Below, one piece after another: positions 1 through 64,000 of a stretch of DNA of 64,000 bases (its first letter is position 1; the number at the start of each line of letters is the position of its first letter). A model generated the notes under the pieces. The model was given only the letters and a program-made list of their open reading frames with translations, had not been told where the DNA came from and did no database searches. The translations under genes were made by a program, and so were the position numbers. The DNA comes from Murdochiella massiliensis (GTDB taxonomy: Bacteria > Bacillota > Clostridia > Tissierellales > Peptoniphilaceae), in assembly GCF_900059565.1 (NCBI RefSeq), contig NZ_FIZW01000002.1, positions 992,001 through 1,056,000 of the forward strand. The letters are read 5' to 3'.

Positions 1-704
<704 letters not shown>

Positions 705-747
705 GCAAACTTTTTCGTCGGCCAAAGAATAGAGAGAAGGAGTGAGT

Positions 748-3198
748 ATGGCAGAAGAATTCACCAAACAAACCGTACTGGATGCGGATCTGGAAGAGGA
801 GATGAAAAGCTCTTATCTGGACTATTCCATGTCGGTTATTGTCGGCCGTGCGTTGCCGGATGTGCGTGACGGTCTTAAACCGGTTCATCGGCGCATTCTG
901 TATGGTATGGCGCAGTTGGGGTTGACGCCCGATAAACCCTATCGAAAATCCGCCCGTTTGGTCGGTGATGTCATGGGTCGTTTTCATCCCCACGGTGATT
1001 CGGCAATTTATGATGCGGTGGTGCGTTTAGCACAACCGTTTAACACCCGGTATATGTTGGCTGACGGTCAAGGAAACTTCGGTTCCATTGACGGCGACGG
1101 TGCTGCAGCAATGCGTTATACCGAGGTACGCATGACCAAATTGGCGCAGGAAATGCTTCAGGACATCAACAAGGATACGGTGGATTTTCAGCCAAACTTT
1201 GATGAAGAGGAGAAAGAACCGACGGTGTTGCCGGCGCGTTTTCCAAACCTCATCGTCAACGGTTCCGCGGGAATTGCCGTCGGCATGGCCACCAACATGG
1301 CGCCGCATAATCTTGGTGAAGCGATCGATGCCTGTATCGCGTACATGAATAATCCGGATTTAACGACGGAAGACATTTTGGCGATTATGCCCGGCCCGGA
1401 TTTTCCTACCGGTGCGCACATCATGGGCAAAACCGGCATTCAGGAAGCCTATGAAACCGGACGCGGACGCCTGAAGATGCGCGCGGTGGCCCGTGTGGAC
1501 GAAGTTCGCGGGCACAATCGAATTACGATCACGGAAATTCCATATCAGGTAAATAAAGCCAAGCTCATTCTTAAGATCGCTGATCTCGTAAGAGAAAAGC
1601 GAATTGAAGGCATTTCCGGAATTCGTGATGACTCCAACCGTACAGGTATGCGCATTGTCATTGATCTGAAACGCGACGCTATTCCCAAAGTGGTGCTTAA
1701 CAATCTATTCAAATACACCCAAATGGAAACGACTTTCGGCATCATCAACTTGGCGTTGGTTAACGGCCGTCCAAGAGTGTTGCCCATGAAGGATCTGATT
1801 CGCTACTACATTGAGCATCAGATTGATGTAGTTACGCGTCGTACACGCTATGATCTGGCAAAAGCGGAAGCACGGGCACATATTATCGAAGGTCTGCGTA
1901 TCGCGTTAGACAATATCGATGCAATCATTAAAATCATCCGTTCCAGCTATGACGATGCCGAAATTAAGGCAATTTTCCTGAAACGCTTCGGCTTGGACGA
2001 TCTGCAGTCCCAGGCCATTCTGGATATGCGTCTGAAACGACTTTCCGGCTTGGAACGCGAAAAACTGGATGCGGAATACAATGAACTGCTACAAAAAATC
2101 GCTTACTATCGTGAAATTCTAAACAGTCGTCGCGTTCTTCTCGGCGTTATTGAGCAGGAATTGCTGGAAATCAAAGAAAAATACGCGGATGCACGGCGCA
2201 CGAAAATTATGCCGGCAGCGGAAGAGATTGATATCGAAGACTTGATCGAGAAGGAAGCGGTGGTGATATCGCTTACGGAACGCGGCTACATCAAGCGTAC
2301 GCCGGCGGATCAGTATAAAGTGCAGCAGCGCGGAGGAAAAGGCATTCGTGGCATGACGACCAAAGATGACGACTATGTGCGCCATCTCTATGTCGTCTCA
2401 ACACATGATGAGATTCAGTTCTTCACCAATCAGGGAAGACTCTACACCTTAACGGCATATAACATTCCGGAAGGCGGACGCACATCGCGCGGACAGGCCA
2501 TTGTCAATCTGTTGCAGCTGGAACCGAACGAAGTGATTGAAGCGGTGTTCCCGAAGAGTGCTGCGCTTTCCGAAGATAAGTATTTTGTCATGATGACGAA
2601 AAAGGGAACGCTCAAGAAGACGGCGACATCGAACTTTATGAACGTGCGCGCAAGCGGCATTCGTGCCATAACCCTTGCGGAGGACGATGAACTCGTTGCC
2701 GTGCGCATTGCCAAAGGCGACGGGGAAATTCTTATCGTGACGAAAGAAGGAATGTCCGTACGCACGTCGCTTTCTGCTGTGCGCGGTGTGGGTCGTTCTG
2801 CCATGGGTGTCAAGGGCATCACGCTCGGCAAGAAGGATGAAGTCATTGATATGGACGTGGTTAAAGACCTTCCGTATGTGCTCATCATCAGTGAAAATGG
2901 CTACGGCAAGAAGACCCTGATTGAGCACTACACCCTACAGAATCGTGGCGGAAAGGGATTGAAAACCTATAAAGTGACCAAGAAAACCGGAAGTATTATT
3001 GCGGGGATGTTGGTCGATAAAGCGGACGAAGTGTTGCTGATGTCGCAAAATAACGACCTCATTCGTTTGGAAGTAGCGAAAATCAGTACGCTTGGACGTT
3101 CGACCCAGGGCGTGAAGCTGAAAGACGTTAAAACGGAAGAAGAGCGGATCGTGGCGGTTGCCAAGTATATGGACGACTGGGATCCGACCGAATCCTAA
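748..3198 (+). CDS. gyrA: DNA gyrase subunit A
   Basis: Breakage-reunion subunit of gyrase, 816 residues, a normal length. The quinolone-determining region reads HPHGDSAIYDAVVR: the serine and aspartate positions that mutate in fluoroquinolone resistance are the susceptible type. The catalytic tyrosine lies in AAAMRYTE. The C-terminal beta-pinwheel has the GyrA box QQRGGKGIRG, which separates it from ParC. I chose ATG at 748 over GTG at 742 because the AGAAGGAG ribosome site ends at 742, giving a normal gap only to 748. The anti-sigma antagonist gene starts 20 bases after the stop, so read-through into the stress-sigma module is likely. Confidence 0.98.
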   Translation: MAEEFTKQTVLDADLEEEMKSSYLDYSMSVIVGRALPDVRDGLKPVHRRILYGMAQLGLTPDKPYRKSARLVGDVMGRFHPHGDSAIYDAVVRLAQPFNTRYMLADGQGNFGSIDGDGAAAMRYTEVRMTKLAQEMLQDINKDTVDFQPNFDEEEKEPTVLPARFPNLIVNGSAGIAVGMATNMAPHNLGEAIDACIAYMNNPDLTTEDILAIMPGPDFPTGAHIMGKTGIQEAYETGRGRLKMRAVARVDEVRGHNRITITEIPYQVNKAKLILKIADLVREKRIEGISGIRDDSNRTGMRIVIDLKRDAIPKVVLNNLFKYTQMETTFGIINLALVNGRPRVLPMKDLIRYYIEHQIDVVTRRTRYDLAKAEARAHIIEGLRIALDNIDAIIKIIRSSYDDAEIKAIFLKRFGLDDLQSQAILDMRLKRLSGLEREKLDAEYNELLQKIAYYREILNSRRVLLGVIEQELLEIKEKYADARRTKIMPAAEEIDIEDLIEKEAVVISLTERGYIKRTPADQYKVQQRGGKGIRGMTTKDDDYVRHLYVVSTHDEIQFFTNQGRLYTLTAYNIPEGGRTSRGQAIVNLLQLEPNEVIEAVFPKSAALSEDKYFVMMTKKGTLKKTATSNFMNVRASGIRAITLAEDDELVAVRIAKGDGEILIVTKEGMSVRTSLSAVRGVGRSAMGVKGITLGKKDEVIDMDVVKDLPYVLIISENGYGKKTLIEHYTLQNRGGKGLKTYKVTKKTGSIIAGMLVDKADEVLLMSQNNDLIRLEVAKISTLGRSTQGVKLKDVKTEEERIVAVAKYMDDWDPTES

Positions 3199-3218
3199 GC
3201 GGAAAGGTAAGGGGAACG

Positions 3219-3527
3219 ATGGCATTTCACATTCAATTGGAGCACAATGAAGCGCTGGAAATCGCCTTAAAGGGTGATCTGGACATCATCAGCGCGGCCG
3301 AAATGAAAACAAAAGTATTGGAGGCGTATCAGGAGAATCCCTCGCCCATTATCTTTGATCTTTCCGGCTTAGACTATCTGGATTCCACCGGTCTCGGCGC
3401 CTTGATTTCGATTCTGAAAAACACGAAACCGGCAGGCCATTCCATTACGATCCGAAAGGCGAAGGCGAACGTGAAAAAACTCTTCACGATTACCGAGCTG
3501 GATCAGGATTTTTTGTTGGAGGACTAA
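3219..3527 (+). CDS. STAS-domain anti-sigma factor antagonist (RsbV/SpoIIAA-like)
   Basis: A single STAS domain of 102 residues. In the known family the unphosphorylated protein binds the anti-sigma factor and frees the sigma factor, and phosphorylation of one serine switches this off. The motif YLDSTGLGAL contains that serine (about residue 56) and the following threonine. The gene sits at the head of an antagonist, anti-sigma, sigma trio with only one base between its stop and the next start, so the three are translationally coupled. No RsbU/SpoIIE phosphatase is visible in the window. Whether this is a stress (SigB) or a sporulation-derived (SigF) circuit cannot be decided from sequence alone. 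Confidence 0.9.
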   Translation: MAFHIQLEHNEALEIALKGDLDIISAAEMKTKVLEAYQENPSPIIFDLSGLDYLDSTGLGALISILKNTKPAGHSITIRKAKANVKKLFTITELDQDFLLED

Positions 3528-3528
3528 G

Positions 3529-3864
3529 ATGAAGCCGGTAGAATTATGCATCCCTTCCCAGGCGGAATACGTGACCACACTGCGTTTGGTTACCGCTTCT
3601 ATTGCACAAAAAATGCAGTTTGATATGGAAGCGATTGATGATTTGCGTGTCTGCGTTTCCGAGGCAGTAAACTATCTTCTGCCTTCTAATGAAAAGATTC
3701 GAGTTCGTTTTCTGGAAGAGGAAGATCGTCTGGTCATTGAAATCTTTGCAACCGGAGAAGAAACGCGCGATGAAGGCTATATGTTGCATCGCCAGATTAT
3801 GGAGACGCTTTTGGACGGCGTGGAAACGGACAACGACACCCTGCGGTTGATCAAATTACGCTGA
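3529..3864 (+). CDS. Degenerate RsbW/SpoIIAB-like anti-sigma factor
   Basis: By position between antagonist and sigma factor, and by the N-terminal half (DDLRVCVSEAVNYL), this is a HATPase_c_2 anti-sigma protein, 111 residues against about 140-160 in the family. The N-box is shifted: the asparagine stands three rather than four residues after the conserved glutamate. The DxGxG ATP-lid motif that should follow is absent; the place reads FATGEETRDEGY. What I infer is that it binds the sigma factor but may not bind ATP or phosphorylate the antagonist. Its start overlaps the spacing of the antagonist stop and its own stop lies 11 bases before the sigma start, so stoichiometric co-expression is expected. 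Confidence 0.75.
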   Translation: MKPVELCIPSQAEYVTTLRLVTASIAQKMQFDMEAIDDLRVCVSEAVNYLLPSNEKIRVRFLEEEDRLVIEIFATGEETRDEGYMLHRQIMETLLDGVETDNDTLRLIKLR

Positions 3865-3875
3865 GAGGATGAGTG

Positions 3876-4682
3876 ATGGCGAACGAGCGAGAAAATGGAA
3901 AAGACCCGCGTAAAGCGAGACTCGACGAGGAACGGGAAGAATTCCGTCGTTTAGCCGAAACGGGCGATCCGAAACTGCGAGAAAAAATCATCACCGATCA
4001 TCTATATATTGCGGAAATATTGGCGAAAAAATACGTCAATCGCGGGATTGAATATGATGATCTTTTGCAAGTGGCGTCGTTAGGGCTTATTTTTGCGGTG
4101 GACCGCTATGATGTATCCAAAGGCTTCGCTTTTTCCAGTTTTGCCACGCCCACCATTGTCGGCGAGCTGAAACGCCATTTTCGGGACAAGGGCTGGGTGA
4201 TTCGCGTTCCACGTCGCATTCAGGAATTGTCAAAGAAGGTGAATATTGCCCGCTTGTCACTGGCGCAAGAATTGCAACGTCAGCCGACGGTGGACGAGGT
4301 GGCGGAACGTCTCGGCGTCAGTACGGAGCAGGTACTGGAAGCGATGGAAGCTTCTAAAGTCTATGCGCCGCAATCTTTGGACAAAACGTTGGATACGGGC
4401 GTTGACGATCAGGAAATGAGCCTTGGCGATTTGATCGGTGAAGAGGATGAACGCTTCAATGAAATTGACTTTAACGACGTTGTGGATCGTCTGACGGCAA
4501 CGCTTAATGACCTGGAAAAACGCATTTTTCTCTACCGCTATTTTGAGAAACGCACGCAAATTTCGATTGCGGAGGAGTTGAATATCAGCCAGATGACCGT
4601 TTCGCGCATTGAAAAGAAAATCATCAAAAAATTTCGTCAGGAATTGAAGGTTCCGATGCAAAGCGGAAAGAAAAAAGGGTGA
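3876..4682 (+). CDS. SigB/SigF-family RNA polymerase sigma factor
   Basis: Group 3 sigma-70 factor of 268 residues. Region 2 is clear (DDLLQVASLGLIFAVDRYD, then FSSFATPTIVGELKRHFRDK, about residues 60-110), region 3 follows, and region 4 carries the helix-turn-helix ISIAEELNISQMTVSRIEKK near the C terminus. The ATG at 3876 is preferred to GTG at 3873 because GAGAGGA lies six bases before it. It is the last member of the antagonist/anti-sigma/sigma trio. The family controls general stress genes in Bacillus (SigB) and forespore genes (SigF). Nothing in this window shows which promoters it reads. Confidence 0.93.
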   Translation: MANERENGKDPRKARLDEEREEFRRLAETGDPKLREKIITDHLYIAEILAKKYVNRGIEYDDLLQVASLGLIFAVDRYDVSKGFAFSSFATPTIVGELKRHFRDKGWVIRVPRRIQELSKKVNIARLSLAQELQRQPTVDEVAERLGVSTEQVLEAMEASKVYAPQSLDKTLDTGVDDQEMSLGDLIGEEDERFNEIDFNDVVDRLTATLNDLEKRIFLYRYFEKRTQISIAEELNISQMTVSRIEKKIIKKFRQELKVPMQSGKKKG

Positions 4683-4686
4683 TGTT

Positions 4687-5865
4687 GTGGAATATCAGGA
4701 TCTGTACCGGAAAAGCGACGGCAGCTATGTTGGAAAACACATTCGCGGGCGGGCCATTCCCGAAGGGACGTATTTGCATCTGGTGTGTGTCTTTACCATC
4801 AACAGCAAGCGGGAAATTTTGCTTACCCGTCGGGCAGAAACCAAAAGTCATCCGCTCGAATGGGAAAACACCGGCGGCGCTGTGCAGGCGGGCGAAACAC
4901 TTCGTCAGGCGGCGGTTCGCGAACTTGTTGAGGAGACAGGGATTGAGGCGGCCGAAGACGAATTGGTCTATTTAGGCAATCTTATCGCCAGACGTGAGCA
5001 GAATGCCCGGATGCATGCGTTTTTCCTGTCACGCGACGTGGACATTGAAAACATTCGCCTGCAAGAGGGCGAGACCGTGGATGCGAAATGGGTTCCGCTG
5101 TCGTGGTCGCTATGCTCTGACCGGTCGCTGTCGGAACCGGTACGCTTGCGTCTGATTTATTTCTGGCAGGAATTGGAGAGTTTTCTTGACCCGGTAAAGA
5201 CCCGGGATCCGCATTTACAGTGGGCCAATCGTTATGAGCCGTGGCTCTCCTGGGCAAAACAACTGCAATTTTATGCGCAACAGGGGCAAGCCTATACAAA
5301 AGATCCGTTCGACAAAGAGCGCTTTGATGCGATTTCTTTACTGGCCAATGAAATGCTGGCTAAAAAAACAGGTATTTCCACGCGCAAGGTCTTAGGACTT
5401 TTTGCGCCGACATCGTCGGTATATCGCACGCCGAATGTGGAGGTGCGTGTGGCGGTATTTCGTGGAGAGCAAATTCTTCTGGTGCAGGAAAAACGCCCCA
5501 AAGATGCGTGGTCGCTTCCGGGAGGATGGTGTGATGCCGGTTTGACGCTGGCGGAAAATGCGGAAAAAGAAGTATGGGAAGAGGCGGGCCTTCGGGTGCG
5601 TACGAAATCCGTTGTCGCCATAGAAGATCCCACAAAAGAGGACTACATTTACGTCACGCCTTTTGATATCTATAAAATTTACGTCATCGCGGAGGAAATC
5701 CATACAGACGAAGAAGGGTTTCAGCCGAACGCGGAAACCACGGATGCTCGATTCTTCGGTTTGGAGGAATTGCCGCGCCTTAGCGAAGCTCGCGTGAATG
5801 AACGCGCAATACGCCAATGCTTTGCGGCAAAAGACGATCCGCATTGGAAAGTCTATTTTGATTAA
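4687..5865 (+). CDS. Two-domain Nudix hydrolase (Idi-like plus YjhB-like)
   Basis: 392 residues containing two complete Nudix folds in one frame. The first (about residues 1-165) has a perfect Nudix box, GGAVQAGE followed by RELVEETG, and resembles the IPP-isomerase-like/YfcD group. The second (about 180-392) has the helical Nudix_N leader and the box GGWCDAGLTLAENAEKEVWEEAG. In that box leucine replaces the first glutamate, which I recall as common in this subfamily, while the metal-binding EVWEEAG core is kept. Translation starts at GTG 4687, five bases after the sigma stop, behind AAAGGG. Substrates are unknown: nucleoside diphosphate sugars or oxidised nucleotides are usual. Fusion of the two types is the notable point. 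Confidence 0.88.
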   Translation: MEYQDLYRKSDGSYVGKHIRGRAIPEGTYLHLVCVFTINSKREILLTRRAETKSHPLEWENTGGAVQAGETLRQAAVRELVEETGIEAAEDELVYLGNLIARREQNARMHAFFLSRDVDIENIRLQEGETVDAKWVPLSWSLCSDRSLSEPVRLRLIYFWQELESFLDPVKTRDPHLQWANRYEPWLSWAKQLQFYAQQGQAYTKDPFDKERFDAISLLANEMLAKKTGISTRKVLGLFAPTSSVYRTPNVEVRVAVFRGEQILLVQEKRPKDAWSLPGGWCDAGLTLAENAEKEVWEEAGLRVRTKSVVAIEDPTKEDYIYVTPFDIYKIYVIAEEIHTDEEGFQPNAETTDARFFGLEELPRLSEARVNERAIRQCFAAKDDPHWKVYFD

Positions 5866-5907
5866 ACAAGCTGACGAGATGAAAGCGCAAAACCGTCTTT
5901 TTATGCA

Positions 5908-5956
5908 AAGGTGCTGCGTGCGAACGAGCATCAAGTTCGCACGCAGCACCTTTTTT
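5908..5956 (+). terminator. Strong intrinsic terminator between convergent genes
   Basis: An 18-base-pair perfect stem (arms 5908-5925 and 5935-5952) with a nine-base loop, followed by a T run on the plus strand. It ends the gyrase/sigma/Nudix transcription unit. On the minus strand the hairpin also faces the end of the leftward gene, but without an uninterrupted T run. Confidence 0.92.
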
Positions 5957-5971
5957 CTTTTCAAAGAAAGA

Positions 5972-7189
5972 TTAGAGTTTATACTCTGCTGCGTTGATCA
6001 GCTGCGTATCTTTGAGATCATGGAAAATATCTCCTAAGAAGCCACCCAAGAGACCGCTTTTTTCTTCGCCGTCCGAATTCGTATCAATGGAGGCGATTTC
6101 TTCCGCAATCATGCTGACCGCCTCCTCCTGCTCTTTCGTGCATTTGACGGTAGCACATTCGCGAATGGTTAAGTTTTTCAGAATGTCTGCCGGAGAAAGA
6201 TCGGGGGAAAGTTTTACCACAGCGCATTCTTCCACAACAACGCCTTTGGGATAGCTGCGAAGCAGTTGTGGTCCCACCTTTGCCGATATTTTTTCCGATA
6301 CATAGCCGATTTCCGGATCAATGACCTTTAGCGTATCGTAAACAAAGGATTGGTCAAGAAAGGTGTCTTCCAAGCTCTTGAGGACGCGCGCGTCTCCGGT
6401 TACATAGAGGTATTCTAAGCGATCCAACGCTTCTTTATCCTTGATGGTGATGTCGCCGTCAACGTAAAGTTTAGAGCCGTACTTTTTGATGGTACGCGGT
6501 TTTAACGCAACGTCTTCCTCTAATAATACGGTTCCGTCCGGGACAGGAATCACTTTGGTTTCTTCCTCAATCCGCGGCAACAGAGCGGGCATCAGGCTCT
6601 CAGCAATCACTACTTTTTCAGCGGAAAAACGAAGTTCTTTTTCTTCTATTCTGGTCGTGTTAGGAGAGGTATCAAGGAAGAACAAGGTATCGAGACAATA
6701 ATAGAAATCGTTTTGTGCACGCTGTACAAAGAGATCATCAATGGATGTTGTGGAATTTAGGAGTGACGCACCATCCGGATAGTAGATGATTTTTCCATTA
6801 TTCTTCAAATGATGCAGTTTTCCATTAAAACTGCGGGGCATCAGGACGGTTCCGTTGGCAACAATTTGGTAAAAACTTTCCGCAGCGGCCAAACTTCCGT
6901 TTTCTAAGGTGAGCCTTCCGTTTACCACCAGCAAGCAATCTTTTCCGTCCGCTTCCGGCCCGAGTGAAAATTCATGGTTGACCACTTTTTCGGTGAGATC
7001 CGCATTATCCGGCAGCATCGTGACGTTTGCTACGTTCAGCGTGACCGGATAGCGGTCCAATAGTTGTTTAGCGCGTTCAGTAGTTAAAATTATGGCGGCA
7101 TTGATCATGATCTGATCATAACCGGTGAGGGATTCTTCCGAAACATTTCGAGCGTCACAAATGGCACAATTGATGATTTTCTTTTTCAT
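5972..7189 (-). CDS. Conserved protein of unknown function, partner of an ECF sigma factor
   Basis: 405 residues; I do not recognise the family. I chose the ATG at 7189 because AGGAGGATCAA stands directly before it; the frame stays open upstream but there overlaps the sigma factor. The N terminus has a CxxC pair (INCAICDARN). The body is rich in short beta-like segments and in repeated D/N-hydrophobic patterns such as LYVDGDITIKDKEAL and LYVTGDARVLKSLED, suggesting a stacked beta solenoid somewhat like bactofilin or leucine-rich-like scaffolds; this is an impression, not a domain match. There is no signal peptide or membrane segment. It lies 28 bases downstream of the ECF sigma gene and is probably made with it. 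Confidence 0.75.
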   Translation of the reverse strand: MKKKIINCAICDARNVSEESLTGYDQIMINAAIILTTERAKQLLDRYPVTLNVANVTMLPDNADLTEKVVNHEFSLGPEADGKDCLLVVNGRLTLENGSLAAAESFYQIVANGTVLMPRSFNGKLHHLKNNGKIIYYPDGASLLNSTTSIDDLFVQRAQNDFYYCLDTLFFLDTSPNTTRIEEKELRFSAEKVVIAESLMPALLPRIEEETKVIPVPDGTVLLEEDVALKPRTIKKYGSKLYVDGDITIKDKEALDRLEYLYVTGDARVLKSLEDTFLDQSFVYDTLKVIDPEIGYVSEKISAKVGPQLLRSYPKGVVVEECAVVKLSPDLSPADILKNLTIRECATVKCTKEQEEAVSMIAEEIASIDTNSDGEEKSGLLGGFLGDIFHDLKDTQLINAAEYKL

Positions 7190-7217
7190 TTGATCCTCCT
7201 TTTTGGCAGAAATATGG

Positions 7218-7673
7218 CTATTGAGAACATTCTTCGCGTAGTATTTTTCTGGCGCGGCTAAGCTTCGCGCGAATACCGGAAGCAGAGCAACCGTACTGCT
7301 CCGCCAACTCTTTTGAGTTATAGCCCTCAAGATAGCGCTTGATAAACAGCTCTGATAAATCAGACGGCAAAACGGAAAGCAGAAAGCCAACCTCCGCCTC
7401 GGAATATGCGGTATCTTCCTCGGTATCGGATGCAGGGGCATACTTTTTCTCTACCGCTCGGCGTCGACATTGGTCATAAAAGAGGTTTCGTGCCACTTTA
7501 TAGAGCCACGCTCGGCGCTGTTTGGTTTCCATGCCGTCCAAAAGATCTTGGTGAGAGAGCGCCTTGAGGAAGGTCTCCTGCAGTAGATCTTCCGCATCGC
7601 CGATATTTCTGCACATCATGCAGCAATAATAGAGTAATTCGCTTCCAAATACGGTATAAAGCTCGGCAACCAT
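7218..7673 (-). CDS. ECF (sigma-70 group 4) sigma factor
   Basis: 151 residues with region 2 (GDAEDLLQETFLKAL and the promoter-melting segment ending ARNLFYDQCRR) and region 4 (FIKRYLEGYNSKELAEQYGCSASGIRAKLSRARKIL in segments). The ATG at 7673 follows AAGGAGG with six bases of spacing. Four cysteines (two adjacent in YYCCMMC) are present near the N terminus. No dedicated anti-sigma membrane protein is next to it; instead the downstream gene is a soluble protein of unknown function, which may be the regulator or the main target. Promoter sequence upstream is not obvious. Confidence 0.9.
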   Translation of the reverse strand: MVAELYTVFGSELLYYCCMMCRNIGDAEDLLQETFLKALSHQDLLDGMETKQRRAWLYKVARNLFYDQCRRRAVEKKYAPASDTEEDTAYSEAEVGFLLSVLPSDLSELFIKRYLEGYNSKELAEQYGCSASGIRAKLSRARKILREECSQ

Positions 7674-7774
7674 GGGCGTCCTCCTTTCCTTGGTCTTCAC
7701 TTATAGAACGGATGAGAGGGACAAAGTGTTTTTGCACGACTTAAAATTATTTATGACTTTTTTCTGATGATAGA

Positions 7775-9601
7775 CTAAGCCAACTCTTCCAACCCCTTAT
7801 TCAAACGATAATAGCGCCCTTTCTGGCGCAGGAGATCTTCATGATCGCCGCGTTCTACAATTTTTCCGTCTTCCAGCACCATAATGGCATTTGCATCGCG
7901 TACAGTGGAGAGACGATGGGCGATGACAAAAGTGGTTCTTCCCTGCATTAACTGATCCATGCCTTTGGCGATCAGCTTCTCGGTATAGGTGTCCACCGAA
8001 CTGGTCGCTTCATCCAGAATAAGGATGACCGGGTCGGCTACGGCTGCACGGGCAATGGCTAAAAGCTGGCGTTTTCCCTGCGACAATTCTTCGTCGGTAT
8101 CGGAAATCATTGTGTCGTAGCCATCTTTTAGTTGACGGATAAAGCTGTCTGCATTGGCCAGTTTTGCAGCATATTCTACTTCTTCATCGGTTGCGTCGAG
8201 CCTGCCGAAGCGGATATTCTCGCGAATGGTTCCGCTAAAGAGATGCGTTTCCTGTAATACCATCGAAAGTAGCGATCGCAGATCTTCCTTCTGAATTTCT
8301 TGAAGCGGCAAACCGTCAATCGTGATTTCTCCGGCATCAATTTCATAAAAGCGATTGATTAAATTCGTAATGGTTGTTTTTCCTGCGCCGGTTGAGCCCA
8401 CCAGCGCAATTTTTTGTCCCGGTTTGGCATAGAGGGAGATACCCTTGAGAACCGGATGCTCGGCGTCATAGCCGAAGTGTACGTCAGTAAAGCGCACATC
8501 GCCATGAACCGGTGTTTTTCTCACCTTGTCTTTATCCTCGTTCTCTGCGACTACCCAAAACAGCTCCTGTGTTTGTACGTCCTTTTCTAATCGAATGGCA
8601 CCGTCCATATTTTCAGCGGGTTCATCCATCAGCCGGAAGATGCGCTCTGCGCCTGCGATGGCGGACAGGACACCGTTAAGCTGTTGAGCGACCATGGTTA
8701 CCGGACGGTTGATGGTGCGCGTATATTGCATAAAAGCGGTCAGTGCGCCGATGGTCATGATGTTTCCTATGGTATAAAAGCTGCCGACTAATGCGATAAT
8801 GGCATAGAGTACGTAGGAGAAGTTGCCCATAATGGGGAAGCTTATCACACCGAAAGTGGAGGCATTGGTTGCTACGTGCTGCACGTCATCCGAACGGCGA
8901 TTAAACTCTGCAACCGCGGCATCCTGCTGATTGAACAGCTGAACGACCTGCTGCGCAGAGAGCATTTCTTCAATATAGCCGTTCATTTCTCCGATCTGTT
9001 TTTGCCGTAAGCGATAGTATTTTCCGCTCTTTAACGAAATGAAGCGCAAAAGGAGAAGCGTGAGTGCCAAAAAGGCGATGACGATCAAGGTCAGTTGCCA
9101 ACGCAGAAAGAACATCATCAACAGGGTCGAGGTGAACTGAATAACGGAAAGAAGAAACTGCGGAAGCGATTCTTGGATGGTCATGGACAAGGTATCGATG
9201 TCATTGGTGAAGGAAGACATGATTTTGCCGTGCGCCGTATGGTCAAAATAGGTGACGGGCAAAGATAGCATGTGCGCATTCATCTCTTTTCGTAGCTGGT
9301 AAATGGTGCGTTGCGCAAGCTGCGCCAGCCAAAGAAAACCATAGTATTCGGTGATGGTTGCGAAGGTAAACACGAGGATCATCTCTCCCATAGCAAAGAA
9401 GAAACGATGCAAATCATGATCTACAGCCACCGCATCCACGACGGGAGCTAAGAGTCCATTGCCTAAAACGCCTAAGAATGTGGAGGCGACGACCATCAGT
9501 AATCCGCCGAAAAACAGTTTCTTATTATAGCGAAAATAGGAAAACAGTCGCTTTAATACCGGAAAATTCAATGTCGGACGATGTGTTGAAGAGGACTTCA
9601 T
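7775..9601 (-). CDS. ABC exporter half, catalytically competent subunit
   Basis: 608 residues: an N-terminal six-helix type IV exporter domain (about 20-330) and a nucleotide-binding domain (about 365-600). Walker A is GSTGAGKTT (about residue 400), the signature is LSQGKRQL and Walker B is ILILDEATSSVD with the catalytic glutamate present. The start ATG overlaps the stop of the upstream ABC gene (ATGA), so both halves are made together. The pair resembles the BmrCD/LmrCD/TM287-288 multidrug exporters. Substrate is not deducible. The region between the two domains has an insertion (ELFWVVAENEDKDK) typical of this long half. Ends just before the ECF sigma gene. Confidence 0.93.
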   Translation of the reverse strand: MKSSSTHRPTLNFPVLKRLFSYFRYNKKLFFGGLLMVVASTFLGVLGNGLLAPVVDAVAVDHDLHRFFFAMGEMILVFTFATITEYYGFLWLAQLAQRTIYQLRKEMNAHMLSLPVTYFDHTAHGKIMSSFTNDIDTLSMTIQESLPQFLLSVIQFTSTLLMMFFLRWQLTLIVIAFLALTLLLLRFISLKSGKYYRLRQKQIGEMNGYIEEMLSAQQVVQLFNQQDAAVAEFNRRSDDVQHVATNASTFGVISFPIMGNFSYVLYAIIALVGSFYTIGNIMTIGALTAFMQYTRTINRPVTMVAQQLNGVLSAIAGAERIFRLMDEPAENMDGAIRLEKDVQTQELFWVVAENEDKDKVRKTPVHGDVRFTDVHFGYDAEHPVLKGISLYAKPGQKIALVGSTGAGKTTITNLINRFYEIDAGEITIDGLPLQEIQKEDLRSLLSMVLQETHLFSGTIRENIRFGRLDATDEEVEYAAKLANADSFIRQLKDGYDTMISDTDEELSQGKRQLLAIARAAVADPVILILDEATSSVDTYTEKLIAKGMDQLMQGRTTFVIAHRLSTVRDANAIMVLEDGKIVERGDHEDLLRQKGRYYRLNKGLEELA

Positions 9602-11322
9602 TCGGAGATTCCTCCTTCCTGCGATTCGGCAATATCTCTGTAGATAGCCGAAGTAGCGAGCAAAGTTTCGTGCGTGCCGATGGCATCAAGACATCCGGCG
9701 TCGAGTACTAAAATCTGATCGCAAGAGCGAAGCGAATCGATGCGCTGGGCAATGGTAATGGTCGTGACTCCTGTAAGCTCTTCTTGCAAGACGCGCCGGA
9801 GCTTGGCGTCGGTTGCCATATCCAAGGCGCTGGTTGAGTCATCTAAAATGAGTATTTTCGGTCGTTTGATCAGCGCACGAGCGATGGTAAGACGCTGCTT
9901 TTGTCCACCGGAAAAATTGCTTCCGTTTTGCTCGACTTCATGGTCCAGCGTCTCGGGATAGCGGGATACGAATTCCCATGCCTGCGCCTTTTTCAGGGCG
10001 TCTATAATTTCTTCGTCCGTTGCATTCGCTTTGCCCCATTGCATATTGCTGCGAATGGTGCCGGAAATCAGGGTATTTTTTTGCAAAACGATGCCGATAT
10101 TTTCACGTAACGCATGAAGGGAATAGTTTTTGACGTTGTTTCCACCGACATAAATAGCGCCTTGATCGACGTCATACAGGCGGGCAATGAGCTTGACCAG
10201 CGTCGACTTTGCCGAACCGGTCGGACCGATGATGCCTAAATGTTCGCCGGAAGCAAGAGAAAAGCAGATGTCATGAAGGGTATCTTCCCGGTAGTCGGGA
10301 TAGCGAAAGGAGACATGATCAAAACGTACAGAACCGTCTGGGAGGGATTCCAGGGCATTGGGTAATTCCTGTATTTCGGACGTCGTATCGATGATTTCAA
10401 AAATGCGCTTCAGCGAGGTATACCCGAACGAAAAGTTCACGAGAAACATACTAATCATCATAACGGCCATCATGACCTGGAAAACATACGTAACGAAGCC
10501 GATGATCGTTCCGGGCAGCATCTCACCGTTATAAATGAGTAAACCGCCCCGATAGAGAACGAAAAGCAGCGTAAAATAAAACAATATGCTGGAGAGCGGA
10601 TTCACCAGACTGAGGATGTGTACCTGGCGAAGCTCGGTGTTCAGTAAGTCGCGATTCGGTGTATCAAATCGTTCGGCTGCATGGTTCTGTCGTCCAAAAG
10701 CGGTGATGATGTGTATCCCGTTAAGCTGCTCCTGAATCATCGCATTTAAGCCGTCCACACGCTTGCGCGCCGCAAGAAAGACCGGCAGTGCTTTACGAAA
10801 AACAAGCAAGAATACTATGGCGCAAAGAGGAAGCATCACGAGGAAAATCAGCGCTAAACTGGAATGCAGACGAAACGAAAAAATCAGGGCGAAGAGCAGT
10901 AGAAAAGGGAAGCGAAACGCCATGCGCAGGCTCATCATGGCGACCATGCCGACGGTGTCGATGTCGCTGGTCAGACGCGTGATAAGAGAAGGCACACTGA
11001 TTTTATCGATGTTGTGATAGGAAAACTTCTGAACGGCGCTGTAAGCCGCCTTTCGCAGATTACCGGCGATGCCGAAACCGGCGGTAGCGCCTGAGCGCGA
11101 GCTGAGAATACCAAAGAACATGCTGATTAACGCCACACCGATCATTCGTAGAGATTGTTGCAGAATGAAGGTATGATCGTTTTGCGCGATTCCCTGATCG
11201 ACAAGACGCACCATCATCATGGGAATGACGATATCGCCGAATACTTCCAGAATCATCAGCATCGGGGTGAGAAAAACCTGAAGACGCACATTTTTCGTAT
11301 AAGGATAAAGTTTTTTCAGCAT
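9598..11322 (-). CDS. ABC exporter half with degenerate ATP site
   Basis: 574 residues, membrane domain then nucleotide-binding domain. Walker A reads GPTGSAKST, with alanine in place of the usual second glycine, and Walker B reads ILILDDSTSALD, with aspartate where the catalytic glutamate should be; the signature FSGGQKQRL is canonical. In heterodimeric exporters such as BmrC/BmrD one composite ATP site is hydrolysis-dead in just this way. It is upstream partner of the 608-residue half, joined by an ATGA overlap. The start ATG at 11322 is preceded by GAAGGAT. Directly upstream lies an array of three related 18-19-base repeats (11337-11390) which may bind a regulator. Confidence 0.92.
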   Translation of the reverse strand: MLKKLYPYTKNVRLQVFLTPMLMILEVFGDIVIPMMMVRLVDQGIAQNDHTFILQQSLRMIGVALISMFFGILSSRSGATAGFGIAGNLRKAAYSAVQKFSYHNIDKISVPSLITRLTSDIDTVGMVAMMSLRMAFRFPFLLLFALIFSFRLHSSLALIFLVMLPLCAIVFLLVFRKALPVFLAARKRVDGLNAMIQEQLNGIHIITAFGRQNHAAERFDTPNRDLLNTELRQVHILSLVNPLSSILFYFTLLFVLYRGGLLIYNGEMLPGTIIGFVTYVFQVMMAVMMISMFLVNFSFGYTSLKRIFEIIDTTSEIQELPNALESLPDGSVRFDHVSFRYPDYREDTLHDICFSLASGEHLGIIGPTGSAKSTLVKLIARLYDVDQGAIYVGGNNVKNYSLHALRENIGIVLQKNTLISGTIRSNMQWGKANATDEEIIDALKKAQAWEFVSRYPETLDHEVEQNGSNFSGGQKQRLTIARALIKRPKILILDDSTSALDMATDAKLRRVLQEELTGVTTITIAQRIDSLRSCDQILVLDAGCLDAIGTHETLLATSAIYRDIAESQEGGISE

Positions 11323-11336
11323 GGCATCCTTCTTCT

Positions 11337-11390
11337 ACTTGCACCGGATTGAGTTATTTGCATTGGATTTAGTACTTGCGTCGGATTGGC
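11337..11390. repeat. Three tandem 18-19-base imperfect repeats
   Basis: Units at 11337-11355, 11356-11373 and 11374-11390 share the pattern AYTTGCAYYGGATTKAGT. They sit immediately upstream of the exporter operon start, in the space where its promoter or leader must be. No protein-coding explanation is seen. Confidence 0.6.
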
Positions 11391-11650
11391 AAATCACGAT
11401 TTTACTTTATGTAACGCCGTTCTGTATACCCATTTGCATTCTGCTTATGCAACAAGAGAATTACCCGTCAGAGAACACGATTTTTACTAAGATGTTTTTT
11501 GAAAAGGTATTTCGTATCCGGAAGCCGAAAGGACACATTTTATTCACTCCTCTTCGATACGATAACAAAAAAAGAAAATCTCTTCGTCTGTGCAATATTC
11601 GTGGGCGTTCGCTATACTGAAAGGGAGAGAAAACGGCTGAAGGAGGGCGT
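11391..11650. promoter_or_regulatory. Intergenic region between exporter operon and anchored protein gene
   Basis: About 260 bases with no convincing gene. It must hold the divergent promoters. The best candidate for the rightward gene is a TATACT box at 11613-11618, 33 bases before the start codon, without a good -35 box. The stretch is A/T-rich and contains no tRNA, riboswitch or terminator that I recognise. Confidence 0.45.
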
Positions 11651-13558
11651 ATGTTAAGCAATCAGGATAAAAAAAAGATCGGCGCACTGGTTGGCATTCT
11701 TGTTGCCGGGACAGGTGTGCTTTTTGGCGCTCTAAAATTGAATGAAAAACCGAATACCATTGTCGATAATGGACTCTCCGGAAGCTATCAGGAATCGTTC
11801 GAGGAAGCCCATTCCTCTTCGGTAGAAAGTTCCATAATCGCTGAAGGACCGGGCTTTGATACGCAGGAATCACTATCTCGCGTATCGTATGATTCCATGA
11901 GTCTGCCGGAAAATTCCAAACCGGAATCCAGCGAAAAGAGCGGCAATTTAGTCGTTCGGCCGTCGACGTCCAGCCAAAAATCGACGCAGGAGGCAAGCAG
12001 CAAAGCGCCGGCGAGCGAAAAGGCGAATACAACGGAAAAAGCACCGAGCTCCAACGAAGCTAAGCCGAACACATCGAGCAAGGCCCCGGCGTCGTCCAAA
12101 GTAGCGTCTTCTACACAGCAAGCGCAGGAAAGTCAATCGACAAGTGAACGTACACCGGAGGAAGAATCCTCGTTAGCTTTAGCCAAAGCGTCCGAAGAAG
12201 CGGCGGCAAAAGTACCGTCCACGCCGTCGTCGAAAGCATTAGCCGAATTACCGGTATTTGAAAGCCAGCGTCTGGGCAATACGAAGGTCGTTTTCTATCA
12301 GCACCCTTCGCTCAGCCTCGGATTGGACTTGCGCACGCAACAAAAAATGGCGGAACAGTTGTATGTTTTTCCAACCAAAGACGGTTTTGTCCTCTTCCCG
12401 CGTCAGATGATGAGCCTGATGGGCATGGACGAAAAGGAGTTGAAAGAGAAGCTGGAAAAAGGCTTGAAAATTCCGGGTGCGATTACCGTTTCTCTTGTAG
12501 ATGCCAAGAAAAAAGAGGAATTGGAAAAAGCGGACAAGGCGCACAGCTTGCGCTTCACCGAAGCGGAAGACGGACGCTTTTATGTGATCCAAAAAGAGGA
12601 AAAGGATCTGGAGCGGTACCAAAAAGTATACGGTATGCTGGATAAAACGCTCAGTCCGCAATTTATTGCCGAGAACTTAAGTACCGCCGGTATGATCGGA
12701 AATCCCCCGAAAGAGGCCAAGGACGTTACGCTCGGTACGCAGCAGGCCGAATGGGAAAAACTGGTTTCTATGATGAAAGATAATCCTGCCGTGGTGGAAT
12801 GGAATTGGAATCTGCCGTTACTGGCTTCTTCCGATGGATATCTGTATGAAGGAAAAGACCTTCGTGCCAATGTGCCGGAAGGCAATCCCAGTTATGCGTT
12901 CGGACGAATGGATCTGAACGATGATGATGTTCCGGAATACCTCATCCATGCCACGACAGCCGGTTCAAAAGAGGGTACGGCCGCCGGCTATTGGGCCATT
13001 TTGGAACCAACGCCTTCCGGACTGAAAGTGGCAAACATCATCAATCAAGGTAATGGCGATTTGCTCCGTCATCAGGACAAACTCATCCTGCCGACAATGG
13101 ATCAAAATAAAGATACCGTTTCGTTGGCGGTGCAGGAAACGAATTTGGCCAAAGGTACCGATCGTGAGGATTTACCTCGGGTGGTCTTCCAGGCGACCGG
13201 AAAAATGACGGGGAAGGAGCTGGCCCAAACGTATCCCGATGAATCGATTGTTCCGATGAAAGACATGGTCTATCGGTTCAAAATGAAGGACCTTGAAAAG
13301 TTGCTTGATTATGCGGTAGAGGTGATGGGCGAGGCCAGTCGTGTAGAACTCATCGGGTCGGTTACCGAGGAAAAAACGGGATGGACGAATCCCCACGGAA
13401 CGCGCGAAACGAAGATTGAGGATCCGTTGCTGTATTTACAGGAACGCTATCCGGATTTGCCGCTTACACCCGATCGCTTGAAGAAGGCGACGTCCACGGC
13501 GACGTTTAAGGATTTGGAGGATGCCCTTACGCCGGGTGACTTCGACCGCGTCGAATAA
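11651..13558 (+). CDS. Membrane-anchored extracytoplasmic protein of unknown function
   Basis: 635 residues. A single membrane segment (about residues 10-30, IGALVGILVAGTGVLFGAL) follows a short charged start, with no signal-peptidase site evident, so it is probably an N-terminal anchor. Residues about 45-205 are a low-complexity Ser/Ala/Lys/Glu linker rich in SSKAPAS-like words. The remaining 430 residues are folded-looking, with one calcium-loop-like motif DLNDDDVPEYLI. I do not recognise the domain. ATG at 11651 follows GAAGGAGGGCGT. It is divergent from the exporter and precedes the B3/B4 protein by 31 bases. A role at the cell envelope is inferred only from topology. Confidence 0.8.
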   Translation: MLSNQDKKKIGALVGILVAGTGVLFGALKLNEKPNTIVDNGLSGSYQESFEEAHSSSVESSIIAEGPGFDTQESLSRVSYDSMSLPENSKPESSEKSGNLVVRPSTSSQKSTQEASSKAPASEKANTTEKAPSSNEAKPNTSSKAPASSKVASSTQQAQESQSTSERTPEEESSLALAKASEEAAAKVPSTPSSKALAELPVFESQRLGNTKVVFYQHPSLSLGLDLRTQQKMAEQLYVFPTKDGFVLFPRQMMSLMGMDEKELKEKLEKGLKIPGAITVSLVDAKKKEELEKADKAHSLRFTEAEDGRFYVIQKEEKDLERYQKVYGMLDKTLSPQFIAENLSTAGMIGNPPKEAKDVTLGTQQAEWEKLVSMMKDNPAVVEWNWNLPLLASSDGYLYEGKDLRANVPEGNPSYAFGRMDLNDDDVPEYLIHATTAGSKEGTAAGYWAILEPTPSGLKVANIINQGNGDLLRHQDKLILPTMDQNKDTVSLAVQETNLAKGTDREDLPRVVFQATGKMTGKELAQTYPDESIVPMKDMVYRFKMKDLEKLLDYAVEVMGEASRVELIGSVTEEKTGWTNPHGTRETKIEDPLLYLQERYPDLPLTPDRLKKATSTATFKDLEDALTPGDFDRVE

Positions 13559-13589
13559 ACTCGGCTCAACGGATTAGAAAGGGACACGC

Positions 13590-14270
13590 ATGAAACTCAT
13601 CTTGGATCCCAGTTTGGTCGACTTGGGCATTACGGATATTGTGGTCGGATTAGCGCAAAACGTCAATCCGCAAGCCGAATTGACGGAAAATTTGAAAAAT
13701 AAGCAGAGAAAAATGGAGGAATGGGCGCTTTCGACGTCGATGGACGAGGCGATGGAACATCCCATTACCAAAGGCTATCTGAATATGATGCAAAGCGTTG
13801 GACGAAGCGTGAAGAAGAATCCGCCGACGGTGCCTGCGCTGATTCGCAACATCCAGAGGCGAGGCACGATGCCACACGTGAACACCATTGTCGATATTTA
13901 TAATGTGGAGTCGCTGCGTTCCTTTTTAGCAATTGGCGGCCATGACTGGGATAAGGTGACGGAGCCGATTACCTTTACGGTGAGCGGAAAAGAAGATGAG
14001 TTTTTACCCATCTTATCCACGAAAAAGCATGTGGCGGAGACGGACTATCTATATCGCGACGCGAACGGCATTATGGCCTGGATGGGCGTACGCGACGGAG
14101 AAAACTATAAATTTGATGACGATACCAAAAATGCTATTTTTATCATTGTAGGGAATGCGGAAACATCGATAGATATGCGCTTGGAGGCGCTTTCACGCAT
14201 CGCCGGGGACATGGCCGAATGCATGCCCGGGCTCGTGTTTACGACCGAAGTGATTCACGCCGAGGCGTGA
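13590..14270 (+). CDS. B3/B4 tRNA-binding-domain protein
   Basis: 226 residues matching the stand-alone B3/B4 family, homologous to the editing domain of phenylalanyl-tRNA synthetase beta subunit. Recognisable segments are HVNTIVDIYNVESLRSFLAIGG in pieces, followed by GKEDEFLPI and a C-terminal DMRLEALSRIAGDM. Family members are thought to bind or deacylate mischarged tRNA or free amino-acid adducts; the function of this one is not established. No membrane segments. Its last codons and stop are part of a 16-base-pair terminator stem, so gene end and transcription end are fused. Confidence 0.82.
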   Translation: MKLILDPSLVDLGITDIVVGLAQNVNPQAELTENLKNKQRKMEEWALSTSMDEAMEHPITKGYLNMMQSVGRSVKKNPPTVPALIRNIQRRGTMPHVNTIVDIYNVESLRSFLAIGGHDWDKVTEPITFTVSGKEDEFLPILSTKKHVAETDYLYRDANGIMAWMGVRDGENYKFDDDTKNAIFIIVGNAETSIDMRLEALSRIAGDMAECMPGLVFTTEVIHAEA

Positions 14271-14291
14271 ATCACTTCGATACGCAATTTT
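14246..14291 (+). terminator. Terminator whose stem contains the upstream gene's stop codon
   Basis: Perfect 16-base-pair inverted repeat (arms 14246-14261 and 14264-14279) with a two-base centre, then a T-rich stretch at 14286-14291. The last eight codons and the stop of the B3/B4 gene lie in the left arm and centre. It separates that gene from the convergent purine operon. Confidence 0.85.
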
Positions 14292-17200
14292 TTATTCTTT
14301 GTTAAAGTACTCTTTTGCCGCTTCAAACAACTTAAGATCCGCAACTTCCGGCAGATTCCGATAGAGGAAGCGACCGGTGCGCTCGCTGTGCCCCATTTTG
14401 CCGAGGATTCGTCCGTTGGGCGAAAGCAGAGCCTCAACAGCTCCCAAGGACCCGTTCGGATTGTAGGCAATATCCATGCTTGGTTCACCATGCGCATCGA
14501 CATACTGTCCAGCAACCTGACCATTTTTAAACAGCTGCTTTAAGCGCGCTTCATCCATCTGCAAACGGCCTTCTCCGTGGGAAACGGGAACGCGGAAGCA
14601 TTGTCCCGGTGTAACATGGGCGAGCCAAGGCGAATTATTGGTGACGATGCGCGTGGTCACCATCTGCGACTGGTGACGTCCGATCGTATTGTACGTGAGC
14701 GTCGTCAATTCAGGACTGGGCGGCATCAGGCGTCCGAAGGGGAGCAGTCCGAGTTTTACCAGTGCCTGGAAACCGTTGCAGATGCCCAAAATCAGCCCTT
14801 CACGACGATCTAACAAGTCGGTGAGCGCATCGGCGAGTTCCGCATTGCGGAAGAAGGCGTTGATGAGTTTGGCGCTGCCATCCGGTTCATCCCCGCCGGA
14901 AAATCCGCCCGGAAGGAAGAGGATCTGTGCCTCACGAAGGGCTGCGGCCATTTCCTCGACGCTTCGAGAGATGTCTTCCGTAGTTTGGTTGCGTACGAGC
15001 TGAATGCGGGGAACAAGTCCTGCGCGTTCAACATAGCGCGCCGAGTCCACTTCACAGTTCGTTCCCGGAAAGACGGGAATTACAACGCTTGGCGCCGTAT
15101 TTTGCAGGGAGAAGGTTGTGCCGTGATAGATCGGGAAGGGATGCGACTCGGCGTGTTTTTTCGCCAGCTCTACGGCATCTTTCGCTTCGGCAAAAAGCGA
15201 GGCAGGTGGCGCTGCCGGTGTCGTGGGATAGATGTCCTTAAGTGTTTCTTTTCGCAGGGCAGAAATACTCTTCAGGTCAATTGTGGCATCCGGGAAGGTC
15301 AGCGTATAGGCTTCCGTGGTTTTGCCGATTTCCTGCACGTTCACGCCGGGAAGGTCACCAAGCGGATTATCCGATGCGATGAGGAAGGCACCGAAGCCGG
15401 GCGTCGTAAGAAGCGACGGCGTGACTTCTTTCGTTAACGAGGCGCCGATTTCGTTTCCGGCAGCGGAGAGCACCAACGCTTCCATCAGTCCGCCGTAGCC
15501 AAGCGCATAAGCGCTATGCACATCTTCACGTTGCGTGAGGTCTTCCATGGAGGTAAAGAGAGCGTTCAACGAAGCGAGTTCCGGTAATCCCGCGGGATTT
15601 TGGTTCGGACACAGCAGCGTCAAGTACTGACCCGGTGCTTTCCATTCGGGGGAAAGCACGCGTTTTACGCTGTTTGTAGTGATGGCGAAGGAGACGAGTG
15701 TCGGCGGAACATCCATGGATTCAAAGGTGCCCGACATGGAATCCTTTCCACCAATGGAACCGACTTCGAGATCCAGTTGTGCCTGTAGGGCGCCGAGAAT
15801 GGCTTCGAGCGGTTCCTGCCAACGCTCAGGGATATCTCCGGGGCGCTTAAAGTATTCCTGAAAGGTCAGATACGTCTGTTTTCGATCGGCACCCGTTGCC
15901 AGCAGTTTTGCCAGCGACTCAACGACCGCAAGATAAGCGCCGTGATATGGACTCTTTTCCGCTACTTCCGGGGAGTAGGCCCAGGACATGAAGGATGCCG
16001 TATCGGTTTCCCCCTTTTCGAGGGCAATTTGATGCACCATAGCCTGAATCGGTGTAGAATGCGTTTTTCCGCCATAGGGCATGAGGACCGTTCCCGCACC
16101 GATTGTGGAATCGAAGCGATCCACCAAACCATGCTGATCGGCATTGCGCAAATTGCGGGCAAACGTGGTAAAGAGTGCTTCGAGGTCTTTTTCTTCGGTC
16201 GTGGGTTTCGGCTGCCACGTCGCGGCTCTTGCCGGGATGGAAATGTGCTTTTCCGCGCCGTTGGAATCTAAAAATTCACGCGAAAGATCCAAAATGGTTT
16301 GGCCGTTCCACTCCATTTGCAGACGGGGGATGGCCTGAATTTCAGCCACAACAGTAGCTTCCAGGTTTTCGGATGCGGCAAGGGTCATAAATCGCTCGCG
16401 ATTTTCCGGCGCAATGACCACAGCCATGCGTTCCTGCGATTCACTGATGGCTAATTCGGTACCATCCAGTCCGGCATATTTCTTGGGCACGCGATCCAGA
16501 TAGATATGGATGCCATCAGCCATTTCGCCGATGGCAACCGATACACCGCCGGCGCCGAAATCGTTGCAGCGCTTAATCATACGCGCTGCTTCGGCATTAC
16601 GGAAGAAACGTTGCAATTTCCGCTCTTCCGGCGCATTTCCTTTTTGTACTTCTGCGCCTGCCGTTTCCACGGAATGCAGGGTGTGCGCCTTGGAGGAACC
16701 GGTGGCTCCACCGATGCCGTCGCGGCCGGTACGTCCGCCGAGAAGAATGACCACATCACCGGGAGTCGGTGTTTCCCGTACAACATTTTTTGTCGGCGTG
16801 GCGGCGACGACCGCTCCGATTTCCATACGCTTTGCCGCATAGCCCGGATGGTAGATTTCATGCACCATGCCGGTGGCCAGACCGATCTGGTTGCCGTAGG
16901 AGGCATAGCCTTGCGCCGCTTCCGTAACGATTTTGCGCTGCGGAAGCTTCCCTTTCAGCGTTTCGGCAAGAGGGGTACGCGGATCGGCCGCGCCGGTTAC
17001 GCGCATGGCGGCATAGACATAGGCACGCCCGGACAGCGGATCACGAATGGCTCCGCCGATGCAGGTGGAAGCACCGCCGAAGGGTTCGATTTCTGTGGGA
17101 TGATTGTGTGTCTCGTTTTTGAACAACAGCAACCACGGCTCTTTTTTGCCGTCAATGGTCACGTCCATGTGTACCGTGCAGGCGTTGATTTCTTCCGAAA

Positions 17201-18050
17201 CATCCTCACCGGTGAGTTTTCCGGTTTTACGCAGGTAACGTGCAGCGATGAGGGCCATATCCATGAGACAGATCGGCTTGCTGTCCCCGGTTTCTTTCCG
17301 AAGGCGAAGATAGGTTTCATAGGTATCCTGCAACAGGCGATCTTCAAAGGTCACCTCATCAATGATGGTGCGGAACGTGGTATGACGGCAGTGATCCGAC
17401 CAATACGTGTCAATCATACGAATTTCGGTTTCGGTCGGATCGCGCTGTTCTTTTTGGAAATAGCGCTGACAGAAGAGAAGATCATCGTCATCCATGGCGA
17501 GCCCTTTTTCCTCACGGAAGGCGGCAAGCGCCTCGGCATCAGCATGGATGAATCCCTCCAGCGTAGGCACAGCTTTTGGCTCGGTTTCCGCCCACTGCAA
17601 GGTTTCCGGAAGGGCATCGGATGCTTCGCGTGCTTCCACGGGGTTGATAAGATGCGTCCGCAGGCGATCCTGATCCTCTTCGGAAAGCGTGCCTTCAAAA
17701 AGATAGACGCGCGCGGTTTTTACGCGCGGCTCTTCCACGCGAGAAAGCAGGCGCAGACAGAGCTCAGCGGAGTCGGCCCGCTGATCGAATTGGCCGGGAA
17801 GAGGCTCAACGGAAAGATGCGCATCGGATTGCGGCAATTTTTCCATGACCTCATCTACCGTAGGATCGGAAAAAATGGTCTCGACCGCTTGGGCAAAAAC
17901 GACATCATCGACGCCTTCCACATCGTAACGATGCAAAATACGTACACTCTTGAGTGACCGCACCTGCACAAAATCCTGCAGGTCATGCAGAAGCGCGCGT
18001 GCTTCTTGCGCATGGGCGGGCTTCTTTTCAACATAGACACGACGAATCAT
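14292..18050 (-). CDS. purL: Phosphoribosylformylglycinamidine synthase, single-chain
   Basis: 1252 residues: the large one-chain form of FGAM synthetase that converts FGAR, ATP and glutamine to FGAM. The N-terminal PurS-like part, the two AIR-synthase-like halves (for example TFRTIIDEVTFED, ETHNHPTEIEPFGGA and IGGKDSMSGT) and a C-terminal class I glutaminase domain are in order. The glutaminase nucleophile is in GICNGFQAL, and its histidine and glutamate follow in SHGEGRL. It is the last gene of the leftward purine operon; its start overlaps the purD stop (ATGA). A separate PurQ is therefore not needed. Confidence 0.97.
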   Translation of the reverse strand: MIRRVYVEKKPAHAQEARALLHDLQDFVQVRSLKSVRILHRYDVEGVDDVVFAQAVETIFSDPTVDEVMEKLPQSDAHLSVEPLPGQFDQRADSAELCLRLLSRVEEPRVKTARVYLFEGTLSEEDQDRLRTHLINPVEAREASDALPETLQWAETEPKAVPTLEGFIHADAEALAAFREEKGLAMDDDDLLFCQRYFQKEQRDPTETEIRMIDTYWSDHCRHTTFRTIIDEVTFEDRLLQDTYETYLRLRKETGDSKPICLMDMALIAARYLRKTGKLTGEDVSEEINACTVHMDVTIDGKKEPWLLLFKNETHNHPTEIEPFGGASTCIGGAIRDPLSGRAYVYAAMRVTGAADPRTPLAETLKGKLPQRKIVTEAAQGYASYGNQIGLATGMVHEIYHPGYAAKRMEIGAVVAATPTKNVVRETPTPGDVVILLGGRTGRDGIGGATGSSKAHTLHSVETAGAEVQKGNAPEERKLQRFFRNAEAARMIKRCNDFGAGGVSVAIGEMADGIHIYLDRVPKKYAGLDGTELAISESQERMAVVIAPENRERFMTLAASENLEATVVAEIQAIPRLQMEWNGQTILDLSREFLDSNGAEKHISIPARAATWQPKPTTEEKDLEALFTTFARNLRNADQHGLVDRFDSTIGAGTVLMPYGGKTHSTPIQAMVHQIALEKGETDTASFMSWAYSPEVAEKSPYHGAYLAVVESLAKLLATGADRKQTYLTFQEYFKRPGDIPERWQEPLEAILGALQAQLDLEVGSIGGKDSMSGTFESMDVPPTLVSFAITTNSVKRVLSPEWKAPGQYLTLLCPNQNPAGLPELASLNALFTSMEDLTQREDVHSAYALGYGGLMEALVLSAAGNEIGASLTKEVTPSLLTTPGFGAFLIASDNPLGDLPGVNVQEIGKTTEAYTLTFPDATIDLKSISALRKETLKDIYPTTPAAPPASLFAEAKDAVELAKKHAESHPFPIYHGTTFSLQNTAPSVVIPVFPGTNCEVDSARYVERAGLVPRIQLVRNQTTEDISRSVEEMAAALREAQILFLPGGFSGGDEPDGSAKLINAFFRNAELADALTDLLDRREGLILGICNGFQALVKLGLLPFGRLMPPSPELTTLTYNTIGRHQSQMVTTRIVTNNSPWLAHVTPGQCFRVPVSHGEGRLQMDEARLKQLFKNGQVAGQYVDAHGEPSMDIAYNPNGSLGAVEALLSPNGRILGKMGHSERTGRFLYRNLPEVADLKLFEAAKEYFNKE

Positions 18051-19333
18051 GCTTGGCTCCTTTCCAGCGCTTCAAGCGCTTTCTGTCCGATATCGGTGCG
18101 GAAGAACTTGTTGCGAAAGGTGACGAATTCCGCCGTTTTGTAGGCTTTATCGATCGCTTCGCGAAGCGTCGGCGCCGTTTCGACTACGCCGACCACGCGT
18201 CCGCCGTTGGTATAGTAGGTGCTTCCTTTTTTACGCACTCCGGCGCAGAAAATTTTATCGCGCAGGTGACGAGGAAGTGTAATTTCCACATTCTTTTCGT
18301 ATTTTTTGGGGTAGCCGTCGGAAGCTAAAACGACGCAGCAGGAAGCGCCATCTTGAAACTGCACCATATCCGCATCCAGTGTTTCGTTGGTAACGGCCTG
18401 AAAAAGGGTGAAGAGGTCGCTTTCAAGAAGAGGAAGGATAGCCTGTGCCTCAGGATCGCCGAAGCGGCAGTTGTATTCCACCACTTTCGGGCCATCTTTT
18501 GTGAGCATGAGTCCGAAGTACAGGCAGCCTTTGAAGGGGATGCCCTCCTCGCGCATACCGTTTATGGTCGGTTCAAAAATGGTTTTTCGGCACAGTTCGG
18601 CGATGTCCTCGGTATAGAACGGATTGGGAGCAATGACGCCCATGCCGCCCGTGTTGGGTCCCTTGTCGCCGTCATAGGCGCGTTTATGATCCATGGAGGA
18701 GAGGAGAGGAACGATGGTCTTGCCGTCGGTAAGGGTGAGCACCGTCACTTCCGGCCCTTCCATGAATTCTTCCACGATGAGACGATGACCGCTTTCCCCG
18801 AAGGCATCTTTCTCCATAAAGCGCGTAAGCGTTTCCTGGGCTTCTTCTTCGGTTTCGGCGATGACGACACCCTTTCCCAGTGCCAGACCGTCCGCTTTGA
18901 TGACCAGCGGAAGACGTCCGGCGTTTGCTTCGGCATGCACATAGTCACGGGCTTCCTGCACATTCTCGAAGGCTTCATAGCGTGCAGTGGGAATGGCGTG
19001 GCGTTTCATAAAGGCTTTCGCAAAAATCTTGGAACCTTCCAATTGCGCAGCGGCTTTGGTCGGGCCGAAACAAGGGAATCCCGCTTCGGTAAAGTAATCG
19101 ACCGCGCCCTCTACGAGCGGATTGTCGGGACTGACAACGATATAGTCGACGTGCTCGGTTTTGGCAAACTGCAGCAGCGTTGGAAAGGCATCGACGGCGA
19201 TGGGAAAGGGCGTTCCGCCATCCATGCCGTCGTTTCCCGGTGTGCAGTAGATGCGGTTAATGGTCGGATTTTTGCGCAACGCCTTGATGATGGCGTGCTC
19301 GCGGCCACCGCCGCCCAAGATCAAAACATTCAT
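18047..19333 (-). CDS. purD: Phosphoribosylamine-glycine ligase
   Basis: GAR synthetase, 428 residues, an ATP-grasp enzyme joining phosphoribosylamine and glycine. The start at 19333 gives the typical N terminus MNVLILGGGGREHAI behind AGAGGTG; the longer open frame is not used. ATP-grasp features are visible in the middle (PLVIKADGLALGKGVVIAET in parts) and GDPEAQAILPLL near the end. It overlaps purL by four bases. The substrate phosphoribosylamine is unstable and is made by PurF of the same operon. Confidence 0.96.
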   Translation of the reverse strand: MNVLILGGGGREHAIIKALRKNPTINRIYCTPGNDGMDGGTPFPIAVDAFPTLLQFAKTEHVDYIVVSPDNPLVEGAVDYFTEAGFPCFGPTKAAAQLEGSKIFAKAFMKRHAIPTARYEAFENVQEARDYVHAEANAGRLPLVIKADGLALGKGVVIAETEEEAQETLTRFMEKDAFGESGHRLIVEEFMEGPEVTVLTLTDGKTIVPLLSSMDHKRAYDGDKGPNTGGMGVIAPNPFYTEDIAELCRKTIFEPTINGMREEGIPFKGCLYFGLMLTKDGPKVVEYNCRFGDPEAQAILPLLESDLFTLFQAVTNETLDADMVQFQDGASCCVVLASDGYPKKYEKNVEITLPRHLRDKIFCAGVRKKGSTYYTNGGRVVGVVETAPTLREAIDKAYKTAEFVTFRNKFFRTDIGQKALEALERSQA

Positions 19334-19427
19334 CAGACACCTCTTTCTGTGCTTCGCGCATTGCGCGCGCGGATTTTCATGCCTTGCGTCGTTTTTTCTC
19401 GCGGCACTCTTAAACATGCAAATTGCA

Positions 19428-20612
19428 TTAGTGATGGAATAGACGCTGATGCGTGAAGACCATGGTCATGCCGCAGGCGTCCGCTTGCTGTCGAACGGCA
19501 TCATCGCGGGTAGAACCGCCCGGTTGTGCAATGTAGCGCACGCCGCTCTGTGCGGCACGCAAAATATTATCGGCAAAGGGGAAAAACGCATCGCTGGCGA
19601 GGGCGAGATGCGCCTCGCGACGAAGATAGGCGGCGCGCTCTTCTTTGGTGAAGGGCTCGGGACGCGATGTGAAATACAACGGCCAGCGATCCTCGGCGGT
19701 GACATCCTCTTCATAATCATGTAGATATTGGTCAATGACGTTATCGCGCGCAGCGCGCGTTAAATCGCTGCGAAACGGCAGCGACAGCACACGTTCGCTT
19801 TGACGAAGTCGCCAGGTATCCGCTTTATCGCCGGCCAGGCGTGTACAATGAATGCGGGATTGTTGCCCCGCGCCGACACCGATGGCCTGCCCGTCTACCG
19901 CAAAACAGACGGAATTGGACTGCGTATACTTTAGCGTGATGAGTGCAACGAGAAGATCCCGTTTTGCCGTCGGTGGCAGGTTCTTTTCTTGGGTGACGAT
20001 GTCGCCCAAGGCATCGAGGGAAAAGCGGCAATCGTTGCGCTTCTGCGTAAACCGAATGCCGAACACTTCTTTGGATTCCATGGGTTGTGGGACATAGTCG
20101 GGATCAATGGAAACGACGTTATACTTGCCGTTTTTCTTTTCGTGTAACAGCGCGAGCGCTTCCTCGCTATAGCCCGGCGCAATGACGCCATCTGAAACTT
20201 CCCGGCGAAGCAAGCGCGCGGTGGTGGCATCGACAGGGCGAGAAAGGGCAGCCCAGTCGCCGAAGGAGCTGAGACGGTCGGTGCCGCGTGCCCGTGCATA
20301 GGCTGAAGCCAGCGGAGACTCGTCCAGACCGTCAACATCCTCGACAAAACAGGCGCGTTTCAGGACATCCGGAAGGGGAAGACCGAGCGCAGCGGATGTG
20401 GGGGAAACGTGCTTAAAGGAGGCAGCAGCCGCCATTCCGGTGGCTTCGTCCAATTCACGGACCAGCTGCCAGGCGTTTAACGCATCCAGAAAGTTGATAT
20501 AGCCGGGGTTGCCGTTTAGGACGGTAAAAGGCAGTTCACCGCCATCGGCACGATCCAGACGTGCCGGCACCTGATTGGGGTTACAGCCGTATTTTAATGG
20601 ACATTCCTGCAT
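19428..20612 (-). CDS. purH: AICAR formyltransferase only (no IMP cyclohydrolase domain)
   Basis: 394 residues corresponding to the formyltransferase half of PurH; the N-terminal MGS-like IMP cyclohydrolase half is absent. The catalytic Lys-His pair is in SFKHVSPTSAALG and the AICARFT hallmark is YTQSNSVCF followed by GAGQQSRIHCTRLAG. It transfers formyl from 10-formyl-THF to AICAR. Start ATG 20612 is set by GGAGG six bases upstream. This is not a truncation artefact: the length fits stand-alone AICARFTs (sometimes called PurV), and the missing activity is encoded on the PurN fusion three kilobases upstream in the same operon. Confidence 0.93.
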   Translation of the reverse strand: MQECPLKYGCNPNQVPARLDRADGGELPFTVLNGNPGYINFLDALNAWQLVRELDEATGMAAAASFKHVSPTSAALGLPLPDVLKRACFVEDVDGLDESPLASAYARARGTDRLSSFGDWAALSRPVDATTARLLRREVSDGVIAPGYSEEALALLHEKKNGKYNVVSIDPDYVPQPMESKEVFGIRFTQKRNDCRFSLDALGDIVTQEKNLPPTAKRDLLVALITLKYTQSNSVCFAVDGQAIGVGAGQQSRIHCTRLAGDKADTWRLRQSERVLSLPFRSDLTRAARDNVIDQYLHDYEEDVTAEDRWPLYFTSRPEPFTKEERAAYLRREAHLALASDAFFPFADNILRAAQSGVRYIAQPGGSTRDDAVRQQADACGMTMVFTHQRLFHH

Positions 20613-20701
20613 GATGACCTCCTGAGGTTCAGAACAAGCGAGATACACTTGAGCAAAAGCGGCATAGAACGGAACCTCCCGAACTATGCTTCGCGTTCGG
20701 C

Positions 20702-22132
20702 TTAAACGGATAAGGTGATTTTACGATCGCTATCGTGATACTTTGCAATCAACGGATCGGCCACGTCGGCAAGGAAGCGTTCCACCTGTTCGCGGCAACG
20801 CCCGGTGTAGGCGGAAGGCTCCAAATGAGCGCGAATCTCCTCTTCGGTGAGGGGAATCTTTGTTTCTTGCGCCAGGCGCGCAATCAGATCGTTCGGTTTT
20901 CCCTCTTTGACCGCACGTGCCGCCGCATGCGAATGCACGCGAATCAGCTCATGAAGTTCCTGGCGATTGCCGCCGCGTTTTACCGATTCCATCATAATAT
21001 TTTCCGTCGCCATGAAGGGCAGCTTTTCCATTACACGACGGCGTACCACGGCTTCATAGACGGTCATATTTTCCGTGACATTCATATAGATGTTCAAAAT
21101 CGCATCCGTCGCAAGAAACGCTTCAGCGACGGCAATGCGCTTGTTGGCAGAATCATCGAGCGTGCGTTCCATCCACTGGGTAGCTGCGGTAAAGGCAGGA
21201 TTTAAAGCGTCCGTCATGACATAGCGAGCCAGTGCGGTCATACGCTCCGCACGCATCGGGTTGCGCTTATAGGGCATGGCGGAGGAGCCGATCTGTTCTT
21301 TCTGGAAGGGTTCTTCCATCTCTTCAAAAGACTGTAACAGGCGCAGATCGTTCGCAAATTTGGAAGCGCTCTGTGCGATGCCGGACAAGGCGGAAAGGAA
21401 GAACGAGTCGATTTTGCGGGAATAGGTTTGACCGCAGACCGGAATCAGGCGGGGAAAATCAAAGGCGGCGGCGATTTTTTCATCCAGCGCCTGTACTTTT
21501 TCGGCATCTCCGTCAAAAAGCTCCATAAAACTGGCCTGAGAGCCGGTTGTACCTTTTGCTCCGCGGAAGGCCAATTGGTCGATTTGGAATTGCAACTGTT
21601 CCATATCCATAGCGAGCTCGTTCATCCATAGCGTGGCACGTTTTCCCAGCGTCGTCAGCTGTGCCGGCTGCAGATGCGTATAGGCCAGCGCCGGAACATC
21701 CTTGTAACGATCGGCAAAACTACGCAAATTGACCAACACCTGCGCCGCTTTATGCAATAGCACCATGGACGCTTCACGCAGGATGATGAGGTCGGTGTTG
21801 TCGGTCACATAGCAGCTCGTGGCGCCCAGGTGGATGATGGGCGCGGCACTCGGCGCCTGTTGACCGAAGGCATAGACGTGACTCATGACATCATGGCGAA
21901 CGATTTTTTCCCGTGCTTCGGCAACGGAAAAGTTGATGTCGTCTTCCACTTTCTCCATTTCTTTGATTTGTGCGTCCGTAATGGCCAGACCAAGTTCCCT
22001 TTCCGCACGGGCAAGCGCAATCCAGAGTTTACGCCACAGATGAAATTTATGCTGGGCGGAAAAGAGAAACTGCATTTCGTCGCTGGCATAGCGCGTCGAA
22101 AGGGGCGAGAGATAACGATCGTATGCGTCCAT
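20702..22132 (-). CDS. purB: Adenylosuccinate lyase
   Basis: 476 residues of the fumarase/aspartase superfamily. It cleaves SAICAR to AICAR and adenylosuccinate to AMP, so it serves both the de novo pathway and AMP formation. The superfamily signature is GSSAMPYKRNP, and a catalytic-histidine region appears as HLGATSCYVTDN and AYTHLQPAQ. The length is near the longer (Clostridium/human) subgroup. It lies between the PurN-PurO fusion and purH in the leftward operon, with about 90 bases on either side. Confidence 0.96.
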   Translation of the reverse strand: MDAYDRYLSPLSTRYASDEMQFLFSAQHKFHLWRKLWIALARAERELGLAITDAQIKEMEKVEDDINFSVAEAREKIVRHDVMSHVYAFGQQAPSAAPIIHLGATSCYVTDNTDLIILREASMVLLHKAAQVLVNLRSFADRYKDVPALAYTHLQPAQLTTLGKRATLWMNELAMDMEQLQFQIDQLAFRGAKGTTGSQASFMELFDGDAEKVQALDEKIAAAFDFPRLIPVCGQTYSRKIDSFFLSALSGIAQSASKFANDLRLLQSFEEMEEPFQKEQIGSSAMPYKRNPMRAERMTALARYVMTDALNPAFTAATQWMERTLDDSANKRIAVAEAFLATDAILNIYMNVTENMTVYEAVVRRRVMEKLPFMATENIMMESVKRGGNRQELHELIRVHSHAAARAVKEGKPNDLIARLAQETKIPLTEEEIRAHLEPSAYTGRCREQVERFLADVADPLIAKYHDSDRKITLSV

Positions 22133-22225
22133 GAAAAATCCTTTCTGTCAAAAACAGGAGAAACGGTAAATCATCGTGAGCCAATAGGGTTGAGCGCCTT
22201 GCACAAAGCAAAATGTGCGCAATGG

Positions 22226-23671
22226 TCACGATTCTTCGCTGAAACGACTCTTTTGGAAGATTTGGAAGCCGTTTGCGGTTTGCACTTCCACATAAAGCGC
22301 AATGCGATTCTGTGCATCCAACGCCTTCCAAAGATTGTCCGTGAACGTCTTCGCGTCGCCATCCCAGGCGAAACGCATCGGTTCGCCCTGAAAGCTTGGA
22401 AGTGGGTTGCCATTCGTCACATAGGTGGAGAGGAAGCGACCGAATCCGGGTTCTTTTTCATATCGGAAGGCGTAGTAGCCCGCCTGTTTTCCGCTTGCAT
22501 TCAAGGCCTTCCAGATCGAAAGCTGCATTCCATCGGAACCAAGCAAGCCGGAGATACGCGGAGTAAAGTGCGGAGCATCCGGTTCAAAACGACGGCTTTG
22601 TAAAGCGTCATCGAAGGACTTTCCTTGGGATAGGCCTTCAAGAATGGTGTCGGTCTGGTCCCCGTTGGTGACCACCGTCACGGGCTTTTCACGATACATG
22701 GTGTGGGAAAGTGCACGATAGATAATCAGACTCGGATCCTCAACCAGAGCCGGATCATGGGCTTGGGTGTAGAGATCGCCGTCTCGTTGGACAAAGATGC
22801 GGTTTTGGCTGTTCGCGCTTCGTCCCATAATAAAATACGCCACAAGACGTTCATCGTGCGGGCCATGCGCCAACGCAATACCGCGCCCGGGATAGGGATT
22901 GCCGACGACAAGAGGGGCCAGAGATGGCGCATCGTCTCCCACTTGGGAACCGGCTTGGGCACAAACGTGGGGATTGACTTGCGCAGCCGTTCCCATATTG
23001 GCAAAGAACGGCGCTTTTTCTGCTGCGCAAAGGGGCACGTTGATGGCTTGTTTCGGCAAATCCCTTGTTAAACGCACGGCAAGCGCATGAACGACTGCCG
23101 GAAGAAGACGCCATTCGGCCTGTTTCATGACGCGGCGCTGCAGGGTTTCCGGTGTATCGTCTTCATGCACCGAAACGGCATGCTGTGCCAGAATCGGACC
23201 GGCATCCGCCTCGGCCGTTACGAAATGCACTGTAGCACCGGTAATCTGTTGGCGATGTTGAAGCACTGCTTCATGCACATGCAGTCCGTAGTAGCCGCGT
23301 CCGCCGAACGAAGGCAAAAGTGCCGGATGAATGTTCACGATGCGATCGGGATAGGCTTGAATCATGCGCGGTGAGAGCACGCGCAAAAAGCCGGCCAGCG
23401 CGATGAGCGCAATATCGGCTTCCTTTAATGCATCCAAAACCGCTTCGTCCCAGGCGTTGCCAGGAAAATCTTTAGCGGAAAAGACGGCGGTAGGAATATT
23501 CGCGTTTTTTGCCCGCTCCAGCGCATAAGCATCCGGCTGATCGGAAAGTACGAGGGAAATCTTTGCCGGTGCCAATTTTCCGGCGGATTCGGCATCGAGA
23601 AGCGCCTGTAAATTGGTGCCGCCGCCCGACACAAAGACCGCAACGGGAACGCAGGACCCTTTGCCGGTCAT
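22226..23671 (-). CDS. purN: PurN-PurO fusion: GAR transformylase plus IMP cyclohydrolase
   Basis: 481 residues in two parts. Residues 1 to about 205 are 10-formyl-THF-dependent GAR transformylase: VAVFVSGGGTNLQALLD, the catalytic Asn/His in NIHPALLPSFGG and Asp in DAGPILAQH. Residues about 235-481 match the PurO-type IMP cyclohydrolase family (PF07826-like), seen in GNPYPGRGIAL, AYFIMGRSANSQNR, VTNGDQTDTI and FEPDAPHFTPRISG. The junction (about 206-235) is linker-like. The first methionine overlaps the purM stop (ATGA). One chain thus does step 3 and the last step of IMP synthesis, and supplies the activity missing from the operon's PurH. The frame is uninterrupted. Confidence 0.93.
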   Translation of the reverse strand: MTGKGSCVPVAVFVSGGGTNLQALLDAESAGKLAPAKISLVLSDQPDAYALERAKNANIPTAVFSAKDFPGNAWDEAVLDALKEADIALIALAGFLRVLSPRMIQAYPDRIVNIHPALLPSFGGRGYYGLHVHEAVLQHRQQITGATVHFVTAEADAGPILAQHAVSVHEDDTPETLQRRVMKQAEWRLLPAVVHALAVRLTRDLPKQAINVPLCAAEKAPFFANMGTAAQVNPHVCAQAGSQVGDDAPSLAPLVVGNPYPGRGIALAHGPHDERLVAYFIMGRSANSQNRIFVQRDGDLYTQAHDPALVEDPSLIIYRALSHTMYREKPVTVVTNGDQTDTILEGLSQGKSFDDALQSRRFEPDAPHFTPRISGLLGSDGMQLSIWKALNASGKQAGYYAFRYEKEPGFGRFLSTYVTNGNPLPSFQGEPMRFAWDGDAKTFTDNLWKALDAQNRIALYVEVQTANGFQIFQKSRFSEES

Positions 23672-24720
23672 AGAATCACCTTCTCCAGCGAGGATACCAC
23701 TTCACCCAGGCGATAGGCTTCCTCGCCTTCTTCTTGCAGGACTTCAAGCGCTGTGGGAAGATCTTCTTTCGCTACGACGATGACGAAGCCGACGCCCATG
23801 TTAAAGGTGTTGTACATATCGTGCGTCGTAATTTTTCCGGCTTCCTGAATGAAGCGGAAGAGGAAGGGCAAACGAAGTGCCGCACGATCGATATTGGCAC
23901 CGAGACCTTCCGGAAGCGCGCGCGGAATATTTTCATAGAAACCGCCGCCGGTGATGTGCGCCATACTTTTTACGTTTACCTGCTTCATGAGGGAGAGCAC
24001 GGGCTTAACATAGATGCGTGTCGGTTCCAGAAGCGCTTCGCCGAGCGTTTTGTCGTCGAGCGTGGAATAGCGGGTCGTCCAGTCGGTATTTTTGTTTCCG
24101 TCCAGAATCTTGCGTACGAGAGAAAAGCCGTTGGAATGCACGCCGGAGGAAGGCAGAGCGATGAGCTGGTCCCCTTCCTTGACGTTGTTTTTGTCAATCA
24201 TGTTCTTTTCATCGACAAGACCCACAGCAAAACCGGCCAGATCGTATTCGTCTTCCGGATAGAAGCCAGGCATTTCCGCGGTTTCTCCACCGATCAGGGC
24301 ACATCCGGACTGGACACAGCCTTCCGCGACCCCCTTCACGATTTGTGCTATGCGTTCCGGATCATTTTTTCCGCAGGCGATATAGTCGAGGAAAAAGAGC
24401 GGTACGGCGCCACTGCACAGAATATCGTTGACACACATGGCGACGCAGTCGATGCCGATGGTGTCGTGCTTATCCAGCAAAAACGCATATTTGAGTTTTG
24501 TGCCTACGCCGTCAGTGCCGCTGACGAGAATCGGCTTTTCCATGCCGGCAATGTCCGGAGCAAAGAGCCCGCCGAATCCGCCGATGCCGGAAAGTACGCC
24601 CGGTGTCGTTGTGCGTGCAATATGTTCCTTCATTAACTCTACCGCGCGATAGCCGGCGGTAATGTCTACGCCCGCTTCTTTATAGGCAGCAGAAGAGGAC
24701 TGTCGATTCATCTCATCCAT
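23668..24720 (-). CDS. purM: Phosphoribosylformylglycinamidine cyclo-ligase (AIR synthetase)
   Basis: 350 residues; ATP-dependent closure of the imidazole ring to give AIR. The start at 24720 shares a base with the purF stop (TAATG) behind GGAG, which also yields the normal N terminus; upstream in-frame codons belong to the purF overlap. Family motifs include AGVDITAGYRAV, the substrate loop SGTDGVGTKL and the glycine-rich HITGGGFYENIPR. Overlaps the next gene, the PurN-PurO fusion, by four bases. Confidence 0.97.
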   Translation of the reverse strand: MDEMNRQSSSAAYKEAGVDITAGYRAVELMKEHIARTTTPGVLSGIGGFGGLFAPDIAGMEKPILVSGTDGVGTKLKYAFLLDKHDTIGIDCVAMCVNDILCSGAVPLFFLDYIACGKNDPERIAQIVKGVAEGCVQSGCALIGGETAEMPGFYPEDEYDLAGFAVGLVDEKNMIDKNNVKEGDQLIALPSSGVHSNGFSLVRKILDGNKNTDWTTRYSTLDDKTLGEALLEPTRIYVKPVLSLMKQVNVKSMAHITGGGFYENIPRALPEGLGANIDRAALRLPFLFRFIQEAGKITTHDMYNTFNMGVGFVIVVAKEDLPTALEVLQEEGEEAYRLGEVVSSLEKVIL

Positions 24721-26144
24721 TATTCTTCTCCATTCCAGCAATAGGTGCACAGTTGGCAGCGAGGAAGCCCGATGGCTTCGATGGTTCCTTCCAGCGTCTG
24801 GTATTCCAGCGAGGAAAAATGAAATTGTTCGGCAATCTTGTCGCGCATGGCTCGCCCGCGTTCGGTGTTACCGTCACGGTATTCGTCGAGATGATTAAAG
24901 CCTTCTTCCCCTTCCAGCTGCAGGATGATACGGCGAGTAAGCAGTTCCATCTCGTTGTTGGTGCGCGAAAAGTTCAAATATTTGCAGCTAAAGAGAATCG
25001 GTGGCGACGCGGAGCGCATGTGGACGCATTTTGCACCGTTGCGGTAGAGAAAATCGACCGTTTCACGAAGCTGGGTGCCGCGCACGATGGAATCGTCCAC
25101 GATGAGCAACTTCTTGTCGTCGATGTAATCCGTAATGGGCAACTGTTTCATGTGGGCCACGCGATTGCGTTCCGCTTGGCGTGCAGGGGTAAACGAGCGC
25201 GACCAGGTCGGCGTGTATTTGAGCATCGGACGTCCGAAGGGTACGCCGCTTTCAAAGGCATAGCCCTGTCCATAGGCCAAACCGGAATCCGGTACACCGC
25301 CGACAAAGTCAATATCGGGAATGCCGTTATTTTTCCGATCATTCTCCGCCATAATTTCGCCGCTGCGATAGCGGGATTTTTCCACTCCCTTGCCTTCATA
25401 GGCGGAATTGGCATAGCCGTAATACGTCCAAAGGAAAGCACAGATTTTCATTTCTTCCTGTGCTTCCAGAACCGTTTTGAAGCCGGTGGGCGTAATTTCC
25501 ACCGCTTCGCCCGGGCCAAGCTCTTTTACCGTTTGATAGCCCAGCTTGCGGTAGGGAAAGGGTTCGAAGGAAACGCAATGTCCCTCGGCGTTTTCGCCTA
25601 CAAAGACGGGAAGGCGTCCATAAAAATCGCGAGCAGCGATAATGGCGCCGTCATCTTTTAACAGCAGCAACGAAGCCGTTCCTTCGATACGCCGCTGCAC
25701 GGCGCGAATGCCGTCGATATAGGAATCTTCCTCGGCCATCATGGCGGCGATGAGTTCCACGCTGTTGACTTGCCCGTTGGTCATGGCGTCAAAGTGTGCG
25801 CCGGGTTTCGAAAGATATTCTTCAATCAGCTTCTCTTTGTTGTTGATCACGCCGATGAAGCAGAGGGCAAAGGTACCGAATTTCGATCGGATCAAAAGCG
25901 GCTGTGGATCGTAATCGCTGATGCAACCGATCGCGGACGTGGCTTTCATTTCCTCAAAAATGGATTCAAAACGGGTCCGAAACGGTGAATTTTCAATGTC
26001 ATGAATTTCCCGTTGCAGTCCGATCTCCTTGTCATAGCCCGCCATGCCGGCACGGTGTGTGCCGAGATGTGAATGGTAGTCGGTGCCGTAAAACACATCG
26101 ACCAGGGCGTCCCGCCGGGAGGCAACGCCAAAAAAACCGCCCAT
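24720..26144 (-). CDS. purF: Amidophosphoribosyltransferase-like PurF lacking the N-terminal cysteine
   Basis: 474 residues with the full PurF layout: an N-terminal Ntn-type glutaminase fold and a C-terminal phosphoribosyltransferase domain with the PRPP loop LLIVDDSIVRGTQL. It should commit PRPP to purine synthesis. The N terminus reads MGGFFGVASRRD where classical PurF has MCGI or a propeptide followed by CGI, so the nucleophilic cysteine is absent. The start is secure because AAGGAG lies six bases upstream. I recall similar cysteine-less PurF proteins in Bacteroidetes and some Clostridia, but cannot confirm. A conserved tail CQLCTYCW is also present. Ammonia use or another glutaminase partner is inferred. 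Confidence 0.9.
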   Translation of the reverse strand: MGGFFGVASRRDALVDVFYGTDYHSHLGTHRAGMAGYDKEIGLQREIHDIENSPFRTRFESIFEEMKATSAIGCISDYDPQPLLIRSKFGTFALCFIGVINNKEKLIEEYLSKPGAHFDAMTNGQVNSVELIAAMMAEEDSYIDGIRAVQRRIEGTASLLLLKDDGAIIAARDFYGRLPVFVGENAEGHCVSFEPFPYRKLGYQTVKELGPGEAVEITPTGFKTVLEAQEEMKICAFLWTYYGYANSAYEGKGVEKSRYRSGEIMAENDRKNNGIPDIDFVGGVPDSGLAYGQGYAFESGVPFGRPMLKYTPTWSRSFTPARQAERNRVAHMKQLPITDYIDDKKLLIVDDSIVRGTQLRETVDFLYRNGAKCVHMRSASPPILFSCKYLNFSRTNNEMELLTRRIILQLEGEEGFNHLDEYRDGNTERGRAMRDKIAEQFHFSSLEYQTLEGTIEAIGLPRCQLCTYCWNGEE

Positions 26145-26218
26145 AGTTACTCCTTACTGCGTTCGTAGGTTTGTTGCGGACAAACGGCGACGCGGCCGTT
26201 TGCAGGATGTGGAAGTGC

Positions 26219-26935
26219 TTAGGCCTGTTCGCCGAATACGCGATGCATCATTTCTTTATAGGCATCTTCGACACCGCCCATATCGCGGCGGAAACGGTCT
26301 TTGTCCAGCTTTTCATTGGTCTCAGCATCCCAGAAGCGGCAGGTATCCGGCGAAATTTCATCCGCCAACACGATGGAACCGTCAGCGGTACGACCGAATT
26401 CCAACTTAAAGTCCACCAGCTTGACGTTGAGCTTCTTGAAATAAGCTCTCAATGTATCATTGACTTTGAACGCCATTTCCGTGATACGGTCCAGTTCCTC
26501 TTCGGTGGCCAATTTAAGAGCCAACACATGATAGCGGTTAATCAGCGGATCATGCAGGTCATCATCTTTATAGGAGAATTCCAGCGTCGGCTGATCGAAC
26601 ACGATGCCTTCCTCTACGCCATAGCGCTTGGCAAAGGAACCGGCGGAAATGTTACGGATAATGACTTCCAGCGGCACAATTTCGACTTTTTTGACCACCG
26701 TGTTGCGATCATCCAGTTCTTTTACGAAGTGTGTCGGCACGCCTTCCTTCTCCAACAGTTGCATGAGGAAGTTCGTCATGCGGTTGTTGATGGCGCCCTT
26801 TCCGACGATGGTTCCACGCTTTGCACCGTCTCCGGCTGTAGCATCATCCTTATAGGACACGATGACTTTGTCGCTTTCGTCCGTAGCGTAAACTTTTTTT
26901 GCTTTTCCTTCGTAGAGCTGTTCCAGTTTTTCCAT
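26219..26935 (-). CDS. purC: SAICAR synthetase
   Basis: 238 residues, the usual short bacterial form. It joins CAIR and aspartate. Recognisable parts are [11 protein letters not shown] at the N terminus, [15 protein letters not shown], and DFKLEFGR with SPDTCRFWD near the end. The ribosome site AAGGAGG lies seven bases before the start. Upstream, between it and purE, stands a terminator-like hairpin and a small stem-loop, so expression of purC and everything downstream may be separated from purE. Confidence 0.97.
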
Positions 26936-26986
26936 GGGTATCCTCCTTATTTATGCTGTACTTTTACCTTGTACCATAACATCTTG

Positions 26987-27059
26987 CACCGTATGTCGGT
27001 GCCCAATCGACATGAAAACAAAATTGCCGCAGGCCTGCCCGAAGGCGGCCAAGCGGCAA
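26987..27059 (-). terminator. Terminator-like hairpin and leader stem between purE and purC
   Basis: On the minus strand, just after the purE stop, a long imperfect stem (arms 27053-27059 and 27024-27030, extended by inner GGCC/GGCC and GCC/GGC pairs around a four-base loop) is followed by TTTTGTTTTC. Further along a second perfect six-base-pair stem-loop lies at 26987-27003. This has the form of an intrinsic terminator or attenuator inside the operon. No purine riboswitch core was recognised. Confidence 0.7.
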
Positions 27060-27063
27060 ACAC

Positions 27064-27561
27064 TTATTTTTCAGCAAAGCGGGCAGAAATATTGCGGTCT
27101 TTCTCCCGGACGTTTTCGGCATCTTTTGCGCGCTTTTCTTCCAGACGTTTGTCGAGCGCCTCATCGCTAAGCGCAAGAATTTCCGCGGCAAGCAACGCGG
27201 CATTTTTCGATCCGTTGATCGCAACTGTTGCGACCGGAATGCCCGAGGGCATCATCACCGTTGAAAGCAAGGCATCCATGCCGTCCAAGGCCTGAGAAGT
27301 GCAAGGAATGCCGATAACCGGAAGCGTGGTGTTCGCTGCAAATGCACCGGCCAAGTGGGCAGCCATACCTGCGGCACAAATGAGTACGCCGAAGCCGTTT
27401 TCTTTCGCATGTACCGCAAAGTCGCGTGCTTCTTCCGGTGTGCGATGCGCGGAATAGACGTGTACCGCAAAGGGAATCTCCAGTTCCTTCAGGATATCCA
27501 CCGCTTTTTCCATGATGGGCAAATCGCTGTCACTGCCCATGATCAACGCTACTTTTTTCAT
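27064..27561 (-). CDS. purE: N5-carboxyaminoimidazole ribonucleotide mutase
   Basis: 165 residues. The N-terminal [13 protein letters not shown] and the active-site SAHRTPE are typical of class I PurE, which converts N5-CAIR made by PurK to CAIR. No purK lies in the operon, so either it is elsewhere or carboxylation is bypassed. The C terminus carries a roughly 20-residue basic/acidic tail beyond the fold. Start at 27561 is fixed by AAGGAG. First gene of the purine cluster, 82 bases after the ATPase stop; no clear promoter or purine riboswitch is visible in that gap. Confidence 0.95.
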
Positions 27562-27643
27562 GATGACTCCTTTCGTCAAGCCTGCGGCGATGCCGCTTTT
27601 GTAACGAATGTTTTTTCCTCGTCGGAAAGAACAGGGCGAAGAA

Positions 27644-30388
27644 TCACTTTTTCTCCCGCATCCCCTGATGAATTTCGGTCGCCAGGAAGGGGATGGTGGC
27701 CAATATCAGCGTCGGCACCCATTCCTTGAGGGTCATAAACGACACGTGGAAGAGCGAGGCGAGGAGGGGAATGTAGAGCACGATCAGCAACAGAAACACG
27801 CCGATCAGAATCGCCATATTCATGGATTTGTTGGAGAACCAACCGATTTCGCTCATGGTCTGTGTTTCGGACCGAGCAGCCATGGCGCGGAAAAGTTCTG
27901 CCAGGATCAACGTGGCAAAGGTCATGGTGCGTCCTTCCGCCAACTTTTCTTCCCCACTGAGCCCATGGCCAAAGTAGAAGTAACCGATGGCGAAGGCCGC
28001 CAAGGTCGCCACGCCGATCGCTATTGCTTGCACGATAATCGAGGACATCTCCTTTTTGCCGATGATGGGTTCCGCCGGATCGCGCGGTTTCTCCTCCATT
28101 ACGCCTTTTTCGCCCGGCTCCATGCCCAAGGCCAGCGCCGGCAACGAATCCGTCACCAGATTCAGCCACAACAGCATGATGGGGGAAAGCGGCGTCGGGA
28201 AGCGAAAGCCACTGTTAGAGAATACCAGAATGAGGTCAATAATCATAGCGGCGGCGACGACAATAACCTCTCCAATGTTGCAAGAAAGCAGAAAGTTGAC
28301 AAATTTTTTGATGTTGGCATAGATGATGCGTCCTTCTTCCACGGCGTTGACGATGGTTGCAAAGTTATCGTCGGTTAAGATGACCTCCGCCGTATTCTTT
28401 GCAACGTCCGTGCCGGTGATGCCCATGGAAACACCGATGTCGGCGCGTTTAATCGCCGGAGCATCGTTGACGCCGTCACCGGTCATCGCAGTGATTTCTC
28501 CGTTGGCTTTTAATGCATCGACGATTTGCACCTTATTTTGCGGTGAAACACGGGCGAAAATACGTTTTTCTTTGACAATTTCCCGAATTTCTTCTTCACT
28601 CTTATCATTGAGCTCCGCACCCATAATGGCTTGGGACTCGTGATCCGCAATGCCTAATTCTTTACCGATGGCATAAGCGGTTTCCAGATAGTCGCCGGTG
28701 ATCATCATGGTCGTGATGCCTGCGGACCGCGTTTCCTCAATGGCCGCTTTCGCCTCGGAACGTGGCGGGTCAATCATGCCGGTGAGCCCGACGAAGACCA
28801 TATCCCGTTCGACATTTTCCGGTGTCTGTCTCTCTTTTTCGGGCAATTCTTCCCAGCTGCGATAGGCATAGGCAAGGCAGCGCAGAGCCTGACGGGCATA
28901 TTCCGAGTTCTTCGCCAACAGTTCTTTACGTATTTCCGGTGTGAGCGGCTGTTCTTTGCCGTCCAGAAGAATGCGGTTGCAGTAGTTGATGACAATATCC
29001 GGGGCTCCTTTTGTAAAGGAAGCAATGGCGTTTTCAAAATAATTTTCATTGAAGGTGGTCATCATCTTGCGCGAGGAATCAAACGGAATCTCATCAACGC
29101 GCGGGCTGCGGGCGGCGAGCTCTTCCGGAACAATGCCGGCCTTATGTGCCATGGTCAAAAGCGCCCCTTCGGTCGGATCGCCGATGGTGGTGTTGCCCTT
29201 CTGTTCATCCGGCACAATTTTGGCATCGTTGGCGGAGGCGGCGATGACGATGAGCGTTTCGAGCATACGATCGTCTTCGGTTGTAATTTTTTCACCATTG
29301 AAAAGCAGGTCGCCGACAGGCGAATAGCCGATGCCCGTAACCTCTAAATCGCGACCATTGGCAAAAATCTTGGTGACGGTCATTTCATTTTGCGTCAAGG
29401 TTCCGGTTTTATCGGAGCAGATAACGGTCGTGGTGCCGAGGGTCTCAACGGACAGCAATTTCTTAACGATAGCATTTCGATTCGCCATGCGCTTCATGCC
29501 GATGGATAGAACAATCGTAACCACCGCGGTCATGCCTTCAGGAATGGCTGCAACGCCAAGCGACACCGCCGTCATAGCGATGCGCAAAGGCTGTTCACCG
29601 CTGATCAGACCAAGGACAAAGACAAAGGCCGAAACGGCAAGCACCATGCGCCCCAATACGCCGGAAAGCTGATTGAGCTTTTTCTGTAAGGGAGAGGCTT
29701 CTTCTTCGTACGCCTGAATGGTATCGGCAATTTGGCCGATTTCCGTATCGTGTCCTGTCGTCGTAACAATACCGCGGCCATGTCCATAAGTGACGATGGT
29801 CGAAGAAAACGCTAAGTTCTCACGGTCGCCAATGCCGCGCTCTTCCGAAAATAGCGCTTTCGCCTGTTTTTCCGCGGCGACGGATTCTCCGGTAAAGGAA
29901 GATTCATCAATTTGTAAATTAGAGGAATCGATCAGCCGCAGATCCGCAGGGACAATGTCGCCGGTTTCCAACAGCACCAAATCGCCCGGAACGAGCTCCT
30001 CGGCTTTGACACTGACCACTTGCCCGTCACGAATAGCTTTCGCATTGGGTGAGCTCATCTTTTGCAGGGCGGCGACGGAATCTTCCGCTTTGCCTTCCTG
30101 ATAGATGGACAAAATTGCATTCAAGACAACGATGGCAATAATAATGATGGCTTCAATGCCGGAATCGGTGAGGGCGGAAATAATCGCTGCGGCAATCAGA
30201 ATGAGGACAAGTGGATCTTTCAACTGGTTAATCAGTTTTTCGATCAGCGGCGTTTTCTCCGCTTCTTTCAGTTTATTTGGCCCGTATTTTTCGAGGCGTT
30301 CAGGAATTTCCTGCATCGCAAGACCGTTTGTTTGACTGGTCTTAAGCTCTTGTGCCACCGCTTCGGTGGACTTTTGATACCACTCCAT
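27644..30388 (-). CDS. P-type calcium-transporting ATPase (P2A type)
   Basis: 914 residues of a cation pump: N-terminal cation_ATPase_N segment, paired membrane helices, phosphorylation motif CSDKTGTLTQNEMT, hinge TGDGVNDAPAI and four to six C-terminal helices. The helix-4 motif AAIPEGMTAVVTI contains the PEG(L/M) metal-site signature of Ca-ATPases. It probably exports Ca2+ (Mn2+ possible). Start 30388 follows AAAGGAGG; the track upstream is spurious. Leftward, before purE, with a divergent 281-base region upstream. A TATAAT box on the minus strand at 30572-30577 would give a leader of about 180 bases. Confidence 0.95.
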   Translation of the reverse strand: MEWYQKSTEAVAQELKTSQTNGLAMQEIPERLEKYGPNKLKEAEKTPLIEKLINQLKDPLVLILIAAAIISALTDSGIEAIIIIAIVVLNAILSIYQEGKAEDSVAALQKMSSPNAKAIRDGQVVSVKAEELVPGDLVLLETGDIVPADLRLIDSSNLQIDESSFTGESVAAEKQAKALFSEERGIGDRENLAFSSTIVTYGHGRGIVTTTGHDTEIGQIADTIQAYEEEASPLQKKLNQLSGVLGRMVLAVSAFVFVLGLISGEQPLRIAMTAVSLGVAAIPEGMTAVVTIVLSIGMKRMANRNAIVKKLLSVETLGTTTVICSDKTGTLTQNEMTVTKIFANGRDLEVTGIGYSPVGDLLFNGEKITTEDDRMLETLIVIAASANDAKIVPDEQKGNTTIGDPTEGALLTMAHKAGIVPEELAARSPRVDEIPFDSSRKMMTTFNENYFENAIASFTKGAPDIVINYCNRILLDGKEQPLTPEIRKELLAKNSEYARQALRCLAYAYRSWEELPEKERQTPENVERDMVFVGLTGMIDPPRSEAKAAIEETRSAGITTMMITGDYLETAYAIGKELGIADHESQAIMGAELNDKSEEEIREIVKEKRIFARVSPQNKVQIVDALKANGEITAMTGDGVNDAPAIKRADIGVSMGITGTDVAKNTAEVILTDDNFATIVNAVEEGRIIYANIKKFVNFLLSCNIGEVIVVAAAMIIDLILVFSNSGFRFPTPLSPIMLLWLNLVTDSLPALALGMEPGEKGVMEEKPRDPAEPIIGKKEMSSIIVQAIAIGVATLAAFAIGYFYFGHGLSGEEKLAEGRTMTFATLILAELFRAMAARSETQTMSEIGWFSNKSMNMAILIGVFLLLIVLYIPLLASLFHVSFMTLKEWVPTLILATIPFLATEIHQGMREKK

Positions 30389-30669
30389 GGTACCTCCTTT
30401 ATGTTCGGCTACTGTTCTTCTCTTCGGCACTTCTCTTCGCACACCGGCAAAACGCGGTAGCGCGCCGGAAGGCCGCATTGAGTCTCGCTTACCTGCTCAC
30501 ACAGGTCTCGAACCGAACATCAGGATGTCGGGTTGACGATTCGATATTCACAAGCTACTCCCTCAGTCTCTATTATAGCGGAAAGGGGAGGAAATGGGAA
30601 AAGAGAAGGGACAAAGCCGCGCCGTATGATACAATGACTCCGACATTTATAAAGCAGAAAGAAGGACGA
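30389..30669. promoter_or_regulatory. Divergent promoter region between Ca-ATPase and WalJ-like gene
   Basis: 281 bases without a gene. Rightward there is an extended -10 (TG at 30627, TACAAT at 30630-30635), 35 bases before the start codon. Leftward a TATAAT lies at 30572-30577 with a poor -35. The leftward leader contains several short hairpins (for instance ACCTG/CAGGT around 30490-30506), but I found no match to the manganese yybP-ykoY riboswitch that often precedes such pumps. Confidence 0.5.
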
Positions 30670-31560
30670 ATGAGACTATGTTCTCTGGCGTCCGGTTCAA
30701 GTGGAAACAGCGTATTGATCCAATCGGATCACGCGACGATTCTTATTGATGCCGGATACAGTGCAAAACGAATTGAAAGTTTGCTGCGTACGGTTGGTGT
30801 GCATCCGAAAAACTTGGATGCGATTTTGGTGACACATGAGCACTCGGATCATATTGCAGGCCTCGGCGTGCTTACCCGGCGCTATCAACTTCCCATCTAT
30901 GCCAACGAAAAAACGTGGCGTGCCATGGAAAAGAAGGTCGGACGGCATCGCGATCGCGACCATGTGGTCTTTCGCAATAAACAGCCTTTTCAAATTAAGG
31001 ATATCGGCATTTTACCGGTTCCCGTGCATCACGACTGTGCCGATCCGGTGGGGTATGCCATTCGTTGCGGCGAAGAAAAAATTGCCGTTTTGACCGATAC
31101 CGGTTTCGTTGACGCTTACATGATGAATGCGATGCGCGGAGCGGACATTTACTATCTGGAAGCGAATTATGAGGATTTATTGCTTCGTCATGGGCCGTAT
31201 TCGCTTTGGTCGAAAAGGCGCATTGCGTCGGAAGTGGGGCATCTTTCCAACCATCAATCGGGAGAGGTCTTATGCGAGTGGCTGGAAGGACGTGGCGAAC
31301 AGGTTCTTTTGGCGCATATGTCCATCAATAACAATACAGAGGAGTGCTGCTTGCATACCGTATCGCAGATGTTGACGGAAAACGGCTTCGCCGTGGGAAG
31401 TCGGGTACACGTCTGTGTCGCCCCGAGATGCGCACCATCGGGCTTTTTCTCGGCCGGAACGGTTGGTGGCTTGCCGAACACATCACGGACGACGAAACAG
31501 GATCCCGATTTCCGCTGTACTTCGCCAATACCGGGCATTGTTGAAGGAGCACAGGGATGA
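30670..31560 (+). CDS. WalJ/YycJ-like MBL-fold phosphodiesterase
   Basis: 296 residues of the metallo-beta-lactamase fold: SGSSGNS start, metal motif THEHSDHIAG, then HHDCADPVGY, TDTGF and the late AHMSINNNTEE. The family is linked to the WalRK cell-wall regulon in Bacillus and probably is a DNA exonuclease-like phosphodiesterase. After the natural end CVAPRCAPS the frame continues for about 35 residues, and in that segment a second frame encodes a plausible short peptide. The stop overlaps the rlmH start (ATGA), as expected for the well-known walJ-rlmH neighbourhood. A paralogue occurs in the prophage at 52.8 kb. Confidence 0.9.
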   Translation: MRLCSLASGSSGNSVLIQSDHATILIDAGYSAKRIESLLRTVGVHPKNLDAILVTHEHSDHIAGLGVLTRRYQLPIYANEKTWRAMEKKVGRHRDRDHVVFRNKQPFQIKDIGILPVPVHHDCADPVGYAIRCGEEKIAVLTDTGFVDAYMMNAMRGADIYYLEANYEDLLLRHGPYSLWSKRRIASEVGHLSNHQSGEVLCEWLEGRGEQVLLAHMSINNNTEECCLHTVSQMLTENGFAVGSRVHVCVAPRCAPSGFFSAGTVGGLPNTSRTTKQDPDFRCTSPIPGIVEGAQG

Positions 31561-32033
31561 ACATCACCATTCTTGCCGTCGGTACCGTAAAGGAACCGTT
31601 TTATGTGCAGGCGGTGAATGAATATCAGAAACGCCTGCGCCCCTATGCGACGTTGCGCATTGTGGAAATTCCCGAACAGCCGCGCTCGGAAAAAGCGAGC
31701 GCGAAAGAAATTGAACAGGCACTGGAAAAAGAGGCGGAGCGCATTCGAAAGGCGCTGCCGAAAGAAAGCTGTATTGTTTCCCTTTGTATTGAAGGAAAAC
31801 AGCAGGACAGTGTCTCCTTCGCAACGCATCTCGATCGCTGGGCAGTGGAAGGCGGGGCGGCAGTCACGTTTATTATTGGCGGAAGCGACGGCTTAGCACC
31901 GGAGATCAAAGCGCTGGGAAAACAGCTGTCTTTTTCGCGCATGACCTTTCCGCACACGCTCATGCGCGTCATTTTACTGGAACAAATTTATCGCGGTTTT
32001 CGGATTTTGCATCACGAGCCGTATCACAAATAA
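31557..32033 (+). CDS. rlmH: 23S rRNA (pseudouridine-1915-N3) methyltransferase
   Basis: 158 residues, SPOUT-fold homodimer that methylates pseudouridine 1915 in helix 69. Start motif ITILAVGTVKEPF, the SAM-binding knot FIIGGSDGLAPE and the C-terminal MRVILLEQIYRGFRI followed by EPYHK are all present. Translation is coupled to the WalJ-like gene by a four-base overlap. Confidence 0.97.
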   Translation: MNITILAVGTVKEPFYVQAVNEYQKRLRPYATLRIVEIPEQPRSEKASAKEIEQALEKEAERIRKALPKESCIVSLCIEGKQQDSVSFATHLDRWAVEGGAAVTFIIGGSDGLAPEIKALGKQLSFSRMTFPHTLMRVILLEQIYRGFRILHHEPYHK

Positions 32034-32043
32034 CGGAGGAACC

Positions 32044-33129
32044 ATGCCGGAGACGTTTAAAGAGAAGAGCTTCCTGCAACGCATGGAAGACGCAACAAAA
32101 CAAAAGGAAGAGGAAGAGCGTAAGGAACAACAACGAAAAAACGAAGAACTTTCTTCCGCCATGCAGACATTCTGGGCAAAGCGTCGAGAAGAAGTGCCGG
32201 AAGAATTTACGGTAACCGTTGAACCCCGGGAAGGTGAAACGCATGAAGAGGCGGTGGCGCGTCTCTATCCGGAAACCTATCGTCTTTTTGGGGAAACGCT
32301 CAAGCCGAAAAAGGAAATTGAACACGCGATTCAAACGACCTACCGCGGACGATTGGTATCCAAATTTCATAAAGCGTTAAAGACGTACGAGATGTTGCAA
32401 CCGGGCGACGTCGTCGGCGTTGCGATTTCGGGCGGCAAGGACAGCCTTTTGCTGGCAAAACTGTTTGAATCGTTGGCGCGCTATTCCGCCATTCCCTTCA
32501 CCGTGAAATATTTGGCCATGGATCCGGGCTATGCTCCCATAAATCGCGAGCGGCTGCTGTTTAATCTCTCTTGGCTCGGCATTCCGGCGACCGTATATCG
32601 ATCGGATATTTTCCAGGTGGCGGACGAAATCACGGATGCACCGTGTTATCTCTGTGCGAGGATGCGCCGTGGCTTTCTTTACGATCGTGCCAAACAACTG
32701 GGCTGTAATAAATTGGCGCTTGGGCATCACTTTAATGATGTCATTGAAACAACTTTGCTTAATGTCCTCTGGTCGGCCAATTATAAGAATATGATGCCAA
32801 AGATTGTGGCACGGAATTTTGATAACATGGAACTCATTCGCCCCTTGTACTTTGTGGAAGAGAAAAGTATTATAGCCTGGCGTGACTGGTCGGGATTAAA
32901 GCCCCTTGATTGCGCTTGTGTCGTGACACAGCAAAAAGTCGATTCCCAGCGGCGCAACATCAAAGCGCTGATCGAAGCGTTGAAAACGGTGAATCCCAAT
33001 GTGGAAAAATCCATTCTGCGCAGCGGCGAAAATGTCGCTCTGGACGCCATTTTGGGCTATACGTTGGACGGAAAGAAACATTCCTTTTTAGAACACTATA
33101 ATCGGGAGGATGCATGGACGTCATTATAA
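32044..33129 (+). CDS. TtcA/TilS-family PP-loop ATPase with charged N-terminal extension
   Basis: 361 residues. The PP-loop motif SGGKDSLLLAKL (about residue 130) marks an ATP pyrophosphatase that adenylates a base before sulphur or amine transfer. The CxxC pair CYLCARMRRG and a later DCAC cysteine fit the TtcA-type group that holds an iron-sulphur cluster and thiolates tRNA, together with LGHHFNDVIETTLLNVL. Residues 1-95 are a highly charged Lys/Glu-rich, probably coiled-coil extension absent from classical TtcA. Stop overlaps the uppP start by 16 bases. tRNA 2-thiocytidine-type modification is inferred; the exact base is not known. Confidence 0.85.
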   Translation: MPETFKEKSFLQRMEDATKQKEEEERKEQQRKNEELSSAMQTFWAKRREEVPEEFTVTVEPREGETHEEAVARLYPETYRLFGETLKPKKEIEHAIQTTYRGRLVSKFHKALKTYEMLQPGDVVGVAISGGKDSLLLAKLFESLARYSAIPFTVKYLAMDPGYAPINRERLLFNLSWLGIPATVYRSDIFQVADEITDAPCYLCARMRRGFLYDRAKQLGCNKLALGHHFNDVIETTLLNVLWSANYKNMMPKIVARNFDNMELIRPLYFVEEKSIIAWRDWSGLKPLDCACVVTQQKVDSQRRNIKALIEALKTVNPNVEKSILRSGENVALDAILGYTLDGKKHSFLEHYNREDAWTSL

Positions 33130-34007
33130 ATATTATCAAGGTAACACTGTTATCCATCATTGAAGGCGTTACGGAATTTTTGCCCATCAGTTCCACCGGT
33201 CATCTGATTTTGGCCAATCAGTGGATCGGCTTGGAACCCCAGGGGTTTGCGAATGCATTTAACATCATCATTCAGCTTGGCGCCATCCTTTCGGTTATTG
33301 TCATTTATTGGAAACGACTGAATCCTTGGTATAGTGAAGATCCCCATTTTGCGCAGAAGCCCAAGCGTTACGCACAGTGGAACAAACAGACGCGCATTTA
33401 TTACAATGTGACCCATGTAAATCCGCGTACCATGGCACTTTGGCTTCGTGTCATCGTTGCCGTTATCCCTTCTGCTGTAGTGGGCATCCTTTTTGATGAC
33501 CTGATTGATGAACATCTCATGACCATGCCGGTGGTGACGTTCACGTTGCTGTTTTATGGTATTGTGATGATTGTTGTTGAGCGTTGGAATGCAAAGCGCA
33601 AGACGCCACAGTATGCCGATCCGCTTGAGTTCAGCTTGCAAACGGCATTTACGATCGGTCTCTTTCAGTGTCTGGCTTTGGTTCCGGGAACCTCCCGTTC
33701 CGCCGCGACAATTATCGGCGCGATGGTTCTTGGAAGTTCACGCGTTGCCGCGGCGGAATTCAGCTTTTTTATGGCGATTCCGTCGATGGTAGGCGCAACC
33801 CTTTTAAAGGTTCTTAAAAATCTGGGAAACTTCACCATAGGGCAGTGGTTACTGATTGTCCTGGGGTTTGTGCTCTCGTTCGTGGTTGCCTATGTTGTGA
33901 TTCAGAAATTTATGGCTTACGTGCAAAAGAAGGATTTCAAGGTATTTGGCTATTATCGCATCGGTTTGTCCGCTCTGCTGTTGCTTTATATGCTTTTTGG
34001 AATGTGA
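33114..34007 (+). CDS. uppP: Undecaprenyl-diphosphatase
   Basis: 297 residues, multipass membrane enzyme (BacA/UppP) that dephosphorylates C55-PP outside the membrane so the carrier can be reused for peptidoglycan. Signature motifs are EGVTEFLPISSTGHL near the N terminus and PGTSRSAATI in the middle. Start follows GGGAGG. An uncommon hydrophilic insertion (about residues 70-105, rich in K/R/Q) lies between helices. A DUF368 transporter for C55-P is encoded eight kilobases downstream. Confidence 0.96.
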   Translation: MDVIINIIKVTLLSIIEGVTEFLPISSTGHLILANQWIGLEPQGFANAFNIIIQLGAILSVIVIYWKRLNPWYSEDPHFAQKPKRYAQWNKQTRIYYNVTHVNPRTMALWLRVIVAVIPSAVVGILFDDLIDEHLMTMPVVTFTLLFYGIVMIVVERWNAKRKTPQYADPLEFSLQTAFTIGLFQCLALVPGTSRSAATIIGAMVLGSSRVAAAEFSFFMAIPSMVGATLLKVLKNLGNFTIGQWLLIVLGFVLSFVVAYVVIQKFMAYVQKKDFKVFGYYRIGLSALLLLYMLFGM

Positions 34008-34107
34008 TAAAATATTCGCGTCAATGGCCACGCGAAATAGCGAGCATGGCGTATCCGTTGGTTGAGAAACCAAGCTATCGTGTGGCATCGTGCAATAGGA
34101 GGAAAGA

Positions 34108-35496
34108 ATGGACCAAGGTGTCTCAGACCCTGGAGCCGGGAGTTCGGCCTTACTTTTTCAGTTGTTATTGATGGTCATTTTGATCATCGTTAATGCGTTT
34201 TTTGCCGCGTCGGAAATGGCGCTGGTTTCGGTAGATACCAATCGATTGAAAGAACGTCGTGAAGAAGGGGATGAGCGGGCGCGTCGTATTTTGCACCTGC
34301 TGGAAGACCCGTCAGACTTTCTGTCGATGATTCAAATTTGTATTACCTTAGCCGGGTTTTTCAACTCCGCCAGTGCAGCGACAGGTCTTGCAACGTTTGT
34401 CGCAGACGCTTTCGCTTCCTTCGGTGTTCCGAGTGCGCTGGGTGTAGCGACGATCACCATCACGATTTTGCTTTCGCTCTTAACCATTATTTTCGGCGAA
34501 TTGGTTCCCAAGCGTTTAGCTTTGCAAAATGCGGAAAATTTTGCGGACAGCGCGATTGGTATTTTATGGTGGGCGTCCAAATTGCTCAATCCCTTTGTAC
34601 ATTTTCTTTCCTGGTGTACCAACAGTGTTTTGCACCTGATGGGCGTGGAGATGGATGCCATAGAGGAAAAAGTCACCCTTTCGGATATCAAATCTCTTGT
34701 ACAGGTCGGTCAAAGTCAGGGCATGATCAATCGCGATGAAGGGGAAATGATCAATTCCATCATTTCCTTCGACGACAAGTCGGCAGAAGACATCATGACC
34801 CCGAGAACCGAAGTGTTCGCGATTGATGTAAACGATCCGTACACCGAATATATTGATGAGTTGCTTTCGGTGCGCTATTCGCGCATTCCGGTTTACGACG
34901 ACGAAATCGACAACGTAATCGGTATCCTTTATATTAAAGATTATTTACAGGAGGCCTACCGTACCGGCTTTGAACAGGTTTCTTTGCGAAAAATCATCCG
35001 TCCCGCCAATTTCGTGCCGGAACGTAAGAACGTCAACGAACTGTTTAATGAGATGCGCGATGAGAACTTCCACCTTGCCATTCTTATTGATGAGTATGGC
35101 GGATTTTCCGGCATTGTCACCATGGAAGACGTGTTGGAAGAAATTGTCGGGGATATTGACGACGAATTTGACCAGGACGAACCGGAAATTGAAAAAATTA
35201 GCCGCAATACGTATTATGCCAAGGGCACACTTTCCATTAAAGAACTGAATTTCAACACGGAATCCGATTTTGATGAAGAGACGGAAGACTATGATACGCT
35301 GGGCGGATTGTTGTTCTTCTTGATGGGACGCATTCCGGAAGACCAGGAGCGCCCCTTTATCGAATATGAAGGAATGCGCTTCAAAATTGAGAAAATCGAA
35401 AACAAGCGTATTCAATGGGTGCGCATCGAATACGATCCCGAGGCATGGAAGAAAGAGATGGAAGAACGCATAAAACGTAAACAGAATAATGCCTGA
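34108..35496 (+). CDS. CNNM/CorC-type transporter (hemolysin family)
   Basis: 462 residues: four-helix CNNM domain (about 15-200, with NAFFAASEMALVSVD and TIIFGELVPKRLAL), a CBS pair (about 215-340, MTPRTEVFAIDVND and DEYGGFSGIVTMEDVLEEIVGDI) and the CorC_HlyC domain at the C terminus. The family exports or senses Mg2+ and other divalent ions. ATG at 34108 follows AGGAGG. Between uppP and this gene a seven-base-pair stem lies at 34015-34036 without a T run. It may share a transcript with the preceding genes. Confidence 0.92.
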   Translation: MDQGVSDPGAGSSALLFQLLLMVILIIVNAFFAASEMALVSVDTNRLKERREEGDERARRILHLLEDPSDFLSMIQICITLAGFFNSASAATGLATFVADAFASFGVPSALGVATITITILLSLLTIIFGELVPKRLALQNAENFADSAIGILWWASKLLNPFVHFLSWCTNSVLHLMGVEMDAIEEKVTLSDIKSLVQVGQSQGMINRDEGEMINSIISFDDKSAEDIMTPRTEVFAIDVNDPYTEYIDELLSVRYSRIPVYDDEIDNVIGILYIKDYLQEAYRTGFEQVSLRKIIRPANFVPERKNVNELFNEMRDENFHLAILIDEYGGFSGIVTMEDVLEEIVGDIDDEFDQDEPEIEKISRNTYYAKGTLSIKELNFNTESDFDEETEDYDTLGGLLFFLMGRIPEDQERPFIEYEGMRFKIEKIENKRIQWVRIEYDPEAWKKEMEERIKRKQNNA

Positions 35497-35580
35497 GCAG
35501 AGCGAAACATGAAGGGAAATCATGTTGTGCGGAGCGAAGCAATTCGCTTTTGTTTCCGGTAGGCCGACGGAGGAGAGTTC

Positions 35581-36747
35581 ATGGTCACTATGCCGAAGAA
35601 AAAAGAGGACATTGGAGGACAACCGCGTCAAAAGGAGAAGCAACGCCTGTTTATGGCAGGCGCGGCCGGGCTTGTCATCCTTCTTGTCCTTCTTTTTTTG
35701 TTGCCGAAAGGCAATACGACACGAACGAAAGAGGTGGCGCTTCATTATGCCGATTCCTGGCGTGATATCGGCGCCATTGACGGTTGCTTCTTTTTTCGCG
35801 ACGGCAAAAACCTGATTGCCTTTGATGCCGGCGGAAAGCGTTGGGAAGTGCCGATTGCGGCGGACACAAAGCCCATTTACGGCGATAAAATCTATCTTTT
35901 GCAGACCGATCGCCACATCCAAGTGCTGAACCCGAAAAACGGGCGTGAAGAACGGATGATACAGGAAAATGGCTTGCTCGGGCTTATCGCGATGGAACAA
36001 AAAGCCTTTTCTCCTGCTGCCGTCATCGGGATCAAGGCGGATCGCTTTGTTGTCTTTGACGAGGAAGGAAACATCAAGGCAGTACAAAAAACCGCCGGCG
36101 CGCCTGGACTGTTGGCACAGACGGATACGCACACGGCATGGACAGAAGAGGGAACGGGGAAAGGCATTACCGTCACGGGTCAGGTGGAAAAAGAACCGGG
36201 ATTCTCTTCGCTGCGCGCGACAGAAAAGAAAATGGAACGCAGCGTTTTAGTGATGCGTGCGACAACACCGGAAAAACCGAAAGAGAAAAGTGACGAAAAG
36301 ACGGGCGATGCCTTGCTCAAGGACCACTTTCAGCTTAATGCCGACATGCCGTTTACCCGTCTGCTCTGGACGGGAGAAAACAGTCTTGTCGTCACACAAG
36401 CAGAGCGGTTGTATTTTGTGGTCGACAATGCGGTAACGGCAACCGTTCCATCGACCGAAGGCTGGGATATGGCGGTCAACAAAGACGGCGTATGGGTGAC
36501 GGACGGCAGAGCGCTCACCTGCTATGCGGTAGACGGTAAAGTCAAAAAAACGGTTCCGCTGGATTTTCCACCGCTGCGCGTAATTTCCGGAAAGAATGGA
36601 ATTGTGGTGGTCGGTAAAAATCGTCGCATGACCTTGAAAGAAGAAAACAAAGAGACGGTCGATACACAGGAACTGATTCGCGTTTTGCCGCAAACGGACG
36701 GCTCAACGATGTTGGTCTATCGGGAAGCCTTCTTCGTTTTGCCCTGA
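35581..36747 (+). CDS. Membrane-anchored beta-propeller-like protein
   Basis: 388 residues. A single membrane helix (about 22-42, FMAGAAGLVILLVLLFLLP) follows a lysine-rich cytosolic start. The extracellular part has repeated short strands of the form GDKIYLLQTDRHIQVLNP, KADRFVVFDEEGNIKAV and KDGVWVTDGRALTCYAV, as in PQQ-like or DUF5711 propellers. About six such blades can be counted by eye. I do not recognise a catalytic site. It lies between the CNNM transporter and the DUF951 gene, all rightward. Envelope scaffold or sensor function would be a guess. Confidence 0.75.
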   Translation: MVTMPKKKEDIGGQPRQKEKQRLFMAGAAGLVILLVLLFLLPKGNTTRTKEVALHYADSWRDIGAIDGCFFFRDGKNLIAFDAGGKRWEVPIAADTKPIYGDKIYLLQTDRHIQVLNPKNGREERMIQENGLLGLIAMEQKAFSPAAVIGIKADRFVVFDEEGNIKAVQKTAGAPGLLAQTDTHTAWTEEGTGKGITVTGQVEKEPGFSSLRATEKKMERSVLVMRATTPEKPKEKSDEKTGDALLKDHFQLNADMPFTRLLWTGENSLVVTQAERLYFVVDNAVTATVPSTEGWDMAVNKDGVWVTDGRALTCYAVDGKVKKTVPLDFPPLRVISGKNGIVVVGKNRRMTLKEENKETVDTQELIRVLPQTDGSTMLVYREAFFVLP

Positions 36748-36769
36748 CCAAGATAAAGGAGGGATGTTT

Positions 36770-37003
36770 GTGCGTCGTTATCAATCGGGGGATGTCCTTC
36801 AGATGAAAAAACCGCACGCCTGCGGAAAAAACGAGTGGATCATTTTGCGCACCGGGCCGGAAATTCACCTGCAGTGCAACGGCTGCGGCCAGAAACAATG
36901 GATGCGTCGAAGCGAATTCGAAAAACGCGTACGACGTATTCGAGAACAGGACGGCCGTTTTGTTTCGGCCCATACGGATTCTTCGATTACGCCAGACGAG
37001 TGA
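36770..37003 (+). CDS. DUF951 small protein
   Basis: 77 residues of the conserved Firmicute DUF951 family, recognised by GDVLQMKKPHACGKNEWIIL and QCNGCGQKQWMRRSEFEKRV in segments; the CxxC and single Cys may bind zinc. Function is unknown; it is often beside ychF, parB-like or ribosomal genes. AAGGAGG ends one base before the ATG at 36764 but seven bases before GTG 36770, so I prefer the GTG. The stop overlaps the convergent PfkB-family gene by 17 bases. Confidence 0.85.
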   Translation: MRRYQSGDVLQMKKPHACGKNEWIILRTGPEIHLQCNGCGQKQWMRRSEFEKRVRRIREQDGRFVSAHTDSSITPDE

Positions 37004-37907
37004 CCTGCACGGCGGTAATCGCGTGACGAATCATGGCAAGCGAAGGCAGCGTTTCGACCCCATAGGTGGCATTTGCACACCCCTGTGCGGAAGGAAACGC
37101 TTTTTTTGCGTCGTTTGTGCGCATATAGTTGCCGATGAAGCCAGCAATGAGCGCCATATTGGTATAGGTCGCCGAAACGATGGGCCCTTCCGGCCCTTCG
37201 GCTTGATACACCTCGCCATCGCCCGTAACAAAAAGTGATCCCATGCGTTCGCGATTAATGAGCACATTCTGTGCACCTTCGGAAAGAAGCTGTTTAGCGT
37301 AGTCCACCGCTTCCTTGGCGCTGATTTCCTCGACGGAAAAGAGCGCACGAAGATCATTCATGGTCGGCGCAATTAAGAGTGGCTTTTTTACCAGCGCCTG
37401 TTTTAACGGTTCGGGGGAGATAATGGGCAAAAAGGTGGCGCCATTCACCGTAGCGATCTCGAACATTCGCTCATAAATATCCGTAGACATTCCCGGGGGA
37501 AGCGATCCGGCGACAACCAGATAGTCACCTTCGCGAATGCGGGAAAGATAGTAGAGCAGATCGTTGATTTCCTCCGATCGGATTTCCCCACCGCGTCCCA
37601 GAATGCGTGTTTCGACATCATCCACAAAAAGAGATAAATTCAGTCGTGTGTTGCTTTGCGTGCGAATAAAATCGTGTAAAATGCCTTCCCGATCCAACTC
37701 TTCTTCGATATAGGAGCCGGTGTGTCCACCAACAAAGCCGGTGGCGGTCGTGGGAATGCTTAGCCTATGTAGCATACGGGAGACCATTATGGCTCGACCA
37801 CCTGCGGACATCCGGTCATCGGTGGAATAATTAATTTCACCGATGTGCATATTCTCTATGCGACGGATAAAGTCTACGGAAGGGTTTAAAGTTACGGTAT
37901 AAATCAC
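36987..37907 (-). CDS. PfkB-family protein, probably inactive 1-phosphofructokinase relative
   Basis: 306 residues, the length of 1-phosphofructokinase and tagatose-6-phosphate kinases, with the start GTG 37907 behind AGAGGAGT. The N terminus IYTVTLNPSVDFI is very close to FruK. Key sites are altered: GGKGINVSRVL has become GGRAIMVSRML, the substrate-site KPN is IAPTMNDL, the nucleotide-site VSLGADGA is INRERMGS, and the catalytic GAGDS motif is replaced by SATYTNMAL, so the catalytic aspartate is missing. The frame is intact, hence a pseudoenzyme or regulatory or sugar-binding protein is more likely than a decayed gene. Upstream of it comes dinB on the same strand. Confidence 0.82.
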   Translation of the reverse strand: MIYTVTLNPSVDFIRRIENMHIGEINYSTDDRMSAGGRAIMVSRMLHRLSIPTTATGFVGGHTGSYIEEELDREGILHDFIRTQSNTRLNLSLFVDDVETRILGRGGEIRSEEINDLLYYLSRIREGDYLVVAGSLPPGMSTDIYERMFEIATVNGATFLPIISPEPLKQALVKKPLLIAPTMNDLRALFSVEEISAKEAVDYAKQLLSEGAQNVLINRERMGSLFVTGDGEVYQAEGPEGPIVSATYTNMALIAGFIGNYMRTNDAKKAFPSAQGCANATYGVETLPSLAMIRHAITAVQVTRLA

Positions 37908-38052
37908 AGCGGACTCCTCTCGCTCGGTTTTCTTCTGCGAAACGCGTTTGCTTCGACCGTATGGCATAGCCATATCGCCTCGTCCGGCAACGACGATTTC
38001 TCTCTTTTTGTATTTCCTTTGTTATCTTACCGCATTTTTCCTCGATGTGGTG

Positions 38053-39363
38053 TTATCCGGCCTTTGTTTCATGCGCTGAATAAAAATATCCCAATCTGTT
38101 TTTATCTCTTGTGTCGTGTAAAGCGTGACAGAGGGAAAGATAAAGAGGCATAGGTGCCCGCGGGGTATCCAGATCCGCCAGCGCAAACGATGAAAGCGTA
38201 GCCGGTCCGGCCGCATGCCTTCCATAGCGTGCACGCAATTCTTCCACCGTATCTGCCACACGTTCCCATTTATCGTGTTGCTGAATATCTGAAAACAGCA
38301 ACGTCTGCACGGATTCCTTGGTCGGACGGAGGGCGGTGGCGCAAAGCGTAAGGGAACGAAGCGGAATCCGCGGATCAAAAAGAGACTTGGCCAAAGGCAT
38401 GGCACAGCGTGCAAGGGTCTGTGCGCTCTGTGTCGGATACGGGAGGGAACCGGCGGCGCGGGTAACGATAAGTCGGCGATCGCGCGCCCATACGCCAAGC
38501 CCCTCGGCGCTGAGACCGGCGTCCACCAAGCGAGACTGCACGTGATCTGCCAGATCAAGCAGAGCGACGGAAATATCCGCCTCGGTGTAGAGATCGCGGG
38601 TGAAGGTGGTGCCACAGCTTATACTTTTAGCGATCGGCCGCACACCGTAGGGAAGAACGGGGGCGGTGTCCCTTCCTCGCGCAGCTTCTTGCAGTTTGAT
38701 GCCGTTTCGGTGAAAACGGTGGGCGATAAGTTGCGTATCGGCGTTAGCCAATTCGCCGATCGTCGTGATGCCGAAGGAGAGCAGGGCTTTGGTTGTCTGT
38801 CGGCCGGCAAAGAACAGGTTGCTCACGGGAAGGGGCCATACGCACGCACGAAAATTGGAAGCATCCAGGCGCGTTTGGGCGTCGGGTTTGCGCAGATCGC
38901 TGCCTAACTTGGCGAATATTTTATTATCGCTTACACCGATGGATACCGTCACGCCGAGCTCTCGGCGAATGCGCTCACGGATGGTTGCGGCAATGCTCCA
39001 ACCGTCACCGAAGAGCCGTGAAGAGCCGGATACGTCCATCCAACATTCATCCAATCCGTAGGGCTCGACGCGATCGGTATACTCCAGATAGATGCTTCGG
39101 GCAAGACGGGAATACAGCTGGTAGCGTTCAAAGTTCGCTTCGACCGTAATGAGCTCGGGACATTTTTGTTTAGCCTTCCAGATGACTTCACCGGTTTGTA
39201 CACCCTTTGCTTTGGCTTCGGGAGATTTGGCCAAAATAATTCCATGGCGTTTTTCGGCAGCTCCGGTGACGGCCACCGCTTTTCCACGCAAGGATGGATC
39301 AAAAGCCTGTTCGACGGAGGCATAGAAGCTGTTCATGTCCACATGAAGAATTTGACGGCGCAT
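38053..39363 (-). CDS. dinB: Y-family DNA polymerase IV
   Basis: 436 residues, error-prone translesion polymerase. The palm motif DMNSFYASVEQ starts the protein, and the second acidic pair lies in YGLDECWMDVSG. The little-finger domain follows (about 240-360). The C-terminal tail has extra residues beyond the usual length. ATG 39363 is preceded by AGAGG. Upstream lies a strong promoter on the minus strand (TTGACA 39499-39494, 17 bases, TATACT 39476-39471) overlapped by dyads next to the divergent XRE-ImmA pair, so I infer control by that repressor. No classical LexA box (CGAACN4GTTCG type) is visible here. Confidence 0.95.
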   Translation of the reverse strand: MRRQILHVDMNSFYASVEQAFDPSLRGKAVAVTGAAEKRHGIILAKSPEAKAKGVQTGEVIWKAKQKCPELITVEANFERYQLYSRLARSIYLEYTDRVEPYGLDECWMDVSGSSRLFGDGWSIAATIRERIRRELGVTVSIGVSDNKIFAKLGSDLRKPDAQTRLDASNFRACVWPLPVSNLFFAGRQTTKALLSFGITTIGELANADTQLIAHRFHRNGIKLQEAARGRDTAPVLPYGVRPIAKSISCGTTFTRDLYTEADISVALLDLADHVQSRLVDAGLSAEGLGVWARDRRLIVTRAAGSLPYPTQSAQTLARCAMPLAKSLFDPRIPLRSLTLCATALRPTKESVQTLLFSDIQQHDKWERVADTVEELRARYGRHAAGPATLSSFALADLDTPRAPMPLYLSLCHALHDTRDKNRLGYFYSAHETKAG

Positions 39364-39412
39364 CGTTTTTCCTCTTTTCCGATGATGAAAACCGGCAATC
39401 GCAAGGAGATTC

Positions 39413-39440
39413 TTGACAGTGCAGGGGAAACGCATACAAT
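39413..39440 (+). promoter_or_regulatory. Sigma-A promoter for the XRE repressor gene
   Basis: TTGACA at 39413-39418, a 16-base spacer and TACAAT at 39435-39440; the start should fall near 39447, giving a leader of about 93 bases. The first dyad (39443-39459) overlaps the expected start site. Confidence 0.8.
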
Positions 39441-39442
39441 AA

Positions 39443-39523
39443 AGGAAGATCATCTTCCTAATGCAGAACCAGTATAGGAAAATAATCTTCGCTTGTCAAG
39501 AAAAAGAAGAAGATAAGATTCCT
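39443..39523. promoter_or_regulatory. Three operator-like sites shared by dinB and the XRE gene
   Basis: Site 1, AGGAAGATCATCTTCCT, is a perfect eight-base dyad (39443-39459) covering the start region of both promoters. Site 2 (39476-39492) and site 3 (39507-39523) each match it at 13 of 17 positions. Centres are about 33 and 31 bases apart, near three helical turns. Confidence 0.7.
39471..39499 (-). promoter_or_regulatory. Sigma-A promoter for dinB
   Basis: On the minus strand TTGACA (39499-39494), 17-base spacer, TATACT (39476-39471); the start should fall near 39464. It points towards the rightward promoter, so the two transcripts overlap at their 5' ends. The second dyad-like site fills the spacer. 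Confidence 0.8.
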
Positions 39524-39539
39524 ATGGAAAGGAGAACGC

Positions 39540-39914
39540 ATGACATTCGGAGAAAAAGTGAAAGCTCTGCGCGAACAACAGGGCTGGACGCAAAAAGAAC
39601 TGGCAGAACGTCTGCATGTTTCGACGCGTACCGTAGTCAGCTACGAACGGGGGCAGAGTTATCCCAAACAGCGAAAGGTATATGCAACGTTGGCAACCTT
39701 GTTTTCGGTAGATGTGAATTATCTTTATACCGAACATGAAGAGGAATCCGCCTTTGCCAAGGCATCTTCCGCCATGGAACAGGAAGAGGAAGTGTCTCGT
39801 CTTCTTCGTCAAGCGCGCGCCATGTTTTCTGGCGGATCGCTTTCTGAAGAGGATAAGGATGCCGTTATGCGTGCATTGCAGGAAGCATATTGGGATGCGC
39901 GAAAAGAGAACTGA
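39540..39914 (+). CDS. XRE-family transcriptional repressor
   Basis: 124 residues. An N-terminal helix-turn-helix of the Cro/CI (XRE) type, GEKVKALREQQGWTQKELAERL then VSTRTVVSYERG (about residues 4-60), followed by a charged C-terminal part with a likely helix. Strong GGAAAGGAG ribosome site. It is paired with an ImmA/IrrE metallopeptidase gene downstream and divergent from dinB. In ImmR/ImmA and DdrO/IrrE pairs the peptidase cleaves the XRE repressor after DNA damage; that is the proposed role here. Autoregulation is suggested by the dyads in its own promoter. Confidence 0.93.
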   Translation: MTFGEKVKALREQQGWTQKELAERLHVSTRTVVSYERGQSYPKQRKVYATLATLFSVDVNYLYTEHEEESAFAKASSAMEQEEEVSRLLRQARAMFSGGSLSEEDKDAVMRALQEAYWDARKEN

Positions 39915-39921
39915 AAAAACG

Positions 39922-39949
39922 AACGACCGCTCGAGGAGCGATCGTTTTT
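39922..39949 (+). terminator. Terminator-like hairpin between XRE and ImmA genes
   Basis: Eleven-base-pair stem with one mismatch (39922-39932 and 39936-39946), three-base loop, then five T residues. It lies inside the presumed two-gene unit, so it may set a lower level for the peptidase than for the repressor. Confidence 0.75.
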
Positions 39950-39961
39950 GGTAGAAAGCGA

Positions 39962-40474
39962 ATGAAAATGTCGATTGAAGAATGCGTAAAGCGCCTGAAA
40001 ATCGAATACCAGAGCAATGATCCGGAAGAGATTGCGCGCGCGATGGGCATTCGCCTTTACGAACGCAGCGATTTTCATCAGCTTGGCGGAATGGCGGCGC
40101 GTATTGCCGGGAAGCCTTGCATCTTTTTGAATGCTTCGCTCGAGGAGCCTCGCCGTCGTCTTATTCTGGCGCATGAGTTGGGGCATACGCTTCTTCACGA
40201 AGGAGAAGAGGACGGCGTGCGAGACTTGGTACCGTTTACGCTGCTCAATATGAGCGAGCGGGAAGAGTACGAAGCGAATGTTTTTGCGGCGCACCTGTTA
40301 CTGGACGAAGAAGAGGTGCAGGCCCTGTCCAATGAAGGCTACGACATTGTGACGATGGCCAAAATGCTTTCCACAGACATCAATCTTCTTTTGGTAAAAC
40401 TCCATGAAATGCAGAAAAAAGGCTGCCGAATGCAGTTGCCGGAGAGACCGCCGGCAAACTTTTTGGGTGGATGA
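39962..40474 (+). CDS. ImmA/IrrE-family zinc metallopeptidase
   Basis: 170 residues. The HExxH zinc motif is in LILAHELGHTLLHEG (about residues 75-85) and the third ligand glutamate is in YEANVFAAHLLL; this is the DUF955/ImmA family. The start 39962 (or 39968) has only a weak ribosome site, AGAAAG, after a terminator-like hairpin, so low expression is likely. Family members cleave a partner XRE repressor, and the partner is the gene just upstream. The C terminus is basic. Converges with the NYN-LOTUS gene 46 bases downstream. Confidence 0.92.
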   Translation: MKMSIEECVKRLKIEYQSNDPEEIARAMGIRLYERSDFHQLGGMAARIAGKPCIFLNASLEEPRRRLILAHELGHTLLHEGEEDGVRDLVPFTLLNMSEREEYEANVFAAHLLLDEEEVQALSNEGYDIVTMAKMLSTDINLLLVKLHEMQKKGCRMQLPERPPANFLGG

Positions 40475-40520
40475 AGCGAGTTTAACGGCGCAGTCGAATG
40501 TGCCGTCGATCACATGCAAC

Positions 40521-41468
40521 TTATTCCTTGCGCAGGCGCACGAAGAGCTGTTTATTACCGAATTCGGATACCGGTCGGTGAGCGACTTCAAATTCATGGA
40601 AGGACTCAATGAAGGTTACCAATTTTTGGTGGCCGTAATTTCGCACGTCAAAATCGGGGAAGCGCTTGGAGAGCTGGTTGCCCAAATTCGCTAACGAGAT
40701 CCAATCCTCTTCATCCGAGTTTTCACGTACAATGCTGCGCAACGCCTTACGTACAGAGAGAAGGGTCGTCTGCGGACGAGGGACTTCGCGCTTTCCGTTT
40801 CGCTTGGCGGTTGTCGTCTGGGCATGATCTTTTTTCCATTCCTTGCGGCTGAGAACGGTGGCACCTTTGGCTGATGCTGAGGCGGATCCGTTTTCCGCCG
40901 ATGCCGTTTTCTCTTCTGTTTTGGCCGGTGTCGTCATGCGTTCCTGCGCGGAAACAGCGCTACGGTTCGACTTCCCTTTGGTCGTTTTCGTCTCCTCGTG
41001 GTTTTCTTCTTCCTCCTCCGCATTGGCGAGCGAAGCAAAAAGAATATCCAAATACTTAAACGTATTGCACGCCGAAATAAAGGCGTTCGGCGTTTTGCTT
41101 TCCCCCATGCCGATGACCGTCATGCCGGATTCACGAAGACGGGAGGCAAGGCGCGTAAAGTCGCTGTCGGAGGAGACCAGGACGTAACCGTCTACAGAAA
41201 GCGTATAGAGAATATCCATGGCGTCAATAATCATGGCCGAATCGGAAGAGTTCTTGCCTTCCGTATAGCTGTATTGCTGAATTGGTGTGATGGAATTGTC
41301 CAAAAGCACTTCTTTCCAGCGGTTGTTGCGAGTGCTGGTCCAGTCGCCGTAAATGCGACGATAGGTGGAAACGCCGTAATTAGAGACTTCATCAAAAATG
41401 ACCTGGATATATTTCGGCGAGATGTTCTCCGCGTCAATCAATACCGCAAATCGTGTTTCATCGTTCAT
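40521..41468 (-). CDS. NYN-domain protein with C-terminal LOTUS (OST-HTH) domain
   Basis: 315 residues. The N-terminal NYN/PIN-like nuclease fold has the acidic residues in FAVLIDAENIS, SDSAMIIDAMD and VSSDSDFTRLASRLRESG (residues 1-150). A low-complexity Lys/Ala/Glu linker (about 160-235) leads to an OST-HTH/LOTUS domain (about 240-310). In other organisms this pairing binds and cuts or regulates RNA. The start codon overlaps the end of the DUF368 gene region on the same strand (11 bases shared). Confidence 0.9.
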   Translation of the reverse strand: MNDETRFAVLIDAENISPKYIQVIFDEVSNYGVSTYRRIYGDWTSTRNNRWKEVLLDNSITPIQQYSYTEGKNSSDSAMIIDAMDILYTLSVDGYVLVSSDSDFTRLASRLRESGMTVIGMGESKTPNAFISACNTFKYLDILFASLANAEEEEENHEETKTTKGKSNRSAVSAQERMTTPAKTEEKTASAENGSASASAKGATVLSRKEWKKDHAQTTTAKRNGKREVPRPQTTLLSVRKALRSIVRENSDEEDWISLANLGNQLSKRFPDFDVRNYGHQKLVTFIESFHEFEVAHRPVSEFGNKQLFVRLRKE

Positions 41469-42387
41469 AATTCACCTTTTCTTCCAGTTTACTGAATTGA
41501 TAGCTGATCCCTACACCGACGATGAGCATACCGAGGCCAAAAAGAATGGCAATGGGAAGGCTAAGCTCTGCCGCGGCAAGTCCTGCCGGGGTTAGTGCGG
41601 GAAAAATGATTGCCGGGAAAATACCCAGCGTGGAGCCGATCACCATACCTAAGATGATATGAAACATCGGGGCATAGTGATGACGAAATTGCCAGGCGAC
41701 CACTTTTGAAAAGAGGAAAATGCAAAGAACGGCACCGACGGCAAACGGAATGAGCATGCCGAAATCGAAGGCCGCTATGGAGGCCGCCATCTTGTCATAC
41801 AGGCCGAAGTAGATCAAAAAGTTGGAGGGGCTCATGCCCGGGATGATAAAGCCGAAGGCAACCAGGACGCCGGAAAGAAGCCATACCAACGGATTTGGTG
41901 TAACCTGCGGGAGACGGGAGCCGAACGACATGAGCAGAAAAATTGCTGCCGCACAGACAGCCAGTAGTATGCGATCCGACGAAGAGCGCCCTTCTTTTCC
42001 CGCCTGTCGATACAAGCTCGGAAATGTCCCGATGACAAAGCCTAAAAACAGGCATACAAATTGCGCGGAATATCGGCCAAATGCTTTTTCAACGAAAATC
42101 GAAAAAAGAAAAACGCCGAGAAGGCCGCCAAGACCGATGGGAAGGAAATAGCGCACATTGCGCATAAATTCGCGACGAATATTCGCCAGAAACGCGATCA
42201 TCGGCTGATAGATGCCGAAAATGACCGAAAGCACACCACCGGAAAGCCCGGGCAAAATCGCGCCGATACCGACGAGGACGCCTTTTATTAAGCGAAGAAA
42301 AATCGCCTGCGGATGCGCGCCTTCGTCAGGATAGGCCACGTCTAACGGTTTTTTCTCCGTCGAAAGAGGAGATTGATCGGTTTTCAT
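41458..42387 (-). CDS. DUF368 (PopT-type) polyprenyl-phosphate transporter
   Basis: 309 residues, about eight membrane helices, with the duplicated DUF368 motifs GAILPGLSGGVLSVIFG and GFIIPGMSPSNFLIYFG. DUF368 proteins (PopT) were recently shown, with DedA proteins, to flip undecaprenyl phosphate back across the membrane. Here UppP (33.1 kb) makes that phosphate, so the window holds two consecutive steps of carrier recycling. The start overlaps the cysE stop (ATGA). The N terminus has a 25-residue hydrophilic leader. Confidence 0.9.
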   Translation of the reverse strand: MKTDQSPLSTEKKPLDVAYPDEGAHPQAIFLRLIKGVLVGIGAILPGLSGGVLSVIFGIYQPMIAFLANIRREFMRNVRYFLPIGLGGLLGVFLFSIFVEKAFGRYSAQFVCLFLGFVIGTFPSLYRQAGKEGRSSSDRILLAVCAAAIFLLMSFGSRLPQVTPNPLVWLLSGVLVAFGFIIPGMSPSNFLIYFGLYDKMAASIAAFDFGMLIPFAVGAVLCIFLFSKVVAWQFRHHYAPMFHIILGMVIGSTLGIFPAIIFPALTPAGLAAAELSLPIAILFGLGMLIVGVGISYQFSKLEEKVNYER

Positions 42388-42992
42388 TGTTGCTCCTTTG
42401 GCGTTGTTTCCTCTTTTGCCGCCCGGTCATGATGCGGCGCCGTGCAGCGATCCGCCGCAGGCGCATCCGCTTGCGGCTTGGCAGGCAGAATATGCGCCGG
42501 TACACCCACCGCCGTTGCTCCGGCCGGAACATCCTGCATCACGACAGCGCCGGCACCGATTTTTGCACCGTCTCCGATATGAATCGGTCCAAGAAGCGTG
42601 GCATTTGCCCCAATGAGCACGTGATTGCCAATGATGGGATGGCGCTGTCCGTCGTAGGATTCCACACCACCCAGGGTGACGCCGTGATACATGTGCACAT
42701 AATCGCCAATTTTTGCGGTTTCGCCGATGACGACGCCCATGCCGTGGTCAATGAAAAAGCAGCGACCGATTTCTGCGCCGGGATGAATTTCAATGCCGGT
42801 ACGGTTGCGCGCATTTTGGGAAATGCGTCGCGCTTCATAAAACTCGCCGCGCAAATAAAATTCGTGGGCAATATCGTAGCTGCTGAGCGCATCGGTGATG
42901 GGATACAAATTCGTGGCTTCTTCGATGGAACGGCATGCCGGATCCAAGGCCATGATGTATTCCGCTTCCTCTTTCCAATCTCTATTTTTCAT
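42384..42992 (-). CDS. cysE: Serine O-acetyltransferase
   Basis: 202 residues of the left-handed beta-helix acetyltransferases. It makes O-acetylserine for CysK. Hexapeptide repeats begin at GIEIHPGAEIG and continue through DHGMGVVIGETAKIGD, with the catalytic His-Asp region in FIDHGMG and MYHGVTLGGV. The C-terminal tail (about 165-202) is Ala/Asp/Glu-rich and lacks the usual CysK-binding isoleucine terminus. It follows cysK with two bases between and overlaps the DUF368 gene. Confidence 0.94.
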   Translation of the reverse strand: MKNRDWKEEAEYIMALDPACRSIEEATNLYPITDALSSYDIAHEFYLRGEFYEARRISQNARNRTGIEIHPGAEIGRCFFIDHGMGVVIGETAKIGDYVHMYHGVTLGGVESYDGQRHPIIGNHVLIGANATLLGPIHIGDGAKIGAGAVVMQDVPAGATAVGVPAHILPAKPQADAPAADRCTAPHHDRAAKEETTPKEQQ

Positions 42993-42994
42993 GT

Positions 42995-43882
42995 TCAGTC
43001 CTCTTCAAATAACGCCGTGGAAAGGTATCGCTCGCCCAAATCGGGGAGAACCGTTACGACGTTTCCTTGTACTTCGTTCAGTGCCATTAGCGCAGCGACG
43101 ACATTCGCCCCGGAGGAGATGCCGACGGAGAGACCTTCTTCTGCCGCCAGGCGGCGAGCCATCGCGATCGCATCGTCGCTTGCCACCGAGTATATCTTGT
43201 CCAACAGACTTTTGTCTAAATTTTTAGGCACAAAGTTGCCGGAAATGCCCTGAATTTTATGGGTGCCGGCATGTCCTTCGCTCACGAGAGGCGATTCCTT
43301 TGGTTCCAAACCGAAGATTTTGATGCCCGGAATATGCTCTTTCAGGTACCGTCCCGTTCCGGAAATGGTTCCGCCGGTACCGAATCCGGAAACAAAAGCC
43401 GCGGCGTCGGGCAAGGCCTTCGCAATTTCCGGCCCTGTGGTTTCATAATGCGCTTTCGGGTTGGAGGGGTTCGAGAATTGATCCGGCATATAGGCATTTC
43501 CTTCAGCGACTCTCGCTTTCGCGGCGTCGACGGCTCCCTGCAATGCTCCTTCGGTGGTCAGCACGACCTTGGCGCCAAAGGAGCGCATAAGGCGGACGCG
43601 TTCTTTCGACATGGACGAGGGCATATACAATTCCACGGCATAACCGAGTTGCTTTCCGATGAGCGCCAGGGCTATGCCCGTATTTCCCGACGTCGGTTCC
43701 ACAATGGTCATTCCGGGTTTCAGCTCGCCGCTCTGGATGGCATCGCGAATCATATAGTAAGCCGGACGGTCTTTAATACTGCCGCCGGGATTGGTTTTCT
43801 CCAATTTGGCATAAATTCTTCCGCCGCCGATGTGCTGCAGCTGAATCAGTTTTGTATTTCCAATGATATCAATCAGTTTCAT
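42995..43882 (-). CDS. cysK: Cysteine synthase A (O-acetylserine sulfhydrylase)
   Basis: 295 residues, PLP enzyme making cysteine from O-acetylserine and sulfide. The PLP lysine is in GGSIKDRPAYYM, the asparagine loop in PTSGNTGIALA and the phosphate loop in GFGTGGTISGTGRY. Start 43882 follows GGAAGG. Transcribed leftward before cysE, giving a two-gene cysteine unit plus possibly the DUF368 and NYN genes. The upstream region is too short for a normal T-box leader and shows none. Confidence 0.96.
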   Translation of the reverse strand: MKLIDIIGNTKLIQLQHIGGGRIYAKLEKTNPGGSIKDRPAYYMIRDAIQSGELKPGMTIVEPTSGNTGIALALIGKQLGYAVELYMPSSMSKERVRLMRSFGAKVVLTTEGALQGAVDAAKARVAEGNAYMPDQFSNPSNPKAHYETTGPEIAKALPDAAAFVSGFGTGGTISGTGRYLKEHIPGIKIFGLEPKESPLVSEGHAGTHKIQGISGNFVPKNLDKSLLDKIYSVASDDAIAMARRLAAEEGLSVGISSGANVVAALMALNEVQGNVVTVLPDLGERYLSTALFEED

Positions 43883-44004
43883 TCTTACCTTCCTTACACT
43901 ATAAAGGGTTATCAAAGGGGCGATTTAATGGGCTCTATATCGACCATAGGCTCTAAAGCGGTCAGAGGCGCTTCCGGAAAAGGAAAACATGCGCCACATC
44001 CTTT

Positions 44005-44054
44005 ACATTTCCCTATTTCTTTCGCATTCTAACAGGGAACCATAAGGGAAATGT
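44005..44054. repeat. Ten-base inverted repeat upstream of cysK
   Basis: ACATTTCCCT (44005-44014) and AGGGAAATGT (44045-44054) are perfect inverted copies 30 bases apart, with an internal AGGGAA copy at 44034-44039. It lies between cysK and tRNA-Pro, so could be a repressor site or a hairpin in either leader. Otherwise the 218 bases from 43883 to 44100 show no gene. Confidence 0.5.
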
Positions 44055-44059
44055 GTTTC

Positions 44060-44090
44060 TTGCGCCAAAAAGAGAAGTTTATGCTATAAT
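44060..44090 (+). promoter_or_regulatory. Promoter of the tRNA-Pro gene
   Basis: A consensus TATAAT at 44085-44090 ends ten bases before the tRNA. The best -35 is TTGCGC at 44060-44065 with a long 19-base spacer. Confidence 0.6.
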
Positions 44091-44100
44091 AGGAACGTTA

Positions 44101-44174
44101 CGGGGTGTAGCGCAGTTCGGTAGCGCACTTGTCTGGGGGACAAGGGGTCGCAGGTTCAAATCCTGTCACTCCGA
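44101..44174 (+). tRNA. tRNA-Pro (anticodon GGG)
   Basis: 74 bases folding as a cloverleaf: acceptor CGGGGTG pairs with CACTCCG (one G-T pair), anticodon stem CTTGT/ACAAG holds a seven-base loop CTGGGGG with anticodon GGG, and the T arm contains GGTTCAAATCC. The discriminator is A and CCA is not encoded. A tyrosine integrase gene follows 98 bases downstream on the other strand, so its 3' end is the probable attachment site of the prophage. Confidence 0.95.
44150..44174 (+). other. Probable prophage attachment site (left) at the tRNA-Pro 3' end
   Basis: Inferred from position: integrase gene directly downstream, phage genes continuing to the window end. Integrases of this type use the T arm and 3' end of tRNA genes. 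The matching right site would lie outside the window, so the exact core is not visible. Confidence 0.5.
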
Positions 44175-44183
44175 TGATGAAGA

Positions 44184-44220
44184 AAACCGCTTGAAATCAA
44201 TGGTTTCAGGCGGTTTTTCC
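44184..44220 (+). terminator. Terminator after tRNA-Pro
   Basis: Thirteen-base-pair stem (44184-44196 and 44204-44216) with one T-G pair and a seven-base loop, followed by T residues. If the attachment core lies in the tRNA, this terminator is phage-borne. Confidence 0.85.
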
Positions 44221-44271
44221 TTTGAACATTTGTTCGTATTTTTTCGCTTTGTCCCCACTTTTGTCCCCACT

Positions 44272-45399
44272 TCAAAAATTTACCATTTTCTCCATGCCAT
44301 CCTTTGCCTCGTCAATCATCGTGTCAGTGACGTCGATGTAGTAGGAAAGCGTCGTCTTGATGTCGCTATGTCCCATGAGATACTGGAGCATTTTTGGATT
44401 GATTCCCTTCTCCGCCATGCGCGTGGCGAAGGTGTGGCGGAAGTCATAAAGGGAGCAGGTGACGGCAGGCGTTAGAAGCGATAGTTTTTTCAGGTGATTG
44501 TGGCCGCCGCGCTCCCATACCTCTGTCTGTCGCAGGATCCGGTTCAAGGCGATCTTAACGGCATTCATCTTCGGGACACCGTCTGCAGCCGGAAAGAGCC
44601 ATCCTTCCTTCGTCGTGAAGGCGACGGCATTTCTTTGTGCGATGAGATCGTCTCGCAAGGTGTCAGATAGAGGAAAATCACGCTTGGCAAGTTCTGTTTT
44701 TAGAGGGGACATTCCGTACATGGTGATACCTCGTCGGATGTGAAGGACGCCTTCTTTTAGATCGATATCGCTAATTTTCAGACCGAGTGCCTCCGAAGGG
44801 CGCATCCCGGTCTGTGCTAAGATGCGAAAATACATCTCATACTTTGACGCCTTGGCCGCATCCAGTATTCGCTTCATTTCCTCCGCTTCGATCACGCGTT
44901 TTCTGTCTATCTTCACTTTGGATTCGAAGCGATAGACCATGCCGATGGTAGGCGATATGAGATCCAGCCCCAGAATGTTTTGCGCCCAGGCGTATGGAGC
45001 AGACACGCAGAGGCGGACTTTTTTAACCGTTGAAGAGGCGATGCCTGTCTTTTCCGCGTGCGTCATGCACTCGTACACATCTTTTCTTTTGATTTCATGG
45101 ATTCCCAGATGCCCAAGATAGGGTTTGACATAGCGCTCATAGATATGTGCGCAGGTGCTATAGTATCCCTTGGAGCACTTTTCTTTGACGTACTCCGTCA
45201 TCCATAGCGTAAAGAGGTCGTCGAACGTCTCGCTGTAACACGCTGTTTCCGCCGACTGATCAATCGCATTGCATCGGCGCAGAAAGTCGCTCCTTTTTTC
45301 GCCCGATCGTGAGCGCAATTCCACTCGTGCGCCGTTAGCGTCTGTTGTGCGGTAGCGATAGCGACCGTCTTTTCCCTTTGAGACGTTATTTTTTGGCAT
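44272..45399 (-). CDS. Prophage tyrosine integrase
   Basis: 375 residues: N-terminal AP2-like/arm-binding segment, SAM-like core-binding domain (about 65-165) and catalytic domain with Arg in TGMRPSEALGLKISD, the HxxR box LYDFRHTFATRM, the following His in MGHSDIKTTLSYY and the tyrosine just after. It should integrate the phage at tRNA-Pro. I chose ATG 45399, because its GGAGG lies eight bases upstream; that GGAGG is locked in a perfect hairpin. The gene points back towards the tRNA, as usual for such prophages. Confidence 0.95.
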   Translation of the reverse strand: MPKNNVSKGKDGRYRYRTTDANGARVELRSRSGEKRSDFLRRCNAIDQSAETACYSETFDDLFTLWMTEYVKEKCSKGYYSTCAHIYERYVKPYLGHLGIHEIKRKDVYECMTHAEKTGIASSTVKKVRLCVSAPYAWAQNILGLDLISPTIGMVYRFESKVKIDRKRVIEAEEMKRILDAAKASKYEMYFRILAQTGMRPSEALGLKISDIDLKEGVLHIRRGITMYGMSPLKTELAKRDFPLSDTLRDDLIAQRNAVAFTTKEGWLFPAADGVPKMNAVKIALNRILRQTEVWERGGHNHLKKLSLLTPAVTCSLYDFRHTFATRMAEKGINPKMLQYLMGHSDIKTTLSYYIDVTDTMIDEAKDGMEKMVNF

Positions 45400-45423
45400 A
45401 AAAATAGCCTCCTTTCGGAGGCT
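45400..45423 (-). promoter_or_regulatory. Hairpin that contains the integrase ribosome site
   Basis: Perfect seven-base-pair stem with a GAAA tetraloop (plus-strand arms 45406-45412 and 45417-45423). On the minus strand the right arm holds GGAGG, and a run ATTTTT then ATG follow, so the element looks both like a short terminator and like a translation lock for integrase. Confidence 0.65.
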
Positions 45424-45473
45424 GTGATACACTGTATTTGCATATGCTGGTTTCACAACCTCCATACTTGATG

Positions 45474-45506
45474 CCGTCCAGTTGCTGCTGGGCGGTTTCT
45501 TTTTTT
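45474..45506 (+). terminator. Rightward terminator upstream of integrase
   Basis: Eight-base-pair stem (45474-45481 and 45488-45495) with one T-G pair, six-base loop and a long T run. No rightward gene leads into it here; it may be a remnant or stop transcription that passes through the attachment site. Confidence 0.75.
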
Positions 45507-45513
45507 GTTTTCG

Positions 45514-45556
45514 GTAACCTTATTCCACCTAAGTAACTCTATCCCACATTGGTAAC
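45514..45556. repeat. Tandem 19-base repeats resembling an insertion-sequence end
   Basis: Units GTAACCTTATTCCACCTAA (45514-45532) and GTAACTCTATCCCACATTG (45533-45551) followed by a third GTAAC. Read on the minus strand they look like the multiple terminal repeats of IS21-type elements. No transposase gene is present. Confidence 0.4.
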
Positions 45557-45566
45557 ATGCCGGCCT

Positions 45567-45593
45567 CAGTTGTACGAAAATATCGTACAACTG
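45567..45593. repeat. Perfect 11-base dyad with five-base centre
   Basis: CAGTTGTACGA and TCGTACAACTG around AAATA, in the gene-free stretch between integrase and RhuM. Could be a repressor or recombination-factor site; no T run follows. Confidence 0.7.
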
Positions 45594-45708
45594 CTTACAA
45601 ATTGGAAGCAGATCATTCCCCTCTTAAGAAAGAATAAGGAAGACCATCCGAAGAAAGTCCTCCTCATTCAGGCTCTAACACGAGCCGTTCCTTTAGTGTG
45701 ATTGAATA

Positions 45709-45727
45709 TTATCATGAATCATGATAA
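45709..45727. repeat. Perfect nine-base palindrome
   Basis: TTATCATGAATCATGATAA in A/T-rich DNA upstream of the repressor-tail remnant. The gene-free interval 45424-45814 holds this site, the other dyad, the IS-like repeats and the terminator, and no gene that I can support. Confidence 0.6.
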
Positions 45728-45814
45728 AAATAAACTAAAAACGACTTTCTCTACGGAAATTCAATAGGCATATGCTTGTTCATGCGGCCCAGTTATTTTT
45801 CCTATTGCTCTTCT

Positions 45815-45856
45815 TCACCCCTTCTTCGGATGATAAACGCTGACGCACTCGCCGAT
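45815..45856 (-). pseudogene. Remnant: duplicated 3' tail of an S24 repressor gene
   Basis: Read leftward this encodes IGECVSVYHPKKG and a stop. The intact repressor at 46915 ends IGECVGVYHPKKG. Over 42 bases the two copies differ at four positions. The remnant lies just downstream of the RhuM gene, so RhuM is bracketed by the two repressor tails. Confidence 0.8.
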
Positions 45857-45866
45857 TACAATATCG

Positions 45867-46898
45867 TCAATCTTCACTCGGTTCATCGTGCTTTTGCTCC
45901 TCGATCTTGCGACGAATTGCTTTGTCAAAGTCGGATATTATTTTCTGTGTTTTATTGAACACGTCATATTCATGACTTGCTTTTAATTTCGCCTGCTTGC
46001 TTGAGATGCTACCCTTACTTCCATCCGGAAGAACTTTGTATTTTCTGAAGGCTAAAAACTCATTAACAGAAGAGGCGAATTGATCCATCGTAAAGGTGTT
46101 TTCCCTTTCCAAGAGATCTTCTATGTAGTCAAAAAAGCCGGATACATTTCGCTCTAATGCTCTTATTTCTTTTTCTGAAAGATAGTTTTTGGCTATCTGC
46201 GTGTCCATCTTTAAGATTCGTCCATCTGGAGCATTCTTCCATGTTTGAAGCCCCATGTTGTCTTTCGTATGATCTGCCTTGCTGTTAATGATTTCAGCAG
46301 CAGTCATTCCTGTAATCGCATAGTGGAACTTATTTTGAACCATAGCGTAGAAGTTTCTTGTGACTTCGGATTGAGGGTCATAGTCGGTTGAAACTTCCGC
46401 AAAGATATCTGTGATCTTTTGCCATATGCGTCGTTCGCTTGCTCGGATAGAGCGGACACGTTCGATCAGTTCTTGGAAGTAATCCTTTCCAAACGGCCGC
46501 CCATTTTTGAGCATATCATCATTGAGGACAAAGCCTTTGACGATGTATTCCTTGAGGGTCTTTGTTGCCCATTGGCGGAAGCGTGTTGCCTGCTTGGAGT
46601 TAACCCGGTAACCTACAGCGATGATGGCATCAAGGTTATATAAATTTAGATCCTTTGTTTGTGTTTTTCCCGGCATTGCACCGTGTTTAGTGGTGTTTGC
46701 AATTTTTGCAACTACCTCTCGTTCCTCTAATTCCCCATCGTCGAAGATGTTCTTGAGGTGTCGACTAATAGAGGATACATTTACATCAAACAGTTCTCCC
46801 ATTGCTTTCTGTGAGAGCCAGAACGTCTCATCTTGAAACATCACATCAACTACAACGTTTCTATCATCATCTTGATATAGAACAATCTTGTCGTTCAT
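45867..46898 (-). CDS. RhuM-family protein
   Basis: 343 residues of the Virulence_RhuM family, common in prophages and genomic islands. Typical segments are FWLSQKAMGELFDVNVSSIS near the N terminus (a DNA-binding-like helix-turn-helix), DLNLYNLDAIIAVGYRVNS and RFRQWATKTLKEYIVKGF. Biochemical function is unknown; phage defence or lysogenic conversion have been suggested for relatives. Start 46898 follows GGGAAGG. It lies on the lysogeny strand directly behind the S24 repressor, so it is probably expressed in the lysogen with it. Confidence 0.88.
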   Translation of the reverse strand: MNDKIVLYQDDDRNVVVDVMFQDETFWLSQKAMGELFDVNVSSISRHLKNIFDDGELEEREVVAKIANTTKHGAMPGKTQTKDLNLYNLDAIIAVGYRVNSKQATRFRQWATKTLKEYIVKGFVLNDDMLKNGRPFGKDYFQELIERVRSIRASERRIWQKITDIFAEVSTDYDPQSEVTRNFYAMVQNKFHYAITGMTAAEIINSKADHTKDNMGLQTWKNAPDGRILKMDTQIAKNYLSEKEIRALERNVSGFFDYIEDLLERENTFTMDQFASSVNEFLAFRKYKVLPDGSKGSISSKQAKLKASHEYDVFNKTQKIISDFDKAIRRKIEEQKHDEPSED

Positions 46899-46914
46899 AT
46901 TAGCCTTCCCCTTT

Positions 46915-47571
46915 TCACCCCTTCTTCGGGTGATACACGCCTACGCACTCGCCGATGATCTGTACGCCGTTATCTTCCGCTTCGTCATAGCTATAGACGA
47001 TGGGGCTATAGTTCCGATTGCAGGGCTGTAGGACAAGCAGGCTCTCTTTCTTGTAGACCCTCTTCAACGTCGCTTCATTGTCAATCAAAACAGCGGCGAT
47101 CTCGCCATCTTCAACGTCCGGAACCTTCTTCATCAGAACGATATCTCCGTCGTGGATTTCCGCGTCGATCATGCTGTCGCCCTTGCAGATCAAGGCAAAC
47201 TCGCCGTCCATGTGCATCGGGTCGATGCCGATATAGCCCTCGAAGTTTTCCTCCGCCCAGATGGGCGTTCCGCAGGCGATGGTGCCAAGAATGGGGACAC
47301 TTCGGATTTTACGGATAGGATGCAGGTCGGGGTGACGGTTGATGATGGCGTCAATCTTGTCTTCAATGAGATCGGACTTTTTTACGCCGAAGAAGTCGGC
47401 CATCTGTTCGATCTTGTCTATCCTCGGATAATTCGCTGCGTTAATCCAAGACAGGACAGTTGTATACGGAAAATCAAGAATTTCAGCGAGCTGCTTGGCG
47501 TTAATACCTTTCTTTTCCATGTAGCGCTTTATATTCTCAGCCATTATTCCCTTGTTTCCGAGTCCGCTCAT
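46915..47571 (-). CDS. LexA/CI-like prophage repressor (S24 peptidase)
   Basis: 218 residues: helix-turn-helix (about 10-65, KQLAEILDFPYTTVLSWINA) then an S24 self-cleaving domain. The likely cleavage site is Cys-Gly in GTIACGTPIW; the serine is in CKGDSMIDAE and the lysine in ATLKRVYKK. RecA-stimulated self-cleavage would induce the phage. GGGAGG stands seven bases before ATG 47571. Divergent from the Cro-like gene across a 136-base control region carrying repeated sites. Its last codons are duplicated at 45815. Confidence 0.95.
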   Translation of the reverse strand: MSGLGNKGIMAENIKRYMEKKGINAKQLAEILDFPYTTVLSWINAANYPRIDKIEQMADFFGVKKSDLIEDKIDAIINRHPDLHPIRKIRSVPILGTIACGTPIWAEENFEGYIGIDPMHMDGEFALICKGDSMIDAEIHDGDIVLMKKVPDVEDGEIAAVLIDNEATLKRVYKKESLLVLQPCNRNYSPIVYSYDEAEDNGVQIIGECVGVYHPKKG

Positions 47572-47597
47572 ATCTCAACCTCCCTTTTGCTGACAAT

Positions 47598-47685
47598 ATA
47601 ATACAGTAAATTTGCACAATAATCAAGAAGAACAGCAAGATAATACAGTTTAGATGTTGACAGTACGGTTTAACTGTGCTAACCT
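47598..47685. promoter_or_regulatory. Prophage immunity control region
   Basis: Leftward promoter: TTGATT (47626-47621), 17 bases, TATTAT (47603-47598). Rightward promoter: TTGACA (47657-47662), 17 bases, TAACCT (47680-47685). Sites related to TACAGTTTAACTGTA lie at 47602-47616, 47644-47658 and 47664-47678, the first and last inside promoter spacers; a fourth, nearly perfect palindrome is at 47903-47917 after the Cro-like gene. Confidence 0.78.
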
Positions 47686-47707
47686 TATTCTCGAAAGGAG
47701 GTGAGAT

Positions 47708-47911
47708 ATGAAAATTACGTTAAAGGCGGCACGAGTGAATGCCGGCCTTAGCCAGTCAGAAGCGGCTGAAAAGCTTGGAATATCAATGAGTACGATGAAC
47801 AACTATGAAAAAGGGGCGACATTCCCAGATGTCCCAACGATTAAAAAGATGGAAGAGGTGTATGGCGTAGGATACGATGACATTATTTTTTTAGTCAAAA
47901 AGAACAGTTAA
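47708..47911 (+). CDS. Cro-like XRE-family protein
   Basis: 67 residues, a single XRE helix-turn-helix (ARVNAGLSQSEAAEKLGIS then MSTMNNYEKG). Strong AAAGGAGG start. Position opposite the S24 repressor, first gene of the rightward transcript, fits a Cro-type switch protein. Its stop codon lies within the fourth operator-like palindrome at 47903-47917. Confidence 0.9.
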   Translation: MKITLKAARVNAGLSQSEAAEKLGISMSTMNNYEKGATFPDVPTIKKMEEVYGVGYDDIIFLVKKNS

Positions 47912-47942
47912 ACTGTACTTAATAAAGAGAAAGGAGGAAGGG

Positions 47943-48227
47943 ATGGAGAAAGCAACCACAAACATCAACGTGAAGCTGGAGCTAAAGATTAACGGCATGC
48001 CGATTAACGAGTTTCAAAAAGAAATCGAAAAGCTGTCCCACCTACTGACAGAGATAAAAAAGCTTTCCATGTTTCGGGATGAGGAAGATGAGCCGGAAAG
48101 TAAAAAGAATAACAGAGCGAGTCTGGACAATATGCCTTATATTGAAGCGCCTGAAATTCATGGAGGGCCTTATTGGACAATCCGAAACGATGAACTTTCA
48201 ATTGGTAAAGGCGAAGGAACCGATTAA
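47943..48227 (+). CDS. Small prophage protein, unknown
   Basis: 94 residues behind AAAGGAGG. N-terminal half is amphipathic (NINVKLELKINGMPINEFQKEIEKL, in parts), the rest acidic and probably disordered. No family recognised. It is the second gene of the early rightward transcript. Confidence 0.7.
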   Translation: MEKATTNINVKLELKINGMPINEFQKEIEKLSHLLTEIKKLSMFRDEEDEPESKKNNRASLDNMPYIEAPEIHGGPYWTIRNDELSIGKGEGTD

Positions 48228-48246
48228 CGAGTGAAAGGAGGAAACC

Positions 48247-48438
48247 ATGGACTACACCATGAAAACAATAACGCTCCGTATGCCGGATGCGACATATAGA
48301 GCGTTAAAGATTGAAGCTGAAAATTTGGGAATGAGTCTAAATTCGTACATTCTTCTAAAGCTCAATCCACCGAACTTTCGCTTTCCGTGTGAATTTCCCC
48401 ATGGAGTTCTTCATACGAGCGGATACAGTTCTCAATGA
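48247..48438 (+). CDS. Ribbon-helix-helix protein
   Basis: 63 residues. Residues 5-40 (KTITLRMPDATYRALKIEAENLGMSLNSYI in parts) match the Arc/HicB-type ribbon-helix-helix DNA-binding fold. The last 23 residues (from NPPNFRF) are antisense to the next, leftward gene and look non-conserved. Starts behind GAAAGGAGGAAACC, a ribosome-site sequence repeated exactly before the gene at 48839. Overlaps the leftward RHH gene by 77 bases. Confidence 0.7.
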   Translation: MDYTMKTITLRMPDATYRALKIEAENLGMSLNSYILLKLNPPNFRFPCEFPHGVLHTSGYSSQ

Positions 48439-48550
48439 GAAATTCAATTTGCATTGCAATGGAACGTTTGTTTGCTGCGGCAATCACTTTGATTTTATCA
48501 AAATTATTCTGTTGCATCCGCATAGTAAATGCTCGTTTATCGGTAGCCAT
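48362..48550 (-). CDS. Arc-family ribbon-helix-helix repressor, leftward
   Basis: 62 residues, AFTMRMQQNNFDKIKVIAAANKRS and MQIEFLIENCIRSYEEL give a clear Arc-like RHH fold. AAAGGA precedes ATG 48550. It is the only leftward gene inside the early region, with a divergent promoter region at 48551-48691 containing a nine-base inverted repeat. Its 3' end overlaps the convergent RHH gene. Confidence 0.8.
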   Translation of the reverse strand: MATDKRAFTMRMQQNNFDKIKVIAAANKRSIAMQIEFLIENCIRSYEELHGEIHTESESSVD

Positions 48551-48608
48551 AATGCGTCCTTTCCGTTCGGGGTGATTTCATTATGATATACACTCGAAAA
48601 AATAACAA

Positions 48609-48646
48609 TATTTCATATTGACATCACTATGAAATATGATTAACAT
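48609..48646 (+). promoter_or_regulatory. Promoter with inverted repeat around its -35 box
   Basis: TTGACA at 48618-48623, 17-base spacer, TAACAT at 48641-48646. The -35 box is framed by TATTTCATA (48609-48617) and TATGAAATA (48628-48636). Likely operator of one of the neighbouring RHH proteins, driving the gene at 48692. Confidence 0.72.
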
Positions 48647-48691
48647 GTAAATCAAAGTGAAGTCACTAAGAAATGAAAGAGAGGATTGCGC

Positions 48692-48826
48692 ATGAAAGAT
48701 ACGTTTCTACTACGGCTGCCGACTGAATTAAAAGAGTGGCTGACCGGCGACGCGGAAAGCCGCGGAATCTCATTAACAGCACTCATCACTTACATATTGA
48801 GTGAGTACAAAAAACAGAATGAATGA
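48692..48826 (+). CDS. Very small ribbon-helix-helix protein
   Basis: 44 residues, MKDTFLLRLPTELKEWL then a helix and SLTALITYILSEYKK: a minimal Arc/Mnt-like RHH. GAGAGGA lies six bases before the ATG. It is divergent from the leftward RHH gene across the repeat-containing promoter, so these two resemble a small genetic switch nested in the early region. Confidence 0.78.
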   Translation: MKDTFLLRLPTELKEWLTGDAESRGISLTALITYILSEYKKQNE

Positions 48827-48838
48827 AAGGAGGAAACC

Positions 48839-49135
48839 ATGTATCACGAAGAACTGCGCGAGTGGATGCAGATCTACCGCATACGGCGAGAGGACTTAGC
48901 CGCCGTTGTCGGGATGTCCGGCTCATCGCTGTCGCCGTACTTCACAACCGGAAAGCCCTTCCGCGGCGAGTGGATTGTCGCTTGGCAGAAGGCATACGGC
49001 TGGAGCGACGAGCAGATGTTCTATTTTGCCTTTGACCGACCGTTCAAGCCGAATCCGGAACTTTTCAAAAGCGAGAAAGAGCAGAAGGCACTTGACGCGC
49101 TGTCGACGTTCAAGGAAGCACTTAGGGCGATGTGA
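48839..49135 (+). CDS. Phage helix-turn-helix-like protein
   Basis: 98 residues. IRREDLAAVVGMSGSSLSPYF then GEWIVAWQKAYGWSD suggests a short XRE-like helix-turn-helix (about 14-60), followed by an acidic helix. Starts behind the repeated GAAAGGAGGAAACC element. Function unknown; early regulator is inferred. Confidence 0.72.
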   Translation: MYHEELREWMQIYRIRREDLAAVVGMSGSSLSPYFTTGKPFRGEWIVAWQKAYGWSDEQMFYFAFDRPFKPNPELFKSEKEQKALDALSTFKEALRAM

Positions 49136-49147
49136 GAGGAGGAAGAA

Positions 49148-49300
49148 ATGAAACGAGGCAAAAAAAAGATCGGCTGGACGTTTAACCCGGCACGGATGCA
49201 TCCGGTACTAAAGACCATCCTTGCGGTTGCTGCAGGATTTGCGACGGTTGGATACATCATCATTGGCAGCTGGCTGTTTTACTTTATGGTGACGAGGTGA
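49148..49300 (+). CDS. Small membrane protein
   Basis: 50 residues with a basic start (MKRGKKKIGW) and one hydrophobic helix (TILAVAAGFATVGYIIIGSW). GAGGAGG lies five bases before ATG. No family recognised. Confidence 0.65.
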   Translation: MKRGKKKIGWTFNPARMHPVLKTILAVAAGFATVGYIIIGSWLFYFMVTR

Positions 49301-49303
49301 GAG

Positions 49304-49690
49304 ATGCTAAAAAAATATGCGCTTACAAGCGACTGTATCCGATTTATGCGCGACTCAAATCTTCATCGAATCGTTGCATTACGTGATTTTGGAAACGTTA
49401 AGGCGTATGAACTTGGCGGATATGTAGAAGATGAAAGCAATCTGAGCCAAGAAGGAGATTGTTGGATAGGGCAAAATGCCAAAGTATTTGACCATGCAAC
49501 GGTCACAGGTTCTGCTCTTGTCTCTGGAGATGCTCAGGTGCATGGTGGCGCCCACGTTACAGACCACGCTCGTGTATTTGAGAGAGCAGAGATTCGCGAC
49601 GGTGCCTGTATTGTAGGGAATCTTATGATAGGCGGGGATGCCGTTGTTTGGTCGGCTGATGGTTACAAGAAGGATGAAGCCGATGAGTGA
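49304..49690 (+). CDS. Phage protein with hexapeptide-like beta-helix repeats
   Basis: 128 residues. The C-terminal two thirds repeat short V/A-centred turns (DHATVTGSALVSGDAQVHGG, then AHVTDHARVFERAEIRDGA), the pattern of left-handed beta-helix or polymer-forming proteins seen in many phage early regions. It overlaps the next gene by eight bases. Function unknown. Confidence 0.75.
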   Translation: MLKKYALTSDCIRFMRDSNLHRIVALRDFGNVKAYELGGYVEDESNLSQEGDCWIGQNAKVFDHATVTGSALVSGDAQVHGGAHVTDHARVFERAEIRDGACIVGNLMIGGDAVVWSADGYKKDEADE

Positions 49691-49910
49691 CATGGACTAC
49701 GAGCAAGCATGGAAAAATCTGAAAGTGTATACAGGGATTCTTTCTTGGGCGTCGCTTCGCTTTGCAGAATCCGAAGACATGAGCAACGATGAGCGCCTCC
49801 AAGCAGAAGGTGGAAAAGACATGGGGAGAACAATCCTAAATTTTATGGACGAGTTAGAAAAAGAGATGACCACCGTCCGTGACGACGATGGCCAAAAGGT
49901 GCAGGATTAG
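49683..49910 (+). CDS. Small acidic phage protein, unknown
   Basis: 75 residues from ATG 49683 (behind AAGGATG); mainly helical and acidic, with no motif recognised. Lies just before the SbcC-like ATPase gene. Confidence 0.6.
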   Translation: MSDMDYEQAWKNLKVYTGILSWASLRFAESEDMSNDERLQAEGGKDMGRTILNFMDELEKEMTTVRDDDGQKVQD

Positions 49911-49949
49911 CGATCTTTGCGCCTTCAGTATAACAGACCGGAGGGATAA

Positions 49950-51869
49950 ATGATAGTAACACTAAAAAAGTTACAGATTAATAATTTTAAGGGGATCAAT
50001 TGTCTTTCTATCGATTTTAGCGAGCATACCCGCCTATGCGGGGCAAACGCGACGGGAAAGACGAGCGTGTATGACGCGTATCTTTGGTTGCTCGTTGGCA
50101 AAGATAGCATGGACAGTGCGTCGTTTGCTATCAAGCCGCGTGAGAAATCCGGCGAAGAAAAACACCGGATTGCAACAAGCGTCGAGGGCGTTTTTGACGT
50201 AGACGGAGAGGAATTGACATTAAAAAAAACCTACGCCGAGCAGTGGACAAAGAAGCGGGGTTCGACGAATGAAAACTTTACCGGACATACAACCGACTAT
50301 GAGTGGCAAGGCGTTCCCGTAAAAAAAACGGAGTATGAGGAAAAGTTATCGGCTATTGTGGACGAAAAGATACTCAAGCTCTTAAGCAATCCACGCTATT
50401 TTAACACCGTTCTCAAGGATACCGAGCGCCGGGGACTGCTTCTCAAACTGACGGACATAGAAGCGGTAAAAAAAACATTGCAAAGTGACGAGCAATTTTC
50501 AGAGCTTTCCCCGCTTCTTGCTACGTACAACGTCGAGGACATCTTAAAAATGCAAAAAGCCTCTGCGCGCAAAATCAATAAAGAAATCGATGAGATTCCT
50601 GCGCGCGTAGATGAGCTTTCCGGCATGATTTGTACACATGATTTTGGCGCCTTGCGGGCGTCTAAAGAGACGCTGGCAAAAAAGCTAAAAGAATTGCAGA
50701 CCGGACAAAAGATGCCTGAAAGTATCCTTGCCGAGTTGGCGAAGTTGCGGGAGGAGATTGCTTCTTACGATCAAAAAATCCGGAAAATCGAGCAGAATGA
50801 GCGAAAAGAAATCGACAAGCTGCTACTGGAAAAGCGCGAAGCGGCAGATCAGGCGCAGGATAGCTTACGCATCATGCGTCAAAATTTGCTGGCGCGAAAT
50901 GGCGAAGCAAGGCAGTTGCAGGAAGAGATTGCCGCATATGAAAAGAAGCTATCCAGCGATCGCAAGCGATATGAAGAAGTGCAAATGCGCGTCTACGATG
51001 GACAATCGAATTGTCCCTCTTGCGGGCAGACACTTCCAAAAGAGCAGATTCAAAAAGCCGTTGCGAAATTCCATCAAGCGCGCGCCGAGGAGTTAGAAGC
51101 GATTACCACACGGGGATTACGCGCGAAAAAAGAGCAAGATGAACTGCGGACAGAGCTTGCAAAAATGAAAAGCATTATCGAGGAGTTGAACGAATCTGTG
51201 CAAGACGCAGAAGAGGCGGAAAAGACTGCCCAAGACGATTTGAGCGCCATCAAGGAGAAACTATCCAAAAGACCAGAACCGACAGAAATTGCTGCACTAC
51301 AGAAAAAAAGAAGGCAAGCAGAGCAGAGGTTGTCCCAAAAAGGAGAAGCAGAAAAACCGTCCGAAAATAGAGAAGAGATACGAAACATCCAGCGCAGGAT
51401 TGAAGAAATCGACAGCGATTTAGCCTACGAGAAAATCAACGCCGATAACCGAGCACGTATCGAAGAGTTGGAAGAACGCCAAAAGGAGTTGGGAAAATCG
51501 TATGAAAAAACGCAGCGGATAATCGCTTTGTGTGAAGCGTATACCCGGAAGAAAATGTCCGCGGTGGGCGAACAGGTCGATTCACACTTCTCTACAGTTC
51601 ATTGGCAGCTTTTTGAAGAGCAGATTAACGGTGGAATCAAAGACACCTGCAAGGCACTCATCGACGGGGTGCCCTACGAGAGTGCAAACAACGCCGCACA
51701 GATCAATGCGGGGTTGGATATCATCCGCGCCTTTGGTCGTCAAGCTTGTGTGCAAGTCCCGGTCTTTGTAGATAATGCCGAGAGCGTAAATGATCTGCTG
51801 GATATCGGCACGCAGTGCATTGCATTAGTCGTGAGTCAGGACAAAACATTAAAAATACAGGGGGAATAA
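49950..51869 (+). CDS. SbcC/RecN-like AAA ATPase with zinc hook
   Basis: 639 residues: Walker A GANATGKTSVYDAYLW near residue 35, a long coiled coil (about 220-520) interrupted by a CPSCGQ zinc-hook motif near 355, and a C-terminal half with the Walker-B-like VPVFVDNAESVND. This is the SMC/Rad50 layout. In phages such ATPases accompany recombination genes; here RecT follows two bases after the stop. A Mre11-like nuclease is not encoded next to it; an MBL-fold protein is, and may be the nuclease partner (inference). Confidence 0.88.
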   Translation: MIVTLKKLQINNFKGINCLSIDFSEHTRLCGANATGKTSVYDAYLWLLVGKDSMDSASFAIKPREKSGEEKHRIATSVEGVFDVDGEELTLKKTYAEQWTKKRGSTNENFTGHTTDYEWQGVPVKKTEYEEKLSAIVDEKILKLLSNPRYFNTVLKDTERRGLLLKLTDIEAVKKTLQSDEQFSELSPLLATYNVEDILKMQKASARKINKEIDEIPARVDELSGMICTHDFGALRASKETLAKKLKELQTGQKMPESILAELAKLREEIASYDQKIRKIEQNERKEIDKLLLEKREAADQAQDSLRIMRQNLLARNGEARQLQEEIAAYEKKLSSDRKRYEEVQMRVYDGQSNCPSCGQTLPKEQIQKAVAKFHQARAEELEAITTRGLRAKKEQDELRTELAKMKSIIEELNESVQDAEEAEKTAQDDLSAIKEKLSKRPEPTEIAALQKKRRQAEQRLSQKGEAEKPSENREEIRNIQRRIEEIDSDLAYEKINADNRARIEELEERQKELGKSYEKTQRIIALCEAYTRKKMSAVGEQVDSHFSTVHWQLFEEQINGGIKDTCKALIDGVPYESANNAAQINAGLDIIRAFGRQACVQVPVFVDNAESVNDLLDIGTQCIALVVSQDKTLKIQGE

Positions 51870-51870
51870 C

Positions 51871-52809
51871 ATGACAAATCAAACAAAAAAAGCAACGCAA
51901 GTACCGACGCTTTCTCCGGCAAATCAGATGAAAGACTTGATGAGCAATCAGGCGATGATGAGCCTGTTCTCACAATCCCTGGGCGAAAACGCGAATAATT
52001 TTGTCACATCTTTGATTGAGTTATACAGTGACCCGGAAGGGACACTCAAAGAGTGTGAGGCAAAAGAGGTAGCGCTGGAAGCCTTAAAGGCGGCAACGCT
52101 GAAACTTCCGATCAACAAGGGGCTGGGGTTTGCCTATATTGTCCCATACAACAAAAACAAAAAGGCGGGCGGGAAGTGGATTAAAGAACCGCACCCGCAG
52201 TTTCAGATTGGCTACAAAGGATATGTGCAGCTTGCCATGCGCACTGGGCAGTACAAAACGATCCATGCGGGCGTGGTGTATGAGGGAATGCAGGTCGAAG
52301 AAAATTATTTGACTGGAGAAGTACAGATTACCGGACAGAAAACCTCTGATAAGCCCATCGGATATTTTGCGTATTTTCGACTCATTAACGGATTTGAAAA
52401 AACAGTCTATTGGTCGGTTGAGCGCGTGAAAGAACATGCCGCGAAATTTTCGCAGACCTATAAAACTATGGAAAACGCCAAAAAGAAAGACTATTACAAC
52501 GCAGACAAGTATGTTTGGGACGCGCATTTTGATGAAATGGCGATGAAAACATTAGTGCGTCGTCTCTTGGCAAAATATGGCGTTCTATCCACGGAAATGC
52601 AGCAGGCAGAGATGAGCGATGTTGACGACCGCATGAGCTGGGAGATACAGGAACAGGCGAATCAGGAAGAATTTCACACTATGGCGATTCAAGAATCCGT
52701 CGATCCGGAAACCGGTGAGATTCAGGAATCCAAAAAATCAGACAATGATTTCTTGGGATCAGATTTTGTCCCGATTGACTTTAACGACAAGACGAAAGCG
52801 CCGTTCTGA
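51871..52809 (+). CDS. recT: RecT single-strand annealing protein
   Basis: 312 residues, RecT family: FAYIVPYNKNKK, then HPQFQIGYKGYVQLAMRTG and the core ending YFAYFRLINGFEKTVYW in segments. Anneals single strands for phage recombination. The C-terminal region (about 250-312) is acidic and probably flexible. Stop shares a base with the MBL start (TGATG), pointing to coupled expression. Confidence 0.94.
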   Translation: MTNQTKKATQVPTLSPANQMKDLMSNQAMMSLFSQSLGENANNFVTSLIELYSDPEGTLKECEAKEVALEALKAATLKLPINKGLGFAYIVPYNKNKKAGGKWIKEPHPQFQIGYKGYVQLAMRTGQYKTIHAGVVYEGMQVEENYLTGEVQITGQKTSDKPIGYFAYFRLINGFEKTVYWSVERVKEHAAKFSQTYKTMENAKKKDYYNADKYVWDAHFDEMAMKTLVRRLLAKYGVLSTEMQQAEMSDVDDRMSWEIQEQANQEEFHTMAIQESVDPETGEIQESKKSDNDFLGSDFVPIDFNDKTKAPF

Positions 52810-53525
52810 TGGAGATTTATGTGTTGGGTTCCGGAAGCAGCGGAAATGCGTATCTGATTTCGGATGGCAAGGCCACGCTTTTACTGGAGTGTGGCCTACC
52901 GTGGAAAGCCTTACAGAAGGCGCTGCGATACCGTGTAACAGCTATCGACGCCTGCCTTCTCACGCATGAGCATATGGATCACGCGAAGAGCGCGCAGCAT
53001 TTAGCTGACTATGGAATCAAGGTGTATATGAGCGAAGGAACTAAGCAGGCATTGAACGCTGAGGAGCATAATTTCCGTACCTTTTTTATACAGGCGCCGT
53101 GCCGGTATCTGTCCGTAGCGATAAAGAGCTTTCTCATAAGTCCTTTCCATACGATTCATGACGCCGCGGAACCCGTCGGATTTCTAATACAATCCCAAAA
53201 AACAGGAGAGCGGCTTGTGTTTATAACAGATAGCGCATATTGCCAGTATCGCTTTACAGGCATTGACTTCTGGATGATTGAGGTGAATTACGTAAAATCG
53301 ATTCTTGACGCGAACACGGTGGACGGGGCGGTTAACTTAAATCGAAGACAGCGAACCGTGCAAAGCCATATGTCCTTAGATACGGCGGTAGAGATGTTAC
53401 GGTCATCAAATGCAAGCATGGCAAAGGTAATCTACTGTGTGCATTTGTCCGATAAAAACAGCGACGAAGAAGTAATTAAGCGTGTGATGGTGGAGTCTTT
53501 CGGGGTTCCGGTGGTGACTTGTTAA
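52809..53525 (+). CDS. Phage MBL-fold hydrolase (WalJ-like)
   Basis: 238 residues with GSGSSGNAYLI and the metal motif THEHMDHAKS, then FHTIHDAAEPVGF and TDSAYCQ, and a late VHLSDKNSDE. It is a paralogue of the host protein at 30.7 kb, about 60 residues shorter. Its coupling to recT suggests it takes the place of the RecE-type exonuclease; that function is inferred from context. Confidence 0.88.
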   Translation: MEIYVLGSGSSGNAYLISDGKATLLLECGLPWKALQKALRYRVTAIDACLLTHEHMDHAKSAQHLADYGIKVYMSEGTKQALNAEEHNFRTFFIQAPCRYLSVAIKSFLISPFHTIHDAAEPVGFLIQSQKTGERLVFITDSAYCQYRFTGIDFWMIEVNYVKSILDANTVDGAVNLNRRQRTVQSHMSLDTAVEMLRSSNASMAKVIYCVHLSDKNSDEEVIKRVMVESFGVPVVTC

Positions 53526-53537
53526 GGGGGTGATGCA

Positions 53538-54002
53538 GTGGCACGTCCGACAAAGCAGGGGCTGGATTATTTCCCCTTGGATGTCGGGTTGTTCGAGGAT
53601 ATAAAGATACGGCGATTAAAAAAAGACTGCGGGAATCAAGCCATTTCGATACTCATCGCGATTTTCTGTATTGCTTATCGAGACGAGGGGTACTACGTGG
53701 AAATCAACAGCGATGTGACATTCCTCATAGCTGAGACATTCGGCGTGAGCGAGGATGCAGTGGAGAAGATTGTCGAGAAGGCGATCCAAGTTGGCATATT
53801 TGATTCCGGCAAGTTTAATACCTACAAAATATTAACCTCAAGAGATATTCAAGAGCGATATTTTGCCGCAGCATCGCGGAAGACCGCGGTGTTAGTCCAT
53901 AGGGATTTTGTATGCGATGGAGTAAATGTATGCAATAACGCTGTTTATGTCGACAATAACCCGATAAATGTATTCAATAATCCACAAAGTAAAGGAGAGT
54001 AA
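53538..54002 (+). CDS. DUF4373 (Lin1244/Lin1753) replication-associated protein
   Basis: 154 residues. The N-terminal GLDYFPLDVGLFEDIKIRRLKKDCG is the Lin1244/Lin1753 domain seen at the front of phage replication initiators, and a winged-helix-like part follows. GTG start behind GGGGGTGATG. It is shorter than two-domain initiators; the DnaD-like partner gene comes next. Its stop lies inside a short AGTAAAGG-type repeat (53989-54020). Confidence 0.85.
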   Translation: MARPTKQGLDYFPLDVGLFEDIKIRRLKKDCGNQAISILIAIFCIAYRDEGYYVEINSDVTFLIAETFGVSEDAVEKIVEKAIQVGIFDSGKFNTYKILTSRDIQERYFAAASRKTAVLVHRDFVCDGVNVCNNAVYVDNNPINVFNNPQSKGE

Positions 54003-54156
54003 AGGAAAGTAAAGTAAAGATATATGTTTTAAGTTATTACACTACTACGAATAGTAATGTGATCTTAAATATTTACTCTATGGCGTATAAGTCTCATAAC
54101 TTCAAGATATGAGGTTTATAAAGCACGGCACATAGAACGAAAGGAGGTGCCTGCGC
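54003..54156. other. Non-coding stretch with a 12-base dyad
   Basis: 154 A/T-rich bases between two replication genes. Arms at 54087-54098 and 54108-54119 pair with two mismatches. AGTAAAGG-like repeats continue to about 54020. Position between initiator-like genes makes a phage replication origin possible, but no iterons were identified. Confidence 0.4.
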
Positions 54157-54630
54157 GTGGTTAGTACAGGCAAAGTGGAACAGGCTTATCAACAACATTT
54201 CTGTCATCAGCCAATCATGCCACATATAAGCCATCTCATTTTCACAACGGTTGCGCAACATGGAGAGGACGCTGTACTGAATATGATGCGCGAGCTATAT
54301 CGGCGAGGAACAACGGATGTTAGTTTTGCCTATATCGCAAGAGCCTTAGACGGGAATGCGGCACGTGAGAGCGCGAGAAAAGCGAGAGACCCTGCAGCGT
54401 TACAGGACGATTCCTTCAAGTCCGATGCACAGAAGGAACGTGAAAAGCAGTGGCTTCGTGATGGCGTCGCAAGAAATCGGAGAGCCCTTAGCGTTAATGG
54501 GTACCTGAGCGGCTTGGCACGCGAGGCGGCGGGAAAAGAGACTGTCTGGGAAATCGACAGCTGGATCAAGAATGGCGGGAAGCGTCCGAATGAGGCGATA
54601 AAGAGACTGGGGGGGATTCTATGCAAATAA
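54157..54630 (+). CDS. DnaD-like or replisome accessory phage protein
   Basis: 157 residues from GTG 54157 behind AAAGGAGG. Middle segment HGEDAVLNMMRELYRRG followed by FAYIARALDG resembles the tail of DnaD/DnaB-2 domains (YIEKIL-type), and residues 85-125 are basic. No confident family; position after the initiator-like gene supports a replication role. Confidence 0.6.
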   Translation: MVSTGKVEQAYQQHFCHQPIMPHISHLIFTTVAQHGEDAVLNMMRELYRRGTTDVSFAYIARALDGNAARESARKARDPAALQDDSFKSDAQKEREKQWLRDGVARNRRALSVNGYLSGLAREAAGKETVWEIDSWIKNGGKRPNEAIKRLGGILCK

Positions 54631-54986
54631 CAAATAAAGAGCTTGGGATTGATAATCCTTGGTTTTCAACGATAAAGACGGACTTAGACATTGCGATTCG
54701 TTCAGCGGTACTTGCTGCGGGAGAAGGACGAAAGACAAAAGTGTCGGTCACGATGAATTTTGACGAAGGCACGGTATATGACGATATGCCGCCGCTTGGA
54801 GAAAACGAAAAACTGATAAGCCCAATTGACTACAAGATTAAAGTCACAGCGCAGGATGATGTTTTTAATCGCGACGACTCCACGGTTGGCCTTATGGTTA
54901 CGACGGCGGAAAGCGGACAAATGACAGCAAGAAAAGCGGGCGCGCAGATGAATATGTTTGACGACTACGAGGACAGCGAAGAATGA
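54621..54986 (+). CDS. Phage protein with possible sliding-clamp motif
   Basis: 121 residues, mostly beta, overlapping the previous gene by 10 bases. The C terminus QMNMFDDYEDSEE resembles the clamp-binding pentapeptide QLxLF followed by an acidic tail, like those on single-strand-binding and replication proteins. Family not recognised. Confidence 0.6.
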   Translation: MQITNKELGIDNPWFSTIKTDLDIAIRSAVLAAGEGRKTKVSVTMNFDEGTVYDDMPPLGENEKLISPIDYKIKVTAQDDVFNRDDSTVGLMVTTAESGQMTARKAGAQMNMFDDYEDSEE

Positions 54987-55393
54987 AAGTGAAATTCACC
55001 ATTCCCGGCGTCCCCATCCCGAAAGCGAGACCGCGCGTTGTCAGGGGGCACGCTTTTACACCGAAAAAGACGAAAGATTACGAGACGCTTGTAAAAGACG
55101 TCTACCGATTGACCGTCGGCGAGTACTTGGGCGACTCCGCGATCGTCGCAATGATTGATTTATATTTCCCCATACCGGAAAGCTACTCAAAGAGCAAGAA
55201 GAGACGCATTGCAAACGGCGAGATAAAGCATACGAAGCGCCCGGATGTGGACAATTGCGCAAAGGCGATACTGGATGCGCTAAACGAGATTGCTTACAAG
55301 GACGATTCGCAGATCGTCGAAAGTCGCATCACAAAGCACTATGCGATAGACGGAGAGACGCGGGCGGAGGTCGTGCTGGAAGAGGTGTTTTGA
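54983..55393 (+). CDS. rusA: RusA-type Holliday junction resolvase
   Basis: 136 residues. FTIPGVPIPKARPRV at the N terminus and KRPDVDNCAKAILDALNEI with a following KDDSQI carry the conserved aspartates. Resolves junctions from replication or recombination. ATGA overlap with the previous gene and one-base overlap with the next. Confidence 0.93.
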   Translation: MKVKFTIPGVPIPKARPRVVRGHAFTPKKTKDYETLVKDVYRLTVGEYLGDSAIVAMIDLYFPIPESYSKSKKRRIANGEIKHTKRPDVDNCAKAILDALNEIAYKDDSQIVESRITKHYAIDGETRAEVVLEEVF

Positions 55394-55719
55394 TGAGAAA
55401 AGGCGAGAAAAAGAAAAAGGAGCCGCTCTACCAAGTGACACTATCGCAGATTGAGCAGTACAAGCGCATGGGCTATCAGCAGGCTGTAAGCGAGTGCGTG
55501 ACGCTTCTGTTTTGGATGACCTACATCGCGCTACGAGATGAATTTCACTTTGGAAAAACGAGAATGCTTCGCGTCATGCGCAGATTAGGCAGTATGGTGG
55601 GCGACCTGCAAGCAGGATATTTTGACTTGTTAGATTGTCGCATTGAGCTAAAGCGCGAGATCGGTGTCGATATTGGGGACAGGGGAATTTTCATTCCGGA
55701 CGACGAGGAGAAGAAATGA
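55393..55719 (+). CDS. Phage protein, unknown
   Basis: 108 residues from ATG 55393, which overlaps the RusA stop. Lysine-rich start and alpha-helical body (TLSQIEQYKRMGYQQAVSEC, then LGSMVGDLQAGYFDLLD). No family recognised; it sits between resolvase and DUF4406 genes. Confidence 0.7.
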   Translation: MRKGEKKKKEPLYQVTLSQIEQYKRMGYQQAVSECVTLLFWMTYIALRDEFHFGKTRMLRVMRRLGSMVGDLQAGYFDLLDCRIELKREIGVDIGDRGIFIPDDEEKK

Positions 55720-56075
55720 CAGGGAATACGAACGAAAAACGAAAACTCGCATACATCTGCGCACCATACGCAGGAGATGTGGAGAAAAATAAAAAGGTCG
55801 CGATCGATTTTGGAAAAATGGCGCACGAGAAAGGCTTTCTGCCTATCATTCCACATCTTCTTTTCCCTTATCTGGACGATGAGACAGACCGGGGAGAGGC
55901 GATGTCGATGTGCCTTGAGGTGGTAGAGAAGTGTGACGCTCTTTTCGTCTTGTCTGATGTGATCACCAGCGGTATGAAAATGGAGATTGACCTGGCGAAG
56001 AAGAAAGGGATGCTGATTTCTCAGTTTTACCGCTTGGGCGAATCTGTCTTTGCCGAGGATAGGCTCATACAGTGA
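55716..56075 (+). CDS. DUF4406/nucleoside deoxyribosyltransferase-like protein
   Basis: 119 residues of the TIR-like deoxyribosyltransferase fold: AYICAPYAGDVEKN, FLPIIPHLLFPYLDD and LFVLSDVITSGMKMEIDLAK. Found in many phages; may hydrolyse or exchange nucleoside sugars, function not proven. ATGA overlap with the preceding gene. Confidence 0.82.
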   Translation: MTGNTNEKRKLAYICAPYAGDVEKNKKVAIDFGKMAHEKGFLPIIPHLLFPYLDDETDRGEAMSMCLEVVEKCDALFVLSDVITSGMKMEIDLAKKKGMLISQFYRLGESVFAEDRLIQ

Positions 56076-56114
56076 AGAATCGATCGGCGCATCGAGACGA
56101 GATGGGAGGTGTGG

Positions 56115-56531
56115 ATGCTCACAAGAAAGCAATTAGAATCTGTGCACGCCATAAGGCGTCGGATTGAGCGAGATGAGGCGGAGCTTAAGGAACTGGAAGA
56201 AGATCCGCCTTGCGACGTGCAAGCACTCTCCCTATCTCTTAATCCGGCGCACTCGAACTTCCCGCGCGGCATTGACGGAGCGCTCGCGTCATACATCGAC
56301 AAGAAGAATCGTTATCGGCAGCGGATTTTAGACAGGAGACGGTACCTGATTAGCCTACTGGAAGAGATTGACTGCTTCATCGCCTCTCTTGCGGATCCAC
56401 GAGAGCAAGAGATCGTTGAGCTGAGATGCAAGGAATGTTTGACGTTTGAGGAGATAGGAATCAGGACAAATTGGTCGGTGTCGACGACGAGACGAAGGTA
56501 CTACAACGCAATTTCATCGCTCGAAAAATGA
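56115..56531 (+). CDS. ArpU/DUF1492-like late transcription regulator
   Basis: 138 residues from ATG 56115 (GGGAGG five bases upstream; GTG 56109 is too close). Helical N-terminal half, then a sigma-region-4-like helix-turn-helix, ELRCKECLTFEEIGIRTNWSVSTTRRRYYN. In related phages such proteins activate the late (packaging and morphogenesis) promoter, which would lie just downstream before the terminase genes. Confidence 0.8.
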   Translation: MLTRKQLESVHAIRRRIERDEAELKELEEDPPCDVQALSLSLNPAHSNFPRGIDGALASYIDKKNRYRQRILDRRRYLISLLEEIDCFIASLADPREQEIVELRCKECLTFEEIGIRTNWSVSTTRRRYYNAISSLEK

Positions 56532-56607
56532 ACAATTTGACCAGTTGAGATGTGTTATTGTGATAGCGGGTAGTGAATTGTACTGATTCAACAATCCACG
56601 TCATGAT

Positions 56608-56646
56608 AAAAGCGTGCTCGCAGTTTTGTGGGCGCGCTTTTATTTT
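56608..56646 (+). terminator. Terminator before the terminase genes
   Basis: Ten-base-pair stem (56608-56617 and 56632-56641) with one T-G pair, a 14-base loop and TATTTT after it. It divides early from late genes. The 205-base gap 56532-56736 holds this and possibly the late promoter (TTGACC near 56539, no good -10). Confidence 0.7.
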
Positions 56647-56736
56647 GGCGATGGAAAAGCGTCAGCCTCTTTTTGTGTCTATCGTTTTACTGGAGAAAAT
56701 GCCAATTTATGTCGATTTTTAAGGGGGTGATCATGG

Positions 56737-57117
56737 ATGGCATCAAAACAGACGAAGGCCATAATTCTAATGGTCACAACGGAGAAAAAGCAAAAAGAAA
56801 TTGCCAAGGAAATTGGCGTCAATGAAGCAACGATTTCGAGATGGAAAAAACAAGAGGATTTTAATAAAGCGAAGAAGGACTATGAGCGCGAATATCTAAG
56901 TTCATTATCTGCAAAGGCGTTGCGAACATTAGCAGAATTACTTGACTCTAACACGGACTATGTTCGTTTGGCAGCGGCGAAAGACATTCTTGACCGCACA
57001 GGATACAAGCCGACAGAAAGCATTGAAATGATCCGCCCGGTTGAAGAAACGGCGGAAAGCTTGGCTAAGCTTATTGAAAAGCAAAAGGCGGTGCAATATG
57101 CCGGCCAAGATGGATGA
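56737..57117 (+). CDS. Terminase small subunit
   Basis: 126 residues. A helix-turn-helix at the N terminus (QKEIAKEIGVNEATISRWKK) and a helical oligomerisation region with DYVRLAAAKDILDRTGYKP fit the phBC6A51-type small terminase, which recognises the packaging site. Overlaps the large subunit gene by 20 bases. Confidence 0.88.
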   Translation: MASKQTKAIILMVTTEKKQKEIAKEIGVNEATISRWKKQEDFNKAKKDYEREYLSSLSAKALRTLAELLDSNTDYVRLAAAKDILDRTGYKPTESIEMIRPVEETAESLAKLIEKQKAVQYAGQDG

Positions 57118-58372
57118 GATCATTAAGCTATTGGTCAATGATCCGTATTTAGTCGCAAAAGCAGTTGGGTTCAAGGATTTTCGTGAGTGGCCGCATAACG
57201 ACTGGCTAAAGAAGATCCTGTTCGCAGATAACACGGTTACTACTATACAGGCCCATCGTGGCAGTTATAAAACGACGGCGCTATCCGTGGCAGTGGCCCT
57301 TTTCATGGTTATGTATCCAACAAAAACCATTTTCTTGGTGAGAAAAACGGAGGGCGATGTAGCCACATTTGTATCACAGGTGAAAAATATTCTGGGGAAT
57401 CAAGTGCTACGTGAAATGGCAAAGGCACTGTATGGGATAGATCTTCACTTTTCAAAATCTTCAATGCTGTCGCTTGATACGAATCTAAATTCCGGCGTCA
57501 AAGGGGCTTATCAGTTTGACACGGTATCACTTTCCGGATCGCTAACCGGAAAGCACGCTGACTGGGTAATCACGGATGATATTGTGACGCTTAGAGATCG
57601 CATCTCAAGAGCGGAGAGAGAGCATACAAAAGAAATGTACATGGAGCTCCAAAACGTGGTAAACCGAGGCGGACGTATTACTAATCTCGGAACGCCATGG
57701 CATAAAGAAGACGCCTTTCAGCTGATGGGCGAGATTGACCGCTATAGTATCTACGACACGGGGATGATTGACCACGAGCAGGAAAAAAGGCTTCGCCAGT
57801 CCATGTCACCGTCCCTCTTCGCGGCAAACTATGAGTTAAAGCACATCGCGGATGAAGAGGCGATGTTTGATGCACCGAGATTTTATGAAGGAGACAGCGC
57901 GGACATCTACGACGGCACGTCTCACATTGATGCGGCATATGGTGGAAGTGACTACACAGCATTTACCATCGCCAAGCGCATTGATGATGAGAAGATCATC
58001 GTCTTTGGCAAGTTATGGCCAAAGCACGTCGATGATTGCTTAGGCGAGATCGAGGCGTTTCACAAAGCCTTCCGGGCCGGAACGGTCTACACTGAAAAGA
58101 ACGCGGATAAGGGCTACCTACTGAAGGAACTCATGCGACGAGGGATTCCGGCTGGAAACTACAACGAAACGATGAACAAATTCATAAAAATCAGCACGCA
58201 CCTACGATCCAATTGGTCGCGTGTTTATTTTTTGCGCGAGACGGATCCGGAGTATGTCCAGCAGGTATTAGACTACACCGAGAACGCGGAGCACGACGAC
58301 GCACCGGATAGCCTCGCCTGCATCATGCGACGGCTCGAAAATGGCGTTAAGTTAAGGACGTTTAGACTATGA
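57098..58372 (+). CDS. Terminase large subunit
   Basis: 424 residues from ATG 57098. ATPase part: deviant Walker A HRGSYKTTALS, Walker B DWVITDDIV and coupling motif NLGTPWHKED. RNase H-like nuclease part: HIDAAYGGSDYTA, VYTEKNADKG and HDDAPDSLA hold the acidic metal ligands. Packages DNA into the head with the portal. Slightly short for the family but complete. Confidence 0.94.
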   Translation: MPAKMDEIIKLLVNDPYLVAKAVGFKDFREWPHNDWLKKILFADNTVTTIQAHRGSYKTTALSVAVALFMVMYPTKTIFLVRKTEGDVATFVSQVKNILGNQVLREMAKALYGIDLHFSKSSMLSLDTNLNSGVKGAYQFDTVSLSGSLTGKHADWVITDDIVTLRDRISRAEREHTKEMYMELQNVVNRGGRITNLGTPWHKEDAFQLMGEIDRYSIYDTGMIDHEQEKRLRQSMSPSLFAANYELKHIADEEAMFDAPRFYEGDSADIYDGTSHIDAAYGGSDYTAFTIAKRIDDEKIIVFGKLWPKHVDDCLGEIEAFHKAFRAGTVYTEKNADKGYLLKELMRRGIPAGNYNETMNKFIKISTHLRSNWSRVYFLRETDPEYVQQVLDYTENAEHDDAPDSLACIMRRLENGVKLRTFRL

Positions 58373-58385
58373 GAAGGGAACAGAG

Positions 58386-59816
58386 ATGATCAGTGAATGC
58401 GCAGTAGAAAACCTGCTAAATAATTTTAGACGGCGAAAGAATCGGCCTCTTCTTCTGCCGACGACACTTCGGGCAAATCCGGAAGAGGAAATGAAAGAGC
58501 CTTCTATTCGAGAAATCAAGAAGTGGATTGGAAAGCACGAGAAGGGAATTCTTCGATACGACTATCTGGAAAAGCTCTATCAAGGCTTTCACGACATTTT
58601 CTTCGCACCGGAAAAAGAAGCATGGAAGCCGGACAACCGCCTTGCAGTCAATTTTCCGCGCTATATCACAGAGACCTTCTGTGGATATGGCTATGGCATC
58701 CCGATAAAAGTGACTCACCCGGATGAAAAAGTGGACACTGTGATTCAGGATTTTGGGCGCGGAAACGAAATTACAGATCATAATTCCGAGATGGTGCGGA
58801 AGTGCTGTATCTACGGGCACGCCTATGAGTATATGTATCAAAATGAACGAGCGGAGACAAAAATTACAGCCTGTTCGCCGAAGAATGTGGTCGTTGTTTA
58901 CGCCAATGACATGACAGGCCGTGCGCTCTTCGCTATTCGATACGGCTATAAATCCGCAGAAGAATACGAGGACAAAGAAGACGCTATCAAGTACAGCGGC
59001 GAGCCGTTCGGTGAGATTCTGTATCGCGACCGCATTGTCCACTTCTCGGATGGAAAAATCGGCGAGGAAAAGCCGAATCCGTATGGATACATTCCCATTG
59101 TTGAGTGGCGTCTAAACGATGATCGAATTGGAATCTATGAGCAGGTGGCAGGGCTTGTTGAAAGCTACAATTTCACGATTGCAGAGAAAGCAAACGACGT
59201 TGACGCCTTCGCTGAGGCATATCTTGAAATCCTCGGTGCAGAGGTGGACGAGGAAGGTGTTCGCCGCATTCGAGACGACCGTGTAATCAATTTTTTTGGC
59301 GGTGATAGCGCAAAAGATGTTCTGGTTCAATTCTTGCAGAAGCCGACGGCGGATGGGACGCAAGAGAACCTTCTGAACCGCTTAGAAAACCTGATCTATC
59401 AAATCAGCATGGTCGCCAACATTACGGACGATAGCTTCGGAACGTCAACGACGGGCGTCGCCTTAGCCTACAAGCTGCAGGCGATGAGCAATCTCGCAAC
59501 GACATTTGATCGCAAGATCGAAAAAAGCCTAAGAAAGCGCTATAAGATTTTCTGCAGTTTATCAACGAATACATCAAACGTTGACGCCTACCGAGATATT
59601 GAGATCCAGTTCACACGAAACATTCCGCGAAACATTGCCGAGGAGGCGCAGGTCGCACAGACTGTTGAGGGGATTGTTTCGCGAGAGTCGCAATTATCTC
59701 TTCTGTCTTTCATTCGCGATCCAAAAGCGGAGATAAAGAAGGTCGAAGAGGAGAGCCGCGCAGAAATTCCTACCGACGATCCTTTCCACATGGTGACAGA
59801 AAATGGCGAAAAATAG
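58386..59816 (+). CDS. Portal protein (SPP1 gp6-like)
   Basis: 476 residues; the ring through which DNA enters the head. Typical stretches are PDNRLAVNFPRYITETFCGYGYG, ACSPKNVVVVYAND and a central IPIVEWRLND with helical LVESYNFTIAEKAND and the tunnel region before the C terminus. Stop overlaps the MuF gene by 14 bases, as in SPP1-like head modules. Confidence 0.92.
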   Translation: MISECAVENLLNNFRRRKNRPLLLPTTLRANPEEEMKEPSIREIKKWIGKHEKGILRYDYLEKLYQGFHDIFFAPEKEAWKPDNRLAVNFPRYITETFCGYGYGIPIKVTHPDEKVDTVIQDFGRGNEITDHNSEMVRKCCIYGHAYEYMYQNERAETKITACSPKNVVVVYANDMTGRALFAIRYGYKSAEEYEDKEDAIKYSGEPFGEILYRDRIVHFSDGKIGEEKPNPYGYIPIVEWRLNDDRIGIYEQVAGLVESYNFTIAEKANDVDAFAEAYLEILGAEVDEEGVRRIRDDRVINFFGGDSAKDVLVQFLQKPTADGTQENLLNRLENLIYQISMVANITDDSFGTSTTGVALAYKLQAMSNLATTFDRKIEKSLRKRYKIFCSLSTNTSNVDAYRDIEIQFTRNIPRNIAEEAQVAQTVEGIVSRESQLSLLSFIRDPKAEIKKVEEESRAEIPTDDPFHMVTENGEK

Positions 59817-61311
59817 AGGAATCAAAACAGAAGATCGCTACTGGGACGCACGCGAGCGGGAGATGAAAAATCTCATTCAGCAAGAGAAATTTCTAAAGCG
59901 CTACGATAAAAACGTCAAGGAAATCTATCGCCGAATGCTCTATGACGCGCAGAAAGAGATTGACGCTTTCTATGGCCGCTACGCCTCAAAAGAAGGAATC
60001 ACGATTAGCGAGGCAAAGAAGCGCGTCTCCAGAATGGACGTTGAAGCCTTTAGTAAGACGGCAAAGCACATGGTTGAAGCGAAGGACTTCTCACCGCAGG
60101 CGAATGCATCGCTCCGCCTATACAATCTCACCATGAAGGTCAACCGACTGGAGCTACTAAAGGCGAGGATCGGATTGCGTCTTGTTGATGGCTTTGATGA
60201 GATCGATAAGCTGACGGAGATGCTCCTGGCAAATGCCGGGGTGGATGAATTTAAGCGCCAGGCAGGAATCCTTGGAGAAAGCGTGATCAATCCAGAACAA
60301 AAGGCAGAGGCGATCGCGAATAGCTCCTTTCAAAATGCGAATTTCAGTGATCGCATCTGGATGTATCAAGACCAGCTCCGCAACGAAATCGCAAACGACC
60401 TTAGAAGCGGACTCATACAAGGAAAAAGCTCGCAGGAAATGGCAAGGAAACTACGCAGACGCTTCGGCGTCTCCATGTATAACGCCTCACGTCTGGCACG
60501 AACCGAAATGGCGCGTGTACAGACGGAAGCGCAGATGCAGTCCTTTGAGAGAAACGGATATACGCACTATGTTTTCATCGCAAGAGAGAGCGCTTGCGAT
60601 CATTGCGCGCCGCTTGATGGAAAGATTTTCGCAGTAAAAGACATTCGACCGGGCGTGAATGCGCCGCCCATCCATCCGCACTGTTTCTGCTCCATTGCAG
60701 CGGCAACAACTGAACAGGTGCAAGCGAAAGAGTTAGCAGGAAAACATATTGAACGAATGAAAAAGGTTGAGCCGAAAATAACGTCCGATCTTTCAACAAT
60801 TGCAGCGGAAACGAATGCGCAGATGGCTGGGCTTGAATACAGGCTAAAGACGGAGGACAGCTTAGCGCGTAAAATTTCCAAGGACGCCGATGAGAAGAGC
60901 GTTTCACTACAAGAAGCAGATAAGAAAATAAGAGACGTGTTGCGATACACTATGCTACGGGATGAGAAGAACTTTACGGATGGCTATTTTGCTACACAAG
61001 ATGCGCTTATCAAGAATGGGTATCGCATAAAACGGGTAAAGAACACTTGGAAAGATGGGGCCGCGTATAAAGGCGTTAACACCATCATCGCCGATTCTCA
61101 AGGCAATGAATTTGAATTACAATTTCACACGAGAAAGTCTCTCGAAGTAAAAGAAGGAGAGCTTCACAAGCTGTATGAAAAACAGAGAACTCTTGATATT
61201 GAAACCCAAAAGGATGAATTCGATTTGTTAACAAATGAGATGATTAATTTAAGTCGAAGTATACCGAATCCGGATGGAGTAAGAAGAATCAAAAGCGAGG
61301 GGATGCTATGA
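59803..61311 (+). CDS. MuF head protein with C-terminal RelA/SpoT-like toxin domain
   Basis: 502 residues. Residues 1-300 are the SPP1 gp7/MuF minor head protein: helical front, then SRLARTEMARVQTEAQMQSF and the ACDHCAPLDGKIF ... HPHCFCSI metal motif. Residues about 345-500 are an extra domain: IRDVLRYTMLRDEKNF, AYKGVNTIIAD and EFELQFHTRKSLEVKEGELH, resembling the (p)ppGpp synthetase fold (compare the RelA EVQIRT and H motifs). MuF-toxin fusions of temperate Firmicute phages are known as a polymorphic toxin class; assignment of the tail to that class is inference from this similarity. A small gene overlaps the stop (ATGA). Confidence 0.85.
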   Translation: MAKNRGIKTEDRYWDAREREMKNLIQQEKFLKRYDKNVKEIYRRMLYDAQKEIDAFYGRYASKEGITISEAKKRVSRMDVEAFSKTAKHMVEAKDFSPQANASLRLYNLTMKVNRLELLKARIGLRLVDGFDEIDKLTEMLLANAGVDEFKRQAGILGESVINPEQKAEAIANSSFQNANFSDRIWMYQDQLRNEIANDLRSGLIQGKSSQEMARKLRRRFGVSMYNASRLARTEMARVQTEAQMQSFERNGYTHYVFIARESACDHCAPLDGKIFAVKDIRPGVNAPPIHPHCFCSIAAATTEQVQAKELAGKHIERMKKVEPKITSDLSTIAAETNAQMAGLEYRLKTEDSLARKISKDADEKSVSLQEADKKIRDVLRYTMLRDEKNFTDGYFATQDALIKNGYRIKRVKNTWKDGAAYKGVNTIIADSQGNEFELQFHTRKSLEVKEGELHKLYEKQRTLDIETQKDEFDLLTNEMINLSRSIPNPDGVRRIKSEGML

Positions 61312-61502
61312 GTCTGACGCCGACTGAGTATTATTATTGCCCAGACTACAAAAAATATGTAAAGCGAGAAGGCGGCATATTTTATTCAATTGACGATAAG
61401 AAACAAGAGATAATTGATGAGGAGAGGTTTATGCCAATACTCATCGGAGAGATATTCACCATTGATATTACAAAAGAGGAATACGAGAAACATCTAAAAT
61501 AA
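61308..61502 (+). CDS. Probable immunity protein for the MuF toxin tail
   Basis: 64 residues, acidic, beginning MSLTPTEYYYCPDYKKYV. Coupled to the toxin-tailed MuF gene by a four-base overlap, A/T-richer than neighbours, and followed by a strong terminator. No family recognised. Polymorphic toxins are normally followed by such a short immunity gene, which is the only ground for the call. Confidence 0.55.
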   Translation: MSLTPTEYYYCPDYKKYVKREGGIFYSIDDKKQEIIDEERFMPILIGEIFTIDITKEEYEKHLK

Positions 61503-61551
61503 ACCATCGCTTTGGAGGCGGCTTATTTATTCAAAGGACATCATAGGCATG

Positions 61552-61580
61552 AAGCGTGACCGGAAACGGTCGCGCTTTTT
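61552..61580 (+). terminator. Terminator after the toxin/immunity cassette
   Basis: Eleven-base-pair stem with one T-G pair (61552-61562 and 61567-61577), GAAA tetraloop, then T run. It isolates the cassette from the scaffold gene, suggesting the cassette was inserted into the head operon. The 138-base gap 61503-61640 holds nothing else seen. Confidence 0.85.
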
Positions 61581-61640
61581 ATATGCAACAAGAAGGACGC
61601 CGTGGGCGAAGAACGCGGCGGACAAAGAAGGGAGAAAACA

Positions 61641-62222
61641 ATGACAGAAGAAATGATTACAGCGAAAGACGAAGAACAGGTCGATGAGGCTAAAGTGGAT
61701 GAACAGAAAGACACGGAGAAAACGGAAAAAACCACTCCGTCCTTTGATGACATCCTGAAAGACCCGAAGATGCAGGCGGAGTTTGACCGCCGGCTGAGCA
61801 AGGCACAGCAGACACGCGAGGAAAATATCCGAAGCGAGATCGAGAACGACATCAAAGCACGCCTTGCGGAAGAGCAGAAGGTCGCCAAAATGAACGCGGA
61901 AGAAAAGGCGAATCACGAGCGCATCAAACTCGAAAAGGAGCGAGACGAACTCAAAAACGCCTTAAACCGTGAGCGTCTTGGGAAAATAGCGGCATCAACG
62001 CTTAGCAAAAGCGGAATCGAAGCAGATGAAACGGTTCTTCAATTCGTCGTTGGCGCGGACGAGGACGCGACCGGGAAAAACATTGAAGCATTTCTTTCTG
62101 TCGTGGAAAAACAGGTGGAAGCGATCGAGCGAAAACGCAATTCAGGCAAAACGCCGAGGGACTACTCCTCAACGATTGAGCCTGAAGATGAGTTTGATCG
62201 CATTCTGAAAAAATACAAATAA
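61641..62222 (+). CDS. Phage scaffold protein (DUF4355-like)
   Basis: 193 residues from ATG 61641 (behind AAGGGAGAAAACA), highly charged and largely coiled coil, with a central FDDILKDPKMQAEFDRRLSKAQ typical of DUF4355 head-scaffolding proteins. It guides capsid assembly and is usually lost from the mature head. Directly before the capsid gene. Confidence 0.85.
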   Translation: MTEEMITAKDEEQVDEAKVDEQKDTEKTEKTTPSFDDILKDPKMQAEFDRRLSKAQQTREENIRSEIENDIKARLAEEQKVAKMNAEEKANHERIKLEKERDELKNALNRERLGKIAASTLSKSGIEADETVLQFVVGADEDATGKNIEAFLSVVEKQVEAIERKRNSGKTPRDYSSTIEPEDEFDRILKKYK

Positions 62223-62238
62223 AAGGAGAAAATGAATC

Positions 62239-63129
62239 ATGGCTACGACTAACAACACTCTTTCCGTTCGTCAATATCAGGCGCAATTTAAGGCACTTCT
62301 TGGCGCGGTTTTTGCGAAACAGGCATACTTTAGAGACTTTTTTGGCGGCAATATCGAAGCACTGGATGGTGTTTCCAACAATGCAGTGGCGTTTTCGGTA
62401 AAAACGTCAAGCATCCCGGTTGCTGTCAACACCTACTCAAAAGACGCGAATGTTGCCTTTGGAACAGGCACGGCAAAAAGCACTCGATTTGGAAACCGCA
62501 CGGAAATCATCTATACCGACACAGAGGTTAAGTACACCTGGGAATGGGCGTTCCATGAAGGAATTGACCGCTTTACGGTAAATAACGACTTCATGGCCGC
62601 TGTTGCAGATCGCCTTGACCTGCAGGCGCAGGAGAAGGTTGCGCTCTTTAATCAGCATCAAGGTAAATTCATTTCCGATAATGCCGGAAAGACGCTGACA
62701 CTTGCGACGAAGGACGCTGCAGGCGTTTTGGCACTCTTTAATGACGCGCACAAATACTTCGTCAATCAAAAGGTGAAACAAAATCTCGTCTGGTGTGCAA
62801 AGGTGACGCCGGACATTTGGAATCTCATCGTCGATCAGCCGGCTACAACCACGAGCAAGCGTTCGTCGGTAAACATCGATGAAAATGGCGTTGCAATGTT
62901 CAAAGGCTTCCGCGTGGAAGAAATCCCTGAAGACCTCTTCCAGAAGAACGAGGTGGCATACTTCTATCCTGCAGCGGTTGGAAAAGCCTTCACCGGCATC
63001 AACACCGCACGCACGATTGAGTCCGAGGACTTTGATGGCGTCGCACTGCAAGGTGCAGGAAAAGCCGGAGAATTCATCCTTGACGACAACAAGGTCGCAG
63101 TTGTAAAAGCGACAGGGACGGCTGCCTAA
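62239..63129 (+). CDS. Major capsid protein
   Basis: 296 residues. Position after scaffold, absence of membrane parts, and the pattern of long beta-rich segments with conserved FRVEEIPEDLF and AAVGKAFTGI fit HK97-fold capsid proteins of Firmicute siphoviruses. GGAGAAAATGAATC before ATG 62239. Stop overlaps the next start by one base. Confidence 0.88.
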   Translation: MATTNNTLSVRQYQAQFKALLGAVFAKQAYFRDFFGGNIEALDGVSNNAVAFSVKTSSIPVAVNTYSKDANVAFGTGTAKSTRFGNRTEIIYTDTEVKYTWEWAFHEGIDRFTVNNDFMAAVADRLDLQAQEKVALFNQHQGKFISDNAGKTLTLATKDAAGVLALFNDAHKYFVNQKVKQNLVWCAKVTPDIWNLIVDQPATTTSKRSSVNIDENGVAMFKGFRVEEIPEDLFQKNEVAYFYPAAVGKAFTGINTARTIESEDFDGVALQGAGKAGEFILDDNKVAVVKATGTAA

Positions 63130-63365
63130 TGGCTCGCTATCGAGTAGTGAAGTACTTTAACGACCTTCATGACGGCGAGTACGCATATTACGTCGGTGAC
63201 GCCTACCCCAGAGATGGGGTGGACGTTACTGATTCCCGTGTAAAGGAGCTTTTAGGCGATGAAAACCTTCAAGGGCAGCCACTTATCGAAAAGGTCAAGG
63301 ATGAACAACCTGAACGAAGCACGAGACAAGGAAGAAAAGGAGCGGCGGTCGAGAAGAAAAAGTAG
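63129..63365 (+). CDS. Small head-completion protein (YqbF-like)
   Basis: 78 residues: YRVVKYFNDLHDGEYAYYVGDAYPR resembles the YqbF N-terminal domain of phage-like elements, then a LEM/HeH-like VDVTDSRVKELLG and a basic tail. Follows the capsid gene by overlap; structural role inferred. Confidence 0.7.
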   Translation: MARYRVVKYFNDLHDGEYAYYVGDAYPRDGVDVTDSRVKELLGDENLQGQPLIEKVKDEQPERSTRQGRKGAAVEKKK

Positions 63366-63385
63366 GCCGCCGATAGGAGGCTTTT

Positions 63386-63721
63386 ATGGATATCACGCGA
63401 ATTAAGAGCATCCTGGGTATCGAGGACGATCATATCGACGGGCAGATCATCGCAATCGCCAGTGTCACACAGGAAAGACTTTCTTTTCTGCTTGGCGGAG
63501 TAGCGGAGATCCCGATAGAGATGGGCTACATCGCCGATGAGGTGACCATTCGACGATTTAATCGCATAGGCTCCGAGGGACTATCCGCGCATCGCGTGGA
63601 AGGAGAGACGATGGAGTGGAGCGATGACGATTTTTCGCCGTTTATGGACGACATTAAGCGCTATCTCTTATATAGCGATAATGCCAGACGAAATGGCAGA
63701 GGGGTGGTCAGATTCATATGA
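63386..63721 (+). CDS. Head-tail connector (gp6-like)
   Basis: 111 residues, helical, with IKSILGIEDDHIDGQIIAIASVTQERLSFLLG at the front in parts, the usual DNA-packaging connector pattern. Stop overlaps the next gene start (ATGA). Confidence 0.82.
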   Translation: MDITRIKSILGIEDDHIDGQIIAIASVTQERLSFLLGGVAEIPIEMGYIADEVTIRRFNRIGSEGLSAHRVEGETMEWSDDDFSPFMDDIKRYLLYSDNARRNGRGVVRFI

Positions 63722-64000
63722 GATACGACAAGCGTATTTTTTTCGTCTCGCAAGTAGACGGCGAGTATGACCAAACGACAGGGGACTATCTGGAGCCAGA
63801 AATCGTAAAGACGGAAGTATACGCCGCTGTCCATGACACAAACGAGGAGACGCTAAAACTTCTCTATGGCGATATCCGACAGAAATCCTTTACCGTCCAC
63901 ATTCTTGGGCGCTATGAAAAGGCGTTCCGCTATATCTTGATTGATGGAAAGTCCTACCACGTCGACCTTACGCGAAGGCTTAGACATCGGCAGACGTTTA
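63718..64000 (+). CDS. Head closure/head-tail adaptor protein, partial
   Basis: At least 94 residues, running off the window. RIFFVSQVDGEYDQTTGDYLEPEIVKTEVYA in parts and a later SFTVHILGRYEKAFRYILIDGKSYHV fit a small beta-barrel head-closure protein that follows the connector gene in siphoviruses. Confidence 0.75.
   Translation, partial: MRYDKRIFFVSQVDGEYDQTTGDYLEPEIVKTEVYAAVHDTNEETLKLLYGDIRQKSFTVHILGRYEKAFRYILIDGKSYHVDLTRRLRHRQTF

Follow-up and report, generated by a model that had tools for sequence, protein, structure and literature searches.

In the closest system described so far, the PurN-PurH1 fusion of Halobacteria, PurN is joined to a late-step enzyme of purine synthesis, and the last step, in the absence of PurH2, is expected to fall to PurO, as far as the accessible text of PMC3261824 goes. 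PurO itself is called exclusively archaeal in the available portion of PMC4177761, and a count cited in the accessible part of PMC6797443 places it in 22 out of 1266 bacteria. Multi-step purine enzymes on one polypeptide are also represented by the trifunctional GART and the bifunctional PurH (ATIC) of vertebrates (PMC10912719, accessible text). A fusion of PurN with PurO was not known to the sequence-only reading that preceded this study, and the literature searched, most subscription papers lying outside it, gave no description of one, nor any assay of its activities.

The fused gene and its domains

Our analysis concerns the window, i.e. the whole stretch of 64,000 nucleotides from Murdochiella massiliensis, whose minus strand contains one uninterrupted frame of 481 amino acids. 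The frame starts with an ATG, and AGGTGA is found 4 bases upstream of it. Its parts are as follows:

22226..23671, minus strand: purN-purO fused gene, 481 aa (open reading frame, Pfam and NCBIfam)
23075..23644, minus strand: PurN (GAR transformylase) domain, residues 10-199, with N113, H115 and D156 (profiles, structure match, alignment)
22898..23074, minus strand: linker, residues 200-258 (model confidence, selection, start-codon scan)
22244..22897, minus strand: PurO-type IMP cyclohydrolase domain, residues 259-476, Ntn-hydrolase fold (Pfam, structure match, alignment)

The N-terminal half is matched by Formyl_trans_N from Pfam (158.5 bits, residues 10-193) and by the PurN equivalog of NCBIfam (TIGR00639; 187.3 bits at a cut-off of 150.1, residues 10-199). 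The PF07826 search that had been proposed for the C-terminal half returned IMP_cyclohyd with 143.6 bits at a gathering score of 28.1; the match covers residues 260-465 and profile positions 1-189 of 192. The single PurN-PurO reading frame, claimed from the letters alone, is thereby confirmed. The archaeal PurO equivalogs score only 21.3 bits at a cut-off of 158.35 (TIGR01922) and 39.7 bits at a cut-off of 150 (NF003167). Hence, the domain is a divergent PurO, and from the sequence alone a solved PurO is reached only at an E-value of 0.055.

An AlphaFold2 model of the fused protein, based on a 67-row alignment, has a mean pLDDT of 88.6 and a pTM of 0.56, the latter meaning that the mutual placing of the two halves is not predicted; residues 229-244 of the linker are of low confidence. 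The PurN half matches the PurN structures 3p9x and 2ywr, and PurN structures head the match lists. The PurO half matches 2ntk, 2ntm and 1kuu, all of them MTH1020 PurO, with Foldseek E-values between 1.2e-11 and 2.7e-12. These matches span model residues 256-476 (from 259 in the case of 1kuu) with VIA Z-scores of 19.3-19.7 over 193-196 residues. VIA-align was run on the whole model and yields mostly matches to the PurN half; the PurO matches likewise come from this whole-protein model. According to the best of them (2ntk; Z 19.7, 196 residues, rmsd 3.0), the predicted model has the Ntn-hydrolase fold of MTH1020. Together with the nearly complete PF07826 profile, the structure matches bear out the claim of a full PurO-family domain at the C-terminus.

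Operon neighborhood and genome content

The fused gene lies among other purine genes – purE, purC, purF, purM, the fusion, purB, purH1, purD and purL – all encoded on one strand:

27064..27579, minus strand: purE, with an ATG and Shine-Dalgarno match at 27561 (Pfam, start scan)
26219..26935, minus strand: purC (Pfam)
24720..26144, minus strand: purF, two Pfam domains, both weak and the second under the cut-off (open reading frame, Pfam)
23668..24750, minus strand: purM, with a 4-base overlap with the fused gene (open reading frame, Pfam)
20702..22132, minus strand: purB, adenylosuccinate lyase (Pfam, NCBIfam)
19428..20648, minus strand: AICAR transformylase-only PurH (purH1), without the cyclohydrolase half (Pfam, NCBIfam)
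18047..19417, minus strand: purD (Pfam, NCBIfam)
14292..18050, minus strand: purL, large form with glutamine amidotransferase domain (Pfam)

At the gathering threshold, no Rfam match was found near the purine operon; the sole match in the window is a tRNA gene at 44101-44174 on the plus strand.

The absence of the cyclohydrolase half from the operon's PurH, part of the sequence-only reading, proved correct: the protein has 406 amino acids and scores 601 bits with NF005492, a type of 390 positions with a cut-off of 415, and of the bifunctional PurH (TIGR00355) only profile positions 204-511 are matched genome-wide. The genome measures 1.64 Mb in 2 contigs and is 99.26% complete. PF07826 has a single match in it (the fusion), as does PF01808 (the truncated PurH). 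One PurN match lies above the cut-off; a second, weak one (72.2 vs 150.1 bits) is presumably fmt. Profile searches of this 99.26% complete genome thus detect neither another IMP cyclohydrolase nor the full-length bifunctional PurH that the earlier reading had asked to be looked for; it is possible but unlikely that such a cyclohydrolase gene was missed in the two contigs. Genome content therefore supports the proposal that the fusion carries the final purine step. Since Gln occupies the column of the presumed catalytic Arg, the cyclohydrolase activity itself is something we infer.

Distribution of PurO and of the fusion

PF07826 is found in 10 of 130 genomes of the family and 11 of 249 genomes of the order, in 173 of 391 genomes of an even sample of the class Clostridia, and in 24 of 398 genomes of a phylum sample. 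The share in the class sample is far above the 22 out of 1266 bacteria cited in the accessible part of PMC6797443. Among the class-level PF07826 matches listed, which do not include the weak ones of Murdochiella/Levyella, no frame exceeds 325 amino acids. The label "archaeal-type" that had been given to the domain is misleading, because PurO is this frequent in Clostridia, whose sequences are the nearest to that of the fused domain.

Following the suggestion to trace the fusion through the family, we found PurN-PurO in all five genomes examined of the genus Murdochiella/Levyella. One of the genes (G092) is identical in DNA to that of the window, so that four distinct sequences remain; the proteins share 63-85% identity with the window's protein. 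In the other five PurO genomes of the family (genera g16, g27 and g28), purN and purO are separate neighboring genes, which overlap by 4 bases in g27 and abut or overlap in g16 and g28, depending on the start codon. The gene order of Murdochiella/Levyella recurs in g27 (two of three genomes examined) and g28, while g16 has no purB within the stretch examined. As the ten PurO genomes belong to only four genera, they do not represent ten independent events. In all ten, the purH profile match starts at position 185-205, i.e. covers the transformylase half only. Among the 120 family genomes that lack PurO, the purH match takes in the cyclohydrolase half in 113 and is absent altogether in 7; this half is a separate piece in G020 and G119, and purH is split in G051 and cut short in G077. 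A purH frame of 904 amino acids in G079-G081 most plausibly comprises both purB and purH1, which share a frame interrupted by a TAG, and no purH-purD fusion was found in G079 or G080.

Other PurN-PurO joins and the number of origins

We examined 80 named loci nearest to the fused PurO (the best 80 of at least 590). At least six of them contain both domains in one frame (L045, L046, L055, L063, L078 and L093); this is a lower bound, since in several of the 80 loci the sequence stops so close to PurO that a PurN would not be visible. L045 and L046 belong to the genus Murdochiella/Levyella; L063, cut at the contig start, and L093 each come from one MAG record. A search of a plasmid collection added one further join, L129, from a record of Subdoligranulum variabile, where an in-frame PurN-PurO lies within a purine operon (L129:2272-3678); the record is labelled plasmid and may be chromosomal. 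The five joins outside the genus represent four other Bacillota lineages.

Several candidates were rejected. In G926 (open frame of 446) only PurO is matched in frame, and the long frames of L104, L071 and L113 contain no second domain. In the MAG frame L073:2605-3705, PurO is combined with the terminal stretch of PurN behind a portion of PurM; a deletion, or chimerism of the MAG, is the probable cause. Rhizobial plasmids (L125-L128) carry a stand-alone PurO with 42-44% identity to MTH1020, compared with 31% for the PurO of Subdoligranulum.

In the PurO tree of 118 rows, the 8 fused rows need 5 changes, at least 4 of which are forced by starred branches; with L129 added, the 9 fused rows need 6 changes, again with at least 4 forced. 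A single fused clade is rejected (p-AU 0.016) on a 50-row PurO tree that comprises the 8 fused rows and 42 of the 110 unfused ones, selected by choice; starred branches of this smaller tree force only 2 changes. The PurN tree requires 4 changes for its 8 fused rows, just 1 of them being forced by starred branches, so that several origins are not shown by this tree alone. The position of the genus PurO is unstable between trees: it groups either with same-family neighbors or with other rows, and its branches are long. On these topologies, the PurN-PurO join likely arose more than once, which falls short of proof.

Proposed function

Very probably, the fused gene encodes a bifunctional enzyme that performs step 3 with its PurN half and step 10 with its PurO half, works beside a separate transformylase, and goes back to an ancestral in-frame join. 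According to this model, the PurN half would formylate GAR with 10-formyltetrahydrofolate. The neighboring stand-alone AICAR transformylase (step 9) would supply FAICAR, and the PurO half, whose Ntn-hydrolase fold would function without a free N-terminus, would close the ring to IMP. We infer that both halves are catalytically active, that they are tethered, and that substrate is not channelled between them. Because other steps lie between step 3 and step 10, the gain from the join is most likely a fixed 1:1 supply together with physical tethering, and not a transfer of substrate from site to site. The fusion would have originated in the ancestor of the genus by in-frame joining of adjacent purN and purO genes, within an operon presumably ordered purF-purM-purN-purO-purB-purH1-purD-purL.

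Linker, internal starts and the possibility of separate enzymes

The strongest competing explanation, improbable in our judgment, is that the working enzymes are separate, either because the polypeptide is cleaved after translation or because an internal start yields free PurO; it is compatible with both proposed activities. The linker is of low confidence in the model, under relaxed selection (see below), and variable in length among relatives. Furthermore, three joins outside the genus (L055, L093 and L129) possess an ATG at the PurO start with a Shine-Dalgarno match of 5-6 bases located 6-9 bases upstream; in L063 a 5-base match lies at a distance of 13 bases, and in L078 the match comprises 4 bases only. 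Within the genus, one GTG about 16 residues ahead of the YPGRG motif is common to three of the four distinct sequences. However, none of the 14 in-frame ATG, GTG or TTG codons in the genus linkers (four distinct sequences), among them this common GTG, has a Shine-Dalgarno match of at least 5 bases, the best reaching 4, whereas the same scan finds such a match at 6 of 10 operon starts. The four operon starts without one are the frame-first starts of purE, purM, purH1 and purD, and purE has a better start further in. Given this lack, PurO of Murdochiella/Levyella is apparently made only within the fusion. As for cleavage, PurO is reported to be without the nucleophile and the self-processing of other Ntn hydrolases (PMC6797443, accessible text), which argues against it.

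Active-site residues and selection

We return to the bifunctional enzyme and the residues on which its two activities would depend. As the catalytic Asn of E. coli PurN we take Asn106, the counterpart of N113. In the alignment, N113 and H115 (both within the motif NIHP) and D156 occupy the PurN catalytic positions, and the claim of intact catalytic residues thus holds; His108 and Asp144 are the ones named as catalytic for E. coli PurN in the accessible text of PMC3261824.

In the 118-row PurO alignment, R263, R284, R291, Y318, E363 and R372 are invariant, and the columns of Mth R5, R25, Y59, N73, D78, E104 and R112 show no variation. We take the catalytic Arg of PurO to be Mth R30 (MjR31), the Tyr to be Y59, and the Glu to be E104 (MjE102). 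The Y59 and E104 columns correspond to Y318 and E363 in 118 of 118 rows. Arg, Glu and Tyr are the residues postulated as PurO catalysts in the available part of PMC6797443. The Mth N54 column contains Asp in 117 of the 118 rows and Asn in one, compared with Asn in 23 of 25 archaeal PurO sequences according to the accessible text of PMC3261824. The R30 column, placed identically by a gap-free alignment and by a profile alignment that included a set of archaeal-like PurO from rhizobia and the MTH1020 stretch, contains Arg in 115 rows. The 3 rows with Gln are precisely those of the two Murdochiella proteins and the Levyella protein (Q289, encoded by window positions 22805-22807); in L008, the fourth of the genus proteins, the residue is Arg.

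This restricted replacement of the presumed catalytic Arg is what speaks for a further alternative, namely that the PurO half has lost its activity and persists on PurN as a tail with a structural or regulatory role. We consider this still less probable than separate enzymes. The Tyr, the Glu and the other invariant residues are kept. The other operon genes, purH1 among them, are retained as well, and profile searches detect no further IMP cyclohydrolase in the genome. Nor does the Arg appear to be strictly required: in Kang 2007, the R31K mutant of M. jannaschii PurO is reported to have about a quarter of its activity left. Judging from the alignment, R291, only two residues past Q289, may stand in for the Arg at the R30 position.

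Selection points in the same direction. Between the window's gene and that of G094, dN/dS amounts to 0.083 for PurN, 0.519 for the linker and 0.059 for PurO, values from one unsaturated pair, synonymous sites being near or at saturation for two more distant relatives. Both halves are under purifying selection and the linker is relaxed; the value for PurO is even below that of PurN, which argues against a mere tail. The dN/dS values of the two domains, both under 0.1, and the presence in five of five genus genomes (four distinct sequences) show that the fusion is not a product of chance. An assembly or sequencing artefact that merged two adjacent genes can practically be dismissed: one lost stop codon would suffice, given the adjacent separate genes of relatives, but the frame recurs in the four distinct sequences at 63-85% identity, the distance from the last LLP of PurN to YPGRG is 56-73 residues in Murdochiella/Levyella vs 34-39 in the five other joins, and one fusion genome is a single contig of 1,671,491 bases.

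A wider extension of the bifunctional model is possible, although we rather doubt it: PurN and PurO of Clostridia may form a complex, and the repeated fusion would be its trace. Adjacent genes would then have become joined in frame, an internal start being retained, and in Murdochiella/Levyella they would have become an obligate fusion. In those two, the catalytic arginine of PurO would also have shifted, with Gln at 289 and R291 taking over.

Comparison with known systems

What is new in the PurN-PurO protein is the combination of domains; the enzymes combined are known, and the kind of system is not new. The protein is significant because bacteria without PurH2 carry, covalently linked to another enzyme of purine synthesis, a type of IMP cyclohydrolase called exclusively archaeal (PMC4177761, available portion). 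The seemingly recurrent joins of step 3 with step 10 hint at which bacterial purine enzymes may touch. There is also a risk for annotation: if the protein is named GAR transformylase alone, the genome seems to lack the last purine step.

The stand-alone PurO of Clostridia, encoded beside a transformylase-only PurH, shares the operon neighbors of the fusion and is its closest relative outside the genus (42-53% identity among 78 named loci from the best 80 of at least 590); it differs in being mostly a separate polypeptide and in having Arg where Murdochiella/Levyella have Gln289. The euryarchaeal PurO proteins (MTH1020, TK0430) have PF07826, the Ntn-hydrolase fold, and the Tyr and Glu columns in common with the fused half. 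In contrast to them, the latter has only about 21% identity to MTH1020, remains under the archaeal equivalog cut-offs, and is located C-terminal to PurN. Vertebrate GART and PurH (ATIC) combine other partners, and the cyclohydrolase domain of PurH is unrelated to PurO (PMC6797443, accessible text). Finally, Halobacteria link PurN to the AICAR transformylase and encode PurO separately, according to the accessible text of PMC3261824, whereas in Murdochiella it is PurO that is linked to PurN, with the transformylase encoded on its own.
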